A stretch of 64,000 nt of DNA from contig NZ_QVAI01000002.1 in the NCBI RefSeq assembly GCF_003427025.1, positions 372,001-436,000 on the forward strand, read 5' to 3'. Below, one piece after another: positions 1-64,000 of this stretch. Position 1 is the first letter of the stretch, and the number at the start of each line of letters is the position of its first letter. Source of the stretch: Jiangella endophytica. GTDB taxonomy: Bacteria > Actinomycetota > Actinomycetes > Jiangellales > Jiangellaceae. The notes below the pieces were generated by a model. That model was given only the letters and a program-made list of their open reading frames with translations. It was not told the origin of the DNA and did not search any database. The translations under genes and the position numbers were made by a program.

Positions 1-1
1 C

Positions 2-1840
<1,839 letters not shown>

Positions 1841-1960
1841 TCCAGCACATGACATGAAACGCCGCTACATGAACGACAACGGGGACGAAGACAACCGTGG
1901 GCCTGTTTCGCGCGTCATAACTGACGTGTGGCCGGCAGGTCGCACCTGGAGGAACCACTC

Positions 1961-4510
1961 GTGACCAACGACACCACCACGGCCGGCGACGCGTTCGGAC
2001 CCGGGGGACGGATCGAGCCGGTCGATCTGCAGGTCGAGATGCAGCGCAGCTATCTCGACTACGCGATGACCGTCATCGTCTCCCGGGCGCTGCCCGACGT
2101 CCGTGACGGTCTCAAGCCGGTGCACCGCCGCGTCCTCTACGCGATGTTCGACGGCGGCTACCGGCCCGATCGCGGCTTCTCCAAGTGCTCCCGCGTCGTC
2201 GGCGACGTCATGGGCAACTACCACCCGCACGGCGACACCGCCATCTACGACACCCTGGTCCGGCTGGGCCAGTGGTGGTCGATGCGGTACCGGCTGGTGC
2301 AGGGGCAGGGCAACTTCGGTTCGCGCGGCGACGACCGCCAGGCGGCCATGCGCTACACCGAGTGCCGCATGGCGCCGCTGGCCATGGAGATGGTCCGCGA
2401 CATCGAAGAAGAGACCGTCGACTTCTCCCCCAACTACGACAGCCGCGGCGCCGAGCCAGACGTGCTGCCGGCGCGGTTCCCGAACCTCCTGGTCAACGGC
2501 TCCGGCGGCATCGCCGTCGGCATGGCCACGAACATCCCGCCGCACAACCTGCGCGAGGTCGCGGCCGGCGTCGACTGGTACCTCGACAACCCCGAGGCCT
2601 CGAACGAGGAACTGCTCACCGCGCTGCTCGAGCGGGTCAAGGGCCCCGACTTCCCCACCAGCGCGCTCATCGTCGGCACCAACGGCATCGAGCAGGCCTA
2701 CCGCACCGGCCGCGGCTCGGTCACCATGCGCGCCGTCGTCGAGGTCGAGGAGGACAGCCGTGGCCGCACCTGCCTGGTCATCACCGAGCTGCCGTACCAG
2801 GTCAACCCCGACGCGCTGATCCGCAAGATCGCCGAACTGGCCGACACCGGCCGGGTCCCCGGCATCGCCGATCTCAAGGACGATTCCTCGTCGCGGACGG
2901 GCATGCGCATCATCGTCGTGCTCAAGCGCGACGCCGTCGCCACCGTCGTCCGCAACAACCTCTACAAGCACACCCAGCTGCAGGACAACTTCGGCTGCAA
3001 CATGGTGGCGCTGGTCGACGGCGTGCCCCGCACGCTGTCGCTCGACGCGTTCGTCCGGCACTGGGTCGTGCACCAGGTCGAGGTCATCCGCCGGCGCACC
3101 GAGTTCCGGCTGCGCAAGAAGCGCGAGCGCCTGCACATCGTCCTGGGTCTGCTCAAGGCGATCGACGCCATCGACGAGGTCATCGCGCTGATCCGCCGGT
3201 CGCAGGACGTCGAAGAGGCCCGCAACGGCCTCATGGCGCTGCTCGACATCGACGAGATCCAGGCCACGGCCATCCTCGACATGCAGCTGCGCCGGCTCAC
3301 GGCGCTGTCGCGCGACGAGCTGCAGAACGAGCACGACGTCCTGGTCGCCGACATCGCCGAGCTGCAGGCCATCCTCGAGTCCGACGAGCGCAAGCGGGCC
3401 ATCATCCGCGAGGAGCTCGCCGAGATCGTCGAGAAGTACGGCGACGAGCGCCGCAGCCGCATCGTGCCGGCCGAGGGCGACCTCACCGCCGAGGACCTCA
3501 TCCCCGAGGAGCCGGTGGTCGTCACGATCACCCGCGGCGGCTACGCCAAGCGCACCAAGGCCGACCTCTACCGCTCGCAGAAGCGCGGCGGCAAGGGCGT
3601 GCGCGGCGCGCAGCTGCGCGAGGACGACGTCGTCGACCAGTTCTTCGTCACCACCACGCACCACTGGATCCTGTTCTTCACCAACCGCGGCCGGGTCTAC
3701 CGCGCGAAGGCCTACGAGCTGCCCGAGCTGGCCCGCGACGCCAAGGGGCAGCACGTCGCCAACCTGCTGGCGTTCCAGCCCGACGAGAAGATCGCCCGGG
3801 TGCTCACGCTGAAGGACTACGAGCAGTCGCCGTACCTCGTGCTCGCCACGAAGCACGGCATGATCAAGAAGACCAAGCTCACCGAGTACGACTCCAACCG
3901 CTCCGGCGGCGTCATCGCGGTCCTGTTCCGCGAGGAGGACGACGAGCTGATCGGCGCCGAGCTGGTCAGCGCCGACGACGACATCCTGCTGGTGTCGCGC
4001 AAGGCGCAGGCCATCCGCTTCACCGCCACCGACGATCAGCTGCGGCCGATGGGCCGCGCCACCGGCGGCGTCGTGGGCATGAAGTTCCGCGACGGCGACG
4101 AACTGTTGTCAATGTCCGTTGTGCGCGATGGAACCGACTCGTACGTCTTTACCGTCACAGATGGTGGATTCGCCAAACGAACCGTTGTCGAGGAATATCG
4201 TGTTCAGGGACGCGGGGGTTTGGGTATCAAGGCGATGAAGATCAATGAGGACAGAGGCTCTCTGGTGGGTGCCCTGGTCGTCGGCGACGGCGACGAGGTT
4301 CTTGCCATCCGGGCATCCGGAGGGGTGACGCGTAGTCCAGTGGCGGACGTTCCTGCCAAGGGTCGTGACACCATGGGAGTCAAGTACGTTGCGCTCGGTG
4401 GCGACGATGTGGTCGTCGCCATCGCGCACAGTGCCGAGGAGGACTCGGTGGAGGAGGTCGTCGAGGACGTGGCGGACTCCGAGATCGACGCGGAGGGTGA
4501 TGGCTCGTGA
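1961..4510 (+). CDS. gyrA: DNA gyrase subunit A
   Basis: DNA cleavage/religation subunit of gyrase, 849 residues. An in-frame GTG at 1928 is possible, but the GTG at 1961 is preferred because GGAGGA sits 7-12 bases before it. The catalytic tyrosine is Tyr132 in AAMRYTE. The quinolone-determining loop reads [10 protein letters not shown], with Thr93 and Asp97 at the positions of E. coli Ser83 and Asp87. The C-terminal half carries the beta-pinwheel DNA-wrapping repeats with the GyrA box QKRGGKG (near 3577-3600). The tail is acidic. Codon use shifts to less G+C-rich codons between about 4105 and 4410 (see findings) without breaking the frame. The stop overlaps the start of the DUF3566 gene. Confidence 0.98.
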
Positions 4511-5538
4511 CGAGCAGCGGCGCGACCGGGCGTCCGGGGTCCGACCAGGACGCGCGCAACAAGAGCGCGCCTCCTGCGGACCGGCAGGAACAGCAGTCCA
4601 ACGGCGCGAAGCCCGGGGCTCCCAGTAGCAACGGGTCGCCCAACGGGCAGCGCGACGCCGGGGAGCCAGCGGTCGACAATCGCCGCCAGCAGCAGGGTGG
4701 CGGGCAGACGCGCGGCGCCGCCGCGGCCCGCACGGCCACCCGCAACCGCTCGCGCGAGGACACCACGCCGCGGTCGGGGGCCGAGTCCACGCAGAACCCG
4801 TGGTCCCGTCCCGGCGAGCAGCCCGGCCAGAACGGCGGCCCGCAGAACGGCAACGGCAAGCGGCCCGCCGCCGCGAACTCGCCGAACGGCGGCCCGGCCG
4901 GGTCCGGTCAGGCCGCCGGCGCGCCGCCGAACGGTCCCGTGCCGCCGCCGTCGCTGGTCGCCCAGCAGGGCGGCGCCGCTCCCACGGTGTTCCCGGCTAC
5001 GCCGCCCGGGCCGGTCCCGGCTGCGCCCGTCCCGCCGACCGATCTCGCCGTCGACACCCAGGCCAGCCTCGAGGCGGTCCCGCCGGCGACGCCTCGTGCG
5101 TCCAACCCGGGCAAGACGGCGGCCGGCTCCAGTTCGTCGCGGTCCACCAGTTCGCGCCGTCCCGGCCGGGTGCGCAAGGCCCGGCTCCGGCTGCTGCGGG
5201 TCGACCCGTGGTCGGTCATGAAGACGGCGTTCCTGCTGTCGGTCGCGCTCGGCATCACGCTGTTCGTGGCGGTCGCGGTGCTCTGGTCGGTGCTCGACGC
5301 CGCCGGCGTGTTCAGTTCGATCGACGAGATCGTCACCGACATGACGGCCTCCGACAGCAACTCCGGCATCGACATCAACCAGTACGTCGAGCTGTCTCGC
5401 GTGCTCGGCTTCACCACCCTCATCGCGGTGGTCGACGTCGTGCTGCTGACGGCCCTGGCGACGCTGGGCGCGTTCCTGTACAACCTCTCCGCGAGCCTGC
5501 TCGGCGGCCTCGAGCTGACCCTCGCCGAGGACGACTGA
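4507..5538 (+). CDS. DUF3566 domain membrane protein
   Basis: Actinobacterial membrane protein of unknown biochemical role that almost always follows gyrA. 343 residues; GTG start overlaps the gyrA stop (GTGA) and GGAGGG lies just upstream, so the two are probably translationally coupled. Residues 1 to about 230 are low-complexity, rich in Pro, Gly, Asn, Gln and Ala, and probably disordered. The conserved domain begins near residue 238 with a membrane helix (about 240-262), a short loop with a VSSIDEIV-like motif, and a second helix (about 302-326), ending EDD. The long disordered cytoplasmic arm is typical of the family in high-GC species. Family known; function unknown. Confidence 0.93.
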
Positions 5539-5626
5539 GCCGGTCCCCGTGGCGGCGGTCAGCCCGGTTTGGGTTGGCCGCCGACGGTGAGGTACGCTGC
5601 TGCGGCGCACTTGGTGCGAAATCCCC

Positions 5627-5700
5627 GGGCCTATAGCTCAGACGGTTAGAGCGCTTCCCTGATAAGGAAGAGGTCACAGGTTCAAGTCCTGTTAGGCCCA
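5627..5700 (+). tRNA. tRNA-Ile (GAU anticodon)
   Basis: A full cloverleaf can be drawn: acceptor GGGCCTA/TAGGCCC, D arm GCTC/GAGC, anticodon arm CTTCC/GGAAG with loop CTGATAA (anticodon GAT at 5661-5663), and T arm ACAGG/CCTGT with TTCAAGT. CCA is not fully encoded. This is the conserved tRNA-Ile downstream of gyrA in actinomycetes. Confidence 0.98.
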
Positions 5701-5710
5701 CCCAGGTCAG

Positions 5711-5739
5711 AGCCCCTATCGACCCACTCGGTAGGGGCT
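5711..5739 (+). terminator. Hairpin terminator after tRNA-Ile
   Basis: A 12-bp stem AGCCCCTATCGA (5711-5722) pairs with 5728-5739 with one G.T wobble and a 5-base loop, 10 bp after the tRNA. There is no long T tract, as is usual for high-GC terminators. Confidence 0.85.
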
Positions 5740-5834
5740 TGCTCGTGCCCGCGCTCCTACGCGGGCATCCGGACCTCAGGCCGCGGACTCCGAGCCGGGT
5801 AGCTTTGAGCTACCAAGGACGAGGGGATCCGATC

Positions 5835-6560
5835 ATGGCAAACGGTCCTGAGGTCATCACGGCTCGCGTCCAGGCCGCCGCCGCCCGTACGTCGGCGGCC
5901 GGTTCGGCGCGCCTGTCGTCCGGGCTCCATCACGGTGCGCCGACCCTGGAGGTGCGCGACCGGCTCACCGAGGGCGTGGTCGATTTCGCGGCCCGCAGGG
6001 CGCTGGTGTCCGAACGACTCCTGTCCGGATCTCTCCAGGACGACCTGCAGAGCGCACCGGAGGCCTTCATCAGACCGCGCGAGCTGCTCTACGACGGCGC
6101 GATCCAGCTGATGCGCTCGGGTGACTCCTGGCTCGCCTTCACCGACGTCGAGCGGGACGGCCCACGCAGCCACCTCGATCCGCTGTGGCCGATGGACGCC
6201 CTGTTCGGTGCCGGCGATGACGTCATCGTGGCTGGTACGGACACCATCCGCGACGTCACGACCACTCACTATCAGTTCACCGTCGATCTCGTGGCGGCCG
6301 ACGACCGCCTGCTCACGGGGATCGAAGTGCCCGAAGGGCCGTTGCGCCGATTGCGTCGGCTGCCCGCAGAGGTATGGCTGGACGACGCCGGCCGAGCGCG
6401 CCGGATCGCGATCCAGAACGCCGCGGGCGATCGTCAGGTCTGGAAGGTCCTCGAGTTGTGGGACTTCGGCGTCGCGGTAGCGATCACCCCTCCCGGCCCT
6501 GACCAGGTGACGACCCCGGACCCGGTCGACCTGCCGCGGATCCTCATGGGAGACGGTTAG
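5835..6560 (+). CDS. LolA/LppX-like fold protein, hypothetical
   Basis: 241 residues from ATG 5835, with GAGGGG about 9 bases upstream; an in-frame start farther upstream overlaps the tRNA terminator and is unlikely. The pattern of alternating beta strands with lines such as LLYDGAIQLMRSGDSWLAF, a Thr-rich segment around GTDTIRDVTTTHYQFTVDL, and the WLDDAGRARRI motif resembles actinobacterial LppX/LprG-type lipid-carrier folds, which usually bind acyl chains. Unlike those, no signal peptide or lipobox is visible, so it may be cytosolic. Function not known; the fold assignment is an inference from motif texture. Confidence 0.75.
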   Translation: MANGPEVITARVQAAAARTSAAGSARLSSGLHHGAPTLEVRDRLTEGVVDFAARRALVSERLLSGSLQDDLQSAPEAFIRPRELLYDGAIQLMRSGDSWLAFTDVERDGPRSHLDPLWPMDALFGAGDDVIVAGTDTIRDVTTTHYQFTVDLVAADDRLLTGIEVPEGPLRRLRRLPAEVWLDDAGRARRIAIQNAAGDRQVWKVLELWDFGVAVAITPPGPDQVTTPDPVDLPRILMGDG

Positions 6561-6655
6561 GACCAACGGCGTGACTGCGCACCACCCGTGTGGTCCCGTC
6601 GTCCGGCGGGCAGGGCTGCGGGCTGTCCGCGCCGGTCCCGGTAGGCTCGGTGGCC

Positions 6656-7024
6656 GTGAGGACGGTGTCGCGGCTGCTGGTGCTGGCCGCGTTGCTGCTC
6701 GGCATCGTGCTGATGCACCACGTCGCCGGGGCCGGACACACCGACGGGCACAGCCCGGCGCACGAGCCCACGGCCACCCATGCCGCGGGGCACGAGAACG
6801 AGCCGTCGCCGTCGTCGGAGGGACACGGGCTCGCGCACCTGTGCCTGGCGGTCCTGTCGGCCGCCGCGCTGGTCCTGGCCGGCCGGCTGCTGCTGGGCCG
6901 GCTGCCCGACGTCACGCGGCGCGCCCGCGACGTCGTCCTGGCTGGGCGGACGCTCTGGGCGTGGCCGCCGCCGCGCGCTCATGGAGCCGCGCTGCTGACG
7001 TCCCTGGGTGTGTCGCGGACGTGA
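6656..7024 (+). CDS. DUF6153-like small membrane protein
   Basis: 122 residues from GTG 6656 (an adjacent GTG at 6650 is also possible). It begins with an N-terminal hydrophobic helix (RLLVLAALLLGIVLMHHVAG), has a His-rich outward segment (HTDGHSPAHEP.THAAGHENE), a second helix (CLAVLSAAALVLAGRLLL), and an Arg-rich tail. This layout matches small DUF6153 proteins that in actinomycetes sit directly before a DUF305 gene, as here. The His-rich stretch suggests metal binding, possibly copper, but that is inference. Confidence 0.75.
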   Translation: MRTVSRLLVLAALLLGIVLMHHVAGAGHTDGHSPAHEPTATHAAGHENEPSPSSEGHGLAHLCLAVLSAAALVLAGRLLLGRLPDVTRRARDVVLAGRTLWAWPPPRAHGAALLTSLGVSRT

Positions 7025-7082
7025 CGGCCGGGGCCACGCCCCGACCCACCGTCCACGTAGCTCCCGAAGGGACCGGTTCCCA

Positions 7083-7613
7083 TTGCACCGCAGACGCTTC
7101 GCGATGCCCGCCCTCGCCCTCGTCGTCCTGGCCGGCTGCGGCTCGAACGACGACGGTGACGACTTCGCTCCCGCGGACGTCGAGTTCGCGCGCCAGATGA
7201 TCCCGCACCATGCCCAGGCCGTCGAGATGGCCGGCATGCTGCCGGCCGACGGCGTCAGCGCCGAGCTGACCGAGCTGGCCGCCGCCATCGCCGACGCCCA
7301 GCAACCGGAGATCGACCAGATGACCGCGATGCTGGACCGCTGGGGCTACGTGCCGCCACCGCTGGAGGGCGGCCACGCGCACGAGATGGCCGGCATGCTC
7401 ACCGAGGACGACCTCGCCGCGCTCGACGCCGCGACCGGCGTCGAGTTCGAGCGGATGTGGCTGACGATGATGATCGAGCACCACGAGGGTGCGATCGAGA
7501 TGGCCCGGTCCGTGCTCGACGACGGCATCGACACGCAGGCCCGTGAGCTGGCCGAGGAGATCGTCGACGTGCAGCAGGCCGAGATCGTGCGGATGGAGCG
7601 CATGCTGGAGTGA
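7083..7613 (+). CDS. DUF305 family lipoprotein
   Basis: Extracytoplasmic ferritin-like four-helix protein, 176 residues. The TTG at 7083 is preferred over ATG 7104 because it supplies the basic HRRRF start needed for a lipoprotein signal ending in LAGC; GAAGGGA lies upstream. Two halves carry the family signature: ARQMIPHHAQAVEMA near the N-terminus and MMIEHHEGAIEMA in the second repeat, each an HH pair likely to bind metal. Paired with the upstream DUF6153-like gene, with which it may act in copper or metal handling at the cell surface; this role is inferred from such neighbourhoods, not shown here. Confidence 0.92.
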   Translation: MHRRRFAMPALALVVLAGCGSNDDGDDFAPADVEFARQMIPHHAQAVEMAGMLPADGVSAELTELAAAIADAQQPEIDQMTAMLDRWGYVPPPLEGGHAHEMAGMLTEDDLAALDAATGVEFERMWLTMMIEHHEGAIEMARSVLDDGIDTQARELAEEIVDVQQAEIVRMERMLE

Positions 7614-7698
7614 CGTGATTCCGATGTCGCCCTGCTGCCGCCGGGATCACTGCGTTAACCTCACACGTGAGTCGACCACCGTCTGGAGGCGGACCATC

Positions 7699-7839
7699 GT
7701 GTTCAACAAGAAGATCCTGTTCGGAGCGGTCGTTGCCGTGGTGGGGTACCTCGGTTACCGCCGTTACCAGTCCGGACGGGCCGAGCAGGACCTGTGGGCC
7801 GAGGCCACGGATCCGATCCCGCCCGCCGACCCGCGCTGA
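7699..7839 (+). CDS. DLW-39 family peptide
   Basis: 46-residue protein from GTG 7699 with GGAGGCGG upstream. One N-terminal membrane helix (KKILFGAVVAVVGYLGY) follows a lysine pair, then RRY and the diagnostic EQDLWAEATDP tail near the C-terminus. Such DLW-containing peptides are conserved in actinomycetes near the gyrA/tRNA region; role unknown. A strong hairpin follows immediately. Confidence 0.88.
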   Translation: MFNKKILFGAVVAVVGYLGYRRYQSGRAEQDLWAEATDPIPPADPR

Positions 7840-7850
7840 TTCATACATCG

Positions 7851-7899
7851 ACGGCCACGTGAGCCCTCGCCCGGTCGTGGCGAGGCCTCACGTGGCCGT
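7851..7899 (+). terminator. Strong hairpin terminator
   Basis: Arms of 21 nt (7851-7871 and 7879-7899; ACGGCCACGTGAG pairs with CTCACGTGGCCGT) match at 20 of 21 positions around a 7-base loop, 11 bp after the DLW-39 stop. It separates that gene from the MerR relic. Confidence 0.85.
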
Positions 7900-7929
7900 C
7901 TGCTGTCGGTGGACTTGACGTTGACGTAG

Positions 7930-8404
7930 CGTCAACGCTTACCGGCGTGGACGGCCGACGGAGGCTGCCGCCACTACGAGCAGGAGCAACTGCTGCGGTT
8001 GCAGCGGATCCTGCTGTTGCGCGAGCTCGGTCTCGGGCTGGAAGGGGGACCATGACGGCGAACTCGATGACCTCGCCATCGACGAGGCGACCGCCCGGAT
8101 GCGCGGTCGGTCGGCGGACCAGGCGACGCAGGCACGGTCGGGCTTCGCTGCGGCGTCGTCCGCTCTCGCCGCTCTGCGCGCCGACGGCGTCTCCGTCGCC
8201 GCTGCACAGGTGCAGGAGGTCGTCGACGAGCACTACCGGTGGGTGTGCCTGTTCTGGACGCCCAGCCGTGACGCCTACCGCGGCCTCGCCGACCTCTACG
8301 TCGACGACGACCGCTTCCGCCAGAACATCGGCCAGGGCGACGACGCGCTGGTCGACTACCTCCGCGACGCCATGAAGGCCTACGCCGACGCGCGGCTCGC
8401 GTAG
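7930..8404 (+). pseudogene. Decayed TipA-type MerR regulator
   Basis: Two pieces of one regulator survive in different frames. Frame A (7930-8055) reads DGGCRHYEQEQLLRLQRILL and then LRELGLGLEGGP-stop: the end of a MerR winged helix joined abruptly to the GGPM linker. Frame B (8051-8404) carries the ligand-binding TipAS domain (DGELDDLAIDEATARM, then VCLFWTPSRDAYRGLADLYV and VDYLRDAMKAYADARL). The first HTH helices are missing, the coiled-coil dimerisation helix is deleted, and the two pieces are out of frame, so no working regulator can be made. A short frame-B peptide from ATG 8099 could still be translated as a free TipAS-like domain. Confidence 0.82.
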
Positions 8405-8413
8405 CGGTCCGAC

Positions 8414-8444
8414 GGGCTCGGGAGAGCTGCGGATCTCCCGGCCC
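8414..8444 (+). terminator. Hairpin after the MerR relic
   Basis: GGGCTCGGGAGA (8414-8425) pairs with TCTCCCGGCCC (8434-8444) with one bulged base. It lies 10 bp after the relic's stop and so is probably its old terminator. Confidence 0.7.
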
Positions 8445-8552
8445 GCCGGATGCCGGTTCGGGTATGAATTCGCTGCACAGCGCGCTGACGCGCTATGGTT
8501 GGCGGCGCGGTTCGGCACCGCGCTCTTCGGCGTGGAGCCGCTCCGCACCAGC

Positions 8553-8628
8553 GGGGACGTAGCTCAATTGGCAGAGCACTGCCTTTGCAAGGCAGGGGTT
8601 AGGGGTTCGATTCCCCTCGTCTCCACCA
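8553..8628 (+). tRNA. tRNA-Ala (UGC anticodon)
   Basis: Cloverleaf: acceptor GGGGACG/CGTCTCC, D arm GCTC/GAGC, anticodon arm CTGCC/GGCAG with loop TTTGCAA (anticodon TGC 8586-8588), T arm AGGGG/CCCCT with TTCGATT. CCA is encoded (8626-8628). It is the usual partner of the tRNA-Ile after gyrA, and an integrase remnant begins about 50 bp beyond it. Confidence 0.98.
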
Positions 8629-8674
8629 GCGCCAACAGCCCAAGAACGATCATCGTCAGCATCGGTCGTGCCCG

Positions 8675-8940
8675 TTACGTGCCCGTACGGCCGTCGTCGG
8701 TGGCTTCGACACCGGGCAGCGTGATCCCCTTCAGCGCGTCGGCGATCTGACGGTCACGTCCGTTGGCGGCATGCAGGTAGATGACGGCGGCGCGAGTGCT
8801 GGCGTGGCCCATCCGCTCCATCAGCTCACGTAGGTTCGCACCGCTCGCGGCGGCCAGCGTGTTGACGGCGTGCCGAAGGTCGTGGACGTGCACATCCGTC
8901 AGCCCTGCCGCTGTGAGCGCCTTCACCCCGCGACGGCGGT
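8675..8940 (-). pseudogene. Tyrosine recombinase (integrase) C-terminal remnant
   Basis: On the minus strand the last ~85 residues of a phage-type integrase can be read. They include ALTAAGLTDVHVHDLRHAVNT (the HxLRH catalytic arginine box), LMERMGHAS (second catalytic His) and AAVIYLHA (Tyr nucleophile), followed by a typical basic tail. Everything upstream (core-binding domain and the first catalytic Arg) is absent; the frame runs into unrelated sequence next to the DoxX gene. Its position just past tRNA-Ala suggests the debris of an element once integrated at this tRNA. It cannot be active. The 5' limit is approximate. Confidence 0.85.
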
Positions 8941-8942
8941 GG

Positions 8943-9407
8943 TCACTCGGGCACGGTAGCGGCGCTCCCGTGGCGAACCTCGCTCGCCCCTCGTCCCCGC
9001 CAGTCCCGTGGCCGTGCCACCCATGCGACCACCAGCGCCAGCACGAGGTGGATGGGCGCGGAGATGCTGTGTGCGAGGGGATCCTCGTTGGCGACATGGG
9101 TGACCACGGCGCCGAAGGTGATGACGATCAGCATCGAGGCGCCGGCGAAGCGCAGGGGCGGCCGGAGCAGCATGAGCGCGGCCACAAGCTCGCCTGCGCC
9201 GACGAAGAAGCGGAACCAGCTCGGGTAGCCCCACTCGACGAACTTCACCGAGTACGCGTCGCCGAACCACGTCTCGCCCCAGTAGAACTTCGTCAGCGCC
9301 CCCATGACGAAGGAGAACACCATCCATGCCAGCAGGACGGTGAACGCACGTCGTCCGACGGTGGAGCGGGTCGGCGGTGTCGCTGCCTGGGATTCCTCGG
9401 TAGGCAT
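8943..9407 (-). CDS. DoxX family membrane protein
   Basis: 154-residue inner-membrane protein with about four helices, of the DoxX/DoxD-like family. Start is ATG at 9405-9407 with AAGGGG about 9 bases upstream; a longer frame reaching 9719 has no such signal. Features: a Thr/Pro-rich cytoplasmic start, first helix FTVLLAWMVFSFVMGALTKF, the GAGELVAALMLLRPPLRFAGA core shared by the family, and a polar tail. DoxX proteins are linked to thiosulfate:quinone oxidation or redox homeostasis in some bacteria, but most actinobacterial members, such as this, have no assigned substrate. Confidence 0.85.
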   Translation of the reverse strand: MPTEESQAATPPTRSTVGRRAFTVLLAWMVFSFVMGALTKFYWGETWFGDAYSVKFVEWGYPSWFRFFVGAGELVAALMLLRPPLRFAGASMLIVITFGAVVTHVANEDPLAHSISAPIHLVLALVVAWVARPRDWRGRGASEVRHGSAATVPE

Positions 9408-9489
9408 CGGTCTGCCCCTTCCGGTCTCGGTACTCGGTCGTCCCCCTGACGGGTCTCGACGCGAATGTGTGACCGGGTGCCGGTCGAAC

Positions 9490-9696
9490 TCAGGCCTGGC
9501 GGGCGCTCGCCGGCCGGATCGTGGAGCCGACGATGCGCATCTCGTACTGGTCGACGACGAAGGCCGTGTGCTGGTGGGCGTCGGAGTGGTCACGTGCCGC
9601 CGCGTCCGCCGTCCCGTATCGGATGAACGGCCGGCCGACCCAGGAGCAGTCGGCGCAGCGGCCTCGGTAACGGAGTTGGCCGTGTGCCTGAGGCAT
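9490..9696 (-). CDS. Small hypothetical protein with CxxC motif
   Basis: 68 residues from ATG 9694-9696. It contains one CADCSW metal-ligand-like pair, a WVGRP turn and an alanine/histidine helix (TADAAARDHSDAHQHTAF). Similar short proteins that process or bind something through a half zinc ribbon are scattered through actinomycetes, but no function is known to me. Coding status is supported by a clean start and residue composition, though it is short and isolated between genes of both strands. Confidence 0.55.
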   Translation of the reverse strand: MPQAHGQLRYRGRCADCSWVGRPFIRYGTADAAARDHSDAHQHTAFVVDQYEMRIVGSTIRPASARQA

Positions 9697-9762
9697 GGCC
9701 AGAGATTAACCGGCGACAATGCATGCCGACCTCAGTAGTGACTACTGCTCTATCGTGAGGCC

Positions 9763-10635
9763 GTGCTGCCCGATCCCGTCCTCCAGAGCCTGACCGGCCG
9801 CCCACCGGCGGACGTCGCCGACATCGACGAGGTGGCGCTGGGAGGGGGCACCGGCGCGGCGACCGCCGGGCTGACGCGGCTGACGGTTCGGCTGCGCGAC
9901 GGTCGAGAGGCGACGGTGATCCGCAAGGAGTGCCAGCCACTGACGTCGGGCCGCCACCGGCACGGCGCCACCGATCCGCGGCACTGGGCCTACTGGCGGC
10001 GCGAGCCGCTGGCGTACGCGTCAGGCCTGCTCCCGTCCGGTCCGGGGCTGCGGGCGCCGCGCTGCCACGGCGTCGTGGACGAGGTGGTGTACCTGGAGGA
10101 CGCGGGCGCGACGCCGGCGGACGTGCGGACGGCGGCGCGGCAGCTCGGCGCGTGGCAGTCCGGCGTCGGCCTCCCCGACGTCCCGTGGCTGGGCGGGCAC
10201 CAGCTGGCGCAGCGGGTCGCGGTGTCCGAGCTCGACTGGTCCGCCGTCGACGCCGACGAGCGGGCGGTGCGGCTGTGGTCGCGGCGCGACGAGCTGCTGG
10301 CCCTGCTGGCCGCCCTCCCCCGGGTCGTCTCCCATGGCGACTTCCACCCGCTCAACCTGCGCGCCGACGGCTCGGACACCGTCGCCCTGGACTGGGGCAC
10401 GATGAGTGCCGCACCGGTCGGGGCTGACGTCGCGCACCTGGCCCTGGGCGCCCAGGCCGACGTGCTGGACGACTACCTGGCGGGCGCGGACGGGGCCTTC
10501 TCCCGCGACGACGTCGACGCCGGCTGCCGGGCGACGCTGGTTCTGGTCGGCGCCAGCCGTGTGCACTGGATGCTCACGACGGGCGCCTCCTTGCCGCCCG
10601 GCTACGTCGACTTCCTCTGGGCGCACCGGCCCTGA
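9763..10635 (+). CDS. Aminoglycoside-phosphotransferase-like kinase
   Basis: 290 residues, protein-kinase-like APH fold. GTG start at 9763; no strong ribosome site is visible. The catalytic loop VSHGDFHPLNLRADG (Asp base in HGDFHPLN) and the metal-binding VALDWGTMSAAPVGADVAHL segment are clear; the N-lobe has a Gly-rich EVALGGGTGAATAGL loop and a plausible lysine (VIRKE). Family members phosphorylate aminoglycosides, macrolides, choline or other small alcohols; the substrate here cannot be told from sequence, and a resistance role is not implied. Confidence 0.88.
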   Translation: MLPDPVLQSLTGRPPADVADIDEVALGGGTGAATAGLTRLTVRLRDGREATVIRKECQPLTSGRHRHGATDPRHWAYWRREPLAYASGLLPSGPGLRAPRCHGVVDEVVYLEDAGATPADVRTAARQLGAWQSGVGLPDVPWLGGHQLAQRVAVSELDWSAVDADERAVRLWSRRDELLALLAALPRVVSHGDFHPLNLRADGSDTVALDWGTMSAAPVGADVAHLALGAQADVLDDYLAGADGAFSRDDVDAGCRATLVLVGASRVHWMLTTGASLPPGYVDFLWAHRP

Positions 10636-10698
10636 CGGAGTTCTGTCCGCCCCGCCGGGCAAGATCAGTTCGCGGGCGGCGAACGACCGGGGGTCTCC

Positions 10699-11838
10699 AT
10701 GAGATTGCTGGACCGATGGCGTACTACGCGCAGGCCGAACGACGCGATAGCGCCGTCGATCCTGGGCGGAACCGAAGACCTCGAGGTGGTCGGTGAGGCC
10801 AGCTATCAAGAGGCGCTGTGGAAGCTGTGCGGAGGGTCTCCGGGCGACCGGGTCCGGCACCGGATCGTCGCGGTCCTGGTGCCCGAACCCCATAACCAGC
10901 ACGACGAGAACGCCATCGCGGTCCACACCGGCGGGTATCTCGTCGGCTACCTGACGCGCGAGGTCGCGGCGCAGTACGTGGCCGGGCTGCACGCATTGAG
11001 GACGAGGATCGGCGGGCACGTCGCGCTGCACGGGGTGATCGTCGGCGGCGGATACTACGCGTCCGGGCGGGGCCGGCTCGGCGTCTGGCTCGATCACGAT
11101 CCCGCCGACTTCGGACTCGGCCGGGGGTCGCCCCGACCGCGCCGGGCGACGGGCACGCTGCGGACCGGGTTCACGGAGGCCTGGCTGACCGACGTCGCGG
11201 ACGACTCGTACGACCTCTCGTGGTTCGACGAGTTGCCTGACGCCGATCGGCCGGCGATCGCCATGCTTCGCCGGCTGCTGGAGACCGATCCGGACCCGAT
11301 CGACCGCCACTTCCAGTTCACCGAGCTGGAGAGCCGCCTGTACCGCAGCCGCGACCGCGACGAGTCGGCGCTGAACGAGTTCGACGACGCGTTCCGGCGG
11401 CACGACGCGGAGATGGACGTGATCCGGGCCGCGTTCATGGCCAAGTGGGGCAAGGTGCCGCTGCTCGCGACCTATCGTCAGATGGCCATCCGCTTGCAGA
11501 AGCAGAAGGACTGGACCGCCTGCGTCCGCTGGACCGAACGCGGCCTCGAGCTCTACGGCGACGACGCCGCTCGCGAGGAGGCGGTCGAAGATCTCCTGAA
11601 GCGCCGCAACCGCGCGCTCGCCAAGCTCGAGGCCGCGCTGTCGGCGGAGCCGGCCAGGCCGACCAGCGTCGTCACCACGCTGGCGAAGTCGTCAGGGGCA
11701 CCGCCCAGGGCGCCGGCCGGCATCGTCGCCGAGATCGAGATCCTGACCTGCTCTCGATGCGCGACGTCGTTCGAACGAGTGCGGGTCCGTGGCCGGAAGC
11801 CGTCACTCTGCCCGGACTGCCGGTCGGCGCCCGCGTGA
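10699..11838 (+). CDS. HIRAN domain protein with C-terminal zinc ribbon
   Basis: 379 residues from ATG 10699. Residues about 28-105 form a HIRAN domain (EVVGEASYQEALWKL, VPEPHNQHDENAIAV, YLVGYLTREVAAQY), a fold that binds DNA ends or unusual DNA and is often fused to helicases or nucleases. Here no nuclease or helicase domain follows; a helical, TPR-like middle (SRLYRSRDRDESALNEFDDA, with paired Trp/Arg helices) leads to a four-cysteine ribbon (CSRCATSFERV...LCPDC) at the end. Stand-alone actinobacterial HIRAN proteins like this are uncharacterised. It is monocistronic by spacing. Confidence 0.82.
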   Translation: MRLLDRWRTTRRPNDAIAPSILGGTEDLEVVGEASYQEALWKLCGGSPGDRVRHRIVAVLVPEPHNQHDENAIAVHTGGYLVGYLTREVAAQYVAGLHALRTRIGGHVALHGVIVGGGYYASGRGRLGVWLDHDPADFGLGRGSPRPRRATGTLRTGFTEAWLTDVADDSYDLSWFDELPDADRPAIAMLRRLLETDPDPIDRHFQFTELESRLYRSRDRDESALNEFDDAFRRHDAEMDVIRAAFMAKWGKVPLLATYRQMAIRLQKQKDWTACVRWTERGLELYGDDAAREEAVEDLLKRRNRALAKLEAALSAEPARPTSVVTTLAKSSGAPPRAPAGIVAEIEILTCSRCATSFERVRVRGRKPSLCPDCRSAPA

Positions 11839-11852
11839 GCCGTGCGGCGACG

Positions 11853-14135
11853 TCAGGTCGTCACGGCCGCCGGCGCGATGCTGGGAGCGATGTTGAAGTT
11901 GTGCCGGAAGACGTTGTCCGGGTCGTAGCGGTCCTTGATCTCGCGCAGCCGCTCCAGCGTCGCCGGCGGGAACGCCGCGGCCAGCACCTCCGGGCTCTGG
12001 TCGGTCTCGAAGCTGAGGTACAGGCCGGAGAAGAACGGCTGCAGCGTCGCCCAGACCTCGCCCAGTCGCTGGACATGGGCGCCCATGGCCGTCACCGAGA
12101 AGTTCGCCGACCGGTGGGCGTAGGCCGTCGCGTCGGCGGGGACGTCGGAGACGGCGCCACCGACGGCACGGATCTGGAAGAAGTAGATCGCGCCGCTGGA
12201 CAGGGCCTTCGCCACCGCTGCCGCGAACTCGGGCGTGATGTGCTCGATCAGGCCGCTGTGCGCCAGCGGCTCGCCGGTCGCCACGTGGGCGGGGCCGGAG
12301 GCGTTCTGCATGATCCCGGCGTAGGAGGTGATCGTCACCTCCTGGTCGTAGAGGGGTGCGATCGACGCGATCTCCTGCAGCCGCGCGACCACGACCTCCG
12401 GGTCGTCGGACTCGACCACGCTCCGGCTCTGCGCGACGGCCGGCTGCCCGTTCCGCGGCGGGCCCATGACGAGGAAGCTGGTGAGGTCGCGCGGCGCGTT
12501 CTCGACGGCGGCGCCCCAGCGGATCAGGTAGTCGCCGACGTCCTCCGCGACCTGGGTGAGGAAGCCCCACCCCACGTCGCCGACCTCGTCGGCGACGAAG
12601 TCGAAGGACGTGACGATGCCGAGGTTGCCGCCGGCGCCGCGGACCGCCCAGAACAGGTCCGGGTGCTCGGTCTCGCTGGCCCGCACCACCGAACCGTCGG
12701 CCAGGACGATCTCGGCCGCGCGCAGGTGGTCGATGGTCAGCCCGTGCGACCGCGACAGGTACCCGATGCCGCCGGCCGTCGCCAGCCCGCCCACCCCGAC
12801 CCCGCCGTAGTCGCCGGACGACAACGCCCAGCCGTGCGGAGCCAGCGCCGCCGCGACGTCTCCCCACCGTGCGCCGGAGCCGACGCGGACCAGCCGCTGC
12901 TCCTCGTCCAGCACCTCGATTCGGTCCAGCCGCCCGACGTCGATGACCAGGCCGCCGTTGTTGGTCGACCGTCCGCTGATGCCGTGCCCGCCGCTGCGGA
13001 CGCCCAGCGGCAGGTCGGGGTGGCGCCGCGCGTATGCCAGTGCCTCGACCACCTCTCCGGTCGACGACGGCCGCAGGACCAGGCCGGGTGATCCGCCGCG
13101 CAGGTAGCCGCCGCGCACGGTCCGGTAGTCGGGGTCGCCGGGCTCGACGGCGGAGTCGCGCAGCGTCGGCGGAAGGCCGTCGTAGTCGATGCCGTCGCGC
13201 CGTTGTGCCAGCGCCGACACGGGCCGGATCCGCTCCCCGGCCGAGCCGGCCGGCAGCGCGTCGTCGACGGCCTCGCGCAGCGCCGGCATGACCTCCTCGG
13301 CGAACTGCTGCATCGTGCGCGGGTCGTCGGCCATGACGATGAGGGTGCCGATGCCGTCGTCGACGACCAGCGGCAGCAGGTCGTCGACCCAGTCCTGGCT
13401 GGTGCCCTGCAGGAAGCCGGTGCGCGACGCGCCGAACCGTCCGCCGATGTTGAGCAGCCGGCGGATCTCGCGGGGGTCGCGGCCGGCCTCGCGCGCCGCC
13501 TCGTCGATGATCGCGTTGCCGCGCTCGAGGGCGCCCGGCTCGAGGTACGGCAGGCTGGGCAGCCAGCCGTCGCCCTTCTCGCCGATCAGCCGGAGCATGC
13601 GCGGCTTCAGCGCCCCGATCCACAGCGGGATCGGGTGTTTCGGCGCGGGGCCGCGCTTGGCGCCGTCGAGCCGGTAGAACTCGCCGCCGATCCGAGCCCC
13701 GCCGCGCGCGTCGACGTCCCACAGCGCCCGGATGACGTCGATCGCCTCGCTGAGCGCCTGGACGGACTCGCCCGGCGTGAGCCGGCGCCCGCCCATCGCC
13801 TCGATCGCGTCCCAGAACCCGCCCGCGCCGAGGCCGAGCTCGGCCCGTCCGTCGGAGAGCAGGTCGAGGCTGGCCGCGGCCCGGGCCAGCACGGCGGGCG
13901 TGCGCAGCGGGATGCTGTGCACGTTCGCGGACAGCCGCACGCGTGACGTCTGGGCCGCGACCCAGGTGAGCAGTGTCCAGGTGTCGAGGAACGCGGGCTG
14001 GTAGGGGTGATCCTGGAACGTCACCACGTCGAAGCCGAGCTGCTCGCTCAGCTGTGCGAGCGCGAGGGGCGTCTGCGGCGACTGGTTGGTGGGCGTGATG
14101 AAGGTGCCGAACTCGAGACGGTGGCCGTAGTTCAC
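11853..14135 (-). CDS. Fused LLM flavin oxidoreductase / FAD-linked (BBE-type) oxidase
   Basis: A 760-residue two-domain flavoprotein. GTG at 14133-14135 (start NYGHRLEFG) is chosen because luciferase-like proteins begin there; the frame is open 24 codons farther. Residues 1 to about 290 are a luciferase-like monooxygenase (FGTFITPTNQ, QDHPYQPAFLDTW, GLGAGGFWD), which uses FMN or F420. Residues about 320-760 are an FAD_binding_4 plus berberine-bridge C-terminal domain (LGVRSGGHGISGR with the likely FAD-linking His; VGVGGLATAGGIGYLSR; end YDPDNVFRHNFNI). The second covalent Cys of berberine-bridge enzymes is replaced (GDYGGVGVGG). Transcribed divergently from an HxlR regulator. Substrate unknown. 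Confidence 0.92.
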   Translation of the reverse strand: MNYGHRLEFGTFITPTNQSPQTPLALAQLSEQLGFDVVTFQDHPYQPAFLDTWTLLTWVAAQTSRVRLSANVHSIPLRTPAVLARAAASLDLLSDGRAELGLGAGGFWDAIEAMGGRRLTPGESVQALSEAIDVIRALWDVDARGGARIGGEFYRLDGAKRGPAPKHPIPLWIGALKPRMLRLIGEKGDGWLPSLPYLEPGALERGNAIIDEAAREAGRDPREIRRLLNIGGRFGASRTGFLQGTSQDWVDDLLPLVVDDGIGTLIVMADDPRTMQQFAEEVMPALREAVDDALPAGSAGERIRPVSALAQRRDGIDYDGLPPTLRDSAVEPGDPDYRTVRGGYLRGGSPGLVLRPSSTGEVVEALAYARRHPDLPLGVRSGGHGISGRSTNNGGLVIDVGRLDRIEVLDEEQRLVRVGSGARWGDVAAALAPHGWALSSGDYGGVGVGGLATAGGIGYLSRSHGLTIDHLRAAEIVLADGSVVRASETEHPDLFWAVRGAGGNLGIVTSFDFVADEVGDVGWGFLTQVAEDVGDYLIRWGAAVENAPRDLTSFLVMGPPRNGQPAVAQSRSVVESDDPEVVVARLQEIASIAPLYDQEVTITSYAGIMQNASGPAHVATGEPLAHSGLIEHITPEFAAAVAKALSSGAIYFFQIRAVGGAVSDVPADATAYAHRSANFSVTAMGAHVQRLGEVWATLQPFFSGLYLSFETDQSPEVLAAAFPPATLERLREIKDRYDPDNVFRHNFNIAPSIAPAAVTT

Positions 14136-14185
14136 GGTCCTCAGTCTCCGGATCGGGCCGGTTGTTGGCCAACTGGGCGTTAGCG

Positions 14186-14202
14186 ACTTACTATGAGTGA
14201 GT
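14186..14202. promoter_or_regulatory. Candidate HxlR operator
   Basis: An imperfect 17-bp palindrome, ACTTACT-ATG-AGTGAGT (6 of 7 pairs), lies between the divergent flavoprotein and HxlR genes and runs into the HxlR start codon. Its placement suits repression of either promoter. It is inferred only from symmetry and position. Confidence 0.4.
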
Positions 14203-14596
14203 GGCAATCGACACCAGACTCACCCCCGACCGACCGGAGACCGGGTTCGAGCACATCGACGACGAGAAGTGCCGGCTGTTCACCGGCTACATCGAGATCA
14301 TCGGCAAGAAGTGGAGCGGTGGCATCATGCTGGCCGGCGTTCGCGGCGCTCGGCGGTTCATCGAGTACCGCGCGGCGGTGCACGGCATCTCCGACCGGCT
14401 GCTGAACCAGCGCCTCAAGGAGCTCGAGGCCGAGGGCCTGATCGAGCGGACGGTCGTGCCCACCACTCCGGTGCTCGTGCAGTACCACCCGTCGGAGCGT
14501 GGCCGGAGCCTCATGCAGGCGCTCGAGCCGCTGGTCGCCTGGGGTGTGGACGATCACGAGCGGCAGCTGCGGGAGCAGGCGCGGGCGCACCGCTAG
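14201..14596 (+). CDS. HxlR family transcriptional regulator
   Basis: 131-residue winged-helix regulator. GTG start at 14201. The family pattern is intact: an N-terminal Cys (DEKCRLF), IIGKKWSGGIML, GARRFIEYRAAVHGISDRLLNQRLKELEAEGLIERTV split by the usual turns, and a wing YHPSERGRSLM. HxlR proteins sense electrophiles or redox signals, often through that single N-terminal cysteine, and usually control an adjacent oxidoreductase. Here the divergent flavin fusion gene is the natural target. The role is inferred from arrangement. Confidence 0.9.
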   Translation: MAIDTRLTPDRPETGFEHIDDEKCRLFTGYIEIIGKKWSGGIMLAGVRGARRFIEYRAAVHGISDRLLNQRLKELEAEGLIERTVVPTTPVLVQYHPSERGRSLMQALEPLVAWGVDDHERQLREQARAHR

Positions 14597-14676
14597 ATGA
14601 GTGAGGGCGATCGTCGGTGGTGGGGCGACGGCGTGCTTGTGGACGCCGATGATCATCAACGATCGCGTACAACACC

Positions 14677-14730
14677 AGGCGTTCTCCCGCTCCACCAGGC
14701 ATGCATGCCTCGTGATGCACCAGAACGCCT
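14677..14730. repeat. 54-bp interrupted palindrome, function unknown
   Basis: Centred at 14703/14704 is a perfect 14-bp palindrome AGGCATGCATGCCT. Farther out, GGCGTTCT (14678-14685) mirrors AGAACGCC (14722-14729), with further matching pairs between; 21 of 27 positions are symmetric. CACCAG occurs three times within it. The 384-bp gap between the HxlR gene and the hydrolase gene holds nothing else I can name. Could be a terminator, an operator, or a dispersed extragenic palindrome. Confidence 0.75.
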
Positions 14731-14980
14731 CATGGCACCGCCTCCCGGATGGAGGCCGCATTCGGACTGACTCATCCAGGGAGCCACTCGCCGGTCGTGC
14801 GGGTCCGATCCGGCGGATCTCCCCGGAATGGGCAGGCCGGGCCGCCTACGATGGGCGAGCACCCGCCCGGGCGCCCACCGGCTGCGCGTGACGGACCGCG
14901 CTGCCGCCAGCGGACACCGCCACCCCGGCGCCATTGCCGGCGGTCGCCGCCACCGGGCGGCCGCGACCGGAAGGAGACCC

Positions 14981-15841
14981 ATGCGCCTCGCGTCCATCCT
15001 CGTCGACGGTGTGCCGCGGGCCGCCGTCGTCCACCCGACCAAGGGCGTGGCCGTCGTCGCGGACCTGCTGCCGGAGTTCACCGGTGACGTCATGTCGCTG
15101 ATCGCGGACCGGCGCGGCGACGAGGTCGACGAGGCCGTGGCGCAGGCCGATCCGGGCCTGTTCCGGCCGGCCGGCGAGGTGACGTACACGGCGCCGTACC
15201 GTAACCCGCCGAAGATCTGGGGCATCGGCCTGAACTACGTCGACCACGCCAGTGACCTGGCCGAAGTGGTCCCGGACGAGCCGGCGTCGTTCATCAAGGG
15301 CCATCACACGATCATCGGGCCGGGCGAGCCGATCCCGTTGCCGGTGCAGAGCGAGCGCGTCACCGCGGAGGCCGAGGTCGGCCTGGTCATCGGCCGGTAC
15401 TGCCGCGACGTCGAGGAGGACGAGGCGCTGGACCACGTGTTCGGCCTGTGCGCGATCCTCGACCAGACCGCCGAAGACATCCTGCAACGCAATCCGCGGT
15501 TCCTGACCCGGTCGAAGAACTTCCCCGGCTTCTTCTCCTTCGGGCCGCACATCGTGCCGCTGGCCGAGGCGCTCGCCGCGCAACCGACCGGCCCGGACAT
15601 CGCCGGCATCGAGGTCAGCACGGTGGTCAACGGCGAGCGGCACCGCAGCAACGTCGTCGGGCGGATGCGGTTCTCGCCGGCCTTCCTGGTCAGCTTCCAC
15701 AGCAAGGTCATGCCGCTGTACCCGGGCGACATCATCTCGACGGGCACGCCCGGCGCCGTGGTCGTCCAGCCCGGCGACGTCGCCCGCTGTGAGGTCTCCG
15801 GGCTGGAGCCGCTGGTCAATCCCGTGGTCGCCCCTGAATGA
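14981..15841 (+). CDS. Fumarylacetoacetate hydrolase family protein
   Basis: 286 residues. ATG 14981 is chosen over upstream in-frame starts because GGAAGGAG lies 5-12 bases before it. Core motifs of the FAH fold are clear: WGIGLNYVDHASD, FIKGHHTIIGPGEPIPLP, AEAEVGLVIGRYCRDV (acidic metal ligands), GLCAILDQTAEDILQRNPRF and the closing PGDIISTGTPGAVV. Such metal-dependent enzymes cleave C-C bonds in acylpyruvates, 2-keto-acids or aromatic-degradation intermediates. No pathway partners sit next to it, so the substrate is open. Confidence 0.92.
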   Translation: MRLASILVDGVPRAAVVHPTKGVAVVADLLPEFTGDVMSLIADRRGDEVDEAVAQADPGLFRPAGEVTYTAPYRNPPKIWGIGLNYVDHASDLAEVVPDEPASFIKGHHTIIGPGEPIPLPVQSERVTAEAEVGLVIGRYCRDVEEDEALDHVFGLCAILDQTAEDILQRNPRFLTRSKNFPGFFSFGPHIVPLAEALAAQPTGPDIAGIEVSTVVNGERHRSNVVGRMRFSPAFLVSFHSKVMPLYPGDIISTGTPGAVVVQPGDVARCEVSGLEPLVNPVVAPE

Positions 15842-15922
15842 CCGGTCCGGCGCAGGGGCGCGGTCACATCCGGCGCCCGCCACTCGTCAACCAGGTGACG
15901 GGACGAGACGGGAGAGTGTGAC

Positions 15923-16831
15923 GTGACGCGCGACGACGACTGGCTGGCCCAGCGGTTCGAGGAGAACCGGCCGCGCATGCGGTCCGTGGCCTATCGCATG
16001 CTGGGCTCGGCCAGCGAGGCCGACGACGCCGTGCAGGAGGCCTGGCTGCGGCTGAGCCGCACCGACACCGACGAGGTACGCAACCTCGGCGGCTGGCTGA
16101 CGACGGTGGTGTCGCGGGTGGCGCTGGACATGCTGCGGTCGCGGACGTCGCGGCGCGAGGACCCGCTCGACGACGACGCCGACCGCGACACCGCCACCAT
16201 CGATGACGCCGCACCCGATCCCGAGGGCGAGGCGCTGCTGGCCGAGACCGTCGGTCCGGCCCTGCTCGTCGTTCTCGACTCGCTCGCGCCGGCCGAGCGG
16301 CTGGCCTTCGTCCTGCACGATCTGTTCGCGATGCCGTTCGACGAGATCGCGGCCATCCTCGACCGCACGCCAGCCGCCACCCGCCAGTTGGCCAGCCGGG
16401 CGCGTCGCCGCGTGCAGGGCGCCCGTGCGCCGTCCGCCGATCCGGCCCGGCAGCGGCTGGTCGTCGACGCGTTCCTCGCGGCCTCCCGCAACGGTCAGTT
16501 CCAGGACCTGCTCGCGTTGCTCGACCCCGACGTCGTGCTGCGCGCCGACGAGGTCGCGATCGAGAACGCGAAGGCCGGCCGGGCGCAGGGCGCGCCGGAG
16601 CTGGTCCGGTTGCTCCGCGGCGCCGACGCCGTCGCCGGCGTCTTCTCCGGCCGGGCGGCGCACGCCGAGACGGTCCTCGTCGACGGTGTCCCGGCGGCCG
16701 CGTGGGCGCCCGGCGGGCAGCCGCGGGCGCTGTTCCGGTTCACCTTCGACGGCGATCGCATCACCGCCATCGACATGGTCGGCGACCCCGATGCGATCGC
16801 CGAGGTGGAGGTCACGCTGTTCCGGCAGTGA
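15923..16831 (+). CDS. ECF sigma factor, SigJ-like with C-terminal SnoaL-type domain
   Basis: 302 residues from GTG 15923 with GGGAGAG upstream. Sigma-70 region 2 (RMRSVAYRMLGSASEADDAVQEAW) and region 4 (LAFVLHDLFAMPFDEIAAIL, then RQLASRARRRVQ) are followed by about 110 residues of an NTF2/SnoaL-like domain (VDAFLAASRNGQFQDLLALLDPDVVLRADE split across it). This build is typical of SigJ-type ECF factors, which have no classical anti-sigma gene and are thought to be controlled by the C-terminal domain itself. None is seen beside it. Target genes are unknown. Confidence 0.93.
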   Translation: MTRDDDWLAQRFEENRPRMRSVAYRMLGSASEADDAVQEAWLRLSRTDTDEVRNLGGWLTTVVSRVALDMLRSRTSRREDPLDDDADRDTATIDDAAPDPEGEALLAETVGPALLVVLDSLAPAERLAFVLHDLFAMPFDEIAAILDRTPAATRQLASRARRRVQGARAPSADPARQRLVVDAFLAASRNGQFQDLLALLDPDVVLRADEVAIENAKAGRAQGAPELVRLLRGADAVAGVFSGRAAHAETVLVDGVPAAAWAPGGQPRALFRFTFDGDRITAIDMVGDPDAIAEVEVTLFRQ

Positions 16832-16845
16832 CGACGGCGCCGGAG

Positions 16846-16985
16846 GCGATAGGATCGCGAATGCCCGGGCTGCGGCCCGGGTGCGACGAGTGTCTGCGAA
16901 GTCCGGTTCGATTCCGGCGCTGTCCCGCAACTGTGAAGCCGCCCGCCTGCCGCGGACGGACGAGCCAGGTCGCCAGCCTCGTGGC
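16846..16985 (+). ncRNA. Cobalamin riboswitch (AdoCbl/B12 aptamer)
   Basis: The leader shows the hallmarks of the B12 element: a 5' hairpin CCCGGGCTGCGGCCCGGG, the CCGGTTCGATTCCGG arm, the conserved core GCGCTGTCCCGCAACTGTGA (about 16917-16936), then GAAGCC, and the AGCCAGG/GCCAGCC closing box. It lies about 85 bp before btuF and would switch off the whole uptake and assembly operon when cobalamin is plentiful. Whether it acts on transcription or translation was not determined. Ends are approximate. Confidence 0.93.
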
Positions 16986-17067
16986 CCGGATTCGTCCTCG
17001 GTAGAAGGGCGGTTCGCAGATGGCACCCCGCCATCCGCGCCCCTTTACCGTCTGAAGGAGGCGCACG

Positions 17068-18045
17068 TTGCGAACCATCCGCCCCGCGCGGCTCGCCCTG
17101 CTGGCGGCCGCGCTCCCGCTCGTTCTCGTGGCCTGTGGCGACGACTCCGACGACAGCTCGGCCGCGCCGAGCGACGCGCCGTCGTCGGCCGCGGCCGGTG
17201 ACTCCGGCGACGATGCCGCGTTCCCCGTCACCGTCGACACCCAGGACGGGCCGGTCGAGATCGCTGAGCAGCCCGAGCACATCGTCTCGTTGTCGGCCAC
17301 GGCCACCGAGATGCTGTTCGCCATCGGCGCCGGTGACGCCGTCGTCGCCGCCGACTCGTACTCCAACTACCCTGCCGACGCACCGACCACGGACCTGTCC
17401 GCGTTCGAGCCCAACGTCGAGGCGATCATCGGGTACGACCCCGACCTCGTCATCGCGTCCAGCGATCCGGGCGAGCTCGTCTCCGGCCTGGCCGCCGTCG
17501 ACATCCCGGCCATCGTGCTGGCGCCCGCCGTCACACTCGACGACACCTACACGCAGCTCGAGCAGCTGGGCGCCGTCACGGGTCACGTCGGCGACGCCGC
17601 CGAGCTGGTCGGGCAGCTGCGGTCAGACGTCGACGAGCTCGTCGCGCAGGTCCCGGCCGACGCGCCGCCGGTGACGTATTACCACGAGCTCGACCCCAAC
17701 CTGTACACCGTCACCAGCGGCACGTTCATCGGCGAGATCTACCGGCTGGCCGGCCTGACCAGCATCGCCGACGAGGCGCCCGACGCCGCCGGCGGCTACC
17801 CGCAGCTGTCGCCGGAGTTCATCGTCACGGCGAACCCGGAGATCGTCTTCTTCGCCGACGGCGGGGCCGGCGGCGTCACGGCCGACGACATCGCGGCCCG
17901 GCCGGGCTGGGACCAGCTCAGCGCCGTCCAGCAGGACCGCGTCGTCGAGGTCGATCCCGACATCGCCAGCCGCTGGGGGCCGCGCATCGTCGACTTCCTG
18001 CGCACCGTCGTCGAGCAGCGGACGGCGCTCGCGCCGGCCGAATGA
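17068..18045 (+). CDS. btuF: Cobalamin ABC transporter substrate-binding lipoprotein
   Basis: 325-residue surface lipoprotein. TTG start at 17068 with GAAGGAGG 5-12 bases before. Signal peptide RTIRPARLALLAAALPLVLV ends at the lipobox VAC; a Ser/Asp/Ala-rich linker follows, then a helical-hinge TroA/BtuF fold (HIVSLSATATEMLFAIGAGD, ANPEIVFFADG, WGPRIVDFLRTV). The riboswitch directly upstream and btuC/btuD downstream identify the ligand as a corrinoid rather than a siderophore, which the same fold can also bind. Confidence 0.92.
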   Translation: MRTIRPARLALLAAALPLVLVACGDDSDDSSAAPSDAPSSAAAGDSGDDAAFPVTVDTQDGPVEIAEQPEHIVSLSATATEMLFAIGAGDAVVAADSYSNYPADAPTTDLSAFEPNVEAIIGYDPDLVIASSDPGELVSGLAAVDIPAIVLAPAVTLDDTYTQLEQLGAVTGHVGDAAELVGQLRSDVDELVAQVPADAPPVTYYHELDPNLYTVTSGTFIGEIYRLAGLTSIADEAPDAAGGYPQLSPEFIVTANPEIVFFADGGAGGVTADDIAARPGWDQLSAVQQDRVVEVDPDIASRWGPRIVDFLRTVVEQRTALAPAE

Positions 18046-18049
18046 CGCC

Positions 18050-19111
18050 ATGAGCAGCGCCGCCAGGAGCGAGCCTGACACCGCGACGCCCACGTTGCGG
18101 CCGGTCCGGCTGCCCCGGCGCTGGCTGGTCGGCTCGCTCGCGCTGCTCGTCGCGGCGGTCCTGCTCGGCCTCACGGTGGGGCCGGCGGGGCTGCCGCTGC
18201 GCGGCGTCGTCACCGAGATCGTCAACCTCGTGCCCGGCGTCGACCTCGCCGGTGGGCTGGACGACCGCGAGGCGGCGGTGCTCTGGCAGTTGCGCGCGCC
18301 GCGGGTCGTGCTCGGCCTGATGGTCGGAGCGATGCTGGCGCTGGCCGGGGCCGGGTACCAGGGCGTGTTCCGCAATCCGCTGGCCGACCCCTACCTGCTG
18401 GGCGTCGCCGCCGGCGCCGGGCTGGGGGCGACGTTCGCGATCGTCTCCGGCGGTAGCCGGTTGCTGGTGCCGCTGGCCGCGTTCACCGGGGGCGTGCTGG
18501 GCGTCGCCGCCACGTACGCGCTGGGGCGAGGCGTCGGCGGGCGCAGCACCAACTCGCTGATCCTCGCCGGCGTCGCGGTCGCCGCCTTCCTGACCTCGGT
18601 GCAGACGTACGTCAACCAGCGCAACACCGACTCCCTGCGCGAGGTGTACGGCTGGATCCTCGGCCGGCTGCTGACCGCCGGGTGGGACGAGGTGCTGGCG
18701 GTGCTGCCGTACATCGCGGTGTCGGCGATCGTGATCCTGGCGCACCGGCGGCTGCTCGACGTGCTCAGCGTCGGGCCTGACGAGGCCGGCACCCTCGGCG
18801 TCCCCGCGGCCCGGGTCCGCCTCGTGGTGGTGCTGGCGGCGACGCTCGGCACGGCGGCCGCGGTCTCGGTCAGCGGGCTGATCGGGTTCGTCGGCATCGT
18901 CGTCCCGCACATCGTGCGCATGCTGGCCGGCTCGTCGTATCGCATCGTGCTGCCGCTGGCGGCCGCGGTCGGCGCGACGTTCCTGGTGGTGGCCGATCTC
19001 GTCGCCCGCACCGTGGTGTCGCCCGGCGAGCTGCCGGTGGGTGTCGTCACCGCGTTCGTCGGCGCGCCGTTCTTCACGCTCGTGCTGCGCAGCTCTCGGA
19101 GGTCCTGGTGA
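18050..19111 (+). CDS. btuC: Cobalamin ABC transporter permease (FecCD family)
   Basis: 353 residues, about ten membrane helices, starting at ATG 18050, four bases after btuF. FecCD signatures are present: QLRAPRVVLGLMVGAMLALAG, NPLADPYLLGVAAGAGLGA, the GWILGRLL helix and the cytoplasmic GVPAARVRL coupling loop, followed by GLIGFVGIVVPHIVRM. It forms the translocation channel with BtuD. The last codon overlaps the btuD start, so translation is coupled. Confidence 0.94.
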   Translation: MSSAARSEPDTATPTLRPVRLPRRWLVGSLALLVAAVLLGLTVGPAGLPLRGVVTEIVNLVPGVDLAGGLDDREAAVLWQLRAPRVVLGLMVGAMLALAGAGYQGVFRNPLADPYLLGVAAGAGLGATFAIVSGGSRLLVPLAAFTGGVLGVAATYALGRGVGGRSTNSLILAGVAVAAFLTSVQTYVNQRNTDSLREVYGWILGRLLTAGWDEVLAVLPYIAVSAIVILAHRRLLDVLSVGPDEAGTLGVPAARVRLVVVLAATLGTAAAVSVSGLIGFVGIVVPHIVRMLAGSSYRIVLPLAAAVGATFLVVADLVARTVVSPGELPVGVVTAFVGAPFFTLVLRSSRRSW

Positions 19112-19920
19112 CCGCGCTGACCGTCGACGGTGTCGGCGTCACCCTGCTGGAGCGGCGGGTGGTCGACGACGTCAGCCTCGGCGTCCCGGCCGGGACCTGG
19201 CTGACACTGGTCGGGCCGAACGGCGCCGGGAAGTCGACGCTGCTGCGAGCGGTGTCGGGGGCGGTCACGCACACCGGCACCATCGCGTTCGACGGCGTCG
19301 AGGTCGCGCGGCTGCGGTCGCGCGAGCGAGCCCGCCAGGTGGCCGTCGTCCCGCAGGACCCGGCCCGGCCCGACGGCATGACAGTCCTCGACTACGTGCT
19401 GCTCGGGCGCACGCCGTACGTGCCGTACCTGGGCACGGAGTCGGCCGAGGATCTCGCGGTGGCCGGCGAGCTGCTCGACACACTGGAGCTGCGGTCGCTG
19501 TCCGGCCGCATGGTCACGGAGCTGTCCGGCGGCGAGTTCCAGCGCGCCGTGCTCGCCCGGGCGCTGGCCCAGCAGGCGCCGGTGCTGTTGCTGGACGAGC
19601 CGACCAGCTCGCTGGACCTCGGCCACGCCCAGCAGGTGCTCGAGCTGGTCGACGAACTGCGCTCGTCGCGCGGACTGACGGTGGTCAGTGCGCTGCACGA
19701 CCTCACCACGGCCGGTCAGTTCGCCGACCACCTGGTGTTGCTGGTCGACGGCCGGGTGGTGGCGCAGGGGTCGGCCCAGGAGGTGCTGACCGAGGAGCTG
19801 ATCCGCGAGCACTACGGCGCCCGCGTGCGGGTGGTCACCGATCCGCAGGGCGGTGTGGTGGTCGTACCGCTGCGGTCGCGGCCGGCCGGCGGCATCCGCG
19901 ACGTCGGAGGGGTGGCATGA
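19108..19920 (+). CDS. btuD: Cobalamin ABC transporter ATP-binding protein
   Basis: 270 residues; GTG 19108 overlaps the btuC stop (GTGA). Walker A GPNGAGKST, Q-loop VVPQDPARPDG, ABC signature LSGGEFQR, Walker B VLLLDEPTSSLD and the H-loop (SALHDLTTAG) are all intact. It powers corrinoid uptake. The last bases overlap the cbiB start ATGA. Sequence alone would also fit siderophore import; riboswitch and neighbours decide for B12. Confidence 0.94.
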   Translation: MTALTVDGVGVTLLERRVVDDVSLGVPAGTWLTLVGPNGAGKSTLLRAVSGAVTHTGTIAFDGVEVARLRSRERARQVAVVPQDPARPDGMTVLDYVLLGRTPYVPYLGTESAEDLAVAGELLDTLELRSLSGRMVTELSGGEFQRAVLARALAQQAPVLLLDEPTSSLDLGHAQQVLELVDELRSSRGLTVVSALHDLTTAGQFADHLVLLVDGRVVAQGSAQEVLTEELIREHYGARVRVVTDPQGGVVVVPLRSRPAGGIRDVGGVA

Positions 19921-20837
19921 ACGCCACCAGGTCGGTGGGTGCCGCGGCGGGCGTCGCCGTCGCGGTGGTGCTCGACGCGACGTTGCGCGAACCGCCGCTG
20001 GCCGCGCATCCGGTGCGTTGGATCGGGCGGTACCTGACGTGGGCCGGCCGGCGGGTGCCGTCGAGCCCACCCGTCCGGGCGGTGACGGCCGGCGGGCTGG
20101 CCTGGGTCGCGGGCGCGGCGACGGCGTACGGCGCGGGCCGGCTCGCCTCACGGGCGGTCGCACGGCTGCCGCGGCCGGTCCGGCCGCTGGTCGCCGGGGC
20201 GGCGTTGTGGCCACTGTTCGCGCACCGGATGCTGCTCGACGAGGTGACGGCGGTGGAGCACGCGCTGGTCTCGGAGGGTGTCGAGGCCGGGCGGTCGGCG
20301 GTGGCGCGCATCGTCAGCCGCGACGTGACCTCGCTGACGGAGGACGAGATCCGGCAGGCGGCGGTCGAGTCGCTGGTCGAGAACCTGTCCGACTCCGTCG
20401 TCGCGCCGCTGGTCTGGTACGCGGCCGGCGGGCTGCCCGCGGCCGCGGCCTACCGGTTCGCCAACACGGCCGACGCCGTCTGGGGCTACCGCACGCCGCG
20501 CTGGAACCACGCCGGACGGGTCGCCGCCCGCGCCGACGACCTGCTGAATCTCGTGCCGTCCCGGCTCACCGGCGCACTGCTGGCCGGGCGGCGGGTGTCC
20601 TGGCGCCGGCTGCGCGCCGAGGCGGCGCTGACCCCGTCGCCGAACGCGGGCTGGCCGATGGCGGCCCTGGCGCTGCGCCTCGGCGTGCGGCTGGCCAAAC
20701 CGGACGTCTACGCCCTGGGCGCGGCCGGCCGGGCCGTCGGGTCGGCCGACGTCGAGGCGGCGCTCCGGCTGGCCCGGCACCGTGGATGGGCGCTGGCCGC
20801 CGCTGCCGCCGTCACCGCCGGGGTGCGGTCACGATGA
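19917..20837 (+). CDS. cbiB: Adenosylcobinamide-phosphate synthase
   Basis: Membrane enzyme (CbiB/CobD) that attaches (R)-1-aminopropan-2-ol phosphate to adenosylcobyric acid. 306 residues from ATG 19917, overlapping the btuD stop. Conserved segments include DATLREPPLAAHPVRWIGRYL, SRDVTSLTEDEIRQAAVESLVENLSDS (split here by the family's polar helix), APLVWYAAGGLPAAAAYRFANT, and NAGWPMAALALRLGVRL. Several helices place it in the membrane. Its amino-alcohol precursor would come from the CobC-like half of the fused gene downstream. Confidence 0.94.
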   Translation: MNATRSVGAAAGVAVAVVLDATLREPPLAAHPVRWIGRYLTWAGRRVPSSPPVRAVTAGGLAWVAGAATAYGAGRLASRAVARLPRPVRPLVAGAALWPLFAHRMLLDEVTAVEHALVSEGVEAGRSAVARIVSRDVTSLTEDEIRQAAVESLVENLSDSVVAPLVWYAAGGLPAAAAYRFANTADAVWGYRTPRWNHAGRVAARADDLLNLVPSRLTGALLAGRRVSWRRLRAEAALTPSPNAGWPMAALALRLGVRLAKPDVYALGAAGRAVGSADVEAALRLARHRGWALAAAAAVTAGVRSR

Positions 20838-22228
20838 GCGCCGTCATGCTCCAGGGCTGCACCAGCTGGGCCGGGAAGAGCCTGCTCACGACCGCGCTGT
20901 GCCGCTGGTACGCACGGCAGGGCCTGACGGTCGCGCCGTTCAAGGCGCAGAACATGTCGAACAACGCGCGGGTCGTCGACGGCGGTGAGATCGGCGTCGC
21001 GCAGTGGCTGCAGGCGCGCGCGGCCGGGGTCGAGCCCGAGGTCAGGATGAACCCCGTCCTGCTCAAGCCCGAGTCCGGGACCAGCCAGGTCGTGCGGCTC
21101 GGCCGGGTCGACGCCGAGCTGTCCCGGCGGCCGTGGCGCGACCGCAGCGAGGCCCTCTGGCCCACCGTCGAGAACGCGCTGGCCGAGCTGCTGGACGAGT
21201 ACGACGTCGTGGTCATCGAGGGCGCCGGCAGCCCGGCCGAGATCAACCTCGCCGCGAACGACATCGTCAACATGCGGGTCGCCGAGCGGGCCGACGCGCC
21301 GGTGCTGCTCGCCGTCGACATCGACCGCGGCGGCGCGTTCGCGCACCTCTACGGCACGTGGGCGCTGCTGCCGCCGCACCACCAGCGGCGCATCCGCGGC
21401 TTCGTGCTCAACCGGTTCCGCGGCGACGCGTCGCTGCTGCCGCCCGGCCCGGAGCAGCTGGAGCGGCTCACGGGCGTGCCGACCGTCGGCGTCGTCCCGA
21501 TGATCCGGCACGACCTCCCCGACGAGGACGGCGCGGCGTTGCGGGCGCCGGTCCGGGGCGGGCTGCCGCCGGTCGCGATCGTCCGCTACCCGGCGGCGTC
21601 CAACCTGGACGAGTTCGCTGCGTTGGAGCAGGTCGCCGACGTGCGCTGGGCGACCCAGCCGTGGCATCTCGACGGCGCGGCGACGGTGATCCTGCCGGGG
21701 TCGAAGCACGTGGCGTCCGACCTGCGCTGGCTGCGTGCGTCCGGGATGGACGACGCGGTCGTGGCGGCATCGGCGCGGCCCGGTGTGCGGGTCCTGGGCG
21801 TGTGCGGCGGGCTGCAGCTGCTCGGGCGGCGGCTGGACGACCCGTTCGGGGTCGACGGCGCCGGCGACGCGCTCGGCCTGCTGCCGCTGACCACGACGTT
21901 CGAGCGCGACAAGCTGCTCCGGCGGCGGTCGGTGACGCTGCCCGCGTTCGGTGCGCCGTGGGCCGCGCTGAGCGGCCTGCCCGTCGACGGCTACGAGATC
22001 CGGCAGGGCCGCACGGTCGATGCCGACGGGTCCGACGCCCTTGTCGCCGCGGAGGGGAACGTCGCCGGGTGGTACCTGCATGGGCTGTTCGAGGACCCCG
22101 CGGTGCTCGAGGCGCTGTTCGGCGCCCGGCCGTCACGCACCCTCGACGCGACGTTCGAGCGCCTGGCCGACGTGGTGGAGGCGCACCTGGACACGCGGCT
22201 GCTGCGGTCGTTGGTGGGGCTGTCGTGA
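20834..22228 (+). CDS. cobQ: Cobyric acid synthase
   Basis: Glutamine-dependent amidotransferase that amidates four side chains of adenosylcobyrinic acid a,c-diamide. 464 residues; ATG 20834 overlaps the cbiB stop. The N-terminal dethiobiotin-synthetase-like ATPase domain starts MLQGCTSWAGKSLLTTALCR with the KAQNMSNNARV motif. The C-terminal class I glutaminase domain has the nucleophile Cys in GVCGGLQLLGRRL and the late YLHGLFEDP His. Corrin-ring genes are not in this window, so cobyrinic acid must be made elsewhere or this serves salvage. Confidence 0.95.
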   Translation: MSAVMLQGCTSWAGKSLLTTALCRWYARQGLTVAPFKAQNMSNNARVVDGGEIGVAQWLQARAAGVEPEVRMNPVLLKPESGTSQVVRLGRVDAELSRRPWRDRSEALWPTVENALAELLDEYDVVVIEGAGSPAEINLAANDIVNMRVAERADAPVLLAVDIDRGGAFAHLYGTWALLPPHHQRRIRGFVLNRFRGDASLLPPGPEQLERLTGVPTVGVVPMIRHDLPDEDGAALRAPVRGGLPPVAIVRYPAASNLDEFAALEQVADVRWATQPWHLDGAATVILPGSKHVASDLRWLRASGMDDAVVAASARPGVRVLGVCGGLQLLGRRLDDPFGVDGAGDALGLLPLTTTFERDKLLRRRSVTLPAFGAPWAALSGLPVDGYEIRQGRTVDADGSDALVAAEGNVAGWYLHGLFEDPAVLEALFGARPSRTLDATFERLADVVEAHLDTRLLRSLVGLS

Positions 22229-22986
22229 TCGCGGCACTGCGGGCGGCGGTGGGGTTCCTGACCCGGATCCCGGTCGGTTCGGCCCCGTTCGCCGGGTCCG
22301 CGCTGGATCGGGCCGGCGCGTGGTTTCCGCTGGTCGGAGCGCTGGTCGGCGGCGTCGGGCTGGGCGTGTGGTGGGTGGCGGACGAGTTGGCCGGTCCGTT
22401 CGTCGCCGCGGTGGCGGCGGTGCTGGCGACGGTGATCGTCACCGGCGCGCTGCACGAGGACGGCCTCGCCGACACCGCCGACGGACTGTGGGGCGGCGCG
22501 ACCCGCGAGCGGCGGCTGGAGATCATGCGCGACAGCCGGCTCGGCACGTATGGCGCTCTGGCCCTGGCCGGTGACCTCCTGCTGCGGGTGGCGCTGGTCG
22601 CGACGGCCGGATCGGGCTCCGCCGCGTTCGCCGACGTCGCCCGCATCCTGCTCGCCGGCCACGTCGTCGGGCGGGCGGCGCCCCTGGTGCTGGCGGCCTG
22701 GCTGCCGCCGGCCCGGGCGGACGGCCAGGGCCAGCGGCTCGGCCGGCTCGGCGCGGCGGACACGGTGGTGGCGGCGGTGACCGTGCTGGTCGTGGCGGTG
22801 CTGACGTCCGGCTGGTGGGCGCCGGTGGTGCTCGCCGCGGCGGCGGTGCCGGTGCTCGGCCTGCGCCGGGCGGCCCGGCGGCGCATCGGCGGGGTCACCG
22901 GTGACGTGCTCGGCGCCGCGGTGGCGCTGACGAACCTCGCGGTCGCGATCGCCGTCGTGGCCCTGGCCCAGGAGGACCTGCTGTGA
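22225..22986 (+). CDS. cobS: Adenosylcobinamide-GDP ribazoletransferase
   Basis: Membrane enzyme (CobS/CobV) joining alpha-ribazole (phosphate) to adenosylcobinamide-GDP, the last step of B12 assembly. 253 residues from GTG 22225, overlapping the cobQ stop. Diagnostic segments: LTRIPVG near the start, GALHEDGLADTADGLWGGATRERRLEIMRDSRLGTYG in pieces (the DGxAD acidic box), GRAAPLVLAAWLPPARADGQG, and GGVTGDVLGA. Multiple helices. A degraded relative of its 3' half lies at about 29035-29340 (see findings). Confidence 0.95.
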   Translation: MIAALRAAVGFLTRIPVGSAPFAGSALDRAGAWFPLVGALVGGVGLGVWWVADELAGPFVAAVAAVLATVIVTGALHEDGLADTADGLWGGATRERRLEIMRDSRLGTYGALALAGDLLLRVALVATAGSGSAAFADVARILLAGHVVGRAAPLVLAAWLPPARADGQGQRLGRLGAADTVVAAVTVLVVAVLTSGWWAPVVLAAAAVPVLGLRRAARRRIGGVTGDVLGAAVALTNLAVAIAVVALAQEDLL

Positions 22987-24887
22987 ATCCCGAGCCTCGC
23001 CCCGGCCCACCGCCCGCCTCCACTCACGTTGATCATGGAGAAACGCGGGTTCCGTCGGGCACGGACGCCGCGCTTCTCCATGATCAACCCCGGTCGGCGG
23101 CGGTCGGGGGACGGCTGACGCTGGTGCTGGGCGGTCAGAAGTCCGGCAAGTCGGGGCTGGCGGCGCGACGGGCGGAAGCGAGCGGCCGTCCGGTCGTGGT
23201 CGTCGCGCCCGCCGTGGTCCGCGACGAGGAGTTCGCGGCCCGGGTCGAGCGGCACCGCGCGGACCGTCCGGCGCACTGGCGGACGCTGGAGACGTTCGAC
23301 CTGGCCGCCGCGGTCGCCGACGCGGGTGCGGGCACGTTCGTGCTGGTCGACGCGCTGGATACCTGGCTGGCCGAGACCCTGGAATCGTCCGGGGTGTTCG
23401 TCGGCGACGACGTTCCCGACCCCGCGCGGCGAGTCCGCGCCGAGGACGGCGTGGTGGCGGCGCTGCGGGCGTTCACCGGCGCGGTCGCTGCCTTGGACGT
23501 CGACGTGCTGGTCATCGCGGGTCAGCCCGGCCTCGGCGTGCACGCCGGCGGTCCCGGCGCCCGCCTGTACGTCGACGTGCACGGACGGGCCGTGCAGTCG
23601 CTCTCCGCGGCGGCGGACGAGGCTCTCCTGGTGGTCGGTGGCCGCGTCGTCCGCCTCGAGCCCGACGTGCCGCCTGGTGTCTCGGCCTCTGGCACCTCAC
23701 CCTCGTCCGGCCCGGTCGCCGCCCCGCCGGCGGGCGACCTCGCGACACCCGCTGACGCGGCGACGCCGGAAGGGTCATCGTCCCTGGGAGGGTTCGCGCC
23801 GCCGGGAGAGCCGACGATCGCCGTCCGCCCGGAGACCGGCCAGTCGGCGGCGGGCGCGTCGGTGGACCCACCTCTGCGCGAGCACGGCGACACCCAGGTG
23901 CCGGCCGGGATGGTCGACCTCGCGGTGAACGTGCAGCCAGGTCCGCCGTCGTGGCTGGCCGATCGGCTGGCGGCGGCGGTGCGCGATCTCGCCGCCTATC
24001 CCGACGACCGTGCCGCCCGGGCCGCGGCGGCCGCCCGCCACGGCCGTCCCGCCGAGGAGTGCCTGGTCGTCGACGGCGCCGCGGAGGCGTTCTGGCTCCT
24101 GGCTCGCGTGTTACGGCCGCGGCTGGCCGCCTGCGTGCACCCGTCGTTCACCGAGCCCGAGGCGGCGCTGCGAGCGGCCGGCTTACCCGGAGTCCGGGTC
24201 CTGCGCGACGCCGAGCAGGGCTGGCGGCTCGACCCGTCCTCCGTCCCGGAGGCCGCGGATCTCGTCGTGCTCGGGCGGCCGGACAACCCGACCGGCGTGC
24301 TCGATCCCGCCGAGACGGTAGCGGCGCTGGTCCGGCCCGGGCGGATCGTCGTCGTCGACGAGGCGTTCGCCGAGTTCCTCGACGACGCCGACGGCGTGGC
24401 CGGGCGCAGGGACCTCCCGGGCGTCCTCGCCGTGCGCAGCCTGACCAAGCTGTGGGGCCTGGCCGGCCTGCGGGTGGGCTACGTCGTCGGCCCGCCGGAC
24501 CTCGTCGGCCGGCTCGCCGCCGAACGCCGGCCGTGGAGCGTCAACAGCCTCGCGCTGACCGCGATCGAGGCCCTGACCTCGCCGGTCGCCGAGGACGAGC
24601 GGCGCGCCCGGGCCACCGCCGTCGCCGGGCTGCGGGCGGAGCTGATCGCCGGCCTGCGGGCCGTCGGCGGCCTGGAGGTGTGGGACGCGCACGCCAACTT
24701 CGTGCTGGTCCGCTCCGGCCGTCCCGGTCTGCGCGACCGGCTGCTGGAGCACGGCCTGGCCGCCCGCCGGGCCGACACCTTCCCCGGGCTGGACGACCGC
24801 GCCGTGCGCGTCGCCGTCCGGGACCGCGCGACGAACCAGCGGCTGATCGCCGCGCTACGCACCATCGAGGAAAGGGGTTCGGCATGA
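22983..24887 (+). CDS. Fused cobinamide kinase/guanylyltransferase and CobC-type aminotransferase
   Basis: 634 residues; GTG 22983 overlaps the cobS stop. Residues 43 to about 225 are CobU (cobP): P-loop GGQKSGKS at 50-57, VERHRADRPAHWRTLE with the guanylylated His region, and DALDTWLAETLE. About 80 low-complexity Pro/Ser/Gly residues link to a fold-type I PLP enzyme (about 305-634; RPDNPTGVLD, SLTKLWGLAGLRVGY with PLP Lys489), matching CobC/CobD L-threonine-O-3-phosphate decarboxylases. One polypeptide would thus activate cobinamide and supply aminopropanol phosphate. Residues 15-36 are encoded by a REP-like palindrome. The fusion is inferred from an unbroken frame. Confidence 0.88.
   Translation: MNPEPRPGPPPASTHVDHGETRVPSGTDAALLHDQPRSAAVGGRLTLVLGGQKSGKSGLAARRAEASGRPVVVVAPAVVRDEEFAARVERHRADRPAHWRTLETFDLAAAVADAGAGTFVLVDALDTWLAETLESSGVFVGDDVPDPARRVRAEDGVVAALRAFTGAVAALDVDVLVIAGQPGLGVHAGGPGARLYVDVHGRAVQSLSAAADEALLVVGGRVVRLEPDVPPGVSASGTSPSSGPVAAPPAGDLATPADAATPEGSSSLGGFAPPGEPTIAVRPETGQSAAGASVDPPLREHGDTQVPAGMVDLAVNVQPGPPSWLADRLAAAVRDLAAYPDDRAARAAAAARHGRPAEECLVVDGAAEAFWLLARVLRPRLAACVHPSFTEPEAALRAAGLPGVRVLRDAEQGWRLDPSSVPEAADLVVLGRPDNPTGVLDPAETVAALVRPGRIVVVDEAFAEFLDDADGVAGRRDLPGVLAVRSLTKLWGLAGLRVGYVVGPPDLVGRLAAERRPWSVNSLALTAIEALTSPVAEDERRARATAVAGLRAELIAGLRAVGGLEVWDAHANFVLVRSGRPGLRDRLLEHGLAARRADTFPGLDDRAVRVAVRDRATNQRLIAALRTIEERGSA
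23028..23088. repeat. REP-like inverted repeat within the cobU-cobC frame
   Basis: 20-bp arms (23028-23047, beginning GTTGATCATGGAGAA, and 23069-23088) are reverse complements with one mismatch, separated by 21 bp. They lie in the first 36 codons, before the P-loop, and encode no conserved residues. Similar TTGATCATGGAGAA palindromes are, to my memory, dispersed intergenic repeats in related actinomycetes; I could not verify this. Confidence 0.8.
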
Positions 24888-25945
24888 CGCCGACTGTCGA
24901 GGAGCTCATCGCGTCGGTCCGCCCGGTCGACCACGCGGCGCTGGAGCAGGCCCGCGAACGGCACGCCGGGCTGGCCAAGCCGCCGGGGAGCCTGGGGCGG
25001 CTGGAGGATCTCGGCGCGCAGCTGGCCGCGATCGGCGGGCACTGCCCGCCACCGGTGCCGTCGTCGCCGACGGTGATCGTGGCCGCGGCCGACCACGGCG
25101 TGCACGCGCAAGGTGTGTCGGACTGGCCTCAGGAGGTGACGGCGGCAATGGTCGCGACCGCCGTCTCCGGGGGCGCCGCGGTGAACGCGATCGCCCGGAC
25201 CGTGGGCGCTCGGGTCGTCGTGGTGGACGTCGGGACGCTGCAGCTCGGCCCGGTTCCCGACGGCGTCCGCGACGAGCGGGTACGCAGCGGGACGCGTGAC
25301 CTCGCCGTGGAGCCGGCTATGACGCTCGACGAGTGCCGGGCGGCGATTCGGGCGGGCGCACGGGTCGCGGCGGAGCTGATCGACGGCGGCGCCGATCTCC
25401 TGGTGACCGGCGAGGTCGGCATCGGCAACACGACGGCGTCGGCCGCGCTGATGGCGGCGTTCACCGGTGTCGACCCGGCCGAGGTGACGGGGAAGGGCGC
25501 CAACCTCGACCACGGCCGGACGCCGCACAAGCTCGACGTCGTGCGAACGGCGCTGGCGCGGCACGCCGAGGCCGAGGAGCCCGGCCCGCTCGGGACGCTG
25601 GCGTCGCTGGGTGGGCTCGAACACGCCGCGCTGGTCGGCGTCATGCTGGCCGGCGCGGCCGCGCGGATCCCCGTCGTCGTCGACGGCGTCGTCACCGGGG
25701 CCGCCGCGCTGGCCGCCGTCGCGCTCTGCCCGGAGATCGTGGGCTATCTGGTCGCCGGGCACACGTCGGCCGAGCCGGGCGGGCGCACGCTGCCCGGCCG
25801 CCTCGGCGAACCGGCCCTGCTCGACCTGTCCCTGCGTCTCGGTGAGGGCACCGGCGCGCTGCTCGCGGTCCCGCTGGTGCAAGCCGCCGCACGGGTGCTC
25901 ACCGAGATGGCGACCCTCGCCGAGGTGACGAAGGATGCCGGCTGA
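24884..25945 (+). CDS. cobT: Nicotinate-nucleotide--dimethylbenzimidazole phosphoribosyltransferase
   Basis: Makes alpha-ribazole phosphate, the lower-ligand nucleotide of B12, from 5,6-dimethylbenzimidazole and NaMN. 353 residues from ATG 24884, overlapping the previous stop. Motifs: KPPGSLGRLEDLGAQLA, ADHGVHAQGVSDWPQEVT, GEVGIGNTTASAALMA, NLDHGRTPHKL, and LGEGTGALLAVPLVQAAARV containing the catalytic Glu region. It closes the riboswitch operon. A convergent gene ends only six bases away on the other strand. Confidence 0.95.
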   Translation: MTPTVEELIASVRPVDHAALEQARERHAGLAKPPGSLGRLEDLGAQLAAIGGHCPPPVPSSPTVIVAAADHGVHAQGVSDWPQEVTAAMVATAVSGGAAVNAIARTVGARVVVVDVGTLQLGPVPDGVRDERVRSGTRDLAVEPAMTLDECRAAIRAGARVAAELIDGGADLLVTGEVGIGNTTASAALMAAFTGVDPAEVTGKGANLDHGRTPHKLDVVRTALARHAEAEEPGPLGTLASLGGLEHAALVGVMLAGAAARIPVVVDGVVTGAAALAAVALCPEIVGYLVAGHTSAEPGGRTLPGRLGEPALLDLSLRLGEGTGALLAVPLVQAAARVLTEMATLAEVTKDAG

Positions 25946-25951
25946 CGCCTG

Positions 25952-26710
25952 CTAGTTCTGGCTGCCGTCGAGAGTGCCCTGGGTGCTGTTGCCGGCCGTC
26001 GAGGCGGGCGTCGACTTCTTCGCCGGTGCCTTCTTGGCGGTGGCCTTCTTGGCCGGGGCACTCTTCTTCGCCGGCGCCGCCTTCTTCGCGGCCGGCTTGT
26101 CGTCGCCGGCGCCGTCGGAACCGGCTGCGGACTTCTTGGCGGCGACCGGCCCGGGCTCGTCGTCCGGCTTGGCCTCAGGTGCCGGCGCGGGTGCCCAGGG
26201 ACCCGTGGACGGGTCGTACGTCGTCCACTGATCGGACTGCCCGCGACGGCGCACCACCGCGGCGAGCGCGGCGCCCGCGGCGGCGAACCCGCCCAGCACG
26301 GCGACGACCCGGCGGCGACGCTTCTTCTTGCGCTGCTTCTCGCTCTTCTCCGCGAGCGCGGCGGTGCGCTCGGACAGGTCGTGCGCTCGCTCGGAGAACT
26401 TGTCAGCCGCGACCGCCAGCGAGTCGGCGACCCGCGGGACGACGTCGTGCAGCAGCGTGTCCTTGGCCTGGTTGGCGGCCGGGCCTACCTTCTCGCGGGC
26501 CGCCTGGACCTTCGGGCCCACCTTGTCGACCGCGGACTCGACCACCGGCGCCAGCCGCTCACGCGCGGAGTCGACCACCGGTGTCGCGGCCTCGCGGGCG
26601 CGCCGGCCGGCCTCACGTGCGGCCTGGCGGGCCTGTTCCGCAGCCTCCTGCGTGCGCACCTTGGCGTCCTCGGTGCTGCCGTTCCGCCGGATGCTGAATA
26701 GCCTGCTCAC
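25952..26710 (-). CDS. Coiled-coil membrane protein with AK-rich tail (DUF5324-like)
   Basis: 252 residues. GTG at 26708-26710 is chosen because GGGAGG precedes it by 8 bases. Layout: a long amphipathic Ala/Glu/Lys/Arg helix (residues about 18-130, apolipophorin-like repeats such as VDSARERLAPVVESAVDKVG), a KKKRRRR anchor, one membrane helix (VVAVLGGFAAAGAALAAVV), then a linker and a histone-H1-like tail of AKK/PAKKS repeats. The tail could bind DNA or acidic polymers. Resembles DUF5324-type proteins found beside ppiA in streptomycetes. Function unknown. Confidence 0.8.
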   Translation of the reverse strand: MSRLFSIRRNGSTEDAKVRTQEAAEQARQAAREAGRRAREAATPVVDSARERLAPVVESAVDKVGPKVQAAREKVGPAANQAKDTLLHDVVPRVADSLAVAADKFSERAHDLSERTAALAEKSEKQRKKKRRRRVVAVLGGFAAAGAALAAVVRRRGQSDQWTTYDPSTGPWAPAPAPEAKPDDEPGPVAAKKSAAGSDGAGDDKPAAKKAAPAKKSAPAKKATAKKAPAKKSTPASTAGNSTQGTLDGSQN

Positions 26711-26858
26711 GTTGGGCCTCCCTTGTCGGATCGCGTGCAGGGCCCCTGTCCCCGTCGTATCCCCCCGATCTTGCCTTACCGACGACCGTATGCCGACATA
26801 CGCCACGGCGTGCGAGGATGGAGCAAATCGAGGACGTCGAACAGCGAAGGGCTTACCC

Positions 26859-27383
26859 GTGGCCGACCAGCTTCATGCCACCCTGCACACCAACCGCGGC
26901 GACATCACCGTGGCACTGCTGCCGAACCACGCCCCGAAGACGGTGCGCAACTTCGTCGAGCTCGCCAAGGGCGAGCGCGAGTGGGTCAACCCGGAGACCG
27001 GTGAGAAGACCAGCGACAAGCTGTACGACGGCACCGTCTTCCACCGCGTGATCTCCGGCTTCATGATCCAGGGCGGCGACCCTCTGGGCAACGGCCGCGG
27101 CGGCCCGGGCTACGAGTTCGCCGACGAGTTCCACCCGGAGTTGGCGTTCAACAAGCCGTACCTGCTGGCCATGGCCAACGCCGGGCCGGGCACCAACGGC
27201 TCGCAGTTCTTCATCACCGTCGGCCTGACGCCGCACCTGAACCGCCGTCACACCATCTTCGGTGAGGTGGCCGACCAGAGCAGCCGCGACGTCGTCGACG
27301 CCATCGCCGCCACACCCACCGACCGCACCGACCGGCCGCTCGAGCCCGTCGTCATCGAGTCGGTCACCGTCACCGGCGGCTGA
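26859..27383 (+). CDS. ppiA: Peptidyl-prolyl cis-trans isomerase, cyclophilin type
   Basis: Cytosolic cyclophilin, 174 residues, catalysing proline isomerisation in protein folding. GTG 26859 is the start (CGAAGGG upstream); the frame extends farther but into the promoter region. The fold is complete: TNRGDITVALLPNHAPKTVRNF, FHRVISGFMIQGGDPLGNGRG with the catalytic Arg (FHRV), MANAGPGTNGSQFFIT, and HTIFGEV. A ppiA gene close to crgA near the origin is the common actinobacterial arrangement. Confidence 0.96.
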   Translation: MADQLHATLHTNRGDITVALLPNHAPKTVRNFVELAKGEREWVNPETGEKTSDKLYDGTVFHRVISGFMIQGGDPLGNGRGGPGYEFADEFHPELAFNKPYLLAMANAGPGTNGSQFFITVGLTPHLNRRHTIFGEVADQSSRDVVDAIAATPTDRTDRPLEPVVIESVTVTGG

Positions 27384-27405
27384 GACCCGAGAGCCGGCGT
27401 TCTCC

Positions 27406-28335
27406 ATGACCGGAAATGCCGGCGGTCCGGCCGGGCCGCCCGCCAGCGGCGACTCGGCCGCACCGCCGACCTGCTACCGCCACCCAGACCGCGAGACGTA
27501 CATCCGTTGCTCGCGGTGTGAGCGGCCGATCTGCCCCGAGTGCATGATCTCCGCCCCGGTCGGCTACCAGTGCCCGCAGTGCGTCGCCGAGGGCCGCAAG
27601 GGCGTGCGTCAGGGCCGCACCGTGCTGGGCGGCCACCGGCGCGACACCAGCTCCAACGTCGTCACGCTCACGCTCATCGGCATCAACGTCGTCATCTGGG
27701 TCATGGGCCTGGTCATCGGGACCCGCGGCGACTCGTTCTACGACCGCTACGCCCGAGGCATCGGCACCAACGAACTGAGTGCCCGGCTCGGCCTCGTCCT
27801 CGGCGAGCGCAACGACCCGTTCTCCTTCGGCGTCGTCGACGGGCAGTGGTACCGGCTCATCACGGCCGCGTTCACGCACGAGAACGTGCTCCACATCGGG
27901 CTGAACATGGTCGCGCTGTACATGCTCGGCAGCTCGCTGGAGCCGATCCTCGGCCGCAGCCGGTTCATCACCCTGTACCTGCTGTCCGCGCTCGGCGGTA
28001 CGGCGGCGTCGCTGCTGACCGTGTCCGACCCCTACCAGCTGTCGTACGGCGCGTCGGGCGCGGTGTACGGCCTGTTCGGTGCGCTGTTCGTGATCGCGCG
28101 GCGGCTGGGTCGCGATACCGGCGGCATCGTGGTGATCCTGGGCATCAACCTGGTGTTCGGGTTCACCGTGCCGGGTATCGACTGGCGGGCGCACCTGGGT
28201 GGTCTGGTCATCGGGACGGCGCTGGCGGCCGTGTTCGCCTACGCGCCCAAGGAGCAGCGCGGGTTGTGGGCGCTGATCGGCTCATTGGCCGCAGCCATGT
28301 TCATCACGACGGCCATCATGATCGCCGTCACCTGA
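27406..28335 (+). CDS. Rhomboid family intramembrane serine protease
   Basis: 309 residues from ATG 27406. The N-terminus has a B-box-like zinc module (CYRHPDRETYIRCSRC followed by CPECM and CPQCV). The rhomboid core follows: first helix VVTLTLIGINVVIWVMGL, the WYRLITAAFTHENVLHIGLN stretch with L1 loop His, catalytic Ser in YGASGAVYGLFGALF and catalytic His in WRAHLGGLVIG, ending with a last helix. It cleaves helices within the membrane; substrates unknown. Gene order ppiA-rhomboid-crgA is conserved in the phylum. Confidence 0.95.
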   Translation: MTGNAGGPAGPPASGDSAAPPTCYRHPDRETYIRCSRCERPICPECMISAPVGYQCPQCVAEGRKGVRQGRTVLGGHRRDTSSNVVTLTLIGINVVIWVMGLVIGTRGDSFYDRYARGIGTNELSARLGLVLGERNDPFSFGVVDGQWYRLITAAFTHENVLHIGLNMVALYMLGSSLEPILGRSRFITLYLLSALGGTAASLLTVSDPYQLSYGASGAVYGLFGALFVIARRLGRDTGGIVVILGINLVFGFTVPGIDWRAHLGGLVIGTALAAVFAYAPKEQRGLWALIGSLAAAMFITTAIMIAVT

Positions 28336-28492
28336 CGTCGTCCCGGTCGGCCTGCCCGGTGACGTGCGGCGCGGCGGGTGTCGTGTGGCGCGGCCTGGCC
28401 GGGTCCGCCGAGGAGGTCTGGTCGGGCCGGTCGAGTGGGTCAGGCCCCGGTCCGGACCGGTACGGGTTGTGACCACCTGGCGGCCGGCGGGC

Positions 28493-28800
28493 TCAGGGCT
28501 GGATCGCCTCGAGTTCGGTGAACTCTCGTGACTCGACCGGCCCCGCCTCCCATCCAGTGCCTGATCGCTTGCCGCCGCCGAACGGCGCGAACCGGGCGCC
28601 GCCGACCTGGACCTGGCCGCCAGGTCCTCCGAGCGGCCGGTGTCCACGCCGAGCATCGCACCGGACTCGACGCCCGGACCCATCCGGACCTGCTGCGCAT
28701 GGTCGCGGGCCCGTCGGGCGATGCCGAGCTCGATGTAGCCGGCGACCGCTGGCCCTGGCCTCCGGCGCGAGCGGGCCGATCGGGGCGGCTGCAGGGCGAT
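28493..28800 (-). pseudogene. Aldehyde dehydrogenase 3'-end remnant
   Basis: On the minus strand the end of an NAD-dependent aldehyde dehydrogenase is readable: QVQVGGARFAPFGGGKRSG, then ESREFTELEAIQP and a TGA at 28493, matching the family ending (APFGGYKxSG...EEFTELKxIQ). Farther upstream, in shifted frames, pieces such as AGYIELGIARRA and VDTGRSEDLAA recall earlier parts of the same C-terminal half. Catalytic Cys and Glu regions are absent and frames are broken. A dead gene; its left extent is approximate. Confidence 0.72.
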
Positions 28801-29034
28801 GTCACGTGGCCCGGCCGGACTCGCCAGGAATGCTCCTCGCCCGCCACACAGCCGGATGATGTGCCGACCTGGCCGTCATTCGGCTCGGGCGCGGGTGAAG
28901 AGCCGCTCGCGCGAGTGACGGCGGCCTGCGAGACGCCGCCTTCTGCCGCCGCTCGTCGTCCTGGCGGGGTGCGAGTCGGCGGTGCCGGCACATCACGGTG
29001 CGGACGAGCTCCGTGGCGGTGTCGTTCGCGCTCG

Positions 29035-29340
29035 GTCGACGGTGCTTCTGCCTCGGGTGCGACGGCCGGGTCGGGGTCGGCGGCGGTCGCCCTTCTCGCC
29101 CGCCACGTCGTCGGGCGGGCGGCGCCAGGTGCTGGCGGCCTGGCTCCCGCCGGCCAGGATCTGCGGGATCCCAGGTGCTGGCGGCGTGCCGTGCTGCCGG
29201 CCTGGCGGACGGTGACATGGGGTGGCGGTCTGGCTGCCGCTGACCTGGTGTGCGGGAGCCTGGCTGCCCGGCTACCGCTGGCCTGGTCGGACGGGAAGGG
29301 TCAGCGGCTCGGCCGGCTCGGCGTGGCGGACTCGGTTCCC
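29035..29340 (+). pseudogene. Degenerate cobS-like remnant
   Basis: DNA here parallels the live cobS at about 22605-22770: CTCGCC-GCCACGTCGTCGG and GGGCGGCGCC are shared nearly base for base, as is GTCAGCGGCTCGGCCGGCTC near 29299. Between the matching blocks lies about 120 bp of extra, partly repeated sequence (CCAGGTGCTGGCGG occurs twice, at about 29126 and 29171). The active-site acidic box is missing. It reads as a decayed, internally expanded copy or transferred relative of cobS. No functional product is expected. Confidence 0.68.
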
Positions 29341-29567
29341 AGAGGCGACACCTGCGTCGCGCCACTGGGCCGAGCCGGTCAGCGGTCGGCCCCGGTCCTG
29401 TCTGAGCGCACCCTGCTGTTCGCGGTGTGATCCGGTGCGCGAGTGGTGCGGACAAGCGGGAGCGTCCGCGCCGAGGTGAAACACCGCCAGCCACCAGCTG
29501 CGGCCGTGACCGACAGCGGCCAGCCCCGGCCGGCGACGCGCCGGGCGTCCACAAGCACCGTTGCGGA

Positions 29568-29651
29568 CGGTGTTATCCACAGGGGTTATCCCCACTGGGG
29601 AAAATTACACGCGTGTAATCACAGCTGTGCAATAACCTGTGGACAACACCG
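29568..29651. promoter_or_regulatory. Nested palindromes with DnaA-box-like sites
   Basis: Outer arms CGGTGTTATCCACAGG (29568-29583) and 29636-29651 are inverted with one mismatch. They contain TTATCCACA (29573-29581) and, reversed, TTGTCCACA (29638-29646), both DnaA-box consensus forms; TTATCCCCA (29586-29594) is a weaker third. Between them lie a perfect 16-bp palindrome ATTACACGCGTGTAAT (29604-29619) and CACAGCTGTG (29620-29629). This A+T-richer island sits about 280 bp upstream of the 3' end side of crgA, within gene-free DNA. Confidence 0.7.
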
Positions 29652-29678
29652 TTCCCGCAGGTCAGTGACGAAAAGCCG

Positions 29679-29936
29679 TCACTTCCAGCGCGTGGCGGTC
29701 ATGAACCCGCCGGTGATCAGACCCATGCCGATCAACAGGTTCCATCCACCGAGGTCCTGGACGAGCGGAATGTCGTCGCCGACGAGGTAGTAGACGACGA
29801 TCCACACCAGCCCGACGAGGAGCAAGGTGATCATGGTGGGGACGACCCAGCGACCAGAGACCGTCGGGTCCTTGAGCTCGCCCCGCTCCGGAGGGGTGTA
29901 GTCGTCGTCCTTGCGACGGCTGCGAGACTTGGGCAC
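29679..29936 (-). CDS. crgA: Cell division protein CrgA
   Basis: 85-residue two-helix membrane protein that in actinomycetes helps place or restrain the septum by interacting with FtsZ and PBPs. GTG start at 29934-29936 with GAGAGGAA upstream. The N-terminus is basic (PKSRSRRKDDDYTPP), followed by the family's WVVPTMITLLLVGLVWIVVYYL helix, a short loop (DDIPLVQDLGGWN) and a second helix ending ATRWK. Full length. Neighbours match the Mycobacterium and Streptomyces origin region. Confidence 0.97.
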   Translation of the reverse strand: MPKSRSRRKDDDYTPPERGELKDPTVSGRWVVPTMITLLLVGLVWIVVYYLVGDDIPLVQDLGGWNLLIGMGLITGGFMTATRWK

Positions 29937-30045
29937 GGTCGGTTCCTCTCGGTCTTGGCTGGTTGCGGTGATGCTCGGCTAGCGTAGTCGTCAGCAGGCC
30001 GAGCGCCCACATCGCGGCTTGCAGTCCCGATCGTCCCACTTGGAG

Positions 30046-30783
30046 GTGGACACCATCAGCCGGTCGTCCGACTATCCCCGGGCCTGGCGGTTCCTGGCGC
30101 CCGTGGTGCTCGCAGGCTGTGGTGTCCTGCTCATCACCAGCGCCAAGGCGGCCGACGGCGACGACCTGCGTGGGAGCGACGTCATCGCGTTCTCCGACCT
30201 GGTCCGCGCCGAGGAGCAGCGGGTTCAGGAACTACAGGCTCGCATCGACGACCTCAACTCCGACATCACGGACCTCACGGGCGGCCAGGGCAGCAGCGAG
30301 TCCGCCGAGGTCGACCGCCACACCGAGGAGCTGATGCCGGCGGCCGGGCTCACGCCGGTGCAGGGGCCTGGCCTGACGGTCACGCTCGACGACGCGCCGC
30401 TGCCGAACAACCTGGGCGAGGACTCCGAGTTCAACACCGAGGACTACCTGGTGCACCAGCAGGACCTCGAGGGCGTCATCAACGCACTGTGGGCGGGCGG
30501 CGCCGAGGCCATGACCGTCATGGACCAGCGCATCGTCTCGACCAGCACGGTCCAGTGCGAGGGCCCGGTGCTGCTGCTCAACGGCCGCACCTTCTACCCG
30601 CCGTACACCATCAGCGCCATCGGCGACGCCGACGCCATGCGCGACGCGCTCGACGCGGCGCCGGCAGTGCGCGAGTACCGCGCCTGGGCCGACCGCATCG
30701 GGCTGACCTACCGCGTCGGCGGCGAGGACAACATCACGATGCCGGCCTTCACCGGCAGCGTTCAGGGAGGCCAGACGTCGTGA
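30046..30783 (+). CDS. DUF881 family protein
   Basis: About 245 residues; membrane-anchored extracytoplasmic protein of unknown function, conserved between crgA and pabA/trpG. One helix near the N-terminus (WRFLAPVVLAGCGVLLITSA) is followed by a coiled coil (VRAEEQRVQELQARIDDLN) and the DUF881 domain (GPGLTVTLDDAP, VHQQDLEGVINALWAGGAEAM, VQCEGPVLLLNGRTFYPPYTI). The start is uncertain: GTG 30046 is a conventional choice, TTG 30019 and TTG 30040 are also in frame, yet the only good ribosome site (GGAGG, 30042-30046) is best spaced for an ATC at 30055. No class E sortase gene follows, unlike many relatives. Confidence 0.9.
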   Translation: MDTISRSSDYPRAWRFLAPVVLAGCGVLLITSAKAADGDDLRGSDVIAFSDLVRAEEQRVQELQARIDDLNSDITDLTGGQGSSESAEVDRHTEELMPAAGLTPVQGPGLTVTLDDAPLPNNLGEDSEFNTEDYLVHQQDLEGVINALWAGGAEAMTVMDQRIVSTSTVQCEGPVLLLNGRTFYPPYTISAIGDADAMRDALDAAPAVREYRAWADRIGLTYRVGGEDNITMPAFTGSVQGGQTS

Positions 30784-31421
30784 GCCGGCGCATTCTCGTG
30801 GTCGACAACTACGACAGCTTCGTCTTCAACCTCGTCCAGTACCTCGCACAGCTCGGCGCCGAGTGCGACGTGCGCCGCAACGACGAGATCGGGTCGACCG
30901 ACGGCTACGACGGCATCCTGCTCTCGCCCGGCCCCGGTACGCCCGAGAAGGCCGGCGGTTGCATCGACCTCATCCACACGCTGGCCGGGCGCACCCCCAT
31001 CTTCGGCGTCTGCCTCGGGCTGCAGGCCATCGGTGTCGCGTACGGCGCCACCGTCGGACGTGCGCCGGAGCTGCTGCACGGCAAGACCAGTCAGGTCCTC
31101 CACGACGGCGACGGCGTTCTGGCCGGGCTGGCCAGCCCGTTCACCGCCACCCGCTATCACTCGCTGGCGGTCGAGCCCGACACCGTCCCCGCCGAGCTGG
31201 AGGTCACGGCGCGCACCGCGGGCGGCGTCATCATGGCCATGCGGCACCGGTCGCTGCCGGTCGAGGGGGTCCAGTTCCACCCGGAGTCGGTGCTCACCGA
31301 GGGTGGCCACCGCATGCTGGCCAACTGGCTCGCCGACTGCGGCGACGACGGCGCGGTGGCCCGGTCCGCAGGGCTCGCCCCGGTGGTCGCGCACGGCCCG
31401 GCCGCCGACCTCCCCGCCTGA
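30780..31421 (+). CDS. pabA: Aminodeoxychorismate/anthranilate synthase glutaminase component
   Basis: Class I glutamine amidotransferase that feeds ammonia to chorismate-using synthases for folate or tryptophan. 213 residues from GTG 30780, overlapping the DUF881 stop, with GGGAGG upstream. Motifs: VVDNYDSFVFNLVQYL, LLSPGPGTPEKAG, nucleophile Cys in FGVCLGLQAIG, and the closing VQFHPESVLTEGG. In other actinomycetes this locus is called trpG or pabA; sequence does not decide which synthase it serves, and one protein may serve both. Confidence 0.94.
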   Translation: MSRRILVVDNYDSFVFNLVQYLAQLGAECDVRRNDEIGSTDGYDGILLSPGPGTPEKAGGCIDLIHTLAGRTPIFGVCLGLQAIGVAYGATVGRAPELLHGKTSQVLHDGDGVLAGLASPFTATRYHSLAVEPDTVPAELEVTARTAGGVIMAMRHRSLPVEGVQFHPESVLTEGGHRMLANWLADCGDDGAVARSAGLAPVVAHGPAADLPA

Positions 31422-31430
31422 CCTCACACA

Positions 31431-31481
31431 CGAGAAAGCCGCGCGGCCCGGGAGGACGTCTCCCGAGCCGCGCGGCTCTCG
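31431..31481. terminator. Bidirectional hairpin terminator
   Basis: Between convergent pabA and pknB, AGCCGCGCGGC pairs with GCCGCGCGGCT, with an inner GGGAG/CTCCC stem and flanking CGAGA/TCTCG. The symmetric design can stop transcription from both sides. Confidence 0.88.
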
Positions 31482-31499
31482 TTCGTGCCGTGATTCCGG

Positions 31500-33374
31500 C
31501 TACGGGCCGAGGACGCCGCCGCCGTCGCCGCCGGTCTCGTTGCCGCTGTCGGTTCCGGCGTCTGTGCCCGCGTCGCCGCCGGTCTCCGTTCCGCCCTCGG
31601 CCCCGGAGTCGGTGCCGGGCGTCTCGGTCTCGGTCGGCTCGTCGGTCGGCGTCTCCGTCTCGGTCTCCGTCGGCTCCTCGGTGGGCGCAGGGGCCTCGGC
31701 GACGTAGATGATGACGGTGTCGCCTTCCTGCAGTTCCTCGCCCTCTCCGGGCTCCTGCCGGAACACGTTGCCCTCGGGTTGGTCAGCGGTCTCCTGGCGG
31801 CGGACGTCGGCTCTCAGACCGAGCCGGTCCAGCGCGTTGGTGGCCGCGTCCGCGCTCTGGCCGATCAGGTTCGGCACCAGAATCGCGACCTCTCCGGTGG
31901 AGACCACGATGTCGACGGACGAGTTGGGGGCGACGGCCGTGCCGCCCGCGGGCTCGGTACTCAGCACCTCGCCGGCCGGCGCCTCGTTGTCCTGACGGGT
32001 GACGTTCCCGCGTTGCAGGCCGGCCGCTTCGATATCGGCCTCGGCGTCCTCGAGCTGAACGCCGACCACCGATGGCACGGTGACCATGTCGGGCGCGACA
32101 CCGACGACGAGGGTAACCGTGGAGCCCTCGTCGAGCTGCGTGGCGGGCCGCGGTTCCTGGCGGATGACGGTGTCGATCTGGTTCGGGTCGTCCGTGGCTT
32201 CGGTCTCGACCGATGGTTCGAGGTTCTCGTCGGCGAGCCTGGCCGTGGCCTCTTCCTGCGTCATGCCGACGAGGTTCGGCACCGTGGCCTGCGCGGTGCC
32301 GCCGCTGTTGAAGACCAGGTAGCCGATGAGTCCGGCGATCGCCAGAACGGCCAGTGCGCCGAGGACGACGGCCCACCAGCTGAAGCCCTTGCGCTCGTCG
32401 TCCTCGTCGTCCTCGTACTCGTCGGGGTACGGGGTGTCGTCGTCGAGGGGCAGGGCGCCGGCCGCGACGGTGGCCGGCGCGGCGTTGGCGATCAGCTGCG
32501 TCGCGGCCGAGGTGTCGGCGGCCGCGGCGACGGGCAGTCCGGCGGCGGCCCGCTCGAGGTCGGTGCGCATCTCGTAGGCGCTCTGGTACCGGTGCAGGCG
32601 GTCCTTGGCCAGCGACTTCATGACGATGGCGTCGAGCTCGGGCGTGATGTTGGGGTCGAGCGCCGACGGCGGCGTGGCCTGCTCGCGCACGTGCGACACC
32701 GCCACCGACACCAGCGACTCGCCGATGAACGGCGGCCGGCCGGTGAGCAGCTCGTAGAGCACGCAGCCGCTGGCGTAGAGGTCGCTGCGGGCGTCGGCCT
32801 GCTCGCCGCGCGCCTGCTCGGGCGAGATGTACTGCGCGGTGCCGACGACGGCGGCGGTCTGGGTGAGCGCCATGCCGGTGTCGGCCAGTGACCGGGCGAT
32901 ACCGAAGTCGGTGACCTTGACCTCGCCACCGCTCGTGATCATGATGTTGCCGGGCTTGATGTCGCGGTGGACGATGCCGGCGCGGTGGCTGTACTCCAGC
33001 GCGTCGAGTGTCGCGACGAGGATCTCGATCGACCGCTCGGGCGTGAACCGCTGATGCTCCTGCAGCAGCTCACGCAGCGTGTGGCCCTCGACGTACTCCA
33101 TGACGATGTACGGAATGCGGTGGCCGTCGACGTAGTCCTCGCCGGTGTCGTAGACAGCGACGATGTTGCGGTGGTTCAGCGACGCCGCCGACTGCGCCTC
33201 GCGGCGGAACCGCGCCTGGAACGTGGCGTCGCTGGCGTGGTCGACCCGCAGCATCTTGAGAGCGACGATGCGGCCCAGCCTGGAGTCGCGGCCGCGGCGA
33301 ACCTCGGCCATGCCTCCACGGCCGATCACCTCGCCCAGCTCGTAGCGATCTCCGAGGAGTCGCAACTCGTTCAT
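31500..33374 (-). CDS. pknB: PASTA-domain serine/threonine protein kinase
   Basis: 624-residue receptor-like kinase that senses peptidoglycan fragments and controls wall synthesis and division. Kinase domain residues 11-270: glycine loop IGRGGMAEV, Lys40, HRDIKPGN with Asp138, DFG Asp156, activation loop with several Thr. After a juxtamembrane stretch and one helix (about 330-355; WWAVVLGALAVLAIAGLIGYLVF) come three PASTA repeats (VPNLVGMTQEEA, VPSVVGVQLEDA, VPNLIGQSADAA) and an acidic Thr/Glu/Gly-rich tail. ATG 33372-33374. Last gene of the fhaA operon; the usual neighbouring kinase PknA is absent. Confidence 0.97.
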   Translation of the reverse strand: MNELRLLGDRYELGEVIGRGGMAEVRRGRDSRLGRIVALKMLRVDHASDATFQARFRREAQSAASLNHRNIVAVYDTGEDYVDGHRIPYIVMEYVEGHTLRELLQEHQRFTPERSIEILVATLDALEYSHRAGIVHRDIKPGNIMITSGGEVKVTDFGIARSLADTGMALTQTAAVVGTAQYISPEQARGEQADARSDLYASGCVLYELLTGRPPFIGESLVSVAVSHVREQATPPSALDPNITPELDAIVMKSLAKDRLHRYQSAYEMRTDLERAAAGLPVAAAADTSAATQLIANAAPATVAAGALPLDDDTPYPDEYEDDEDDERKGFSWWAVVLGALAVLAIAGLIGYLVFNSGGTAQATVPNLVGMTQEEATARLADENLEPSVETEATDDPNQIDTVIRQEPRPATQLDEGSTVTLVVGVAPDMVTVPSVVGVQLEDAEADIEAAGLQRGNVTRQDNEAPAGEVLSTEPAGGTAVAPNSSVDIVVSTGEVAILVPNLIGQSADAATNALDRLGLRADVRRQETADQPEGNVFRQEPGEGEELQEGDTVIIYVAEAPAPTEEPTETETETPTDEPTETETPGTDSGAEGGTETGGDAGTDAGTDSGNETGGDGGGVLGP

Positions 33375-33459
33375 TGCGCGGCCCTTTCTCGACTCGACCC
33401 CGGGCAGGCTACCCGTTTCGGGCTACCCGGCGCTGTACCTGACCGAACAGTGAAGATGG

Positions 33460-34929
33460 TCACGATCCCAACACCGCCTCCATGACCGCCCTGGCGATCG
33501 GTGCGGCCAGGCGGCCGCCACCGATGTCGTCGCGGGCGGTATCGGGCGCATCTTCGATGACGACGGCGACCGCGACGCTGGGCTCGTCGGCCGGCGCGAA
33601 CGACGTGAACCAGGCGTAAGGCGGCCGGTCGGCCGAGCTCTGGGCGGTGCCGGTCTTGCCGGCGACCTGGATGCCCTCGATCTGTGCGTTGCCACCGGTG
33701 CCGTTCTCGACGACGTCGACCATCATGGAGGTCAGCTCCTCGGCGGTCTCCGGCGAGACGGCGCGGGTGCGCTCCTCGGGCTCGGTCCGCTCGATCGGGC
33801 TGACGAGGTCCGGACCGCTGACCTCGCGGACGAGGTACGGCTCCATCAGGACGCCGTCGTTGGCGATGGCCGCGGAGACCATGGCGATCTGCAGCGGCGT
33901 CGCGGAGACGTCGAACTGGCCGATCGCCGACAACGCCGTCTGGGGCGCGTCCGGGTCGGACGGGAAGACGCTGGTCGCGGCGTTCATGTCGTCGTTGGTG
34001 AGCGGCTGGGTGCCGAAGCCGAACTTCTCGGCCTGCTCGCGCAGCGCGTCGTCGCCCAGTTCGTTGCCGAGGTAGGCGAACGCGGTGTTGCAGGAGATCC
34101 GCAGCGCCTCGGTGAGCGTGGGCGTGCCGTCGAGGCAGGCCTGGCCGTTCTGGTTGGGCAGCGATCGGGTCGACTGCGGAAGGTCGTAGTCGGCCGGTCC
34201 GGGGACCTCGGTGTTCGGGTCGTAGTCGCCGGACTCCAGCGCGGCGGCGGCCGTGACCAGCTTGAACACCGAGCCCGGTGGCAGCCGCTGGGCGATCGCG
34301 CGGTTGAGGTCGGGCTTGTTCGGGTCGGCCGTCAGGGCGTCGCGGGTCTCCTGCTGCTCTGCGGTCGAGTGGCTGGCCATCGGGTTCGGGTCGTACGACG
34401 GCGTGCTGACCATGGCCAGGATGGCGCCGGTCTGGACGTCGATGGCGACGACCGCGCCCTTGAAGCCCTTGTCGGTGAGGCCGTCCCACGCGGCCTGCTG
34501 AGCGGCCGGGTCGATGGTCGTCCGGACGGCGCCACCGCGCGGCTCCTCGCCGGTGACGAGGTCGATGAGCCGGCGGACGAACAGCCGGTCGTCGTCGCCG
34601 GAGAGGATGTCGTTCTGCGCCCGCTCCATGGCCGTCCGGCCGAAGAAGTACGAGTAGTACCCGGTCAGCGGCGCGTAGATGGGGCCCTCGGGATACTGAC
34701 GCTGGAACTGGTACTCGTCGTCGACGGGCACCGACTGCGCGACCGGGGTGTCGTCGGCGAGCAGGATCGGGCCGCGCTCACGCGAGAACTCGTCGAGCAG
34801 GACGCGGCGGTTCTCGGAGCGCGCGTTGAGATCGTCGGCCCAGAACGCCTGCACGTAGGTGGCGTTGATGAGCAGTGCCACGCAGAGCAGGAGGCAACCG
34901 GCGGCGATGCGGCGGATCGGGGAGTTCAT
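33460..34929 (-). CDS. pbpA: Penicillin-binding protein 2 (class B transpeptidase)
   Basis: 489 residues: short cytoplasmic start, membrane helix (IAAGCLLLCVALLINATYV), a PBP dimerisation region, then a transpeptidase domain with all three active-site motifs: Ser220-Val-Phe-Lys223 (PPGSVFKL), Ser279-Cys-Asn281 and Lys424-Thr-Gly426. It cross-links peptidoglycan during elongation or septation in partnership with the RodA/FtsW protein encoded just upstream, whose stop overlaps this ATG (34927-34929). Known phosphorylation target class of PknB in mycobacteria; not testable here. Confidence 0.96.
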   Translation of the reverse strand: MNSPIRRIAAGCLLLCVALLINATYVQAFWADDLNARSENRRVLLDEFSRERGPILLADDTPVAQSVPVDDEYQFQRQYPEGPIYAPLTGYYSYFFGRTAMERAQNDILSGDDDRLFVRRLIDLVTGEEPRGGAVRTTIDPAAQQAAWDGLTDKGFKGAVVAIDVQTGAILAMVSTPSYDPNPMASHSTAEQQETRDALTADPNKPDLNRAIAQRLPPGSVFKLVTAAAALESGDYDPNTEVPGPADYDLPQSTRSLPNQNGQACLDGTPTLTEALRISCNTAFAYLGNELGDDALREQAEKFGFGTQPLTNDDMNAATSVFPSDPDAPQTALSAIGQFDVSATPLQIAMVSAAIANDGVLMEPYLVREVSGPDLVSPIERTEPEERTRAVSPETAEELTSMMVDVVENGTGGNAQIEGIQVAGKTGTAQSSADRPPYAWFTSFAPADEPSVAVAVVIEDAPDTARDDIGGGRLAAPIARAVMEAVLGS

Positions 34930-36316
34930 CGGATTCTCACGACCTGAGTGACGGCGGTGTCCGTCTGCGAGGACGCGGTCGCCGACGGCGGTGCGGGCCG
35001 CCTGGCCGCGTCGGACAATCGGATCAGCAACGCGACGAGCACCCAGTTCATCACCAGCGACGAGCCGCCGAGGGACAGGAACGGCGTGGTCAGACCGGTC
35101 AGCGGGATGAGCCGCGTGACACCGCCGAGCACGATGAAGACCTGCAGGAAGAACCCGGCGGCGAGGCCCGCGGCCAGCAGCTTGCCGAACGGGTCGCGCA
35201 GCAGCAGGCCGGCCCGCAGGCCGCGCGACGCGAGCAGCGCGTACAGCAGGATGATCGCGATGAGCCCGGTGAGGCCGAGCTCCTCACCCAGCGCCGAGCC
35301 GATGAAGTCGCTCTCGGCGATCGGGGTGAGGTCCGGACGACCCTGACCGAGGCCGGTGCCGAGCAGCCCGCCGTACGCGAGCCCGTAGAGCGACTGCGCG
35401 ACCTGGCCCTGCGGGTCGATGAACGGGTCCATCCAGAAGTCGATGCGCTCGGCGACGTGCGAGACGACGGCGTTGGCGGCGAACCCGCCGGCCAGGATCA
35501 GCAGCAGGCCGAGGATGATCCACGAGATGCGCTCGGTGGCGATGTAGATCATCAGCACGAAGATGCCGAACAGCAGCACCGACGGGCCGAGGTCGTTCTG
35601 CACCACCAGGATGCCCAGGGCACCGAGCCAGACCAGCAGGATCGGCCCGAGGTCGCGGGCCCGGGGCAGGTCGACGCCGAGGAACCGGCGGCCGGCCAGG
35701 GCGAGCGCGTCGCGGGTCTGCACCAGGTAGGCGGCGAACGCGATGATCAGGATGATCTTGGCCGCCTCGCCCGGCTGGAACGTCATGCCACCGACGTTGA
35801 TCCAGATGCGGGCGCCGCGGATGGAGTGACCGATGACCGGCAACAGCGGCAGCACCAGCAGGAGCAGTCCGCCCAGGCCGGCGATGTAGGGCAGCCGCGA
35901 CAGCACCCGGTGGTCGCGGACGAAGATCAGCACGCCGACGAACAGCGTCACGCCGATCGCCATCCAGGTGAGCTGCGTGGACGCCCTGGTGGTCCCGTCG
36001 GCGATGTCGAGCCGGTGGATCATCGCCAGGCCGAGTCCGCAGAGCGTCACGACGATCGGCAGGATGACGGGGTCGGCGTACGGCGCGCGGAGGCGGATGA
36101 CCACGTGCGCCACCGCCGTCGCGGCCGACAACCCGCCGAGGTAGGCCAGCGCGTTCGGCGGCACTCGGCCGAGCGCGCCGAGGTCGACGCTCACGTAGGC
36201 GAACGTGGCGATGCCGATGGCGAAGATCAGCAGCACCAGTTCGGTCCCCCGGCCGCGGCGGGGGGTGACCGCCTCGGACGCGGGGGCGTCGGTGCGGGCG
36301 CGGGCGCGGTCGAGAC

Positions 36317-36320
<4 letters not shown>
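34926..36320 (-). CDS. rodA: SEDS peptidoglycan glycosyltransferase, FtsW/RodA family
   Basis: 464 residues, about 12 helices, polymerising lipid II with its partner PbpA. ATG at 36318-36320 overlaps the pstP stop (ATGA), which favours it over upstream in-frame starts. Family marks: RVPPNALAYLGGLSAATA near the start, WINVGGMTFQPGEAAKI (the essential Gln/Pro-Gly-Glu loop), VVQNDLGPSVLLFGIF with the catalytic Asp region, GLGQGRPDLTPIAESDFIGSALGEELGL split over a loop, and GLTTPFLSLGGSSLV. Operon context matches mycobacterial rodA. Whether it acts in elongation or septation is not decidable from sequence. Confidence 0.95.
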
Positions 36321-37774
<1,454 letters not shown>

Positions 37775-37780
37775 CAAGAC

Positions 37781-38257
37781 CTACTTCCGCAGCTCGACGA
37801 CGGTCTTGCCCAGCCGGAACCGGCTGCGGGCGGTGACCGGCGTGCTGCGCGTGAGTCGCTGGTTGCCGACGTAGGTGCCGTTGGTGGAGCCGAGATCCTC
37901 GACGAACCACTGGCTCTCGTGGAACCGCAGCCGGGCATGCTGCGTGGACACGTACTCGTCGGCCAGCGGCACAGTGCACTCGGCGCCGCGGCCGAACGTC
38001 ACAGGGGTGCCGTCGAGCGGCACGGACCTCCCGGTGTCAGGGCCCTCGACGATGAACGCCCTGGTCGGGGTGCCCTTGGCGCCGCGCGGCTGACGGTTCT
38101 GGCGGGCCGCCTCGCGGGCTTCACGCTGCGGCTTGGGCTGCTTGGGTGGTCGCACACCGAACAGGTCGGCGCGCATGGCCGACGTGACGGAGAGGATCAG
38201 CAGCCACAGCACGGCCAGGAAGCCGAGCTTGATGACCGTGAGTGTCAGTTCCGACAC
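37781..38257 (-). CDS. fhaB: FHA domain protein FhaB (FipA-like)
   Basis: 158 residues. An N-terminal membrane helix (VIKLGFLAVLWLLILSVT) precedes a linker with a Thr-containing GTPTRAF motif and a C-terminal FHA domain that binds phosphothreonine (VTFGRGAECTVPL, VSTQHARLRF, DLGSTNGTYV). It links PknB signalling to the division/elongation machinery in mycobacteria. GTG 38255-38257 with GGGAGGTG 6-13 bases ahead. It sits 6 bp before pstP and 4 bp after fhaA. Confidence 0.96.
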   Translation of the reverse strand: MSELTLTVIKLGFLAVLWLLILSVTSAMRADLFGVRPPKQPKPQREAREAARQNRQPRGAKGTPTRAFIVEGPDTGRSVPLDGTPVTFGRGAECTVPLADEYVSTQHARLRFHESQWFVEDLGSTNGTYVGNQRLTRSTPVTARSRFRLGKTVVELRK

Positions 38258-38261
38258 TCGT

Positions 38262-38981
38262 TCACCTCCCGGGACTGCGCCGACGGATGTCGATCACAGT
38301 GGAGCCGATCACGATGCGGGAACCGTCGGTCAGAGGCGCCTGGCCCACCCGGGCGCCGTCGACGACCATCCCGTTGGTGGATCCGAGGTCGACGGCCACC
38401 AGCTGGGACTGCGGTCCCTGCTGGTACACGCGGATCTCCAGATGCCGGCGCGAGACGCCGGGATCGTCGATGCGAAGGTCGCACTCGCTGCCGCGCCCGA
38501 GAACGACGCCGGGCGGCAGCACGGGGTGCTGGGTGCCGTTGATGATGAGGTACGCGTCGGCCTGCTGCTCCGAGGTGGGCGTCGGCGCGAACGACGAGCC
38601 GCGGTCGACGCCGGCCCGCACCGCGCTGCGGATGCGGAAGGCGCCCGTGCCGAGGTCCTCGTGCCGCTCGAACCCGACCCCGACCGGCCCCGTGAAGGCG
38701 TAGTGCTGCAGTTCGGCGTGCTCGCGGGCCAACTCGACCAACTCGGTGGCCAGCGTGCCGATGTACGCCGTCAGCCGGTCGTAGTCGCTCGGCCCCAGCT
38801 CGACGACGAAGTCGTTCGGCACGAGCGAGCGGTCGCGGCTGACGATCTGCGCGTTGTTGTCGAGCTCGCGCTGGATCGCCGCGGCGATCTCCACGGGCTG
38901 CACCTCGGAGCGGAACGCTCGGGTGAACGCACCTTGGACCATGCTCTCGAGCCGGCGCTCGAAGCGCTGCAACACCCCCAC
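38262..38981 (-). CDS. fhaA: DUF3662-FHA protein FhaA
   Basis: 239 residues; first gene of the six-gene minus-strand operon. GTG 38979-38981 is chosen for its strong GGAGGGAGG site; the longer frame reaches into the tRNA-Leu region. The N-terminal DUF3662 domain (VLQRFERRLESMVQGAFTRA, VPNDFVVELGPSDYDRL) is joined by a short linker to a C-terminal FHA domain (VVLGRGSECDLRIDDPGVS, DLGSTNGMVV). Shorter than mycobacterial FhaA because the long disordered linker is missing. In mycobacteria FhaA binds the phosphorylated MviN pseudokinase; that partner is not in this window. Confidence 0.95.
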   Translation of the reverse strand: MGVLQRFERRLESMVQGAFTRAFRSEVQPVEIAAAIQRELDNNAQIVSRDRSLVPNDFVVELGPSDYDRLTAYIGTLATELVELAREHAELQHYAFTGPVGVGFERHEDLGTGAFRIRSAVRAGVDRGSSFAPTPTSEQQADAYLIINGTQHPVLPPGVVLGRGSECDLRIDDPGVSRRHLEIRVYQQGPQSQLVAVDLGSTNGMVVDGARVGQAPLTDGSRIVIGSTVIDIRRRSPGR

Positions 38982-39232
38982 GGGTACCTCCCTCCACGTC
39001 TCGCTCCTGGTGCCGCGGACAAGACCCTGATCGTAACGGCGCGTGGCGAAGTGGTGCGGATGCGCCCTGGATCGGGGCCGTGCGGAAACGGCCGTCGCAA
39101 CCTTATGTGACGAAGGACGGCTGGCGGCTGGTTCCGGCGGCTCTCTGTGCTTCCCGCCCATGCTGACATCCAGACCCCCAGATCGTGGAATCGACCACCC
39201 GCCGAGGCGTGTTAACCTTGGTGCCGCACCAC

Positions 39233-39319
39233 GCGCGGGTGGCGGAATAGGCAGACGCGCACGGTTCAGGTCCGTGTGTCCGAAAGGACGTGGGGGTTCA
39301 ACTCCCCCCTCGCGCACCA
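39233..39319 (+). tRNA. tRNA-Leu (CAG anticodon)
   Basis: Long-variable-arm tRNA: acceptor GCGCGGG/CTCGCGC (one G.T), anticodon arm CACGG/CCGTG with anticodon CAG at 39267-39269, variable arm GTCC-GAAA-GGAC, T arm GGGGG/CCCCC with TTCAACT, discriminator A 39316 and encoded CCA. A tRNA-Leu after fhaA is conserved in actinomycetes. Confidence 0.97.
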
Positions 39320-39327
39320 CACCGAAG

Positions 39328-39360
39328 ATCCCGGTCAGGTACCTACCTGGCCGGGATTTT
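39328..39360 (+). terminator. Rho-independent terminator of tRNA-Leu
   Basis: A stem of ATCCCGGTCAGGTA (39328-39341) pairs with TACCTGGCCGGGAT (39344-39357) with one wobble, followed by TTTT. It begins 9 bp after CCA and is the clearest T-tailed terminator in the window. Confidence 0.93.
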
Positions 39361-39394
39361 CGCGTTCGGGGCAGGAAGAGGTGGAGGAGCAGCG

Positions 39395-39994
39395 GTGAAG
39401 ATCGTGGTCATCGGGGCGAGCGGTGTCGTGGGGTCGGCGGTGGCCGAGGAGCTGGCCGGGCGCGGGCATGAGGTGGTGCGGGCGTCACGGCGCGGGCCGG
39501 TCGTGGTCGATGTGGGTGATCCGGCGACGGTGGAGGCGCTGTTCCAGACGGTGCCGGACGTCGACGCGGTGGTGTGTTGTGCGGCGAACGCGCCGACCGC
39601 CGATCTGGTCGAGGCGGACGACGCGGAGTTCACGGCAGGGCTGTCGGGCAAGTTGCTCGGCCAGGTGCGGCTGGCCCGGACGGCGCTGCACCACGTCCGC
39701 GACGGCGGGTCCGTCACGCTGACCGGCGGCACGTTCGTCGAGCCGTTGCCGGGTGGGTCGTTCGGTGCGCTGGTCAACGCCGGGCTGGCGGCGTTCGTCG
39801 AGGCAGCGGCGCCGGAGCTGCCGCGTGACCTGCGGCTCAACCTCGTCGCGCCGGCCTGGGTGCGCGAGTCGCTCGAGGCGTTCGGGTGGGACCCCGCCCG
39901 CGGGGTGCCGGCGGCCGACGTCGCGCGGGTCTACGCGGGCCTCGTCGAGGGCCGGGCCCAGGGCGAGGTGGTCGCCGTCACGGGCCCGCGATGA
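39395..39994 (+). CDS. Short-chain dehydrogenase/reductase
   Basis: 199 residues, a compact SDR. GTG 39395 follows GGAGGAGC. N-terminal NAD(P)-binding loop VVIGASGVVGSAVAEEL; the catalytic Tyr and Lys of classical SDRs are not visible in the usual YxxxK spacing (the segment reads GGSFGALVNAGLAAFVEA), so it is an atypical SDR of the type annotated as short chain dehydrogenase with weakened chemistry. The C-terminus ends GEVVAVTGPR. It overlaps the convergent Imm49-like gene by 17 bp. Substrate unknown. Confidence 0.85.
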   Translation: MKIVVIGASGVVGSAVAEELAGRGHEVVRASRRGPVVVDVGDPATVEALFQTVPDVDAVVCCAANAPTADLVEADDAEFTAGLSGKLLGQVRLARTALHHVRDGGSVTLTGGTFVEPLPGGSFGALVNAGLAAFVEAAAPELPRDLRLNLVAPAWVRESLEAFGWDPARGVPAADVARVYAGLVEGRAQGEVVAVTGPR

Positions 39995-40835
39995 CCGACG
40001 CCGGCAGGTAGTCGGACCACACGGCCGACGGCAGGCCGTGGTCGTGCCGTAGGGCAGCCCAGGCCAGCGGCCCGAGCGCGAGGAACCCGGCCGGGTCGCT
40101 GTCCTGCGGTTCACCCGGGGTGGCCTCGACCTCGGTCCAGTAGCGGCGATGCAGCGTCAGCGCGTTGCGCAGGGCGCGGTCGAACCCGTCGCCGTCGGGC
40201 TGCAGGTGCAGCAGGGTGAGCTCGATCTCCGGCGAGACGAGGAACAGCGCGTAGTCGCGGGCGGCCGGGTGCAGACCATTGGAGCCGCAGCCGTTCAGCG
40301 CCTCCAGCAGCAGGTCGTTGCCGGCCGCGTCGCCACGCAGCAACGCCTGCAGGCCGCGCGCGTGCGCCAGCCCGTATGCGGTGTCCTCGGACGACACCGG
40401 CTCGCGGGTCGTGCGTTCGAGAGGCACCGCCGCGAACAGCTCGAGCGCGACGGCGTCCCGGGTGGCGAGCGCCGCGTGGGTGGCCTGGACGATCGCCCGC
40501 GGGCTCAGCCCTGCGGGCCGCGACGCCAGCGGCGGCAGCGTCACCGGCTCCGGTCCGCCGAGGTCGGCCCGCAGCGGCCCGTCCAGGCCGAGCAGCGCGC
40601 CGGCCGCTCCGATCGCCCGCCCGGCCATCCGCAGTGGTGCCTTGACGTCGCCGTCCTGCAGCGTCCGCAGCCCCGCGACGGCCAGCGCCTCGGTGCCCAG
40701 CCCGACCAGGTTCCCGGGCCGCTCCGGGAGGCTCGCCGTCAGCGGTGCCAGTTCCGCCTCCCGCCCGGCGAGCTGCTCGGCCAGGTCTGCCGGCGCCCTG
40801 CCGGGCCGGTGCCGCTTCACGACGTTGTCGTCCAC
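39978..40835 (-). CDS. Imm49-family-like protein
   Basis: 285 residues, all-helical, GTG 40833-40835. The C-terminal half has the pattern of immunity protein 49: ALTLHRRYWTEVE, then DPAGFLALGPLAWAALRHDHGLP and a YLP end motif. Imm49 proteins neutralise nuclease-type polymorphic toxins, but many actinobacterial members are orphans, and no toxin gene is adjacent here. Other roles are possible. The gene is convergent with the SDR and followed on the same strand upstream by an MFS gene. Confidence 0.68.
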   Translation of the reverse strand: MDDNVVKRHRPGRAPADLAEQLAGREAELAPLTASLPERPGNLVGLGTEALAVAGLRTLQDGDVKAPLRMAGRAIGAAGALLGLDGPLRADLGGPEPVTLPPLASRPAGLSPRAIVQATHAALATRDAVALELFAAVPLERTTREPVSSEDTAYGLAHARGLQALLRGDAAGNDLLLEALNGCGSNGLHPAARDYALFLVSPEIELTLLHLQPDGDGFDRALRNALTLHRRYWTEVEATPGEPQDSDPAGFLALGPLAWAALRHDHGLPSAVWSDYLPASVIAGP

Positions 40836-40845
40836 ACTCTCCGCC

Positions 40846-42252
40846 TCAGCCGATCCGGACCGCTTCGGCCTCGACGGTAGCGGCGCGGTCCTCGACGACG
40901 CGTCCGGCGGTCAGCAATCCGGCGAGGGCGACCACGCCACCGGCCCCGAGGATGCCCGCGAACGTCGCCGGGCCGGGTGCGGTCAGGGCGACCGCGGCGC
41001 CGCTGACCGCCAGCGCGGCCGCCGTGCTGAGCGACCCGGCCAGTTGCCCGGCGCTGACGTTGCGACCCTGGTTCGTCCGGTCCGACCCGGCCAGGATCAG
41101 CAGCGACAGCACCGGTGACGTGAGTCCCATGCCGACGCCGGCCAGCGCCCAGCCGAGCAGCCCGATCACCGGTGGCAGCGCGGGCGAGGCCAGCAGCGTC
41201 GTCACGGCGAGACCGGCGGTCATCGCGGCCAGCCCGGCCCGCAGGACGGCCGCCGGAGCGTGGCCGTGGTCGCGACCCTGCAGCCAGGAACCGAACGCCC
41301 ACATGACGCCGGTGATGGACAGGCTGATGCCGGCGGTCGTCGGTGTGAAGCCGTGCACCAGCGTCAGCAACAGGGGCAGCCACGACCCGACGCCGGCGAA
41401 CGCGGCCGCGGCGAACGCCCGCTGGGCCACGACGGCGGGCAGCCCGCGCCGCACCCGGAACGTCCCCCGCGGCAGCAGCCGGACCGCCGCGAGCCCGGTC
41501 CCCGCCGCTCCGAGGGCGATGACCGCGGCGGCAGGTACGGGGTCGGCGGCCAGGTGCTCGCCGGCCAGCGACAGTCCGAACACCGCGGCCGCCGCGAGGA
41601 CCGCCCACCGCAGCACCGTCCGCGGCGCGGCACCCGACCCCGTCGGAGCGGGCGGACCCGCGGCCCGCGGCATCGTCCGCAGCGCCGGCCGGAGCAGCAG
41701 CCACACCGGCACCAGCACCGCGAGCGCGCCGAGGAACACCCACCGCCACCCGACGCCCTCGGTGACGATGCCCGTCAGCACCGGACCGACCACCGACGGC
41801 AGCACCCAGGCCGCCGCGAACAGCGAGAACATCCGCGGCCGCAGCTCCTCCGGCAGCGCCCGCGCGATCAGCACCATGATGCCGACGTCGATCAGACCCT
41901 CGGCCAGGCCGCTGAGCAGCCGGCCGGCGATCACCTGAGGCATCCCCGCGGCCGTACCGACCAGCACCTGCGCGACGGCGAACAGGACGGCGCCGGCCCG
42001 CAGCGGCGGCACCGGGCCGGACCGGTCGGCCCACACGCCGGCCAGGGCCAGCGAGACCACGTAGGACGCGATGGGCGCGGCCGTGGCCAGGCCGAAGCTG
42101 CTGACGGCGTCGAACTCGCGCACCAAGGTCGGCAGCGCGGTGCCGACCGCCCGGTTCTCGAAGGCGCCGAGCGTCACCAGCGCGACGGCGCCGATGGCGA
42201 GCGGCAGGTGTTCCCGGCTGAACAGGGACGACGTGGTGGTGCGAGCGGGCAT
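40846..42252 (-). CDS. MFS transporter, probable drug exporter
   Basis: 468 residues, 12-14 helices. ATG 42250-42252. The first helices read LPLAIGAVALVTLGAFENRAVGTALPTLV, with a motif-A-like GVWADRSGPVPPLR loop and the antiporter-type GRLLSGLAEGLIDVGIM. It belongs to the DHA efflux group, substrates unknown. A perfect-half-site SoxR-type operator lies 17-34 bp before the ATG, so redox-cycling compounds may induce it; soxR itself is about 6 kb away. A TetR gene ends just upstream on the same strand. Confidence 0.88.
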   Translation of the reverse strand: MPARTTTSSLFSREHLPLAIGAVALVTLGAFENRAVGTALPTLVREFDAVSSFGLATAAPIASYVVSLALAGVWADRSGPVPPLRAGAVLFAVAQVLVGTAAGMPQVIAGRLLSGLAEGLIDVGIMVLIARALPEELRPRMFSLFAAAWVLPSVVGPVLTGIVTEGVGWRWVFLGALAVLVPVWLLLRPALRTMPRAAGPPAPTGSGAAPRTVLRWAVLAAAAVFGLSLAGEHLAADPVPAAAVIALGAAGTGLAAVRLLPRGTFRVRRGLPAVVAQRAFAAAAFAGVGSWLPLLLTLVHGFTPTTAGISLSITGVMWAFGSWLQGRDHGHAPAAVLRAGLAAMTAGLAVTTLLASPALPPVIGLLGWALAGVGMGLTSPVLSLLILAGSDRTNQGRNVSAGQLAGSLSTAAALAVSGAAVALTAPGPATFAGILGAGGVVALAGLLTAGRVVEDRAATVEAEAVRIG

Positions 42253-42268
42253 GCTCCCGATGTTGCAA

Positions 42269-42286
42269 CCTCAACTGAGATTGAGG
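42269..42286. promoter_or_regulatory. Candidate SoxR box at MFS promoter
   Basis: CCTCAA-CTGAGA-TTGAGG: an 18-bp dyad with both half-sites matching the SoxR consensus (CCTCAA...TTGAGG). It lies between the MFS start and the TetR stop. Inferred from symmetry plus presence of SoxR in the window. Confidence 0.65.
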
Positions 42287-42988
42287 TCAAGACGCCGGCA
42301 GCCCGACCAGCCGGCCGAGGGTCCGGACCTGGTGCTCGAACAGCGTGGCACGGTCGTCGATGACGTTGGCGAACTGGCCGAACAGCTCGAAGCTGAGGAA
42401 GCCGAACAGGCCGGTCCAGGCGGCGATGGCGCGGGCGACGAGGTCGTCGGGGAGGCCGGGCATCAGCTCGCGGACCGCGTCGGCATCGCCCGCGAAGGAC
42501 GGCGGCGGCGCGGGAAACCCGTCGGGAGGCGTCAGGACGCCGGCCGCGTACGCGGAGGCGAGGATGCGGCCGTAGACGACGGTGTCGCGCACGGCCGGGC
42601 CGACGGTGTCGGCCGGTGCCTGATAGCCCGGCACCGGGGAGCCGTAGATGAGCGCGTACTCGTGCGGGTGCGCGAGCGCCCAGTCGCGGACCGCATGGCA
42701 GACCGCTCGCCATCGGCCGGCGTGATCGTCGGGGTCGCGGGCCGCGTCGGCTCGCTCGACCGCCTCGCCGACCGCGGTGTACGCGTCGATGATCAGCGCG
42801 GTCAGCAGTTCGTCGCGGCTGGGGTAGTAGCGGTAGATGGCCGACGAGACCATGCCCAGCTCGCGGGCGATGGCGCGCAGGTTGAGCCCTCCCGCGCCCT
42901 CGGTGCCCAGCTGGCGCCGGGCGATCTCGGTGATCTCTCTGGTCAGTTGGGCGCGGGCGCGCTCGCGTGCGGTGCGTCCGGCGTTCAT
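42287..42988 (-). CDS. TetR family regulator
   Basis: 233 residues. ATG 42986-42988. N-terminal HTH: LTREITEIARRQLGTEGAGG, LRAIARELGMVSSAIYRYY, followed by a large helical ligand domain of the TetR_C_33-like group (YRYYPSRDELLTALIIDAY, WALAHPHEYALIYGSPVPGY). It is divergent from an epimerase-like gene, and the 114-bp gap holds two near-identical palindromes, so it probably represses both itself and that gene. Ligand unknown. Confidence 0.92.
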   Translation of the reverse strand: MNAGRTARERARAQLTREITEIARRQLGTEGAGGLNLRAIARELGMVSSAIYRYYPSRDELLTALIIDAYTAVGEAVERADAARDPDDHAGRWRAVCHAVRDWALAHPHEYALIYGSPVPGYQAPADTVGPAVRDTVVYGRILASAYAAGVLTPPDGFPAPPPSFAGDADAVRELMPGLPDDLVARAIAAWTGLFGFLSFELFGQFANVIDDRATLFEHQVRTLGRLVGLPAS

Positions 42989-43022
42989 GGCGACGACTCT
43001 AGCAGAGCACTGCACCGAATCG

Positions 43023-43070
43023 AGAGCACTGCTCTTGACATGGTTGCTCCAAAGAGAGAGCATTGCTCTC
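43023..43070. promoter_or_regulatory. Paired TetR operators
   Basis: AGAGCACTGCTCT (43023-43035) and GAGAGCATTGCTCTC (43056-43070) are palindromes of the same motif, centred 34 bp apart; a half-matching AGAGCACTGC lies at 43004-43013. They fill the gap between the divergent TetR and epimerase genes. Confidence 0.75.
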
Positions 43071-43102
43071 GGAAGAGAGCGAGAGACACTGAGGAGCAGG
43101 TC

Positions 43103-44035
43103 ATGGGCAAGCACGTCATCGTCGGCGCCGGGCAGATCGGCCGGCTGCTGGCCGAGCGCCTCGTCGCCGACGGCCACGAGGTCACCGTGGTCAGCCGGTC
43201 CGGGTCGGGCCCCGACGGCGTCACGAGGGTCGCGGCCAGCGCCGCCGACGAGGCCCGGCTGACGCAGGTCACGCAGGGCGCCGACGTCCTCTACAACTGC
43301 GCCAACCCGCAGTACCACCGCTGGACACAGGACTGGCCGCCGATGGCCGCCGCGATGCTCGGTGCCGCGCAGACGAACGGCGCCGTCCTCACGACCCTGG
43401 GCAACCTGTACCCGTACGGCCCGGTCGACCGTCCGATGACCGAGGACCTGCCGCTGACCGGTTCGGGCGTGAAAGGTCTGGTTCGGGCGACGATGTGGGC
43501 GGACGCGCTGGCGGCGCACGAGGCGGGCCGGGTCCGGGTCACCGAGCTGCGCGCGTCGGACTACTACGGTCCGGGCGTGCGCGGCCAGGGACACGTCGGC
43601 GACCGGTTCTTCCCGCCGCTGCTCGCCGGCAAGCCGGCCACCTACCTGCACGACCCGGACGTGGTGCGCAGCTGGACCTATGTCCACGACGTCGCCACCG
43701 CCCTCGCCACGGCCGGCAGCGACGAACGCGCCTACGGCCGGGCCTGGCACGTCCCGACGGTGGCGCCGTTCAGCGCGCGCGACCTGGCGAAGAAGGCGGC
43801 CGAGATCGCGGGCACGTCGCCGGCGCGGATTCGGCGGCTGCCTTACTGGATGCAGGACGTCCTCGGCCTCGGATCGCCGATGATGCGCGAGCTCAAGGAG
43901 ACCCGCTACCAGTTCAGCCGGTCGTTCGTCCTGGACTCGTCGGACTTCCAGGAGACGTTCGGCCGGCGGCCGACGCCGCTCGACGATGCCGTCGCGGCGA
44001 CGGTCGGCTGGTGGCGAGCCCAGCCGGCCCGCTGA
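43103..44035 (+). CDS. NAD-dependent epimerase/dehydratase family protein
   Basis: 310 residues, extended-SDR type. ATG 43103 with GAGGAG about 8 bases ahead. Cofactor loop HVIVGAGQIGRLLAERL (GxGxxG variant); a YYGPGVRG segment typical of the substrate side; no clear YxxxK, where LRASDYYGPG occupies the usual region, so catalysis may be altered. C-terminal helices end WWRAQPAR. The divergent TetR gene and its operators suggest induction by a small molecule. Reaction unknown. Confidence 0.85.
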   Translation: MGKHVIVGAGQIGRLLAERLVADGHEVTVVSRSGSGPDGVTRVAASAADEARLTQVTQGADVLYNCANPQYHRWTQDWPPMAAAMLGAAQTNGAVLTTLGNLYPYGPVDRPMTEDLPLTGSGVKGLVRATMWADALAAHEAGRVRVTELRASDYYGPGVRGQGHVGDRFFPPLLAGKPATYLHDPDVVRSWTYVHDVATALATAGSDERAYGRAWHVPTVAPFSARDLAKKAAEIAGTSPARIRRLPYWMQDVLGLGSPMMRELKETRYQFSRSFVLDSSDFQETFGRRPTPLDDAVAATVGWWRAQPAR

Positions 44036-44066
44036 GCGCAGCGCTCCGTCTCGGGGCTGCAGGCTC

Positions 44067-44080
44067 GTTCCACGTGGAAC
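44067..44080. promoter_or_regulatory. parS-like palindrome
   Basis: GTTCCACGTGGAAC is a perfect 14-bp palindrome differing from the ParB site GTTTCACGTGAAAC at one pair of symmetric bases. It lies in a 159-bp gap between genes, about 40 kb from gyrB, a distance where origin-proximal parS sites are common. Confidence 0.45.
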
Positions 44081-44194
44081 ATCCGGGCGATCCGCCCACA
44101 AAGCCAGCGGGCCAGGTGCACCGGGCTGGGTGTCCGCCGGGCTGCGGCTGTTGGGCGCGTCGGCGCGGGAGGCGCCCGGCCGACGCGGGCGTGG

Positions 44195-44773
44195 TCAGCG
44201 CGCCGGCGCCCCCGCCGTCTCGGCGACGATGACGTCGCGGGCGAAGTCGACGGCGTCGTCGGTCATGCTGGTGCCGAAGATCGAGCCGCTCACGTAGAGG
44301 CCGTCGAGGATCAGCATGATGCGGTCGCCCAGCCGGTCCGGGCGCGGCGCGCCGGTGGCCCGGGCCAGCTCGCGCAGCTGCTCGCGGGCCTCGCGGAAGT
44401 GGTCCATGGACACCTGGTGCGCCGGGTGGGCGGGGTCGGGGAACTCGGCGTGGGTGTTGCGCAGTGGGCAGCCGCGCGTCCCCGGCGTCGTGTGCTGGAC
44501 CGACCGGACGATCTCGAGCAGCTGCTCCGCGGGGTCGTCGGTGCGCTCGCGGGCGCCGTCGACGACGCCTCGCCAGTCGCGGGTGCGGTACCGCAGGTAG
44601 GCGACGATGAGCGCGTCCTTGCTGGGGAACTCGCGGTAGAGCAGCTGCTTGCCGACCCCGACCTCGTCGATGATCTGCTGCATGCCGACGGCGTGCACGC
44701 CGTGCTCGTCGAACAACCGCCCGGCGGTCTCGAGGATGCGCTCCCGGGCGTCGGGGGTCGGTCTCCGCGCCAT
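44195..44773 (-). CDS. TetR family regulator
   Basis: 192 residues from ATG 44771-44773 (GTG two codons earlier is possible). HTH: ARERILETAGRLFDEHGVHA, MQQIIDEVGVGKQLLYREF. The ligand domain carries TTPGTRGCPLRNTHAEF and ends in a helical dimer face (DRLGDRIMLILDGLYVSGS), as in YcdC/TetR_C-type regulators. It is divergent from an MFS gene with two ACCGATCGGT palindromes between them, the TetR-family operator form, so it very probably represses that exporter. Confidence 0.92.
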   Translation of the reverse strand: MARRPTPDARERILETAGRLFDEHGVHAVGMQQIIDEVGVGKQLLYREFPSKDALIVAYLRYRTRDWRGVVDGARERTDDPAEQLLEIVRSVQHTTPGTRGCPLRNTHAEFPDPAHPAHQVSMDHFREAREQLRELARATGAPRPDRLGDRIMLILDGLYVSGSIFGTSMTDDAVDFARDVIVAETAGAPAR

Positions 44774-44786
44774 GACCACACCCTAA

Positions 44787-44869
44787 CAGACCGATCGGTC
44801 TGAAACCGTTGACACTGCTCGAATCCGATGCTGAGAATGGTCGCCAAGCAATTACGGACCGATCGGTCC
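44787..44869. promoter_or_regulatory. Promoter with two TetR palindromes
   Basis: CAGACCGATCGGTCTG (44787-44802) is a perfect 16-bp palindrome next to TTGACA (44809-44814), a good -35, with GAGAAT 18 bases on as a possible -10. GGACCGATCGGTCC (44856-44869) lies downstream, before the MFS start. ACCGATCGGT is shared by both. Confidence 0.8.
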
Positions 44870-44888
44870 ATGATCTTGGAGGCTCTCT

Positions 44889-46295
44889 GTGTCGGCACCC
44901 ACCACGTCGGCGGTCGTCTATACGACGCTGTCGGCGAAGGCCCGCGCCATGCTCGCCGTGCTGTGCGCGGTGTTGTTCCTCGACGCGCTCGACGTCTCGA
45001 TGAAGGGCGTCGCGTTGCCCGATACCGGCGCCGCGCTGGGCATGTCCACCAGCACACTGCAGTGGGTCATCACCGGCTACGTCGTGGGCTACGGCGGGTT
45101 CGTGCTGCTCGGCGGGCGGGTCGTCGACCTGCTGGGCCGGCGTCGGATGCTGCTGAGCGCGCTGGCCGTCTACGTCGCCGCGTCCGCCGTCGGCGGGGCG
45201 GCCGACTCGGGGGCGCTGCTGCTGGCGGCGCGGTTCGTGAGCGGGGTGAGCGCCGCGATCAGCGCGCCGGCCGCGTTCTCGATCATCACGACGGGCTTCG
45301 CCGCCGGGCCGGCGCGCAACCGGGCGCTGTCGATCTTCACCGCGACCGGGGCGTCCGGGCTGGCACTCGGCCTGGTGGCCGGCGGGCTGCTGACGGAAGT
45401 GCACTGGCGGCTGACCTACCTCGCGCCGGCCGCATTCGGGCTGCTGGCACTGGTCGCCGGAGTGTTCCTGCTGCCGCGGTCGGCCCCGGTGCCCGTTGCC
45501 GCGCGGCGGTTCGACGTCGGCGGGGCGCTGACCATCACCGCCGCGATGCTGCTGGCCGTGTACACGCTGGTCGAGGCGCCGAACGCCGGCTGGCTCTCGG
45601 CACGGACGCTGCTGTCGTTCGCGGCCGTCGCGCTGCTGGTGGTGGCGTTCGTCGCGATCGAGCGGCGGGTCGCGGCGCCGCTGGTCCGGCTGGGACTGCT
45701 GCGCTCCGGCGCCTTGGTGCGAGTGGCGGTCGGTGCGATGTCGCTGCTCGGGCCGTGGATCGGGGTGCTGTTCCTGGTGACGATCTACCTGCAGGAGCAC
45801 CGCGGCTGGTCGGCGCTCGAGACCGGGCTGGCGGTCGCGCCGGTCGGCGTCGTCGGGGCGATCCTCTCGCCGGTGCTGGCGCCGCCGCTGGTCGGCCGGT
45901 TCGGCCCGCCGCGCCTGATTCTGGCCGGTCAGCTGACCGCCGTGGCGGCGTACCTGTTGCTGCAGTTCCTGGGTCCGCAGACCAGCTACGCGTCGGTGCT
46001 GCTGCCGGCGTTCGTGCTGATCGGGGTGGCGTTCACGCTGGCGTACGGCCCGCTGACGATGGCCGCCGCGGGTGCCGTCGACGCCGAGGACCAGGGCCTG
46101 GCCGGCGGTGTCGTCAACACGGCGTTCCAGCTCGGCGCGGCGCTGGGGTTGAGCGCCGTCACGGCGGCGTACGCGGCCGGCGCCGGGGACGCCGCCATGG
46201 ACGGGTTGCGGCCGGCGCTGGTCGTGCCGCTGGTCATCGCGGTGATCGGAGCGCTGGCGGCGCTCCGTGGTGTTCAGCGGGCGAGGACGGCCTGA
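44889..46295 (+). CDS. MFS drug-efflux transporter (DHA2-like)
   Basis: 468 residues, about 14 helices. GTG 44889. The first helix region LAVLCAVLFLDALDVSMKGVALPDTG carries the DHA2 motif D1-like acidic residue, motif A appears as GGRVVDLLGRRRML, and motif C as GASGLALGLVAGG. Such proton-driven exporters confer tolerance to hydrophobic drugs or export a secondary metabolite. The divergent TetR and its operators lie upstream. The next gene starts about 250 bp away, and nothing further could be recognised in that gap. Confidence 0.9.
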   Translation: MSAPTTSAVVYTTLSAKARAMLAVLCAVLFLDALDVSMKGVALPDTGAALGMSTSTLQWVITGYVVGYGGFVLLGGRVVDLLGRRRMLLSALAVYVAASAVGGAADSGALLLAARFVSGVSAAISAPAAFSIITTGFAAGPARNRALSIFTATGASGLALGLVAGGLLTEVHWRLTYLAPAAFGLLALVAGVFLLPRSAPVPVAARRFDVGGALTITAAMLLAVYTLVEAPNAGWLSARTLLSFAAVALLVVAFVAIERRVAAPLVRLGLLRSGALVRVAVGAMSLLGPWIGVLFLVTIYLQEHRGWSALETGLAVAPVGVVGAILSPVLAPPLVGRFGPPRLILAGQLTAVAAYLLLQFLGPQTSYASVLLPAFVLIGVAFTLAYGPLTMAAAGAVDAEDQGLAGGVVNTAFQLGAALGLSAVTAAYAAGAGDAAMDGLRPALVVPLVIAVIGALAALRGVQRARTA

Positions 46296-46541
46296 ACGAG
46301 TGGCGGCACGACGGTCCGGAGCATGTGGTGCTGCTCGTGCGCCTCGGCGACCCGCCCGCCGTCCCGAGTGCCGCCGGAGAAAGTAGAGGTCACTGGATGG
46401 ATGGTGGTCCCGCTAGGCTGGGCGTGGAGCCGGCCAGCACGTGCCCACGGAGGCTCGGACGTGAGGCTGCCGCCATCGCCGGACGCCGGTCGTGGCTCGC
46501 CGAGAACATGACACGCGAGGCCGAGCCGTGAGGGAGGCGTA

Positions 46542-47588
46542 GTGGGTCGCCGGAGCAACGGTGACGGCGAGATGCCGGCACTGACCCGCCGCGCGACCAT
46601 CAAGGACGTCGCGGTGGCCGCGGGGGTGTCCCGGTCGACGGCTTCGCGCGCCCTCACCGGCCGTGGTTACGTCGCCGCCGGTGCGCGTGAGCGCATCCTC
46701 GCTGCCGCGGAGGAGCTCAGATACGTCCCCGACGCCGCCGCCCGTTACCTCAAACAGCAGGTCAGCCTCTCCATCGGCGTGCTGGTCTCGGATCTGCGCA
46801 ACTCCTTCTACGCCCGGCTCGCCGCCGGAATCGGGCAGACGGCCCGCGCCCGCGGATTCAGCCTGGTCCTCGGCGACGACGGCGGATCGGCGCAGACCCA
46901 GGTCGAGATCGCGGAGACGTTCGTCGCGACCCGGGTCGCCGGAGTGATCGTCACGCCCACCTCGGCCGAGGTCACGACGTACCTCCTCCGGCATCGTGTC
47001 CCAGTCGTCGAGGTCGACCGGCAGTTCGCCGCCGGAACCTGTGACGCCGTCGTCGTCGCCAATCGGACCATGTCGCAGCGGGTCACCGCGTATCTGCTGC
47101 GCCAGGGTCACCGGCGCATCGCATTACTCGTCGACACCGCGACCCTGACCATGGGCGGCGATCGGCACGCCGGGTACCTCGCAGCCCTGGCCGCGGCAGG
47201 CGTCCCGCCCGACTCGGACCTCGTGGTCGGGTCGGACCTCGAGGTCGGTGCCGCGCGGGAGGCGGCCGGCGCCCTGCTGGCCGGACCGCACCGGCCGACG
47301 GCGGTGTTCGCGGCCAACAACGTGCTGGCCGAGGGCGTCTGGCGTGCGGCCAGGGAGATCGGCCTGAGCATCCCGGCCGACCTCAGCGTCGTCTCCTTCG
47401 ATGATGCGCCGTGGATGAGCTTGGTGGCGCCCGGCGTCACCGCCGTCGACCAGGACGAGGAGGCGCTGGGTGCGGCCGCCGTGAACCGGCTGCTGGAACG
47501 CATCGCGTACCCCGGCGCCGAGCCGGTGACGATCACCATGCCAACCCGGCTGGTCCACCGCGCCTCGACCGGTGCTCCGCTCCGATGA
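46542..47588 (+). CDS. LacI family regulator
   Basis: 348 residues from GTG 46542 with GGGAGG 6-11 bases before. N-terminal HTH and hinge: TIKDVAVAAGVSRSTASRAL and YVPDAAARYLKQQ; then the periplasmic-binding-protein-like sensor (SIGVLVSDLRNSFYARLAAGI, FAANNVLAEGVWRAA, VVSFDDAPWMSLVAPGVT). Its stop overlaps the start of a ROK kinase gene, so the pair is one unit, and the effector is likely a sugar or sugar phosphate handled by that kinase. Confidence 0.94.
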   Translation: MGRRSNGDGEMPALTRRATIKDVAVAAGVSRSTASRALTGRGYVAAGARERILAAAEELRYVPDAAARYLKQQVSLSIGVLVSDLRNSFYARLAAGIGQTARARGFSLVLGDDGGSAQTQVEIAETFVATRVAGVIVTPTSAEVTTYLLRHRVPVVEVDRQFAAGTCDAVVVANRTMSQRVTAYLLRQGHRRIALLVDTATLTMGGDRHAGYLAALAAAGVPPDSDLVVGSDLEVGAAREAAGALLAGPHRPTAVFAANNVLAEGVWRAAREIGLSIPADLSVVSFDDAPWMSLVAPGVTAVDQDEEALGAAAVNRLLERIAYPGAEPVTITMPTRLVHRASTGAPLR

Positions 47589-48562
47589 CCGCCGACCCCG
47601 GCAGCGGACCGGCCGCCGCGGCTCCGTCGGCCGTGCTGGGGCTGGACATCGGCGGCACCAAGCTGGCTGTCGGCGTGGTGACGCCAGACGGGGCAGTGCA
47701 CGGGCTGATCACCGAGCCGACCCGCCGGTGGGAGGGGCCGGAGATCGTGATCCGGCGGCTGTTCGAGTTGGGCCACCGGGCCGTCGCCGCGGCGGGACGG
47801 CCCGTCGCTGCCGTCGGTATCTCGTGTGGCGGGCCGCTCGACGCCGCCGCCGGCGTGCTGATCGCGCCGCCACACCTGCCGGGCTGGCTGGACGTGCCGC
47901 TGGGCCGAATGACCCGGAGTGCGTTCGGCCTCCCGACGTACCTCGAGAACGACGCGACCGCCGCCGCTCTGGGCGAGCATCGGTTCGGCGCGGCGCGCGG
48001 TGCTCGGACGATGATCTACCTGACCCTCTCGACGGGGGTGGGCGGCGGCGCCGTCATCGATGGACGGCTGCACCGCGGTGCGGCCGGGAACGGCGGCGAA
48101 CTGGGCCACGTCATGGTCCGCCCCGGCGGACGGCCTTGCACGTGTGGCCGGCGCGGCTGCCTCGAGGCGTACGTCTCCGGCACGAACATCGCCGCTCGGG
48201 CGACCGACGGGTTGCGTGGCGGGGCCATTTCCAGCCTGGATGACGTGGACCCGGTGACGGCGGCCGACGTCGCCGCCGCGGCCGCCGCTGGTGATCCGTT
48301 CGCCCGAGCGATCTGGACCGAGACCACCGACCTGCTGGGTCAGGCATTGACCGACCTGGTGAACGCCTTCGAGCCCGAGGTCGTGGTGCTGGGCGGCGGG
48401 GTCACGCGGGCCGGCGCCATGCTGCTGGACCCGGTGGCCGAGCTGGTCACCCGTGAGGCGATGCCACCGGCGGCGAAGGCGGTCCGGGTGGTCCTGGCCG
48501 GGCTGGGTGATGTCGTCGGTGTCGTGGGCGCCGGCGCTGTCGCGCTCGACCCGCCGGTCTGA
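47585..48562 (+). CDS. ROK family sugar kinase
   Basis: 325 residues; ATG 47585 overlaps the LacI stop. ATP-binding LGLDIGGTKLAVGVV, catalytic Asp in LENDATAAALGEHRFGAARG, and the ROK zinc motif GRPCTCGRRGCLEAYVSG, with VVLGGGVTRAG near the end. Phosphorylates glucose, N-acetylmannosamine or another hexose; substrate not decidable. No transporter genes are adjacent. It has no HTH of its own, so it is an enzyme and not a ROK repressor. Confidence 0.93.
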   Translation: MTADPGSGPAAAAPSAVLGLDIGGTKLAVGVVTPDGAVHGLITEPTRRWEGPEIVIRRLFELGHRAVAAAGRPVAAVGISCGGPLDAAAGVLIAPPHLPGWLDVPLGRMTRSAFGLPTYLENDATAAALGEHRFGAARGARTMIYLTLSTGVGGGAVIDGRLHRGAAGNGGELGHVMVRPGGRPCTCGRRGCLEAYVSGTNIAARATDGLRGGAISSLDDVDPVTAADVAAAAAAGDPFARAIWTETTDLLGQALTDLVNAFEPEVVVLGGGVTRAGAMLLDPVAELVTREAMPPAAKAVRVVLAGLGDVVGVVGAGAVALDPPV

Positions 48563-48571
48563 CCCGAGAGG

Positions 48572-49048
48572 TCAGCCGCAGCAGGCCGGGTCGGCGTCCT
48601 CGATCAGCCGACGCGGGCCCGGACCGTGTTCGCCCAGCTCGTCGTGCATGTTCGTCAGCGCACACCGGCGCAGCGACAGGCAGCCGCAACCGATGCAGTC
48701 GGTGAAGTCGTCGCGCAGCTGCTGCAGCCGGCGGATCCGCTCGTCGAGGTCGGCCTGCCACTCACGCGACAGTTCCTCCCAGTCCTGCTGGTTGGGGGTG
48801 CGACCATCGGGCAGGCAGGACAGCGCGCGGTTGATCTCGGCCAGCGGGATGCCGACGCGCTGGGCGATGCGGATCAGGGCCACCCGCCGCAGCGTCGCCC
48901 GCTTGTATCGTCGCTGGTTGCCGGACGTGCGCCGCGACGTGATGAGGCCCTGCCGCTCGTAGAAGTGCAGCGCCGACACCGCGACGCCGCTGCGGTTGGA
49001 CAGCTCACCGACGGTCAGCTCGGACTTGTTCCACGCGACGGTGTCCAC
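48572..49048 (-). CDS. soxR: Redox-sensitive MerR regulator SoxR
   Basis: 158 residues. GTG 49046-49048. MerR HTH (LTVGELSNRSGVAVSALHFYE, then TSGNQRRYKRATLRRVALI), a dimer helix, and the diagnostic [2Fe-2S] cluster motif CIGCGCLSLRRC (CxxCxCxxxxxC). Actinobacterial SoxR answers redox-cycling pigments and quinones and activates efflux or oxidoreductase genes. It is divergent from a quinone-oxidoreductase-like gene with a SoxR box between them, and a second box stands before the MFS gene near 42.3 kb. Confidence 0.96.
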   Translation of the reverse strand: MDTVAWNKSELTVGELSNRSGVAVSALHFYERQGLITSRRTSGNQRRYKRATLRRVALIRIAQRVGIPLAEINRALSCLPDGRTPNQQDWEELSREWQADLDERIRRLQQLRDDFTDCIGCGCLSLRRCALTNMHDELGEHGPGPRRLIEDADPACCG

Positions 49049-49073
49049 GGCGGGCGTCCCCTCGACGACTTGA

Positions 49074-49091
49074 CCTCAACTTTGCTTCAGG
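49074..49091. promoter_or_regulatory. SoxR box between soxR and oxidoreductase gene
   Basis: CCTCAA-CTTTGC-TTCAGG matches the SoxR consensus with one mismatch in the right half-site. It sits 26 bp before the soxR start and 80 bp before the divergent gene, as expected for a shared promoter. Confidence 0.75.
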
Positions 49092-49170
49092 TTTTAGCGT
49101 AGCGACGACAGCACGCGAAGCCAACGGACGCGCCGCGTACGGCGGGGCGCCACGACGCGAAGGACCCCGA

Positions 49171-50151
49171 ATGCACGCGATCCGTCTGCACGAGTTCGGC
49201 CCGGCCGAGAACCTGCGCTTCGAAGAGGTGCCCGATCCGCTGCCGGCGGCCGGTCAGGTCCGTGTCGCCGTCGAGGCCAGCGGCGTGCACCTGATCGACA
49301 CGGTGCTGCGGGCCGGCCAGGGCGGTGGCGGTCCGCTGCCGCTGCCGGCGCTGCCGTCGATCCCCGGTCGCGAGGTGGCCGGCACGGTGGACTCCGCCGG
49401 TGACGGTGTCGACGCGGCCTGGGTGGGCCGACGGGTCGTGGCGCACCTCGGCCAGGCCGGCTCCGGGTACGCGCGGCTGGCGGTCGTGCCGGTCGGGTCG
49501 GTGCACGTACTGCCCGACGGTCTCGAACCGGACGCTGCCGTGGCGATGATCGGGACCGGGCGGACCGCCGTCGGTGTGCTGGACCGCGCTGCGCTGACCG
49601 CGGACGACGTCGTGCTGGTGACGGCCGCGGCGGGTGGGGTGGGGAGCCTCGTCGTGCAGGCCGGGCGCAACGCCGGCGCCGTCGTCGTCGGGGTCGCCGG
49701 GGGTGCGGAGAAGCTCGCGCGGGTCCGCGAGCTAGGTGCCACCCACGCCGTCGACTACACGGACCCCGACTGGCCGGAGCGGGTCCGCGCCGCCCTCGGC
49801 GACCGCGAGGTCACCGTCGTGCTCGACGGCGTCGGCGGTGCGTTGGGGCGGGCGGCGATGGACCTGCTCGGCGTCGGCGGGCGGCTGGTGATGTTCGGCT
49901 GGTCCTCCGGCGAGCTGGTCCCGTTCGCCTCCACCGACCTCGTCGACCACGGGCTCACCGCGACCTGGCCGATCAGCCGGCACCAGGTCGGCCGGCCCGG
50001 CTTCCTGCGCGGGCTCGAGACGCGAGCGCTGGCCGAGGCCGCTGCCGGACGGCTGGTCCCGCTGGTCCAACGCTTCCCGCTCGACCGCGCCGCCGACGCG
50101 CACGCCGCCCTCGAGACCCGCCGGACGACGGGCAAGGTCGTACTGGTCTGA
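49171..50151 (+). CDS. Zinc-type alcohol dehydrogenase-like, quinone oxidoreductase family
   Basis: 326 residues, medium-chain dehydrogenase fold. ATG 49171 after GAAGGA. N-terminal catalytic fold with IPGREVAGTVDSAGDGVD and the Rossmann loop VTAAAGGVGSLVVQAGRNAG (AxxGGVG). The zinc-ligand cysteines are absent, so it belongs to the zinc-free quinone-oxidoreductase branch that reduces quinones or enones with NADPH. The divergent soxR and its box suggest it is induced by quinone-like redox stress. Confidence 0.92.
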   Translation: MHAIRLHEFGPAENLRFEEVPDPLPAAGQVRVAVEASGVHLIDTVLRAGQGGGGPLPLPALPSIPGREVAGTVDSAGDGVDAAWVGRRVVAHLGQAGSGYARLAVVPVGSVHVLPDGLEPDAAVAMIGTGRTAVGVLDRAALTADDVVLVTAAAGGVGSLVVQAGRNAGAVVVGVAGGAEKLARVRELGATHAVDYTDPDWPERVRAALGDREVTVVLDGVGGALGRAAMDLLGVGGRLVMFGWSSGELVPFASTDLVDHGLTATWPISRHQVGRPGFLRGLETRALAEAAAGRLVPLVQRFPLDRAADAHAALETRRTTGKVVLV

Positions 50152-50312
50152 GTGTCGGCTCCGGACGGGACGGTGCGGGGCTGCGTCCGTCGGGCGTGCT
50201 CCGGGCCGCACGTCTCGACGTCGGTGTCCGCGGGCTGTGGGCGGCTCGACGATGGCGTCCGCGGGCGCTGGGCCGGCACGTTGACCCACCGCCTCCCGCG
50301 CCGCCTAGTCGT

Positions 50313-50407
50313 GGGGATCGCGGCCGGTGGTCTGGCGGGTGGCTGGTGTGGACGTTCTCGGTGGGTCGCGGGGATCGCGGCCGGTGGTCTGGTGGGCGGC
50401 TGGCGTG
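50313..50407 (+). repeat. Two 38-bp direct repeats
   Basis: GGGGATCGCGGCCGGTGGTC and the next 18 bp at 50313-50350 recur at 50370-50407 with a few changes, a period of 57 bp. They lie in the 356-bp stretch between the oxidoreductase gene and the second phosphatase gene, in which I see no supported gene. Confidence 0.7.
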
Positions 50408-50507
50408 CACGTACGCGCTCGGCCGGGACCGCCGGTACCGGCGCCGCTGATCGCCGTCCGCCGAGTCCGCACGTCCGTAGCGGCCGTGACGGTTCAGCGG
50501 ACGCCGG

Positions 50508-51773
50508 TCAGTCGGAACAGAGCAGGCCGGGAAAACCGACTTCGTCGCCGAGCCATTCGTCGACGTTGGCGCCCTCGGTCGCCGTCGTCTCGCGCGCGTG
50601 TGCGCGGCAGGCGCGCAGTCGCAGCGTGTGGACCACCTGCTCGGCCTCGTCGAGATCGCCGGCCGTGATGGTCGCGTCGACCTCGTCGCGGTAGACAGTC
50701 GGCAGCGCCTCCATCGGGAGGCCCCCGGGCACGGCGTACAGCTCGGACAGGTGCACGGGGCCGAGCTCGTGCCGAACCCCCTGGTAGATGGCGACCTCAC
50801 CGTCGCTGACGCCGATGTAGTACTGCTCGCGGACCCAGCCGTTCGCGACCGTGAGGCCGGCCCAGCCGACCGCGATCACGGCGGCGACGGCGATCAGCGG
50901 GCGCAGCCAGCGTCGACGGCGGCGCCGCCGGGCCCGCGGCGCGTAGCGCATGGCCTCGGGATCCTCGGTGAGCTCCGCCGGCTCGCCGCCCTCGATGGCC
51001 TCCGCCGCCGATCCGACGATGTACGACGTGGCGGGCGCGCCGTCGCCGGCGGCGTCGGCCTCGACGAGCTCGCCGATCACGACTGTGATGTTGTCGGGCG
51101 CGCCGGAGTCGAGCGCCATCGCGATGAGCTGGTCGGCGGCATCGTCGATGGTGTGCGCTCGGCCGAGCGTGGTCTCGATCTCCTGGTCGGTGACGACGTC
51201 GGACAGCCCGTCGCTGCAGATCAGCAGGCGGTCGCCGGCCTGCACGTCGATGATCGAGTAGTCCGGACGGATCGGCGACTGCCCCTGCAGCACCTTCGTC
51301 ACGACGGAGCGCGCGGGGTGCTCGCGGGCGTCCTCCGGAGTGATGCGTCCGTCGTCCACCAGAGACTGGACGAACGTGTGGTCGCGGGTGATCTGGGTCA
51401 ACGACCCGTTGCGCAGCAGGTAGGCACGGGAGTCGCCGATGTGGCCGAGCGCCAGCTGGGCGCCGTTCCACAGCAGCGCCGTCGACGTCGTACCCATGCC
51501 GGCTCGGGACGGATCGGCGCGCGCCATGTCGTCGATGCGGCCGTTGGCGGCGCTGACGGCCGCCGACAGCACGTCGATCGGATCGCCGTCGGGCAACTGG
51601 TCAGCGTTGACGAGTTCGTCGATGGCCGCCCGGCTGGCGACCTCACCCGCTGCGTGCCCGCCCATACCGTCGGCGACGGCCAGGAGATAAGGGCCGGCGT
51701 AGCCGGAGTCCTCGTTGCCCTCCCGGACCAGGCCGACGTCGGAGCGCGCGGCATAGCGCAGCGTCAACGGCAT
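50508..51773 (-). CDS. Second PP2C-type phosphatase, PstP paralogue
   Basis: 421 residues, ATG 51771-51773. Same build as the pstP product: metal motifs LVREGNEDSGYAG, ADGMGGHAAGEVAS, GHIGDSRAYL, CSDGLSDVV, PDNITVVI; a basic patch (ARRRRRRRWLR), a membrane helix (LIAVAAVIAVGWAGLTVANG) and an extracytoplasmic domain ending GFPGLLCSD. It lacks the long PT linker of the first copy. The DNA for the first 37 codons differs from pstP at only 4 of 113 bases, whereas later parts are far more diverged. No kinase or FHA gene is beside it. Confidence 0.93.
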   Translation of the reverse strand: MPLTLRYAARSDVGLVREGNEDSGYAGPYLLAVADGMGGHAAGEVASRAAIDELVNADQLPDGDPIDVLSAAVSAANGRIDDMARADPSRAGMGTTSTALLWNGAQLALGHIGDSRAYLLRNGSLTQITRDHTFVQSLVDDGRITPEDAREHPARSVVTKVLQGQSPIRPDYSIIDVQAGDRLLICSDGLSDVVTDQEIETTLGRAHTIDDAADQLIAMALDSGAPDNITVVIGELVEADAAGDGAPATSYIVGSAAEAIEGGEPAELTEDPEAMRYAPRARRRRRRRWLRPLIAVAAVIAVGWAGLTVANGWVREQYYIGVSDGEVAIYQGVRHELGPVHLSELYAVPGGLPMEALPTVYRDEVDATITAGDLDEAEQVVHTLRLRACRAHARETTATEGANVDEWLGDEVGFPGLLCSD

Positions 51774-52068
51774 CGATTCCCTACTCCCGCACCCATTGAG
51801 GCGCCGTGGGCCCGAAGCACGCCCACCTCGTCGCCTCCCCCCAGAGACTTGTCGATCACTGCGGATCGTAACGGTCCTCGGTTCGCCACCGTCGGGACGC
51901 CACGCGGACAGGCCGTGTCCACAGCCCTCGCCGATCTCCTCAGTTGTCCACATTTCCGGGATCGGCGGGAGCGGACGAGTGCCTGTTCGGCGAACGATGA
52001 AGTGGTCCGGCCGAGCTGCCGGACCGGGGCCTCGGGCTCCGTCATCGTCGTGGGAAAGGACATTGTTC

Positions 52069-52779
52069 ATGCAGCTCATCAAGGGTGCCGCGGTGTGCGG
52101 ACTGACGGTTGCCGCGTTGGTCGCGGGAGGTTCGATCGCCACCTCTGCGCCTGCCTCGACCCCGGCGTCGGCGTCGAGCACCACGGCGCGAGCGGCGCCG
52201 ACGGGAGCGGTGTCGGTGGGGGGCGCGTCGTCCGGGATGGTGCCGGACGCCACTACCCCGGTCGAAGGCAGACCGGCCCTCGCGCCGGCGGGCGTCGCGA
52301 AGGCATCCGTCGTCGCCGGGTGGACGGTCGACTGCCGGCCCATGCCGCCACCGCGCCATCCGCAGCAGCTCGACGGTTTCGTGCTCGGCTGGGTCCCACA
52401 GGGCCTCGGTCCACTCGTCTCCGACTTCGAGTACGAGTGGGACGACGTCGGGTTCCGGTCGCGCGTCTGGGAGTCCGGCCCCTACCCCGACGAGTCCTAC
52501 CGTGTCGATCTCCAGGTCACGGTCATGCGCAGTCCGCTGTTCACCGACGTGGCGGCGTTGCGGGGGTTCCTGGTCGAGTACCTCGAACGCGATCCAGCCG
52601 CCTGGGCGACCGAGTTGTTCGCCCACCCCGACGGACCCGGTTTCTCCGACGCCGGTGAGTTCTTCTGGCTCGCTCGACCTGGCGTCGCGGTCCGCGTCTT
52701 CGGTGGTGGCGAGCAGATCGACTTCCGCGATCTCACCCGGACGGCCTGTGCCGTGCGGCAGGTGATGCCGATGGACTGA
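52069..52779 (+). CDS. Secreted hypothetical protein
   Basis: 236 residues from ATG 52069, weak ribosome site (GGGAAAGGA 11 bases before). The N-terminus is a Sec signal peptide (QLIKGAAVCGLTVAALVAGG, cleavage near ATSAPA), then a Ser/Thr/Ala/Pro-rich spacer. The mature part (from about residue 85) has two Cys (DCRPM and TACAV) that may bond, and aromatic strands such as FEYEWDDVGFRSRVWE. I recognise no family. It precedes the SARP regulator in the same direction. Its 295-bp upstream gap holds a DnaA-box-like TTGTCCACA at 51944-51952 and nothing else notable. Confidence 0.8.
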   Translation: MQLIKGAAVCGLTVAALVAGGSIATSAPASTPASASSTTARAAPTGAVSVGGASSGMVPDATTPVEGRPALAPAGVAKASVVAGWTVDCRPMPPPRHPQQLDGFVLGWVPQGLGPLVSDFEYEWDDVGFRSRVWESGPYPDESYRVDLQVTVMRSPLFTDVAALRGFLVEYLERDPAAWATELFAHPDGPGFSDAGEFFWLARPGVAVRVFGGGEQIDFRDLTRTACAVRQVMPMD

Positions 52780-52918
52780 TCCGGCGCGCGAGGCGCGACC
52801 GCCGGCCGACCGACGGGCATGGGCTCGGGCCGCACCACGGCCCGATCCCGTTTCGAGGCGCCGTTTGGCGACGAGTTGACGCGGGAGGGTGACATGCGGA
52901 TGACCTAACGACGATGCT

Positions 52919-55900
52919 GTGTGCGTGACCGCCTCGCCCAGCACCGTCGCCGGTGACGACCGTGGCGCCGTCTGGTTCGGCCTGCTCGGGCCGTTCGAGT
53001 ACCGGCGCGACGGCCGTCCCGTGATCGTGACGAGCGGCCGGCTGCGCGGAATCATCGCGGTGCTGGCGTCGTCGGCCGGGCAGACGGTGTCGTTGGACGC
53101 GATCGGCGACTTCGTGTGGGGCGACGAGCCGCCGGTCAACGTCCGGCGCACGGTCCAGACGTGGATCGCCCGGCTGCGGGCCATGCTGCCCGACGCCGTC
53201 GTCGCGAGCCGGCCCGGCGGGTACACCCTCGACGTCCGGCCTGACCAGGTCGACGTGCTGCGGTTCGAGGTGCTGCTCGACGAGGCGACGGCGGTTGCCG
53301 ACGTGCAGGTCGAGCGGAAGCTGCTCGGCCATGCGCTGGAGCTGTGGCGCGGCGCGCCGTACCTCGGAGTCGAGGCCGATGCGCTGGTGGCCGTCGAGGC
53401 GCCGCGCCTGACCGAGCGCTACCTGAGCGCGCTCGAGCGGGCGGCCGACCTCGCGCTGGCCACGGGTGAGATCGACGACGCGACCGGGCGGCTGCGCTAC
53501 GAGACCGCACGGCATCCGCTGCGCGAGTCGCTGTGGGCGCGGTACCTGCGATCGCTCGCCGCGGCCGGCCGCACCGCGGAAGCACTGGCGACCTACGAAG
53601 AGGTGCGGCTGCGGCTGGTCGACGAGCTCGGTGCCGACCCGGGACCGGAGCTGCAGCGGTTGCACGCCGAGCTGCTGAACCCCGGCGCCGCGTCCGGCCC
53701 GGCCGGCCGCGCCGGCACATCATCGGCGGCGACGTCGTCGCGCGCGGCGACCGACCCGGGCGCGATCCACCCGCGCCAGCTGCCCGCCGATGTCGCGTTC
53801 GTCGGACGGTCCGAGGCGCTCGCCGCGCTCGACGACGCGTTCGGCATCGACGATCCCGATGCGCCCGGGACGGTGCTCGTCGCGGTCACCGGTCAGGGCG
53901 GATCGGGCAAGACGGCGCTGGCCGTGCACTGGGCGCACCAGCGGCAGGAGACGTTCCCCGACGGTCAGCTCTTCGTCGACATGCGTGGCTTCGCGGAGCG
54001 CCGTCCGCTCGAGCCGTTGACGGCGCTCGGCGAGCTGCTGAGCGGGCTCGGCGCAGCTGCCGACCAGGTCCCCGACGGACTGGACGCACGGGCGGCGTTG
54101 TACCGGACGCTGCTCGCGGGTCGCCGCATGCTGGTGGTCCTCGACAACGTCCGCGACTCCGAACAGGTCCGGCCGCTGCTCCCCGGAACCTCCGGGCGGG
54201 TGGTGGTGACCAGCCGCAACGCGCTGCGAGGGTTGTCCGCACGTGAGGGCGCCCGCCGCATCGCCGTCGACCGCCTGCCGGCCGACGAGGCGGTCGAGTT
54301 GCTGACCGATCGGATGCGCCGGCACGGGCTGACCGTCGGCGGGTTCGGCACCGATTCCGCCGGCGCAGCGTCGTCCTCCACCGACGGCTCGCGTTCTGGT
54401 GACGGCTCGAGCTCCGGCGACCTGGGCTCCAGTGACGGGTGGGCTTCTGGCGACGAGCGGCGCACTGGTGACGAGGCGCGCCGCGCCGGTGCGCTGTATC
54501 CGTCCGGCGGCGGACGATCGGGCGGCGTCTCGCATCCCGACGTGGCCGGCGACGCGTGGAGCATCGACGAGCCGACTGTCGGCGAGCTGGCCGAGCTGTG
54601 CGAACACCTGCCGCTCGCCCTCCTCATCGGGGCCGAGTACCTGGCGCGTCATCGCGACCGTGACTCGGCGACGCTGGTCCGCGAGCTGCGCGACGGGCAG
54701 GCGAGGATGGAGGCCCTGGACGACATCGACGATGGGCCGACGGCCAGTGTGCGGGCGGTCATCTCGTGGTCCTACGCCGCGCTCGAGCCGGAGTCGGCGC
54801 GAGTGTTCCGGTACCTCGGGTGGGTGACGCCGCTGGATTTCAGCGCCGACCTCGCGGCATCCGTCGTCGGTATGCCGGTGGCCGACGTCCGGCGGCTGCT
54901 GGACCACCTCGCCGACCTCTCTCTCCTCTTCAGCGTGCGTGGCCGCTACCGGTTCCACGATCTCGTCCGGGTGTACGCCGCGCTGCTGGCCGACACCGTC
55001 GACGACCCGGAGGTGCTGTTGGCGGCCGGCGCTCGTGGTCTCGGCTGGTACGTGCACAGCGTCCGCAACGCCGCCGACCGGCTGCGTCCCAATGTGCGCC
55101 GGGCACCGTTGCTCGGTCCGCCCGCCGACATCCAGCCGATGACCTTCGCCGATCGTGAGGCGGCCTGGGCCTGGTGCCGGACCGAGCACCGTGCCCTCAT
55201 GTTCCTGACGTTGCGCCTCTCCGAACTCGGCTGGCACGAGGAGGCCTGGAAGCTCGCGTGGGACTTCGGCCGCGTCCTGCTCATCGGCACCGCCTATCAG
55301 GACGAGCGCATCGAGATCGCCCTTGCCGGAGTCACCGCGGCCGAACACCTGAACGAGGCCGCCCGATACGTCGCTTACAACAACCTGGGCAACGCCTACC
55401 ACCGGGGCGGTGCGGGAGAGCAGGCGGCCGCGGCCCTGCGGGAGGCGCTGGCAGGTTGCCGCGCGGCTGGCGATGTCGGCACGGAATCCGCCGTCCTGAT
55501 GAACCTGGGGATCACCCAGAACCGGGCCGGCGATCTCGAGGCCGCGGTCGAGACCTACCGGGCGTCACTGGTGGCGGCCGCCCGATGGGAGCGCTCCGAT
55601 GTCCCGGCGATGCTGTCGCCGGAGGTCGCGGCCTGCCATCTCAACCTCGGCAACACCCTGAATCTGCTCGGCCGCTACGACGAGAGCATCGCGCACGCGC
55701 AGCAGTCGATGGAGCTGAGCCGGCGCTCCGGCAACCGCATCATCGAGGGCATGAGCCTGGGCACCCTCGCCGAGGCCGGCCTGCGCACCGACGATCTTGA
55801 CCGGGCAGCGCACCATGCCGCCACCGCGATGGCACTGTTGCGCGAGCTCGGCGCGACGGACGGCCTGGTCAACGTGCTGTTGACGGAGACGCAGCTCAAG

Positions 55901-56014
55901 ATGGCGCTGAATCGCCGCGACGAGGCGCGCACGGCCTACGACGAGGGGATCGGCCTGCTCGGCACGGCCGACGATCCGCGGCGGTCTCGGTTCGACGCCG
56001 CCTTGCGAGGCTGA
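52919..56014 (+). CDS. AfsR/SARP family regulator with NB-ARC and TPR domains
   Basis: 1031 residues counting from GTG 52919; GTG 52925, two codons on, is as likely. Order: OmpR-like winged helix (residues about 15-100; VIVTSGRLRGIIAVLASSAG), BTAD bacterial activation domain (about 105-250; RFEVLLDEATAVADVQVERK), NB-ARC ATPase (P-loop GQGGSGKT at 325-332; LLVVLDNVRD-like Walker B), a Ser/Gly/Asp-rich insert near 480-530, and TPR repeats from about 800 (YNNLGNAYHRGGAGEQAAAA, LNLGNTLNLLGRYDESIAHA). Such regulators activate secondary metabolism. No biosynthetic cluster is in the window; targets unknown. Confidence 0.93.
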   Translation: MCVTASPSTVAGDDRGAVWFGLLGPFEYRRDGRPVIVTSGRLRGIIAVLASSAGQTVSLDAIGDFVWGDEPPVNVRRTVQTWIARLRAMLPDAVVASRPGGYTLDVRPDQVDVLRFEVLLDEATAVADVQVERKLLGHALELWRGAPYLGVEADALVAVEAPRLTERYLSALERAADLALATGEIDDATGRLRYETARHPLRESLWARYLRSLAAAGRTAEALATYEEVRLRLVDELGADPGPELQRLHAELLNPGAASGPAGRAGTSSAATSSRAATDPGAIHPRQLPADVAFVGRSEALAALDDAFGIDDPDAPGTVLVAVTGQGGSGKTALAVHWAHQRQETFPDGQLFVDMRGFAERRPLEPLTALGELLSGLGAAADQVPDGLDARAALYRTLLAGRRMLVVLDNVRDSEQVRPLLPGTSGRVVVTSRNALRGLSAREGARRIAVDRLPADEAVELLTDRMRRHGLTVGGFGTDSAGAASSSTDGSRSGDGSSSGDLGSSDGWASGDERRTGDEARRAGALYPSGGGRSGGVSHPDVAGDAWSIDEPTVGELAELCEHLPLALLIGAEYLARHRDRDSATLVRELRDGQARMEALDDIDDGPTASVRAVISWSYAALEPESARVFRYLGWVTPLDFSADLAASVVGMPVADVRRLLDHLADLSLLFSVRGRYRFHDLVRVYAALLADTVDDPEVLLAAGARGLGWYVHSVRNAADRLRPNVRRAPLLGPPADIQPMTFADREAAWAWCRTEHRALMFLTLRLSELGWHEEAWKLAWDFGRVLLIGTAYQDERIEIALAGVTAAEHLNEAARYVAYNNLGNAYHRGGAGEQAAAALREALAGCRAAGDVGTESAVLMNLGITQNRAGDLEAAVETYRASLVAAARWERSDVPAMLSPEVAACHLNLGNTLNLLGRYDESIAHAQQSMELSRRSGNRIIEGMSLGTLAEAGLRTDDLDRAAHHAATAMALLRELGATDGLVNVLLTETQLKMALNRRDEARTAYDEGIGLLGTADDPRRSRFDAALRG

Positions 56015-56053
56015 CAGTCCGGCGGCCGCGGGGACCGATCGTGGCGTGACGCG

Positions 56054-57013
56054 TCAGCCGGCGGCATCGGCGGGTTGGCGTGTCGGCCCGTGCAGTGAGC
56101 GGCCTACCGCACGATGCTGCGACGGTGTCAGACCGCGGCGCCGCTTGAACGCGGCGCTGAGCGCGAACGCACTGCCGTATCCGACCTGACGGGCGATGCT
56201 CTCGATGGTCGCGTCGGTCTCGCGCAGCAGGTCGGCCGCGATCGACAGCCGCCACCCGGCCAGGTAGCTCATCGGCGGCTCGCCGACCCGAGCGGCGAAG
56301 TCGCGGGCCAGCAGCGCCCGCGACACCCCGGTCGCAGCGGCCAGCGAGCCGACCGTCCACCCGCGGCCGGGGTCGTCGTGCAGGAGGCGCAGCGCCTGGC
56401 TCACCGGCGAGTCGTCCAGCCGGCCGTACCAGTGCGGCGCCCGCGCCTGCGGCCGGTCGAACCAGCCGCGCAGCGTCGAGACCAGCATGAGGTCGAGCAG
56501 GCGGTCGAGCACGACCTGCTGGCCGGGCCGATTCGCGGCGATCTCGTCGGCGACGAGATCCAGCATCGGGCACGGGCAGTCGTCCTCGGCGATCACCAGG
56601 ACCCGCGGCAGCGCGTCGAGCAGCCGCTCGCTGATGCCGGCCGCACCGTCGTACGTCCCGGTCAGCACGACGGTGTCGCCGCTGGCGCCCGGGTCGCAGG
56701 TGCGTCCAGCGGCGCCGGCTCGCACGCTCCACGCGCAGTAGTCGGCGAGCTTGACGGCGTCCTCGGGCCGTGCGGCGGGGTCGACGGCGACGGTGAACGG
56801 CTCCGGTCCGCGGACGATGGCGACCTCGCCCGCACCGACCCGCACAGGGTCGCCGTCCGCCGGCAGGAGCCATGCGGTGCCGTCGAGGACGGCGAGCAGC
56901 GTCAGTTCGGCGCCGGTCGCGAACCGGACCGACCAGCGCGGGTCGAGCACCGTCCGCCCGATCAACGCACCGCTCGCCCGGACGTCGTCGAGCAGGTCGG
57001 TCAGCGCATCCAT
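56054..57013 (-). CDS. AraC family regulator
   Basis: 319 residues, ATG 57011-57013. An N-terminal cupin-like domain (WSVRFATGAELTLLAVLDG, RVGAGEVAIVRGPEPF) precedes the double HTH of the family (WTVGSLAAATGVSRALLARDF; IESIARQVGYGSAFALSAAF; KRRRGLTPSQHR). It contains a DDCPCP cysteine pair of the type seen in the AraC_binding_2/cupin_6 group. Divergent from an NAD(P)-binding gene that it most likely controls; the 80-bp gap has TTGGA/TCCAA arms that may be its site. Ligand unknown. Confidence 0.93.
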   Translation of the reverse strand: MDALTDLLDDVRASGALIGRTVLDPRWSVRFATGAELTLLAVLDGTAWLLPADGDPVRVGAGEVAIVRGPEPFTVAVDPAARPEDAVKLADYCAWSVRAGAAGRTCDPGASGDTVVLTGTYDGAAGISERLLDALPRVLVIAEDDCPCPMLDLVADEIAANRPGQQVVLDRLLDLMLVSTLRGWFDRPQARAPHWYGRLDDSPVSQALRLLHDDPGRGWTVGSLAAATGVSRALLARDFAARVGEPPMSYLAGWRLSIAADLLRETDATIESIARQVGYGSAFALSAAFKRRRGLTPSQHRAVGRSLHGPTRQPADAAG

Positions 57014-57093
57014 CACACCACCGTAGACGACGTCGCATGGATTGGAGCGCCTGGACCATTCAGCGTCCAACCCGGTGACGGTTGGCTGGCGGC

Positions 57094-57927
57094 ATGACGA
57101 TTCTCCTCATCGGCGCCACCGGGAAGGTCGGCCGCCGCGTCGCCGCCCGCCTCGACGACCTCGGCGTGCCCACCCGCCAAGCCGGCCGCAAGAGCGCGCC
57201 GCCGTTCGACTGGACCGACGACGCCACCTGGCCGGCCGTGCTCGACGGCGCGCGCACGGCGTTCGTGGTGCCCTACGACGCCGCCCCGGTCACACGGCCC
57301 TTCATCGACACCGCGATCGGCAGTGGCGTCGAGCGCATCGTGCTGCTCTCCGGTCGCGGCGTCGACGTGCCCGACTACCTGCCGGCACACCTGATGGAGG
57401 ACAACGCGCACATCGACGGCGAGGCAGCGCTGCGTTCGGCGGCGGTCGACTGGACGATCCTGCGCCCGGGCTGGTTCGCGCAGAACTTCAGCGAGGGCTT
57501 CTTCCGCGACGCCGTCCTCGCCGGCGACCTGCGACTGCCGGCCGGCGACGGCGCGGCCAGCTTCGTCGACGTCGACGACATCGCCGCGGTCGCCGTGGCG
57601 GCGCTGACCGACGACCGGCATGTCGGACAGACGTACGAGCTGTCCGGCCCGCGCGCCCTGACGATGACCGAGGTGGCCGCCGAGATCTCCGCGGCGACCG
57701 GCCGCGACGTCCGCTACACCCGCCTCGAACACGACGACCTCGTGCGTGAGCTGGTCGACGAGGGCTGGCCCGAGGCCGACGCCGACGTCTATGCGAGCCT
57801 CATCGGCCCGATCCGCCGCGGCATCGACGCCTATCTCTCCGACGGCGTCGAGCGTGCCCTCGGCCGTCCGGCTCGCGACTTCCGCGATGTCGTCCGTGAC
57901 GCTGCCGCGGCCGGCGCCTGGTCCTGA
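57094..57927 (+). CDS. NmrA-like NAD(P)-binding oxidoreductase
   Basis: 277 residues, atypical SDR of the NmrA/azoreductase-like type. ATG 57094. Cofactor loop LLIGATGKVGRRVAARL; a segment VDWTILRPGWFAQNFSEGFF conserved in the group; FVDVDDIAAVAVAAL; the closing region carries a DVYASLIGPIRRGIDAY helix. Active-site Tyr/Lys pair is not evident. Members act as quinone reductases or redox sensors. The divergent AraC gene is the probable regulator. Confidence 0.9.
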   Translation: MTILLIGATGKVGRRVAARLDDLGVPTRQAGRKSAPPFDWTDDATWPAVLDGARTAFVVPYDAAPVTRPFIDTAIGSGVERIVLLSGRGVDVPDYLPAHLMEDNAHIDGEAALRSAAVDWTILRPGWFAQNFSEGFFRDAVLAGDLRLPAGDGAASFVDVDDIAAVAVAALTDDRHVGQTYELSGPRALTMTEVAAEISAATGRDVRYTRLEHDDLVRELVDEGWPEADADVYASLIGPIRRGIDAYLSDGVERALGRPARDFRDVVRDAAAAGAWS

Positions 57928-58070
57928 CCTGCCGGTGCGGCGGGACGCTGGCGCGCTCACGGGAATCAGGCCGGTCGTGCCGAGGTCGTGGGTCCTTCGC
58001 CGGCGGTGAGCAGGTGTGCTGACGGGGCTTCGCGGGCTGGCCGTGCTCGGCCCCGGCGCGGTGGAGCGGT

Positions 58071-58106
58071 TCGGGAGTCGCCCGCTGGTGGGCGGGCGAC
58101 TCCCGA
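58071..58106. terminator. Hairpin terminator after LPDTG protein gene
   Basis: TCGGGAGTCGCCCGC (58071-58085) and GCGGGCGACTCCCGA (58092-58106) form a perfect 15-bp stem with a 6-base loop. It lies just past the stop of the surface protein gene on the minus strand and faces a plus-strand gene ending near 57.9 kb. Confidence 0.9.
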
Positions 58107-58110
58107 TCGA

Positions 58111-60600
58111 TCAGACGGCGCTCATCGCCCGGCGGCGGGCCCGCAGCGCCAGTACCCCGCCCGCGACCAGCAGTGTCGCGAGCGCGACCCCACCCAGCGT
58201 CCACACGCCGGTGTCCGGCAGCAGGTCGCCGTCCTCGGCCGGGTCGTCGCCGACGCCACCGTCCGAGCCACCGTCCGAGCCGTCGCCGGAACCGTCCTCG
58301 GAACCGTCGCCGGAGTCGTCGCCCGGACCGTCCGTGGGTGACCCGGTCGGTTCGTCCGACGGCGAGGGGGACGGTGTGGGCGCCGGGTGCTCGGGCGCCG
58401 AGGTGACCCGCAGCAGCACGTCGGTCCCGTCCCACACGGCGTCGAACACATACTCGCCGGACGTGACCTCCTGCGCCGGCAGGTCGGTGCTGCCCGGCCC
58501 CGACGTGGTGACGACGGCGAACTCGTCGCCCTCAGCGGGTGCGAACCCGTCGAGGACCGTGACGTCCCAGGTGAGGTCGCCGAGGGTCTGATGGCCGGTC
58601 GCGATCCGGTCGAACGTTCCGCACGGCTCATGCCCGCCGAGTTCGACGCCGAGGGTGCCGTGACCGGTGAACTCGCCGTCGACGGTGAGACAGCCCGCCG
58701 AGGCGCCGGGAGCGACCGTCCCGCCGTCGAGTGCCAGGGTCCCGACGGTGCCGACACCACGCAGCACGCCCTGCACCGTCGCCGCCGTCTGGCCGAGGTC
58801 GCCGTTCACCGCGACCGTCCCGCCGGCCACGGCCAGCCGGGATCCGTCGGCGTTCTGGGTCCAGTCGCCGCCCAGCGTCAGCGCGCCGTCGCCGCCGTGC
58901 CGCAGTGTCCCGGCGCCACGCAGGTCGCCGCCGAACGTCGTGGTCGCCGCGCCGACGACGGACAGCTCGGACGCCGCGTCGACCAGCAGCACCGAGCCGC
59001 CGGAGCCGGAGCCGCCGAGCGCGCCGATCGCCTCGTTGTCGTTGAGCACGAACGTCCCGCCGCCGGTGATCGACAGCGCGGCGGTGTCCGGAATCAGGTC
59101 GTGCAGGTCGGCGTGACCGGTGTGGACGGTGGTGACGTGCGCGTCCTGGATCTCGAAGTCGCCCGGCACGGACGTGTCGCGGTGCAGCGAGACGCCGCCG
59201 CTCTCCGCCACCGTGGAACCCACGTACGTGCTGGAGCCGCCGTCGCTGAAGATGATCGGCGCATCGATGCCGGCGCTCGCCAGGCTCAGGTCGCCCTCGC
59301 CCCCGACCGACACCAGGTCGACGACGGACGGAGTCGCCCGGGTCTCGACCCGGCCGCCGCCGTTCGCCAGGCTCATGTCCGTCACCGTCAGGCTCGCTCC
59401 GGGCGCGAGCGTCGCCAGGATGGACTGGTCGCCGACCCGGATCTCCTCGTCGAGCGTGATGGTGTCCTCGGTGCCGACGGTGGCGCCGTCGTACACCGTC
59501 GTGATGCTCGACCCCACCGGGCCCAGCGCGAGCGCGTCGTTCGCGACGAGCAGCGACTCGGCCCCGTTGACCGCCGTCCAGCCCTCGTGGCCGAACTGGC
59601 CCTCCTCGATGCTGAGGCGTCCCGGGCCGTGCGCCGTGCCGACCCGCACCTCTCCGTTCGGGTCGCTGGTCAGGCTGGCGAACTGCGGCACGGTCGCGTC
59701 GCCGTCGAGGGCCAGCGTGCCGGTGCCCACGTGCAGGTCGCCGGCGAACTCCAGCGGGTCGCCGCCGGTGCCGCCCTGCACGTGCACGTACGCGCCGAGC
59801 GTCACCGGCTCGGCGAGCGTCACCGCGTGCGGGCCGGCGACCAGCGAGTACGGTCCCAGCACCGGGCCGGTGCCCAGTGTGATCGGCCGCTGGAACTCGG
59901 TGTCGGCGGTGAACTCGAGCGTCGCCTCCTCGTCGACGGTGACGGCGCCGCCGGCGCCGCCGCAGTCCGTCCCGCCGCATCGCAGCGTGACGTCGTCCTC
60001 CAGGCCGATCGTGCCCGCGTACGTGCTGCCGCGCAGCTCGACGGTGCCGGTGCCGCGGAACCGCAGCGCCTGGTCGTCACCGCCGACGCGGGCCGCGAGC
60101 GTCGCGCCGTCAGTCAGCTGGACGATGTCCGTCGCGTTCGCCGCTTGGGTGAACCGCAGCTGGTGCGGTGCCTGGATGGTGAGATCGGCGGCGACGTGGT
60201 GCAGGTGCTCGCCCGCGCCGGACGGGACCTCCAGGCCGGTCGCGAGCGTCGTCGGCGCCGAGATGTTGAGGAAGTGCGCCTCGATGTCGTCGCCGGAGAG
60301 CTCGTAGCCGGGCTCCTCGACGCGCAGCACGCTGAACGTCGTTCCGCCGAGGTCGTTGACGGGGTTCTTCTCGGCCGCGCCGGCGCTGAAGACCACCTCA
60401 TCGCCGTCTCCGGGAGCTCCACCCCCGCAATCGGCCCAGTTCTGTGCGGTCGACCAGTTAGCATCGCCCCCGGCTCCGGTCCATCGGCAGGTCAGGCCGA
60501 GGGCGTGAGCAGGTGTGGCTGGAAACGTCAGTGCGAGCAGGACCGTTGTAACGGCGCAGGTGGCCGCGGCCCGGAAACGGGCAGGGGTCGTCGAAGTCAC
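58111..60600 (-). CDS. LPxTG-type surface protein with beta-helix-like repeats
   Basis: 829 residues from GTG 60598-60600. A Sec signal (RFRAAATCAVTTVLLALTF, cleavage near AHA), then about 700 residues of Gly/Asp/Thr-rich short strands (LTLGGDWTQNADGSRL, GTLALDGGTVAPGAS) recalling autotransporter-type beta-helices. An acidic Pro/Ser/Asp/Gly wall spacer is followed by LPDTG (794-798), a hydrophobic helix and RARRR, the sortase signal. So it should be anchored to peptidoglycan. No sortase gene is in the window. Function (adhesion or surface layer) is inferred. Divergent from a LuxR regulator. Confidence 0.88.
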   Translation of the reverse strand: MTSTTPARFRAAATCAVTTVLLALTFPATPAHALGLTCRWTGAGGDANWSTAQNWADCGGGAPGDGDEVVFSAGAAEKNPVNDLGGTTFSVLRVEEPGYELSGDDIEAHFLNISAPTTLATGLEVPSGAGEHLHHVAADLTIQAPHQLRFTQAANATDIVQLTDGATLAARVGGDDQALRFRGTGTVELRGSTYAGTIGLEDDVTLRCGGTDCGGAGGAVTVDEEATLEFTADTEFQRPITLGTGPVLGPYSLVAGPHAVTLAEPVTLGAYVHVQGGTGGDPLEFAGDLHVGTGTLALDGDATVPQFASLTSDPNGEVRVGTAHGPGRLSIEEGQFGHEGWTAVNGAESLLVANDALALGPVGSSITTVYDGATVGTEDTITLDEEIRVGDQSILATLAPGASLTVTDMSLANGGGRVETRATPSVVDLVSVGGEGDLSLASAGIDAPIIFSDGGSSTYVGSTVAESGGVSLHRDTSVPGDFEIQDAHVTTVHTGHADLHDLIPDTAALSITGGGTFVLNDNEAIGALGGSGSGGSVLLVDAASELSVVGAATTTFGGDLRGAGTLRHGGDGALTLGGDWTQNADGSRLAVAGGTVAVNGDLGQTAATVQGVLRGVGTVGTLALDGGTVAPGASAGCLTVDGEFTGHGTLGVELGGHEPCGTFDRIATGHQTLGDLTWDVTVLDGFAPAEGDEFAVVTTSGPGSTDLPAQEVTSGEYVFDAVWDGTDVLLRVTSAPEHPAPTPSPSPSDEPTGSPTDGPGDDSGDGSEDGSGDGSDGGSDGGVGDDPAEDGDLLPDTGVWTLGGVALATLLVAGGVLALRARRRAMSAV

Positions 60601-60698
60601 GGCTCGACCGTAGGGAGGGGACACGGCATGGACGAGTGGGGTTCCTACGCAGGCCGCTGGCCGGGCATGGGGGTTTCCACGGTTTCTCGGCGGTGGCG

Positions 60699-62483
60699 AT
60701 GAGGCACGGGCTCGTCGCCGGGGAAGCCGATGCGCTCGCGGGCCGGTCGCTGACCGCACTGACCAAGGGCGTGGCCGCGCAGCTGCTGGGTGTGTCGCCG
60801 CGGGGGACGCTGCGGTTGGCGCGCTACGAGCAGCTCAGCGGTCGCGAGCGGCCGGCCCATGACCGCCTGACGGCCGTGCTGCCGACGGTGTCCGATCCCG
60901 CCCTGTGCCGGGACATCGAAGTGCAGCGGCAGCTGGGCGCGGCGTTCGAACCGTCCTTCGGCGCGTTCACGCTCTCGCTCGACGGCGCGCCCGGCGCCCC
61001 CGAGTCGGCCGCGACCGACATCCGCGCGCTGGTCGCCGTCGCCTTCCATCGCCTGGTCATGGACGGCGTCGAGCCGGCGGGCGGCTGGACCGCGCCGCCG
61101 TCGGCGGCGGACTGGGCGGAGCAGCTGTCGATCGAGGAGCAGGCCCGGCTCGGTCTGCTGGAGTTGCTCGCCCGCGACGACCCGGCCGAGATCCTCGACG
61201 CGATCGACCTGCTGTACTGGGTGCCGACGCTGTCGTTGGCGCACTCGCTGGTCGCCGAGGCGCTCGTGGTCGCGGACGCCGCCCGGCGCGCGGCGGAGCG
61301 CGCGGGACTCCGCGCCATGGAACCGTTCCTCGATCACACCACGGGCTGCAGCTACACCACACAGCTGCGGGTGGGCGATGCCGCGGAGCTGATCGAGCGT
61401 GCCCTGACCGGCTTCGAGGCGTCCGGCAACTGGTCGTGGTGGATGCACACGCGCTCCGTCCAGCACGTGCTCGCGGTGATGTCGCGCGAGCAGCTGCCCG
61501 ACGGCGGCGCGTCGATGTCGGAGTTGGAACGGCTGCTCCTGCTCGGCGACTGGCGCGAGGGCCGGCGGTCGCTCGGCCACTCGGTGCTCATGGAGATGGC
61601 GATCGTCCTCACCAGCCTCGGCGACGCCGACGGCGCCCGCCGCATCGTCCTCGCCGACGGCGACATCGACGAGCTGGTGCTCACCAACTCCGACCGCGCG
61701 CTGATCGCGGAGATGCTGTTCGCCGCCGCGGTGGCCGACGGCGACACCGTCGGCGCGGAGCGGCTGCAGCGCGTCGTCGAGCACATGATGCCGTCGCCGT
61801 ACGTGCTGATCGTGCGGGAGCGGATGCGGGCGCTGCTGTCGGGGTCCGCGGTCCTGGAGGCGCCGGTCGTCGAGGATCTGGGCAATGGGTTCGAGATCTT
61901 CCGGACCCGCTGGCTGCTGCTCTCCGACGCCGTCCGCCGTGGCCGGCGGGACGCGGCGCTCGGTGCGCTCGCCGACCTCGACGCCTATGCGAGCGAGGCG
62001 CGTGTCGCCGCCGTCCGGACCCGGGCCGTGCAGTTGTTCCGGACGCCGGTGGCCGCGGCCGAGGGGCTGTTGAGCACACGGCAGCTCGAGGTCGCGACGC
62101 TGGCGGCCGCGGGCGGCACCAACCGGGAGATCGCGGCGGCGCTGTTCCTCGGCGTGCGGACGGTCGAGGGCTACGTGGCCAGCGCACTGCGCGCCCTCGG
62201 TCTGACCCGGCGCGAGGACCTGGCGACGGTGTCGCTGCCGGTCGCGCTCGGGGCCGCGTCGGGGGCGGCCACCGAGCCGGTGTACCTGACGTTGCGCCAG
62301 GGCCAGGTGGCCGCGCTGATCGCCGCTGGCGCGAGCAACCTCGACATCGCCGACGCGCTCAACATCACCGAGAAGACGGTCGACAAGCACATCGCGGCGA
62401 TCAAGGAACGGACCGGGCTGGGGACGAGGACGGCCATCGCGGCGTCCTTCCACACCGTCCTCGCCCACCCCGTCGCGCCCTGA
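60699..62483 (+). CDS. Regulator with two tandem LuxR-type HTH domains
   Basis: 594 residues from ATG 60699 (an in-frame GTG at 60636 would overlap the divergent promoter). Residues 1 to about 440 are helical, with no ATPase or receiver motif seen. At the end are two LuxR HTH domains: LSTRQLEVATLAAAGGTNRE...VRTVEGYVASALRAL (about 457-510) and LTLRQGQVAALIAAGASNLD...EKTVDKHIAAIKERTGL (about 530-585). Most LuxR proteins have one. The surface-protein gene is the obvious target. Signal unknown. Confidence 0.85.
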   Translation: MRHGLVAGEADALAGRSLTALTKGVAAQLLGVSPRGTLRLARYEQLSGRERPAHDRLTAVLPTVSDPALCRDIEVQRQLGAAFEPSFGAFTLSLDGAPGAPESAATDIRALVAVAFHRLVMDGVEPAGGWTAPPSAADWAEQLSIEEQARLGLLELLARDDPAEILDAIDLLYWVPTLSLAHSLVAEALVVADAARRAAERAGLRAMEPFLDHTTGCSYTTQLRVGDAAELIERALTGFEASGNWSWWMHTRSVQHVLAVMSREQLPDGGASMSELERLLLLGDWREGRRSLGHSVLMEMAIVLTSLGDADGARRIVLADGDIDELVLTNSDRALIAEMLFAAAVADGDTVGAERLQRVVEHMMPSPYVLIVRERMRALLSGSAVLEAPVVEDLGNGFEIFRTRWLLLSDAVRRGRRDAALGALADLDAYASEARVAAVRTRAVQLFRTPVAAAEGLLSTRQLEVATLAAAGGTNREIAAALFLGVRTVEGYVASALRALGLTRREDLATVSLPVALGAASGAATEPVYLTLRQGQVAALIAAGASNLDIADALNITEKTVDKHIAAIKERTGLGTRTAIAASFHTVLAHPVAP

Positions 62484-62688
62484 CGTCGATGGCCGATCAG
62501 CACCGCCGGTCGAACCGATACCAGTCCGGGTACCACTGAGCGTTCCGCACCGCCGACCCCCCAGCAGCCGACATGGATGTCGACGTTGCGCTTCCGCCGG
62601 CAGTCGGCGAGGCCGGGATCGCGAGGATGCCGGCGTTCCAGCCGCGGGTGCGAGCGGCTTGGGGTGCGATGGTCGCTACCGTACGCGG

Positions 62689-63129
62689 ATGCGGATCCAG
62701 GTCCCGATCGATGACCCGTGTGCGTTCTGCGAGTATCTGGCTGGTCGGAGGCCTTACACCATCATCGACAGAGACGCGCTGACCGCAGTGTTGGTGACGC
62801 GCGAACAGCGAGGCCGCGGCCATGTGCTGGTCGTCCCGGTCGACCACTACGAGACCATCATCGATGTTCCGACACCTGTGGCCGAAGCACTCATGCGGAG
62901 CGTGCAGAGGTGGGCGGCTGCGATCGCTCGTGCGCACAGCGCCGAGGGCTTGGCAGTTTGGCAGAACAACGGGATCCCGGCACATCAGTCAGTGCCGCAC
63001 GTCCACTTCCACTTGGCGGCGACCCTTCCTGAGGGTGGAACACATTGGGACGGCGTGCCGACGCTGTCGATCCGGGAGACCGACGCCATCGCTGAGACGT
63101 TGCTCGCGAAGCTCGACGCACGCCCCTGA
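62689..63129 (+). CDS. HIT family protein
   Basis: 146 residues from ATG 62689. Histidine-triad hydrolase/transferase: N-terminal zinc-like CAFCEYLAG, RGHVLVVPVDHYETI, and the catalytic HxHxHxx as SVPHVHFHLAA. Such enzymes cleave AMP or ADP from nucleotide conjugates. Full length for the family (about 110-150). The gene stands alone; codon use is somewhat less G+C-rich than its neighbours. The 205 bp before it and about 400 bp after it hold nothing I can name. Confidence 0.9.
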   Translation: MRIQVPIDDPCAFCEYLAGRRPYTIIDRDALTAVLVTREQRGRGHVLVVPVDHYETIIDVPTPVAEALMRSVQRWAAAIARAHSAEGLAVWQNNGIPAHQSVPHVHFHLAATLPEGGTHWDGVPTLSIRETDAIAETLLAKLDARP

Positions 63130-63545
63130 GCGTTCCGTTCGCGACGCCCGACGTGACTTTGCAGGCATGGTGGAGCTGGCCACGGCTGTGAACGTGCTTG
63201 CCGGCCGACGGGCCCGGGACGGCCGCCAGGTCGCACGCCCGGCTCGGAAGGCCGGGCCATGCTCGTGGAGCCTTCTCCCGAGTGGAAGGCTGGTGCCCGT
63301 GGGCGCCGACTCCGAACTCGCCGCGGCGATCAAGGCTGCGACCTCACCGAATTGGGCCGTCCCTGCGGATGCCGGCCGGCAGTCGGCCGCCCGAGCGGAG
63401 CGCTCCGACATCGCAGGGACATTGCGTGTCAGCTGGAGCCGAACTCCTCGTCACCTGGACCGCGCCGGACGCGCGGCGCGGGTCGCCACCGCAAGGCCTC
63501 GAGGCGCTGGTGCCCAGTTGGCAAGCCGAGGCGCGGAGACGATGG

Positions 63546-63578
63546 AACCCCAGGCCGGAAGTGCATTGGCCTGGGGTT
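63546..63578. terminator. Hairpin terminator beside the tRNA-Arg fragment
   Basis: AACCCCAGGCC (63546-63556) and GGCCTGGGGTT (63568-63578) form a perfect 11-bp stem. On the minus strand it lies 8 bp beyond the 3' end of the tRNA-Arg fragment, so it is probably the tRNA's own terminator. Confidence 0.85.
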
Positions 63579-63585
63579 CAGGATG

Positions 63586-63627
63586 CGCGCCCGAAGGGAT
63601 TCGAACCCCTCACCTTCTGATCCGTAG
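63586..63627 (-). mobile_element. tRNA-Arg (ACG) 3' fragment, probable att site
   Basis: Read on the minus strand, CTACGGATCAG then AAGGTG, T arm AGGGG/TTCGAAT/CCCTT and acceptor CGGGCGC: exactly the anticodon loop to 3' end of tRNA-Arg(ACG). The 5' half (acceptor GCGCCCG, D arm, first anticodon-stem strand) is missing; the sequence before position 63628 on that strand is unrelated. The break falls at the anticodon loop, a favoured crossover place for tyrosine integrases. The native-looking terminator next to it suggests the chromosome side is to the left and the inserted element to the right. Confidence 0.78.
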
Positions 63628-63842
63628 GCGGATATGTGCCGTCCAGATCGGTCGCTGATGAACGGGGCCGTTCTGCTGACCTGCACTAACAAGTCCGCTG
63701 CTGTTCAGTGCATTCCTTGACGTCCAGCCCTCGCGTTAGCAAGGCCGTTAGCAGTGGGCGACCTGCTTTGAGGACGTGCTGCTCGGTGTGGCCCCTCACA
63801 AACTCTGTTGCACATCGACCGCCGGAGCGCCAACGTGGACGC

Positions 63843-64000
63843 ATGGATAACGGCACCGCAGACGCTTGGCGCACCGATGGGTTTGTGATCCTGCCCGGCT
63901 TTCTGACGGGCAATGACCTGGCGGCCGCACTCGGGGAGGTGGAGACGATGTTTCCCACCCCGGAGGGGTTTCATGACGGCACCGATCCACGTCGTACCCG
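63843..64000 (+). CDS. Phytanoyl-CoA dioxygenase-like protein, cut by window edge
   Basis: ATG 63843 opens a frame that runs out of the window after 52 codons: DAWRTDGFVILPGFLTGNDL followed by AAALGEVETMFP. This is the N-terminus of PhyH-type Fe(II)/2-oxoglutarate oxygenases (DGFvVLPGfLs). The metal-binding HxD/H residues lie beyond the edge. Codons are less G+C-biased than in most of the window. It lies on the far side of the tRNA-Arg fragment, probably on the inserted element. Confidence 0.7.
   Translation, partial: MDNGTADAWRTDGFVILPGFLTGNDLAAALGEVETMFPTPEGFHDGTDPRRT

What the first reader, a model, noticed from the sequence alone, without database searches (positions are those of the whole stretch)
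29568..29651. Nested palindromes and DnaA boxes before crgA
An 84-bp segment has mirrored outer arms each holding a DnaA-box consensus (TTATCCACA and TTGTCCACA), a third weaker box, and a central ATTACACGCGTGTAAT plus CACAGCTGTG. The symmetry is too ordered for chance. Lying between the origin-side genes and a septation gene, it could titrate DnaA, couple replication to division, or be an initiator-controlled promoter region. I know of no named element of this form.
Basis: partly seen in the sequence, partly recalled or inferred. Interest (0 to 1): 0.66.

Follow-up and report, generated by a model that had tools for sequence, protein, structure and literature searches.

The report
Ancient DnaA landing site beside crgA
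A short, nearly unchanging stretch of DNA near the replication start point carries docking sites for the replication starter DnaA next to a palindrome for a second, still unidentified protein; it recurs at the same spot in many actinobacteria, and the palindrome also stands before two other cell-cycle genes, so it may tie copying of the chromosome to cell division.

Summary
The segment is real and far from chance, but it lies 3' of crgA (convergent with a rhomboid gene), so it is not crgA's promoter. Its core is a fixed three-box DnaA module (29573-29604) abutting a 16-bp palindrome (29604-29619), about 34.5 kb from dnaA. In 12 genus genomes it is 96% identical while the upstream flank is at random identity. 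A sequence model has its best hit 3' of crgA in 140 of the 148 class genomes whose hits were listed (110 of 118 not used to build it); 11 copies are inverted, and in three exceptions the element stayed beside the rhomboid gene although crgA lay elsewhere. It is present in 80 of 80 crgA loci nearest to a mycobacterial query, so it is very probably the orthologue of the DnaA site mapped by others between Rv0010c and Rv0011c. New here: all 31 exact palindrome copies in 118 genomes lie in this element (12), before nrdR (11) or before whiB (8), so it looks like the operator of one cell-cycle regulator, perhaps the MerR protein McdR. Best reading: a DnaA control locus gated by that regulator. Nothing functional was measured.

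The parts
29573..29581 (+). DnaA box 1, TTATCCACA (consensus)
   Evidence: invariant in 20 of 20 family sequences of A2
29586..29594 (+). DnaA box 2, TTATCCCCA (one mismatch), 4 bp after box 1
   Evidence: by eye same position and orientation in the type II rows
29596..29604 (-). DnaA box 3, reads TTTTCCCCA on the minus strand, 1 bp after box 2
   Evidence: of its core, A1 columns T26, G27 and G29 are invariant in 35 of 35 rows and G30 in at least 90%
29604..29619 (.). 16-bp palindrome ATTACACGCGTGTAAT, proposed operator of a second DNA-binding protein
   Evidence: the exact core was found in three gene contexts only
29620..29629 (.). CACAGCTGTG palindrome
   Evidence: CACA and TGTG invariant in 20 of 20 family sequences, not seen in the rest of the class
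29638..29646 (-). outer DnaA box 4, TTGTCCACA
   Evidence: TGTGGA invariant in 20 of 20 family sequences
29567..29652 (.). whole element with mirrored outer arms
29679..29936 (-). crgA; the element lies 3' of its stop
   Evidence: PF06781
27262..28335 (+). rhomboid gene, convergent with crgA; probable ancestral neighbour of the element
   Evidence: PF01694
26328..27383 (+). open frame holding the cyclophilin-type isomerase (ppiA) of the same gene row
   Evidence: PF00160

Best explanation
It is an origin-proximal DnaA control locus. DnaA binds the fixed three-box module (plus a fourth outer box in this family) and forms a small complex there; a dimeric regulator binds the abutting palindrome. 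The complex acts on DnaA itself (holding it, or changing its nucleotide state) rather than on crgA transcription, and the regulator sets when it works. The same regulator would also control nrdR (supply of DNA building blocks) and whiB (division), so the element would connect initiation with the division programme. Shown here: sequence, architecture, deep conservation, independence from crgA, shared palindrome. Shown by others for the mycobacterial orthologue: DnaA binding. Inferred: the effect on DnaA, the existence of the regulator and its identity (McdR, a MerR protein, is my first guess).
For: Conservation against random upstream flanks. Whole-genome model search: best hit within 800 bp 3' of crgA in 140 of 148 listed genomes; minus-strand hit 3' of crgA in 80 of 80 loci nearest to a mycobacterial CrgA; 3' of crgA in 7 of 9 genomes inspected from outside the class. 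Six of the eight exceptions were fetched: in G134, G158 and G166 the element is directly 3' of ppiA-rhomboid, in G045 next to gyrB (genes named by eye). Inverted relative to crgA in 11 of 140: a DNA site, not an RNA feature. DnaA binds the orthologous region by IDAP-seq, EMSA and M. smegmatis ChIP-seq; site mutants, like dnaA mutants, have longer cells, and neither neighbouring gene changes in dnaA mutants (PMC7738170, passages). Palindrome: 31 of 31 exact sites in three contexts, 12/11/8, against 6 sites for the backwards control in the same genomes. Mycobacterial McdR and WhiB2 form a feedback loop (title and abstract start in a search listing only, PMC9040748).
Against: No function was measured for this element. 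The mycobacterial study reports an unchanged initiation rate with longer cells, which does not demand an effect on initiation. Fifteen of the 31 palindrome sites come from the own genus, so they are not independent; 94 of 118 genomes have no exact copy. Two of the eight exceptions (G261 and the best hit of G287) lie at places not explained, and three genomes outside the class have a second, weaker match not at crgA. Streptomyces-like (f19) and f17 genomes keep DnaA boxes 3' of crgA but give weak or no model matches, so the pair is not indispensable. McdR-like and WhiA genes are nearly universal, so presence does not identify the binder; the f19 genomes have McdR but lack the palindrome here.
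Confidence: 0.6

Rival explanations
1. A transcriptional control region: DnaA and a second factor regulate a neighbouring transcript (a gene on the far side, an antisense RNA, or crgA read-through).
For: The palindrome lies in promoter regions at nrdR and whiB; in mycobacteria the site is upstream of Rv0010c; HigA2 binds there in vitro and Rv0010c rises in a higA2 mutant (PMC11205783, passages).
Against: In this window the flanking genes converge on the element; copies are inverted in 11 of 140 genomes; Rv0010c and Rv0011c levels do not change in dnaA mutants. The missing promoter-like site counts little.
Confidence: 0.2
2. An architectural or segregation site near the origin (loading, anchoring or nucleoid-occlusion site) where the DnaA boxes are secondary.
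For: 34.5 kb from dnaA, one strong model match in the own genome, palindrome next to DnaA boxes.
Against: The palindrome also stands before nrdR and whiB, which a loading site would not explain.
Confidence: 0.08
3. A crgA 3' RNA element or transcription terminator.
For: It follows the crgA stop closely (26 bp here; 1 to 527 bp).
Against: No terminator-like site; no Rfam match beyond one chance-level hit (E 0.89) elsewhere in the stretch; inversion relative to crgA and persistence without it.
Confidence: 0.04
4. A second or former replication origin.
For: Its 250-bp bin ties with the dnaA-dnaN gap for the most DnaA boxes (three with at most one mismatch) in the 84 kb examined.
Against: dnaA and dnaN with boxes between them are intact 34.5 kb away; no AT-rich unwinding stretch beside the element (by eye).
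Confidence: 0.03

Closest known systems
DnaA-binding site between Rv0010c and Rv0011c of mycobacteria (PMC7738170)
   Same: Same gene neighbourhood (3' of crgA; that Rv0011c is crgA is recalled), cluster of DnaA-box-like sequences, a palindrome; 80 of 80 loci nearest to a mycobacterial CrgA carry the element; the pentamer given in that paper for an insertion point fits the mycobacterial element.
   Different: In the passages I read the element is not described outside mycobacteria, nor the palindrome as shared with nrdR and whiB.
DARS1/DARS2 of E. coli
   Same: Three DnaA boxes, one opposite to the other two; chromosomal, non-coding, outside oriC.
   Different: Spacing 5 and 3 bp in both DARS cores (my reading) against 1 and 4 bp here; no IHF or Fis sites were sought; nucleotide exchange untested.
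datA of E. coli
   Same: Non-coding DnaA-box cluster acting on DnaA, away from oriC.
   Different: Other box layout and an IHF site; no palindrome of this kind in the passages read.
DnaA-box clusters of Streptomyces coelicolor and Bacillus subtilis that restrain initiation
   Same: Clusters close to oriC (statement in PMC4585315, passages).
   Different: The primary Streptomyces paper was not held, so I could not tell whether its cluster is the crgA one; Streptomyces-like genomes here lack a clear palindrome.
WhiA, BldO, BldM and McdR binding sites
   Same: WhiA binds the nrdR promoter and BldO (MerR) and BldM the whiB promoter in Streptomyces venezuelae (passages); McdR and WhiB2 are linked in mycobacteria (listing only).
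   Different: The WhiA motif GACAC is absent from the TTACAC form; BldO site TGxAATTxCA and BldM site TCACcCgnncGgGTGA differ in sequence or spacing from TNACANNNNTGTNA. The McdR motif was not read.

Membership tests
Mycobacterial Rv0010c-Rv0011c DnaA site | Lies 3' of crgA near oriC | tested here: met
Mycobacterial Rv0010c-Rv0011c DnaA site | Homologous sequence architecture | tested here: met
   R1 matches 80 of 80 loci nearest to a mycobacterial CrgA; neither M. tuberculosis nor M. smegmatis was among them by title
Mycobacterial Rv0010c-Rv0011c DnaA site | Bound by DnaA | not testable with these tools
   shown for mycobacteria in PMC7738170 (passages), not for this genome
DARS | Three-box core, box I opposite to II and III | tested here: met
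DARS | Box spacing of 5 bp and 3 bp | tested here: not met
   1 bp and 4 bp here against 5 and 3 in E. coli
DARS | Promotes release of ADP from DnaA | not testable with these tools
   biochemistry needed
datA | DnaA boxes with an IHF site; ATP hydrolysis by DnaA | not tested
   no IHF-site search made; biochemistry needed
crgA promoter | Upstream of crgA on its strand | tested here: not met
   element is 3' of crgA
Transcription terminator / RNA element | Stem with T-tract or known RNA family, fixed orientation | tested here: not met
Operator of McdR (MerR) | Site bound by McdR | not testable with these tools
WhiA site | GACAC motif | tested here: inconclusive
   one row (L036) has TGACACCGGTGTCA and others TGACA on one side; this genome has TTACAC; WhiA present in 25 of 25 genomes

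The most novel reading that the evidence does not exclude
Actinobacteria carry an ancient checkpoint locus in which a DnaA trio and the operator of one cell-cycle regulator (perhaps McdR) form a single switch: the regulator that governs nrdR and whiB gates how DnaA is stored or recharged at this site, so that dNTP supply, division commitment and replication start are set by the same signal. It would work like datA or DARS without belonging to them, and could explain why dnaA and this site are both hit in clinical mycobacterial strains.
Probability: 0.3. Interest if true: 0.88.

Novelty: new variant of a known kind. Interest (0 to 1): 0.72.

Why it matters
How actinobacteria time replication and tie it to division is poorly understood (general knowledge). 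A cis-element kept across most families sampled in the class, and apparently beyond it, that couples DnaA boxes with an operator shared by nrdR and whiB gives a direct handle: one deletion and one pull-down in a harmless model would tell what it does and name the second protein. It also gives a wider frame to the unexplained mycobacterial DnaA site reported in 2020.

Tried and rejected
Chance: rejected by conservation. crgA promoter, terminator, RNA element: rejected. DARS membership: orientation met, spacing not. Second palindrome sites read by eye were checked by tblastn for whiB (8 of 8 loci; the ninth, L115, is a crgA element by eye) and by an NrdR pattern (11 of 11). Identifying the binder by presence or absence failed: all 25 selected genomes match the McdR query at E <= 1e-6, but the match of G028 (5e-7, 34% identity, 970-contig draft) is to my judgement another MerR gene, so 24 of 25; WhiA 25 of 25. 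One anecdote, G057: altered McdR wing and no nrdR palindrome; a single case without weight. A CrgA alignment was too divergent for the search for related loci.

Rows dropped before counts: 11 of 37 non-family crgA loci (L030 L032 L037 L043 L046 L049 L052 L053 L054 L057 L058) were left out of A1 because no element was seen in the expected orientation; of the 22 own-family loci 9 were used in A1, the rest left out as near-duplicates or (L027) for its short start. Of the 253 genomes with a model hit at E <= 0.1 only the 148 whose rows were printed (E <= 3e-8) could be checked for position. Of 54 nrdR matches 50 upstream stretches were read; of 50 whiB stretches 46 could be oriented.

Full report
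Observation. The segment is as described: outer arms 29567-29583 and 29636-29652, 16 of 17 positions complementary, hold TTATCCACA and TTGTCCACA; inside lie TTATCCCCA, ATTACACGCGTGTAAT and CACAGCTGTG. One more box, TGGGGAAAA at 29596-29604, reads as a DnaA box on the minus strand. In the 84 kb around it there are five exact TTRTCCACA boxes, two of them here. crgA is on the minus strand at 29679-29936 (PF06781) and the rhomboid gene on the plus strand at 27262-28335 (PF01694), so the element lies in a convergent gap, 26 bp from the crgA stop. It is not in front of crgA. The end of dnaA, followed by dnaN, lies about 34.5 kb to the left (Pfam; positions).

Conservation in the genus and family. 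CrgA was sought in 60 related genomes and found in 59. In all 12 genus genomes, own included, the element follows crgA; ungapped pairwise identity over 74 bp averages 0.964, while the five 40-bp blocks upstream give 0.31, 0.30, 0.32, 0.33 and, next to the element, 0.44; the short stretch towards crgA gives 0.67. Eight of ten other family genomes carry the full form and the other two a shorter core.

Architecture in the class. Alignment A1 (35 rows: 26 from other families, 9 from the own family) shows a three-box module abutting a TNACANNNNTGTNA palindrome. By eye two forms occur: type I, box > 1 bp < 4 bp <, and type II, > 4 bp > 1 bp <, as in this window; the spacing of type II is the mirror image of type I. 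A few rows deviate by a base. Type II also occurs in mycobacteria. CACAGCTGTG and the fourth outer box were seen in the family form only (compare). Eleven of 37 non-family loci were left out of A1 because nothing clear was seen; at least two of these (G047, G050) later proved to carry an inverted copy.

Whole-genome test. A sequence-only model of A1 (R1) searched over 296 class genomes at least 90% complete gave a match at E <= 0.1 in 253. Rows were printed for 148 genomes, all E <= 3e-8. Positions were compared with CrgA matches: 78 of 79 and 62 of 69 lie within 800 bp 3' of crgA, 140 of 148 in all. Thirty of the 148 were used to build the model; of the other 118, 110 lie 3' of crgA (12 of the 118 are own-family). 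Eleven of 140 are inverted relative to crgA. Eight exceptions; six were fetched, genes named by eye: in G134, G158 and G166 crgA lies elsewhere but the element is directly 3' of ppiA-rhomboid; in G045 it sits between gyrB and a response-regulator gene; in G287 the best match is at an unrelated place and a weaker one (E 2.9e-8) is 3' of the rhomboid gene with crgA turned round nearby; in G261 the place is not explained. G268 and G061 were not fetched. Outside the class: of 110 genomes of the phylum 29 match at E <= 0.001, 22 of them not of the class. Nine of these 22 were inspected; in seven the match lies 3' of a CrgA match (one inverted), in two no CrgA was found nearby, and three of the seven have a second match that is not at crgA.

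Mycobacteria and the published site. A scan of named genomes with one CrgA protein found 289 relatives, of which the best 80 were kept; 72 are titled Mycobacterium, Mycolicibacterium, Mycolicibacillus or Mycobacteriaceae, eight are bins titled otherwise. R1 has a match on the strand opposite to crgA and 3' of it in 80 of 80. In PMC7738170 (abstract, outline and passages read) DnaA of M. tuberculosis enriched five regions, among them Rv0010c-Rv0011c; M. smegmatis ChIP-seq found the homologous five; EMSA confirmed binding; a small palindrome and DnaA-box-like sequences are described; mutants have longer cells with unchanged initiation rate, and the authors leave the mechanism open. That Rv0011c is crgA is recalled. 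I take the two to be orthologous by position, by sequence in close relatives and by the pentamer given for an insertion point. By title neither M. tuberculosis nor M. smegmatis was among my loci.

The palindrome. TTACACNNGTGTAA was searched exactly in 118 class genomes: 24 have it, 31 sites in all, 15 of them in the own genus; the backwards control has six sites. Every site was placed: 12 in the crgA/rhomboid element, 11 before nrdR (NrdR pattern in 11 of 11; Pfam and TIGR00244 for the own copy), 8 before whiB (tblastn 8 of 8; PF02467 for one). Without the own genus the split is 4, 4 and 8. The site of G061 was assigned to the element by the position of its model hit only. In the own genome the nrdR copy stands next to several DnaA-like boxes, and by eye so do the other ten. 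Among 50 nrdR upstream stretches the best match to the degenerate palindrome scores at least 12 of 14 in 35 (counted), usually after ACATCTAGTAG and before a TCCACAGG-like box; it is not seen in the two f19, the two f4 and several other genomes (G045, G052, G057, G031, G054). whiB upstream stretches carry related sequence, TGTAATTNCANNCGTGTC, also in the two f19 genomes. HigA2 of M. tuberculosis binds ATCAC-N-GTGAT at this locus in vitro (PMC11205783, passages), which fits the mycobacterial palindrome, but a toxin-antitoxin gene is an unlikely class-wide partner (inference).

Who binds it. WhiA footprints the nrdR promoter at GACAC in S. venezuelae (PMC3781837, passages). BldO, a MerR protein, binds TGxAATTxCA at whiB (PMC5485038, passages); BldM binds TCACcCgnncGgGTGA (PMC4125116, passages). 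McdR (Rv1830) and WhiB2 form a loop in mycobacteria (PMC9040748, listing only). The McdR-like gene beside the bifunctional-nuclease gene (the neighbourhood is recalled from mycobacteria) encodes a MerR protein (PF13411) with a nearly constant DNA-binding part in the 30 loci read (one, G057, has an altered wing). It is present in 24 of 25 selected genomes by my judgement, WhiA in 25 of 25. I put McdR first (about 0.4), WhiA, FtsR or another protein after it; this is judgement, not a result.

Mechanism. The element's orthologue binds DnaA (shown in mycobacteria); it is independent of crgA (inversion, and retention where crgA lies elsewhere); it sits 34.5 kb from dnaA here; it shares a palindrome with nrdR and whiB (sequence). 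The simplest account is a DnaA control locus gated by a cell-cycle regulator. It resembles DARS in having one box opposite to two, but E. coli DARS1 and DARS2 have spacings of 5 and 3 bp (equal spacing and orientation stated in PMC5742627, passages) against 1 and 4 here, so it is not filed as DARS. Whether it stores DnaA or changes its nucleotide state cannot be told from sequence.

Novelty. A DnaA site at this locus is known in mycobacteria. Searches: crgA with DnaA box gave two papers, in which the terms are unconnected (passages); Rv0010c with DnaA gave six, of which I read passages of two; nrdR, whiB, crgA and binding motif (three of four) gave seven, of which I read passages of three and none of whose titles or abstract starts joins them; searches added no such report by listing. 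Most subscription papers are not held. I rate it a new variant of a known kind.

Noticed in passing
L003:1490-1590 (own genome, before nrdR): nrdR promoter combines an NrdR-box-like stretch (recalled consensus), the TTACACNNGTGTAA palindrome and several DnaA-like boxes; the layout recurs in many families.
   Followed up: partly
L162 and other whiB upstream loci (L158-L187, L208-L227): Many whiB upstream stretches carry TGTAATTNCANNCGTGTC-like sequence after a TTGAC hexamer, including Streptomyces-like genomes.
   Followed up: partly
L101, L102, L104 (small-genome family f25): crgA lies elsewhere but the DnaA element stayed beside ppiA-rhomboid; in a related genome (L103) it sits beside gyrB.
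   Followed up: partly
L106 and L107 (G287): Two copies of the element in one genome, one near the rhomboid gene and one about 3 Mb along the record.
   Followed up: no
L257 and similar loci: Conserved row of two MerR-type genes flanking a bifunctional-nuclease gene (FtsR-like, BFN, McdR-like; names recalled); the McdR-like DNA-binding part is almost invariant, with an altered wing in G057.
   Followed up: partly
window 28336-29560: About 1.2 kb without a convincing gene, rich in imperfect CTGG-containing repeats by eye; by eye not shared with the sister species.
   Followed up: no
window 16836-16926: ARAGORN reports a tRNA with an undetermined anticodon; possibly a false call.
   Followed up: no
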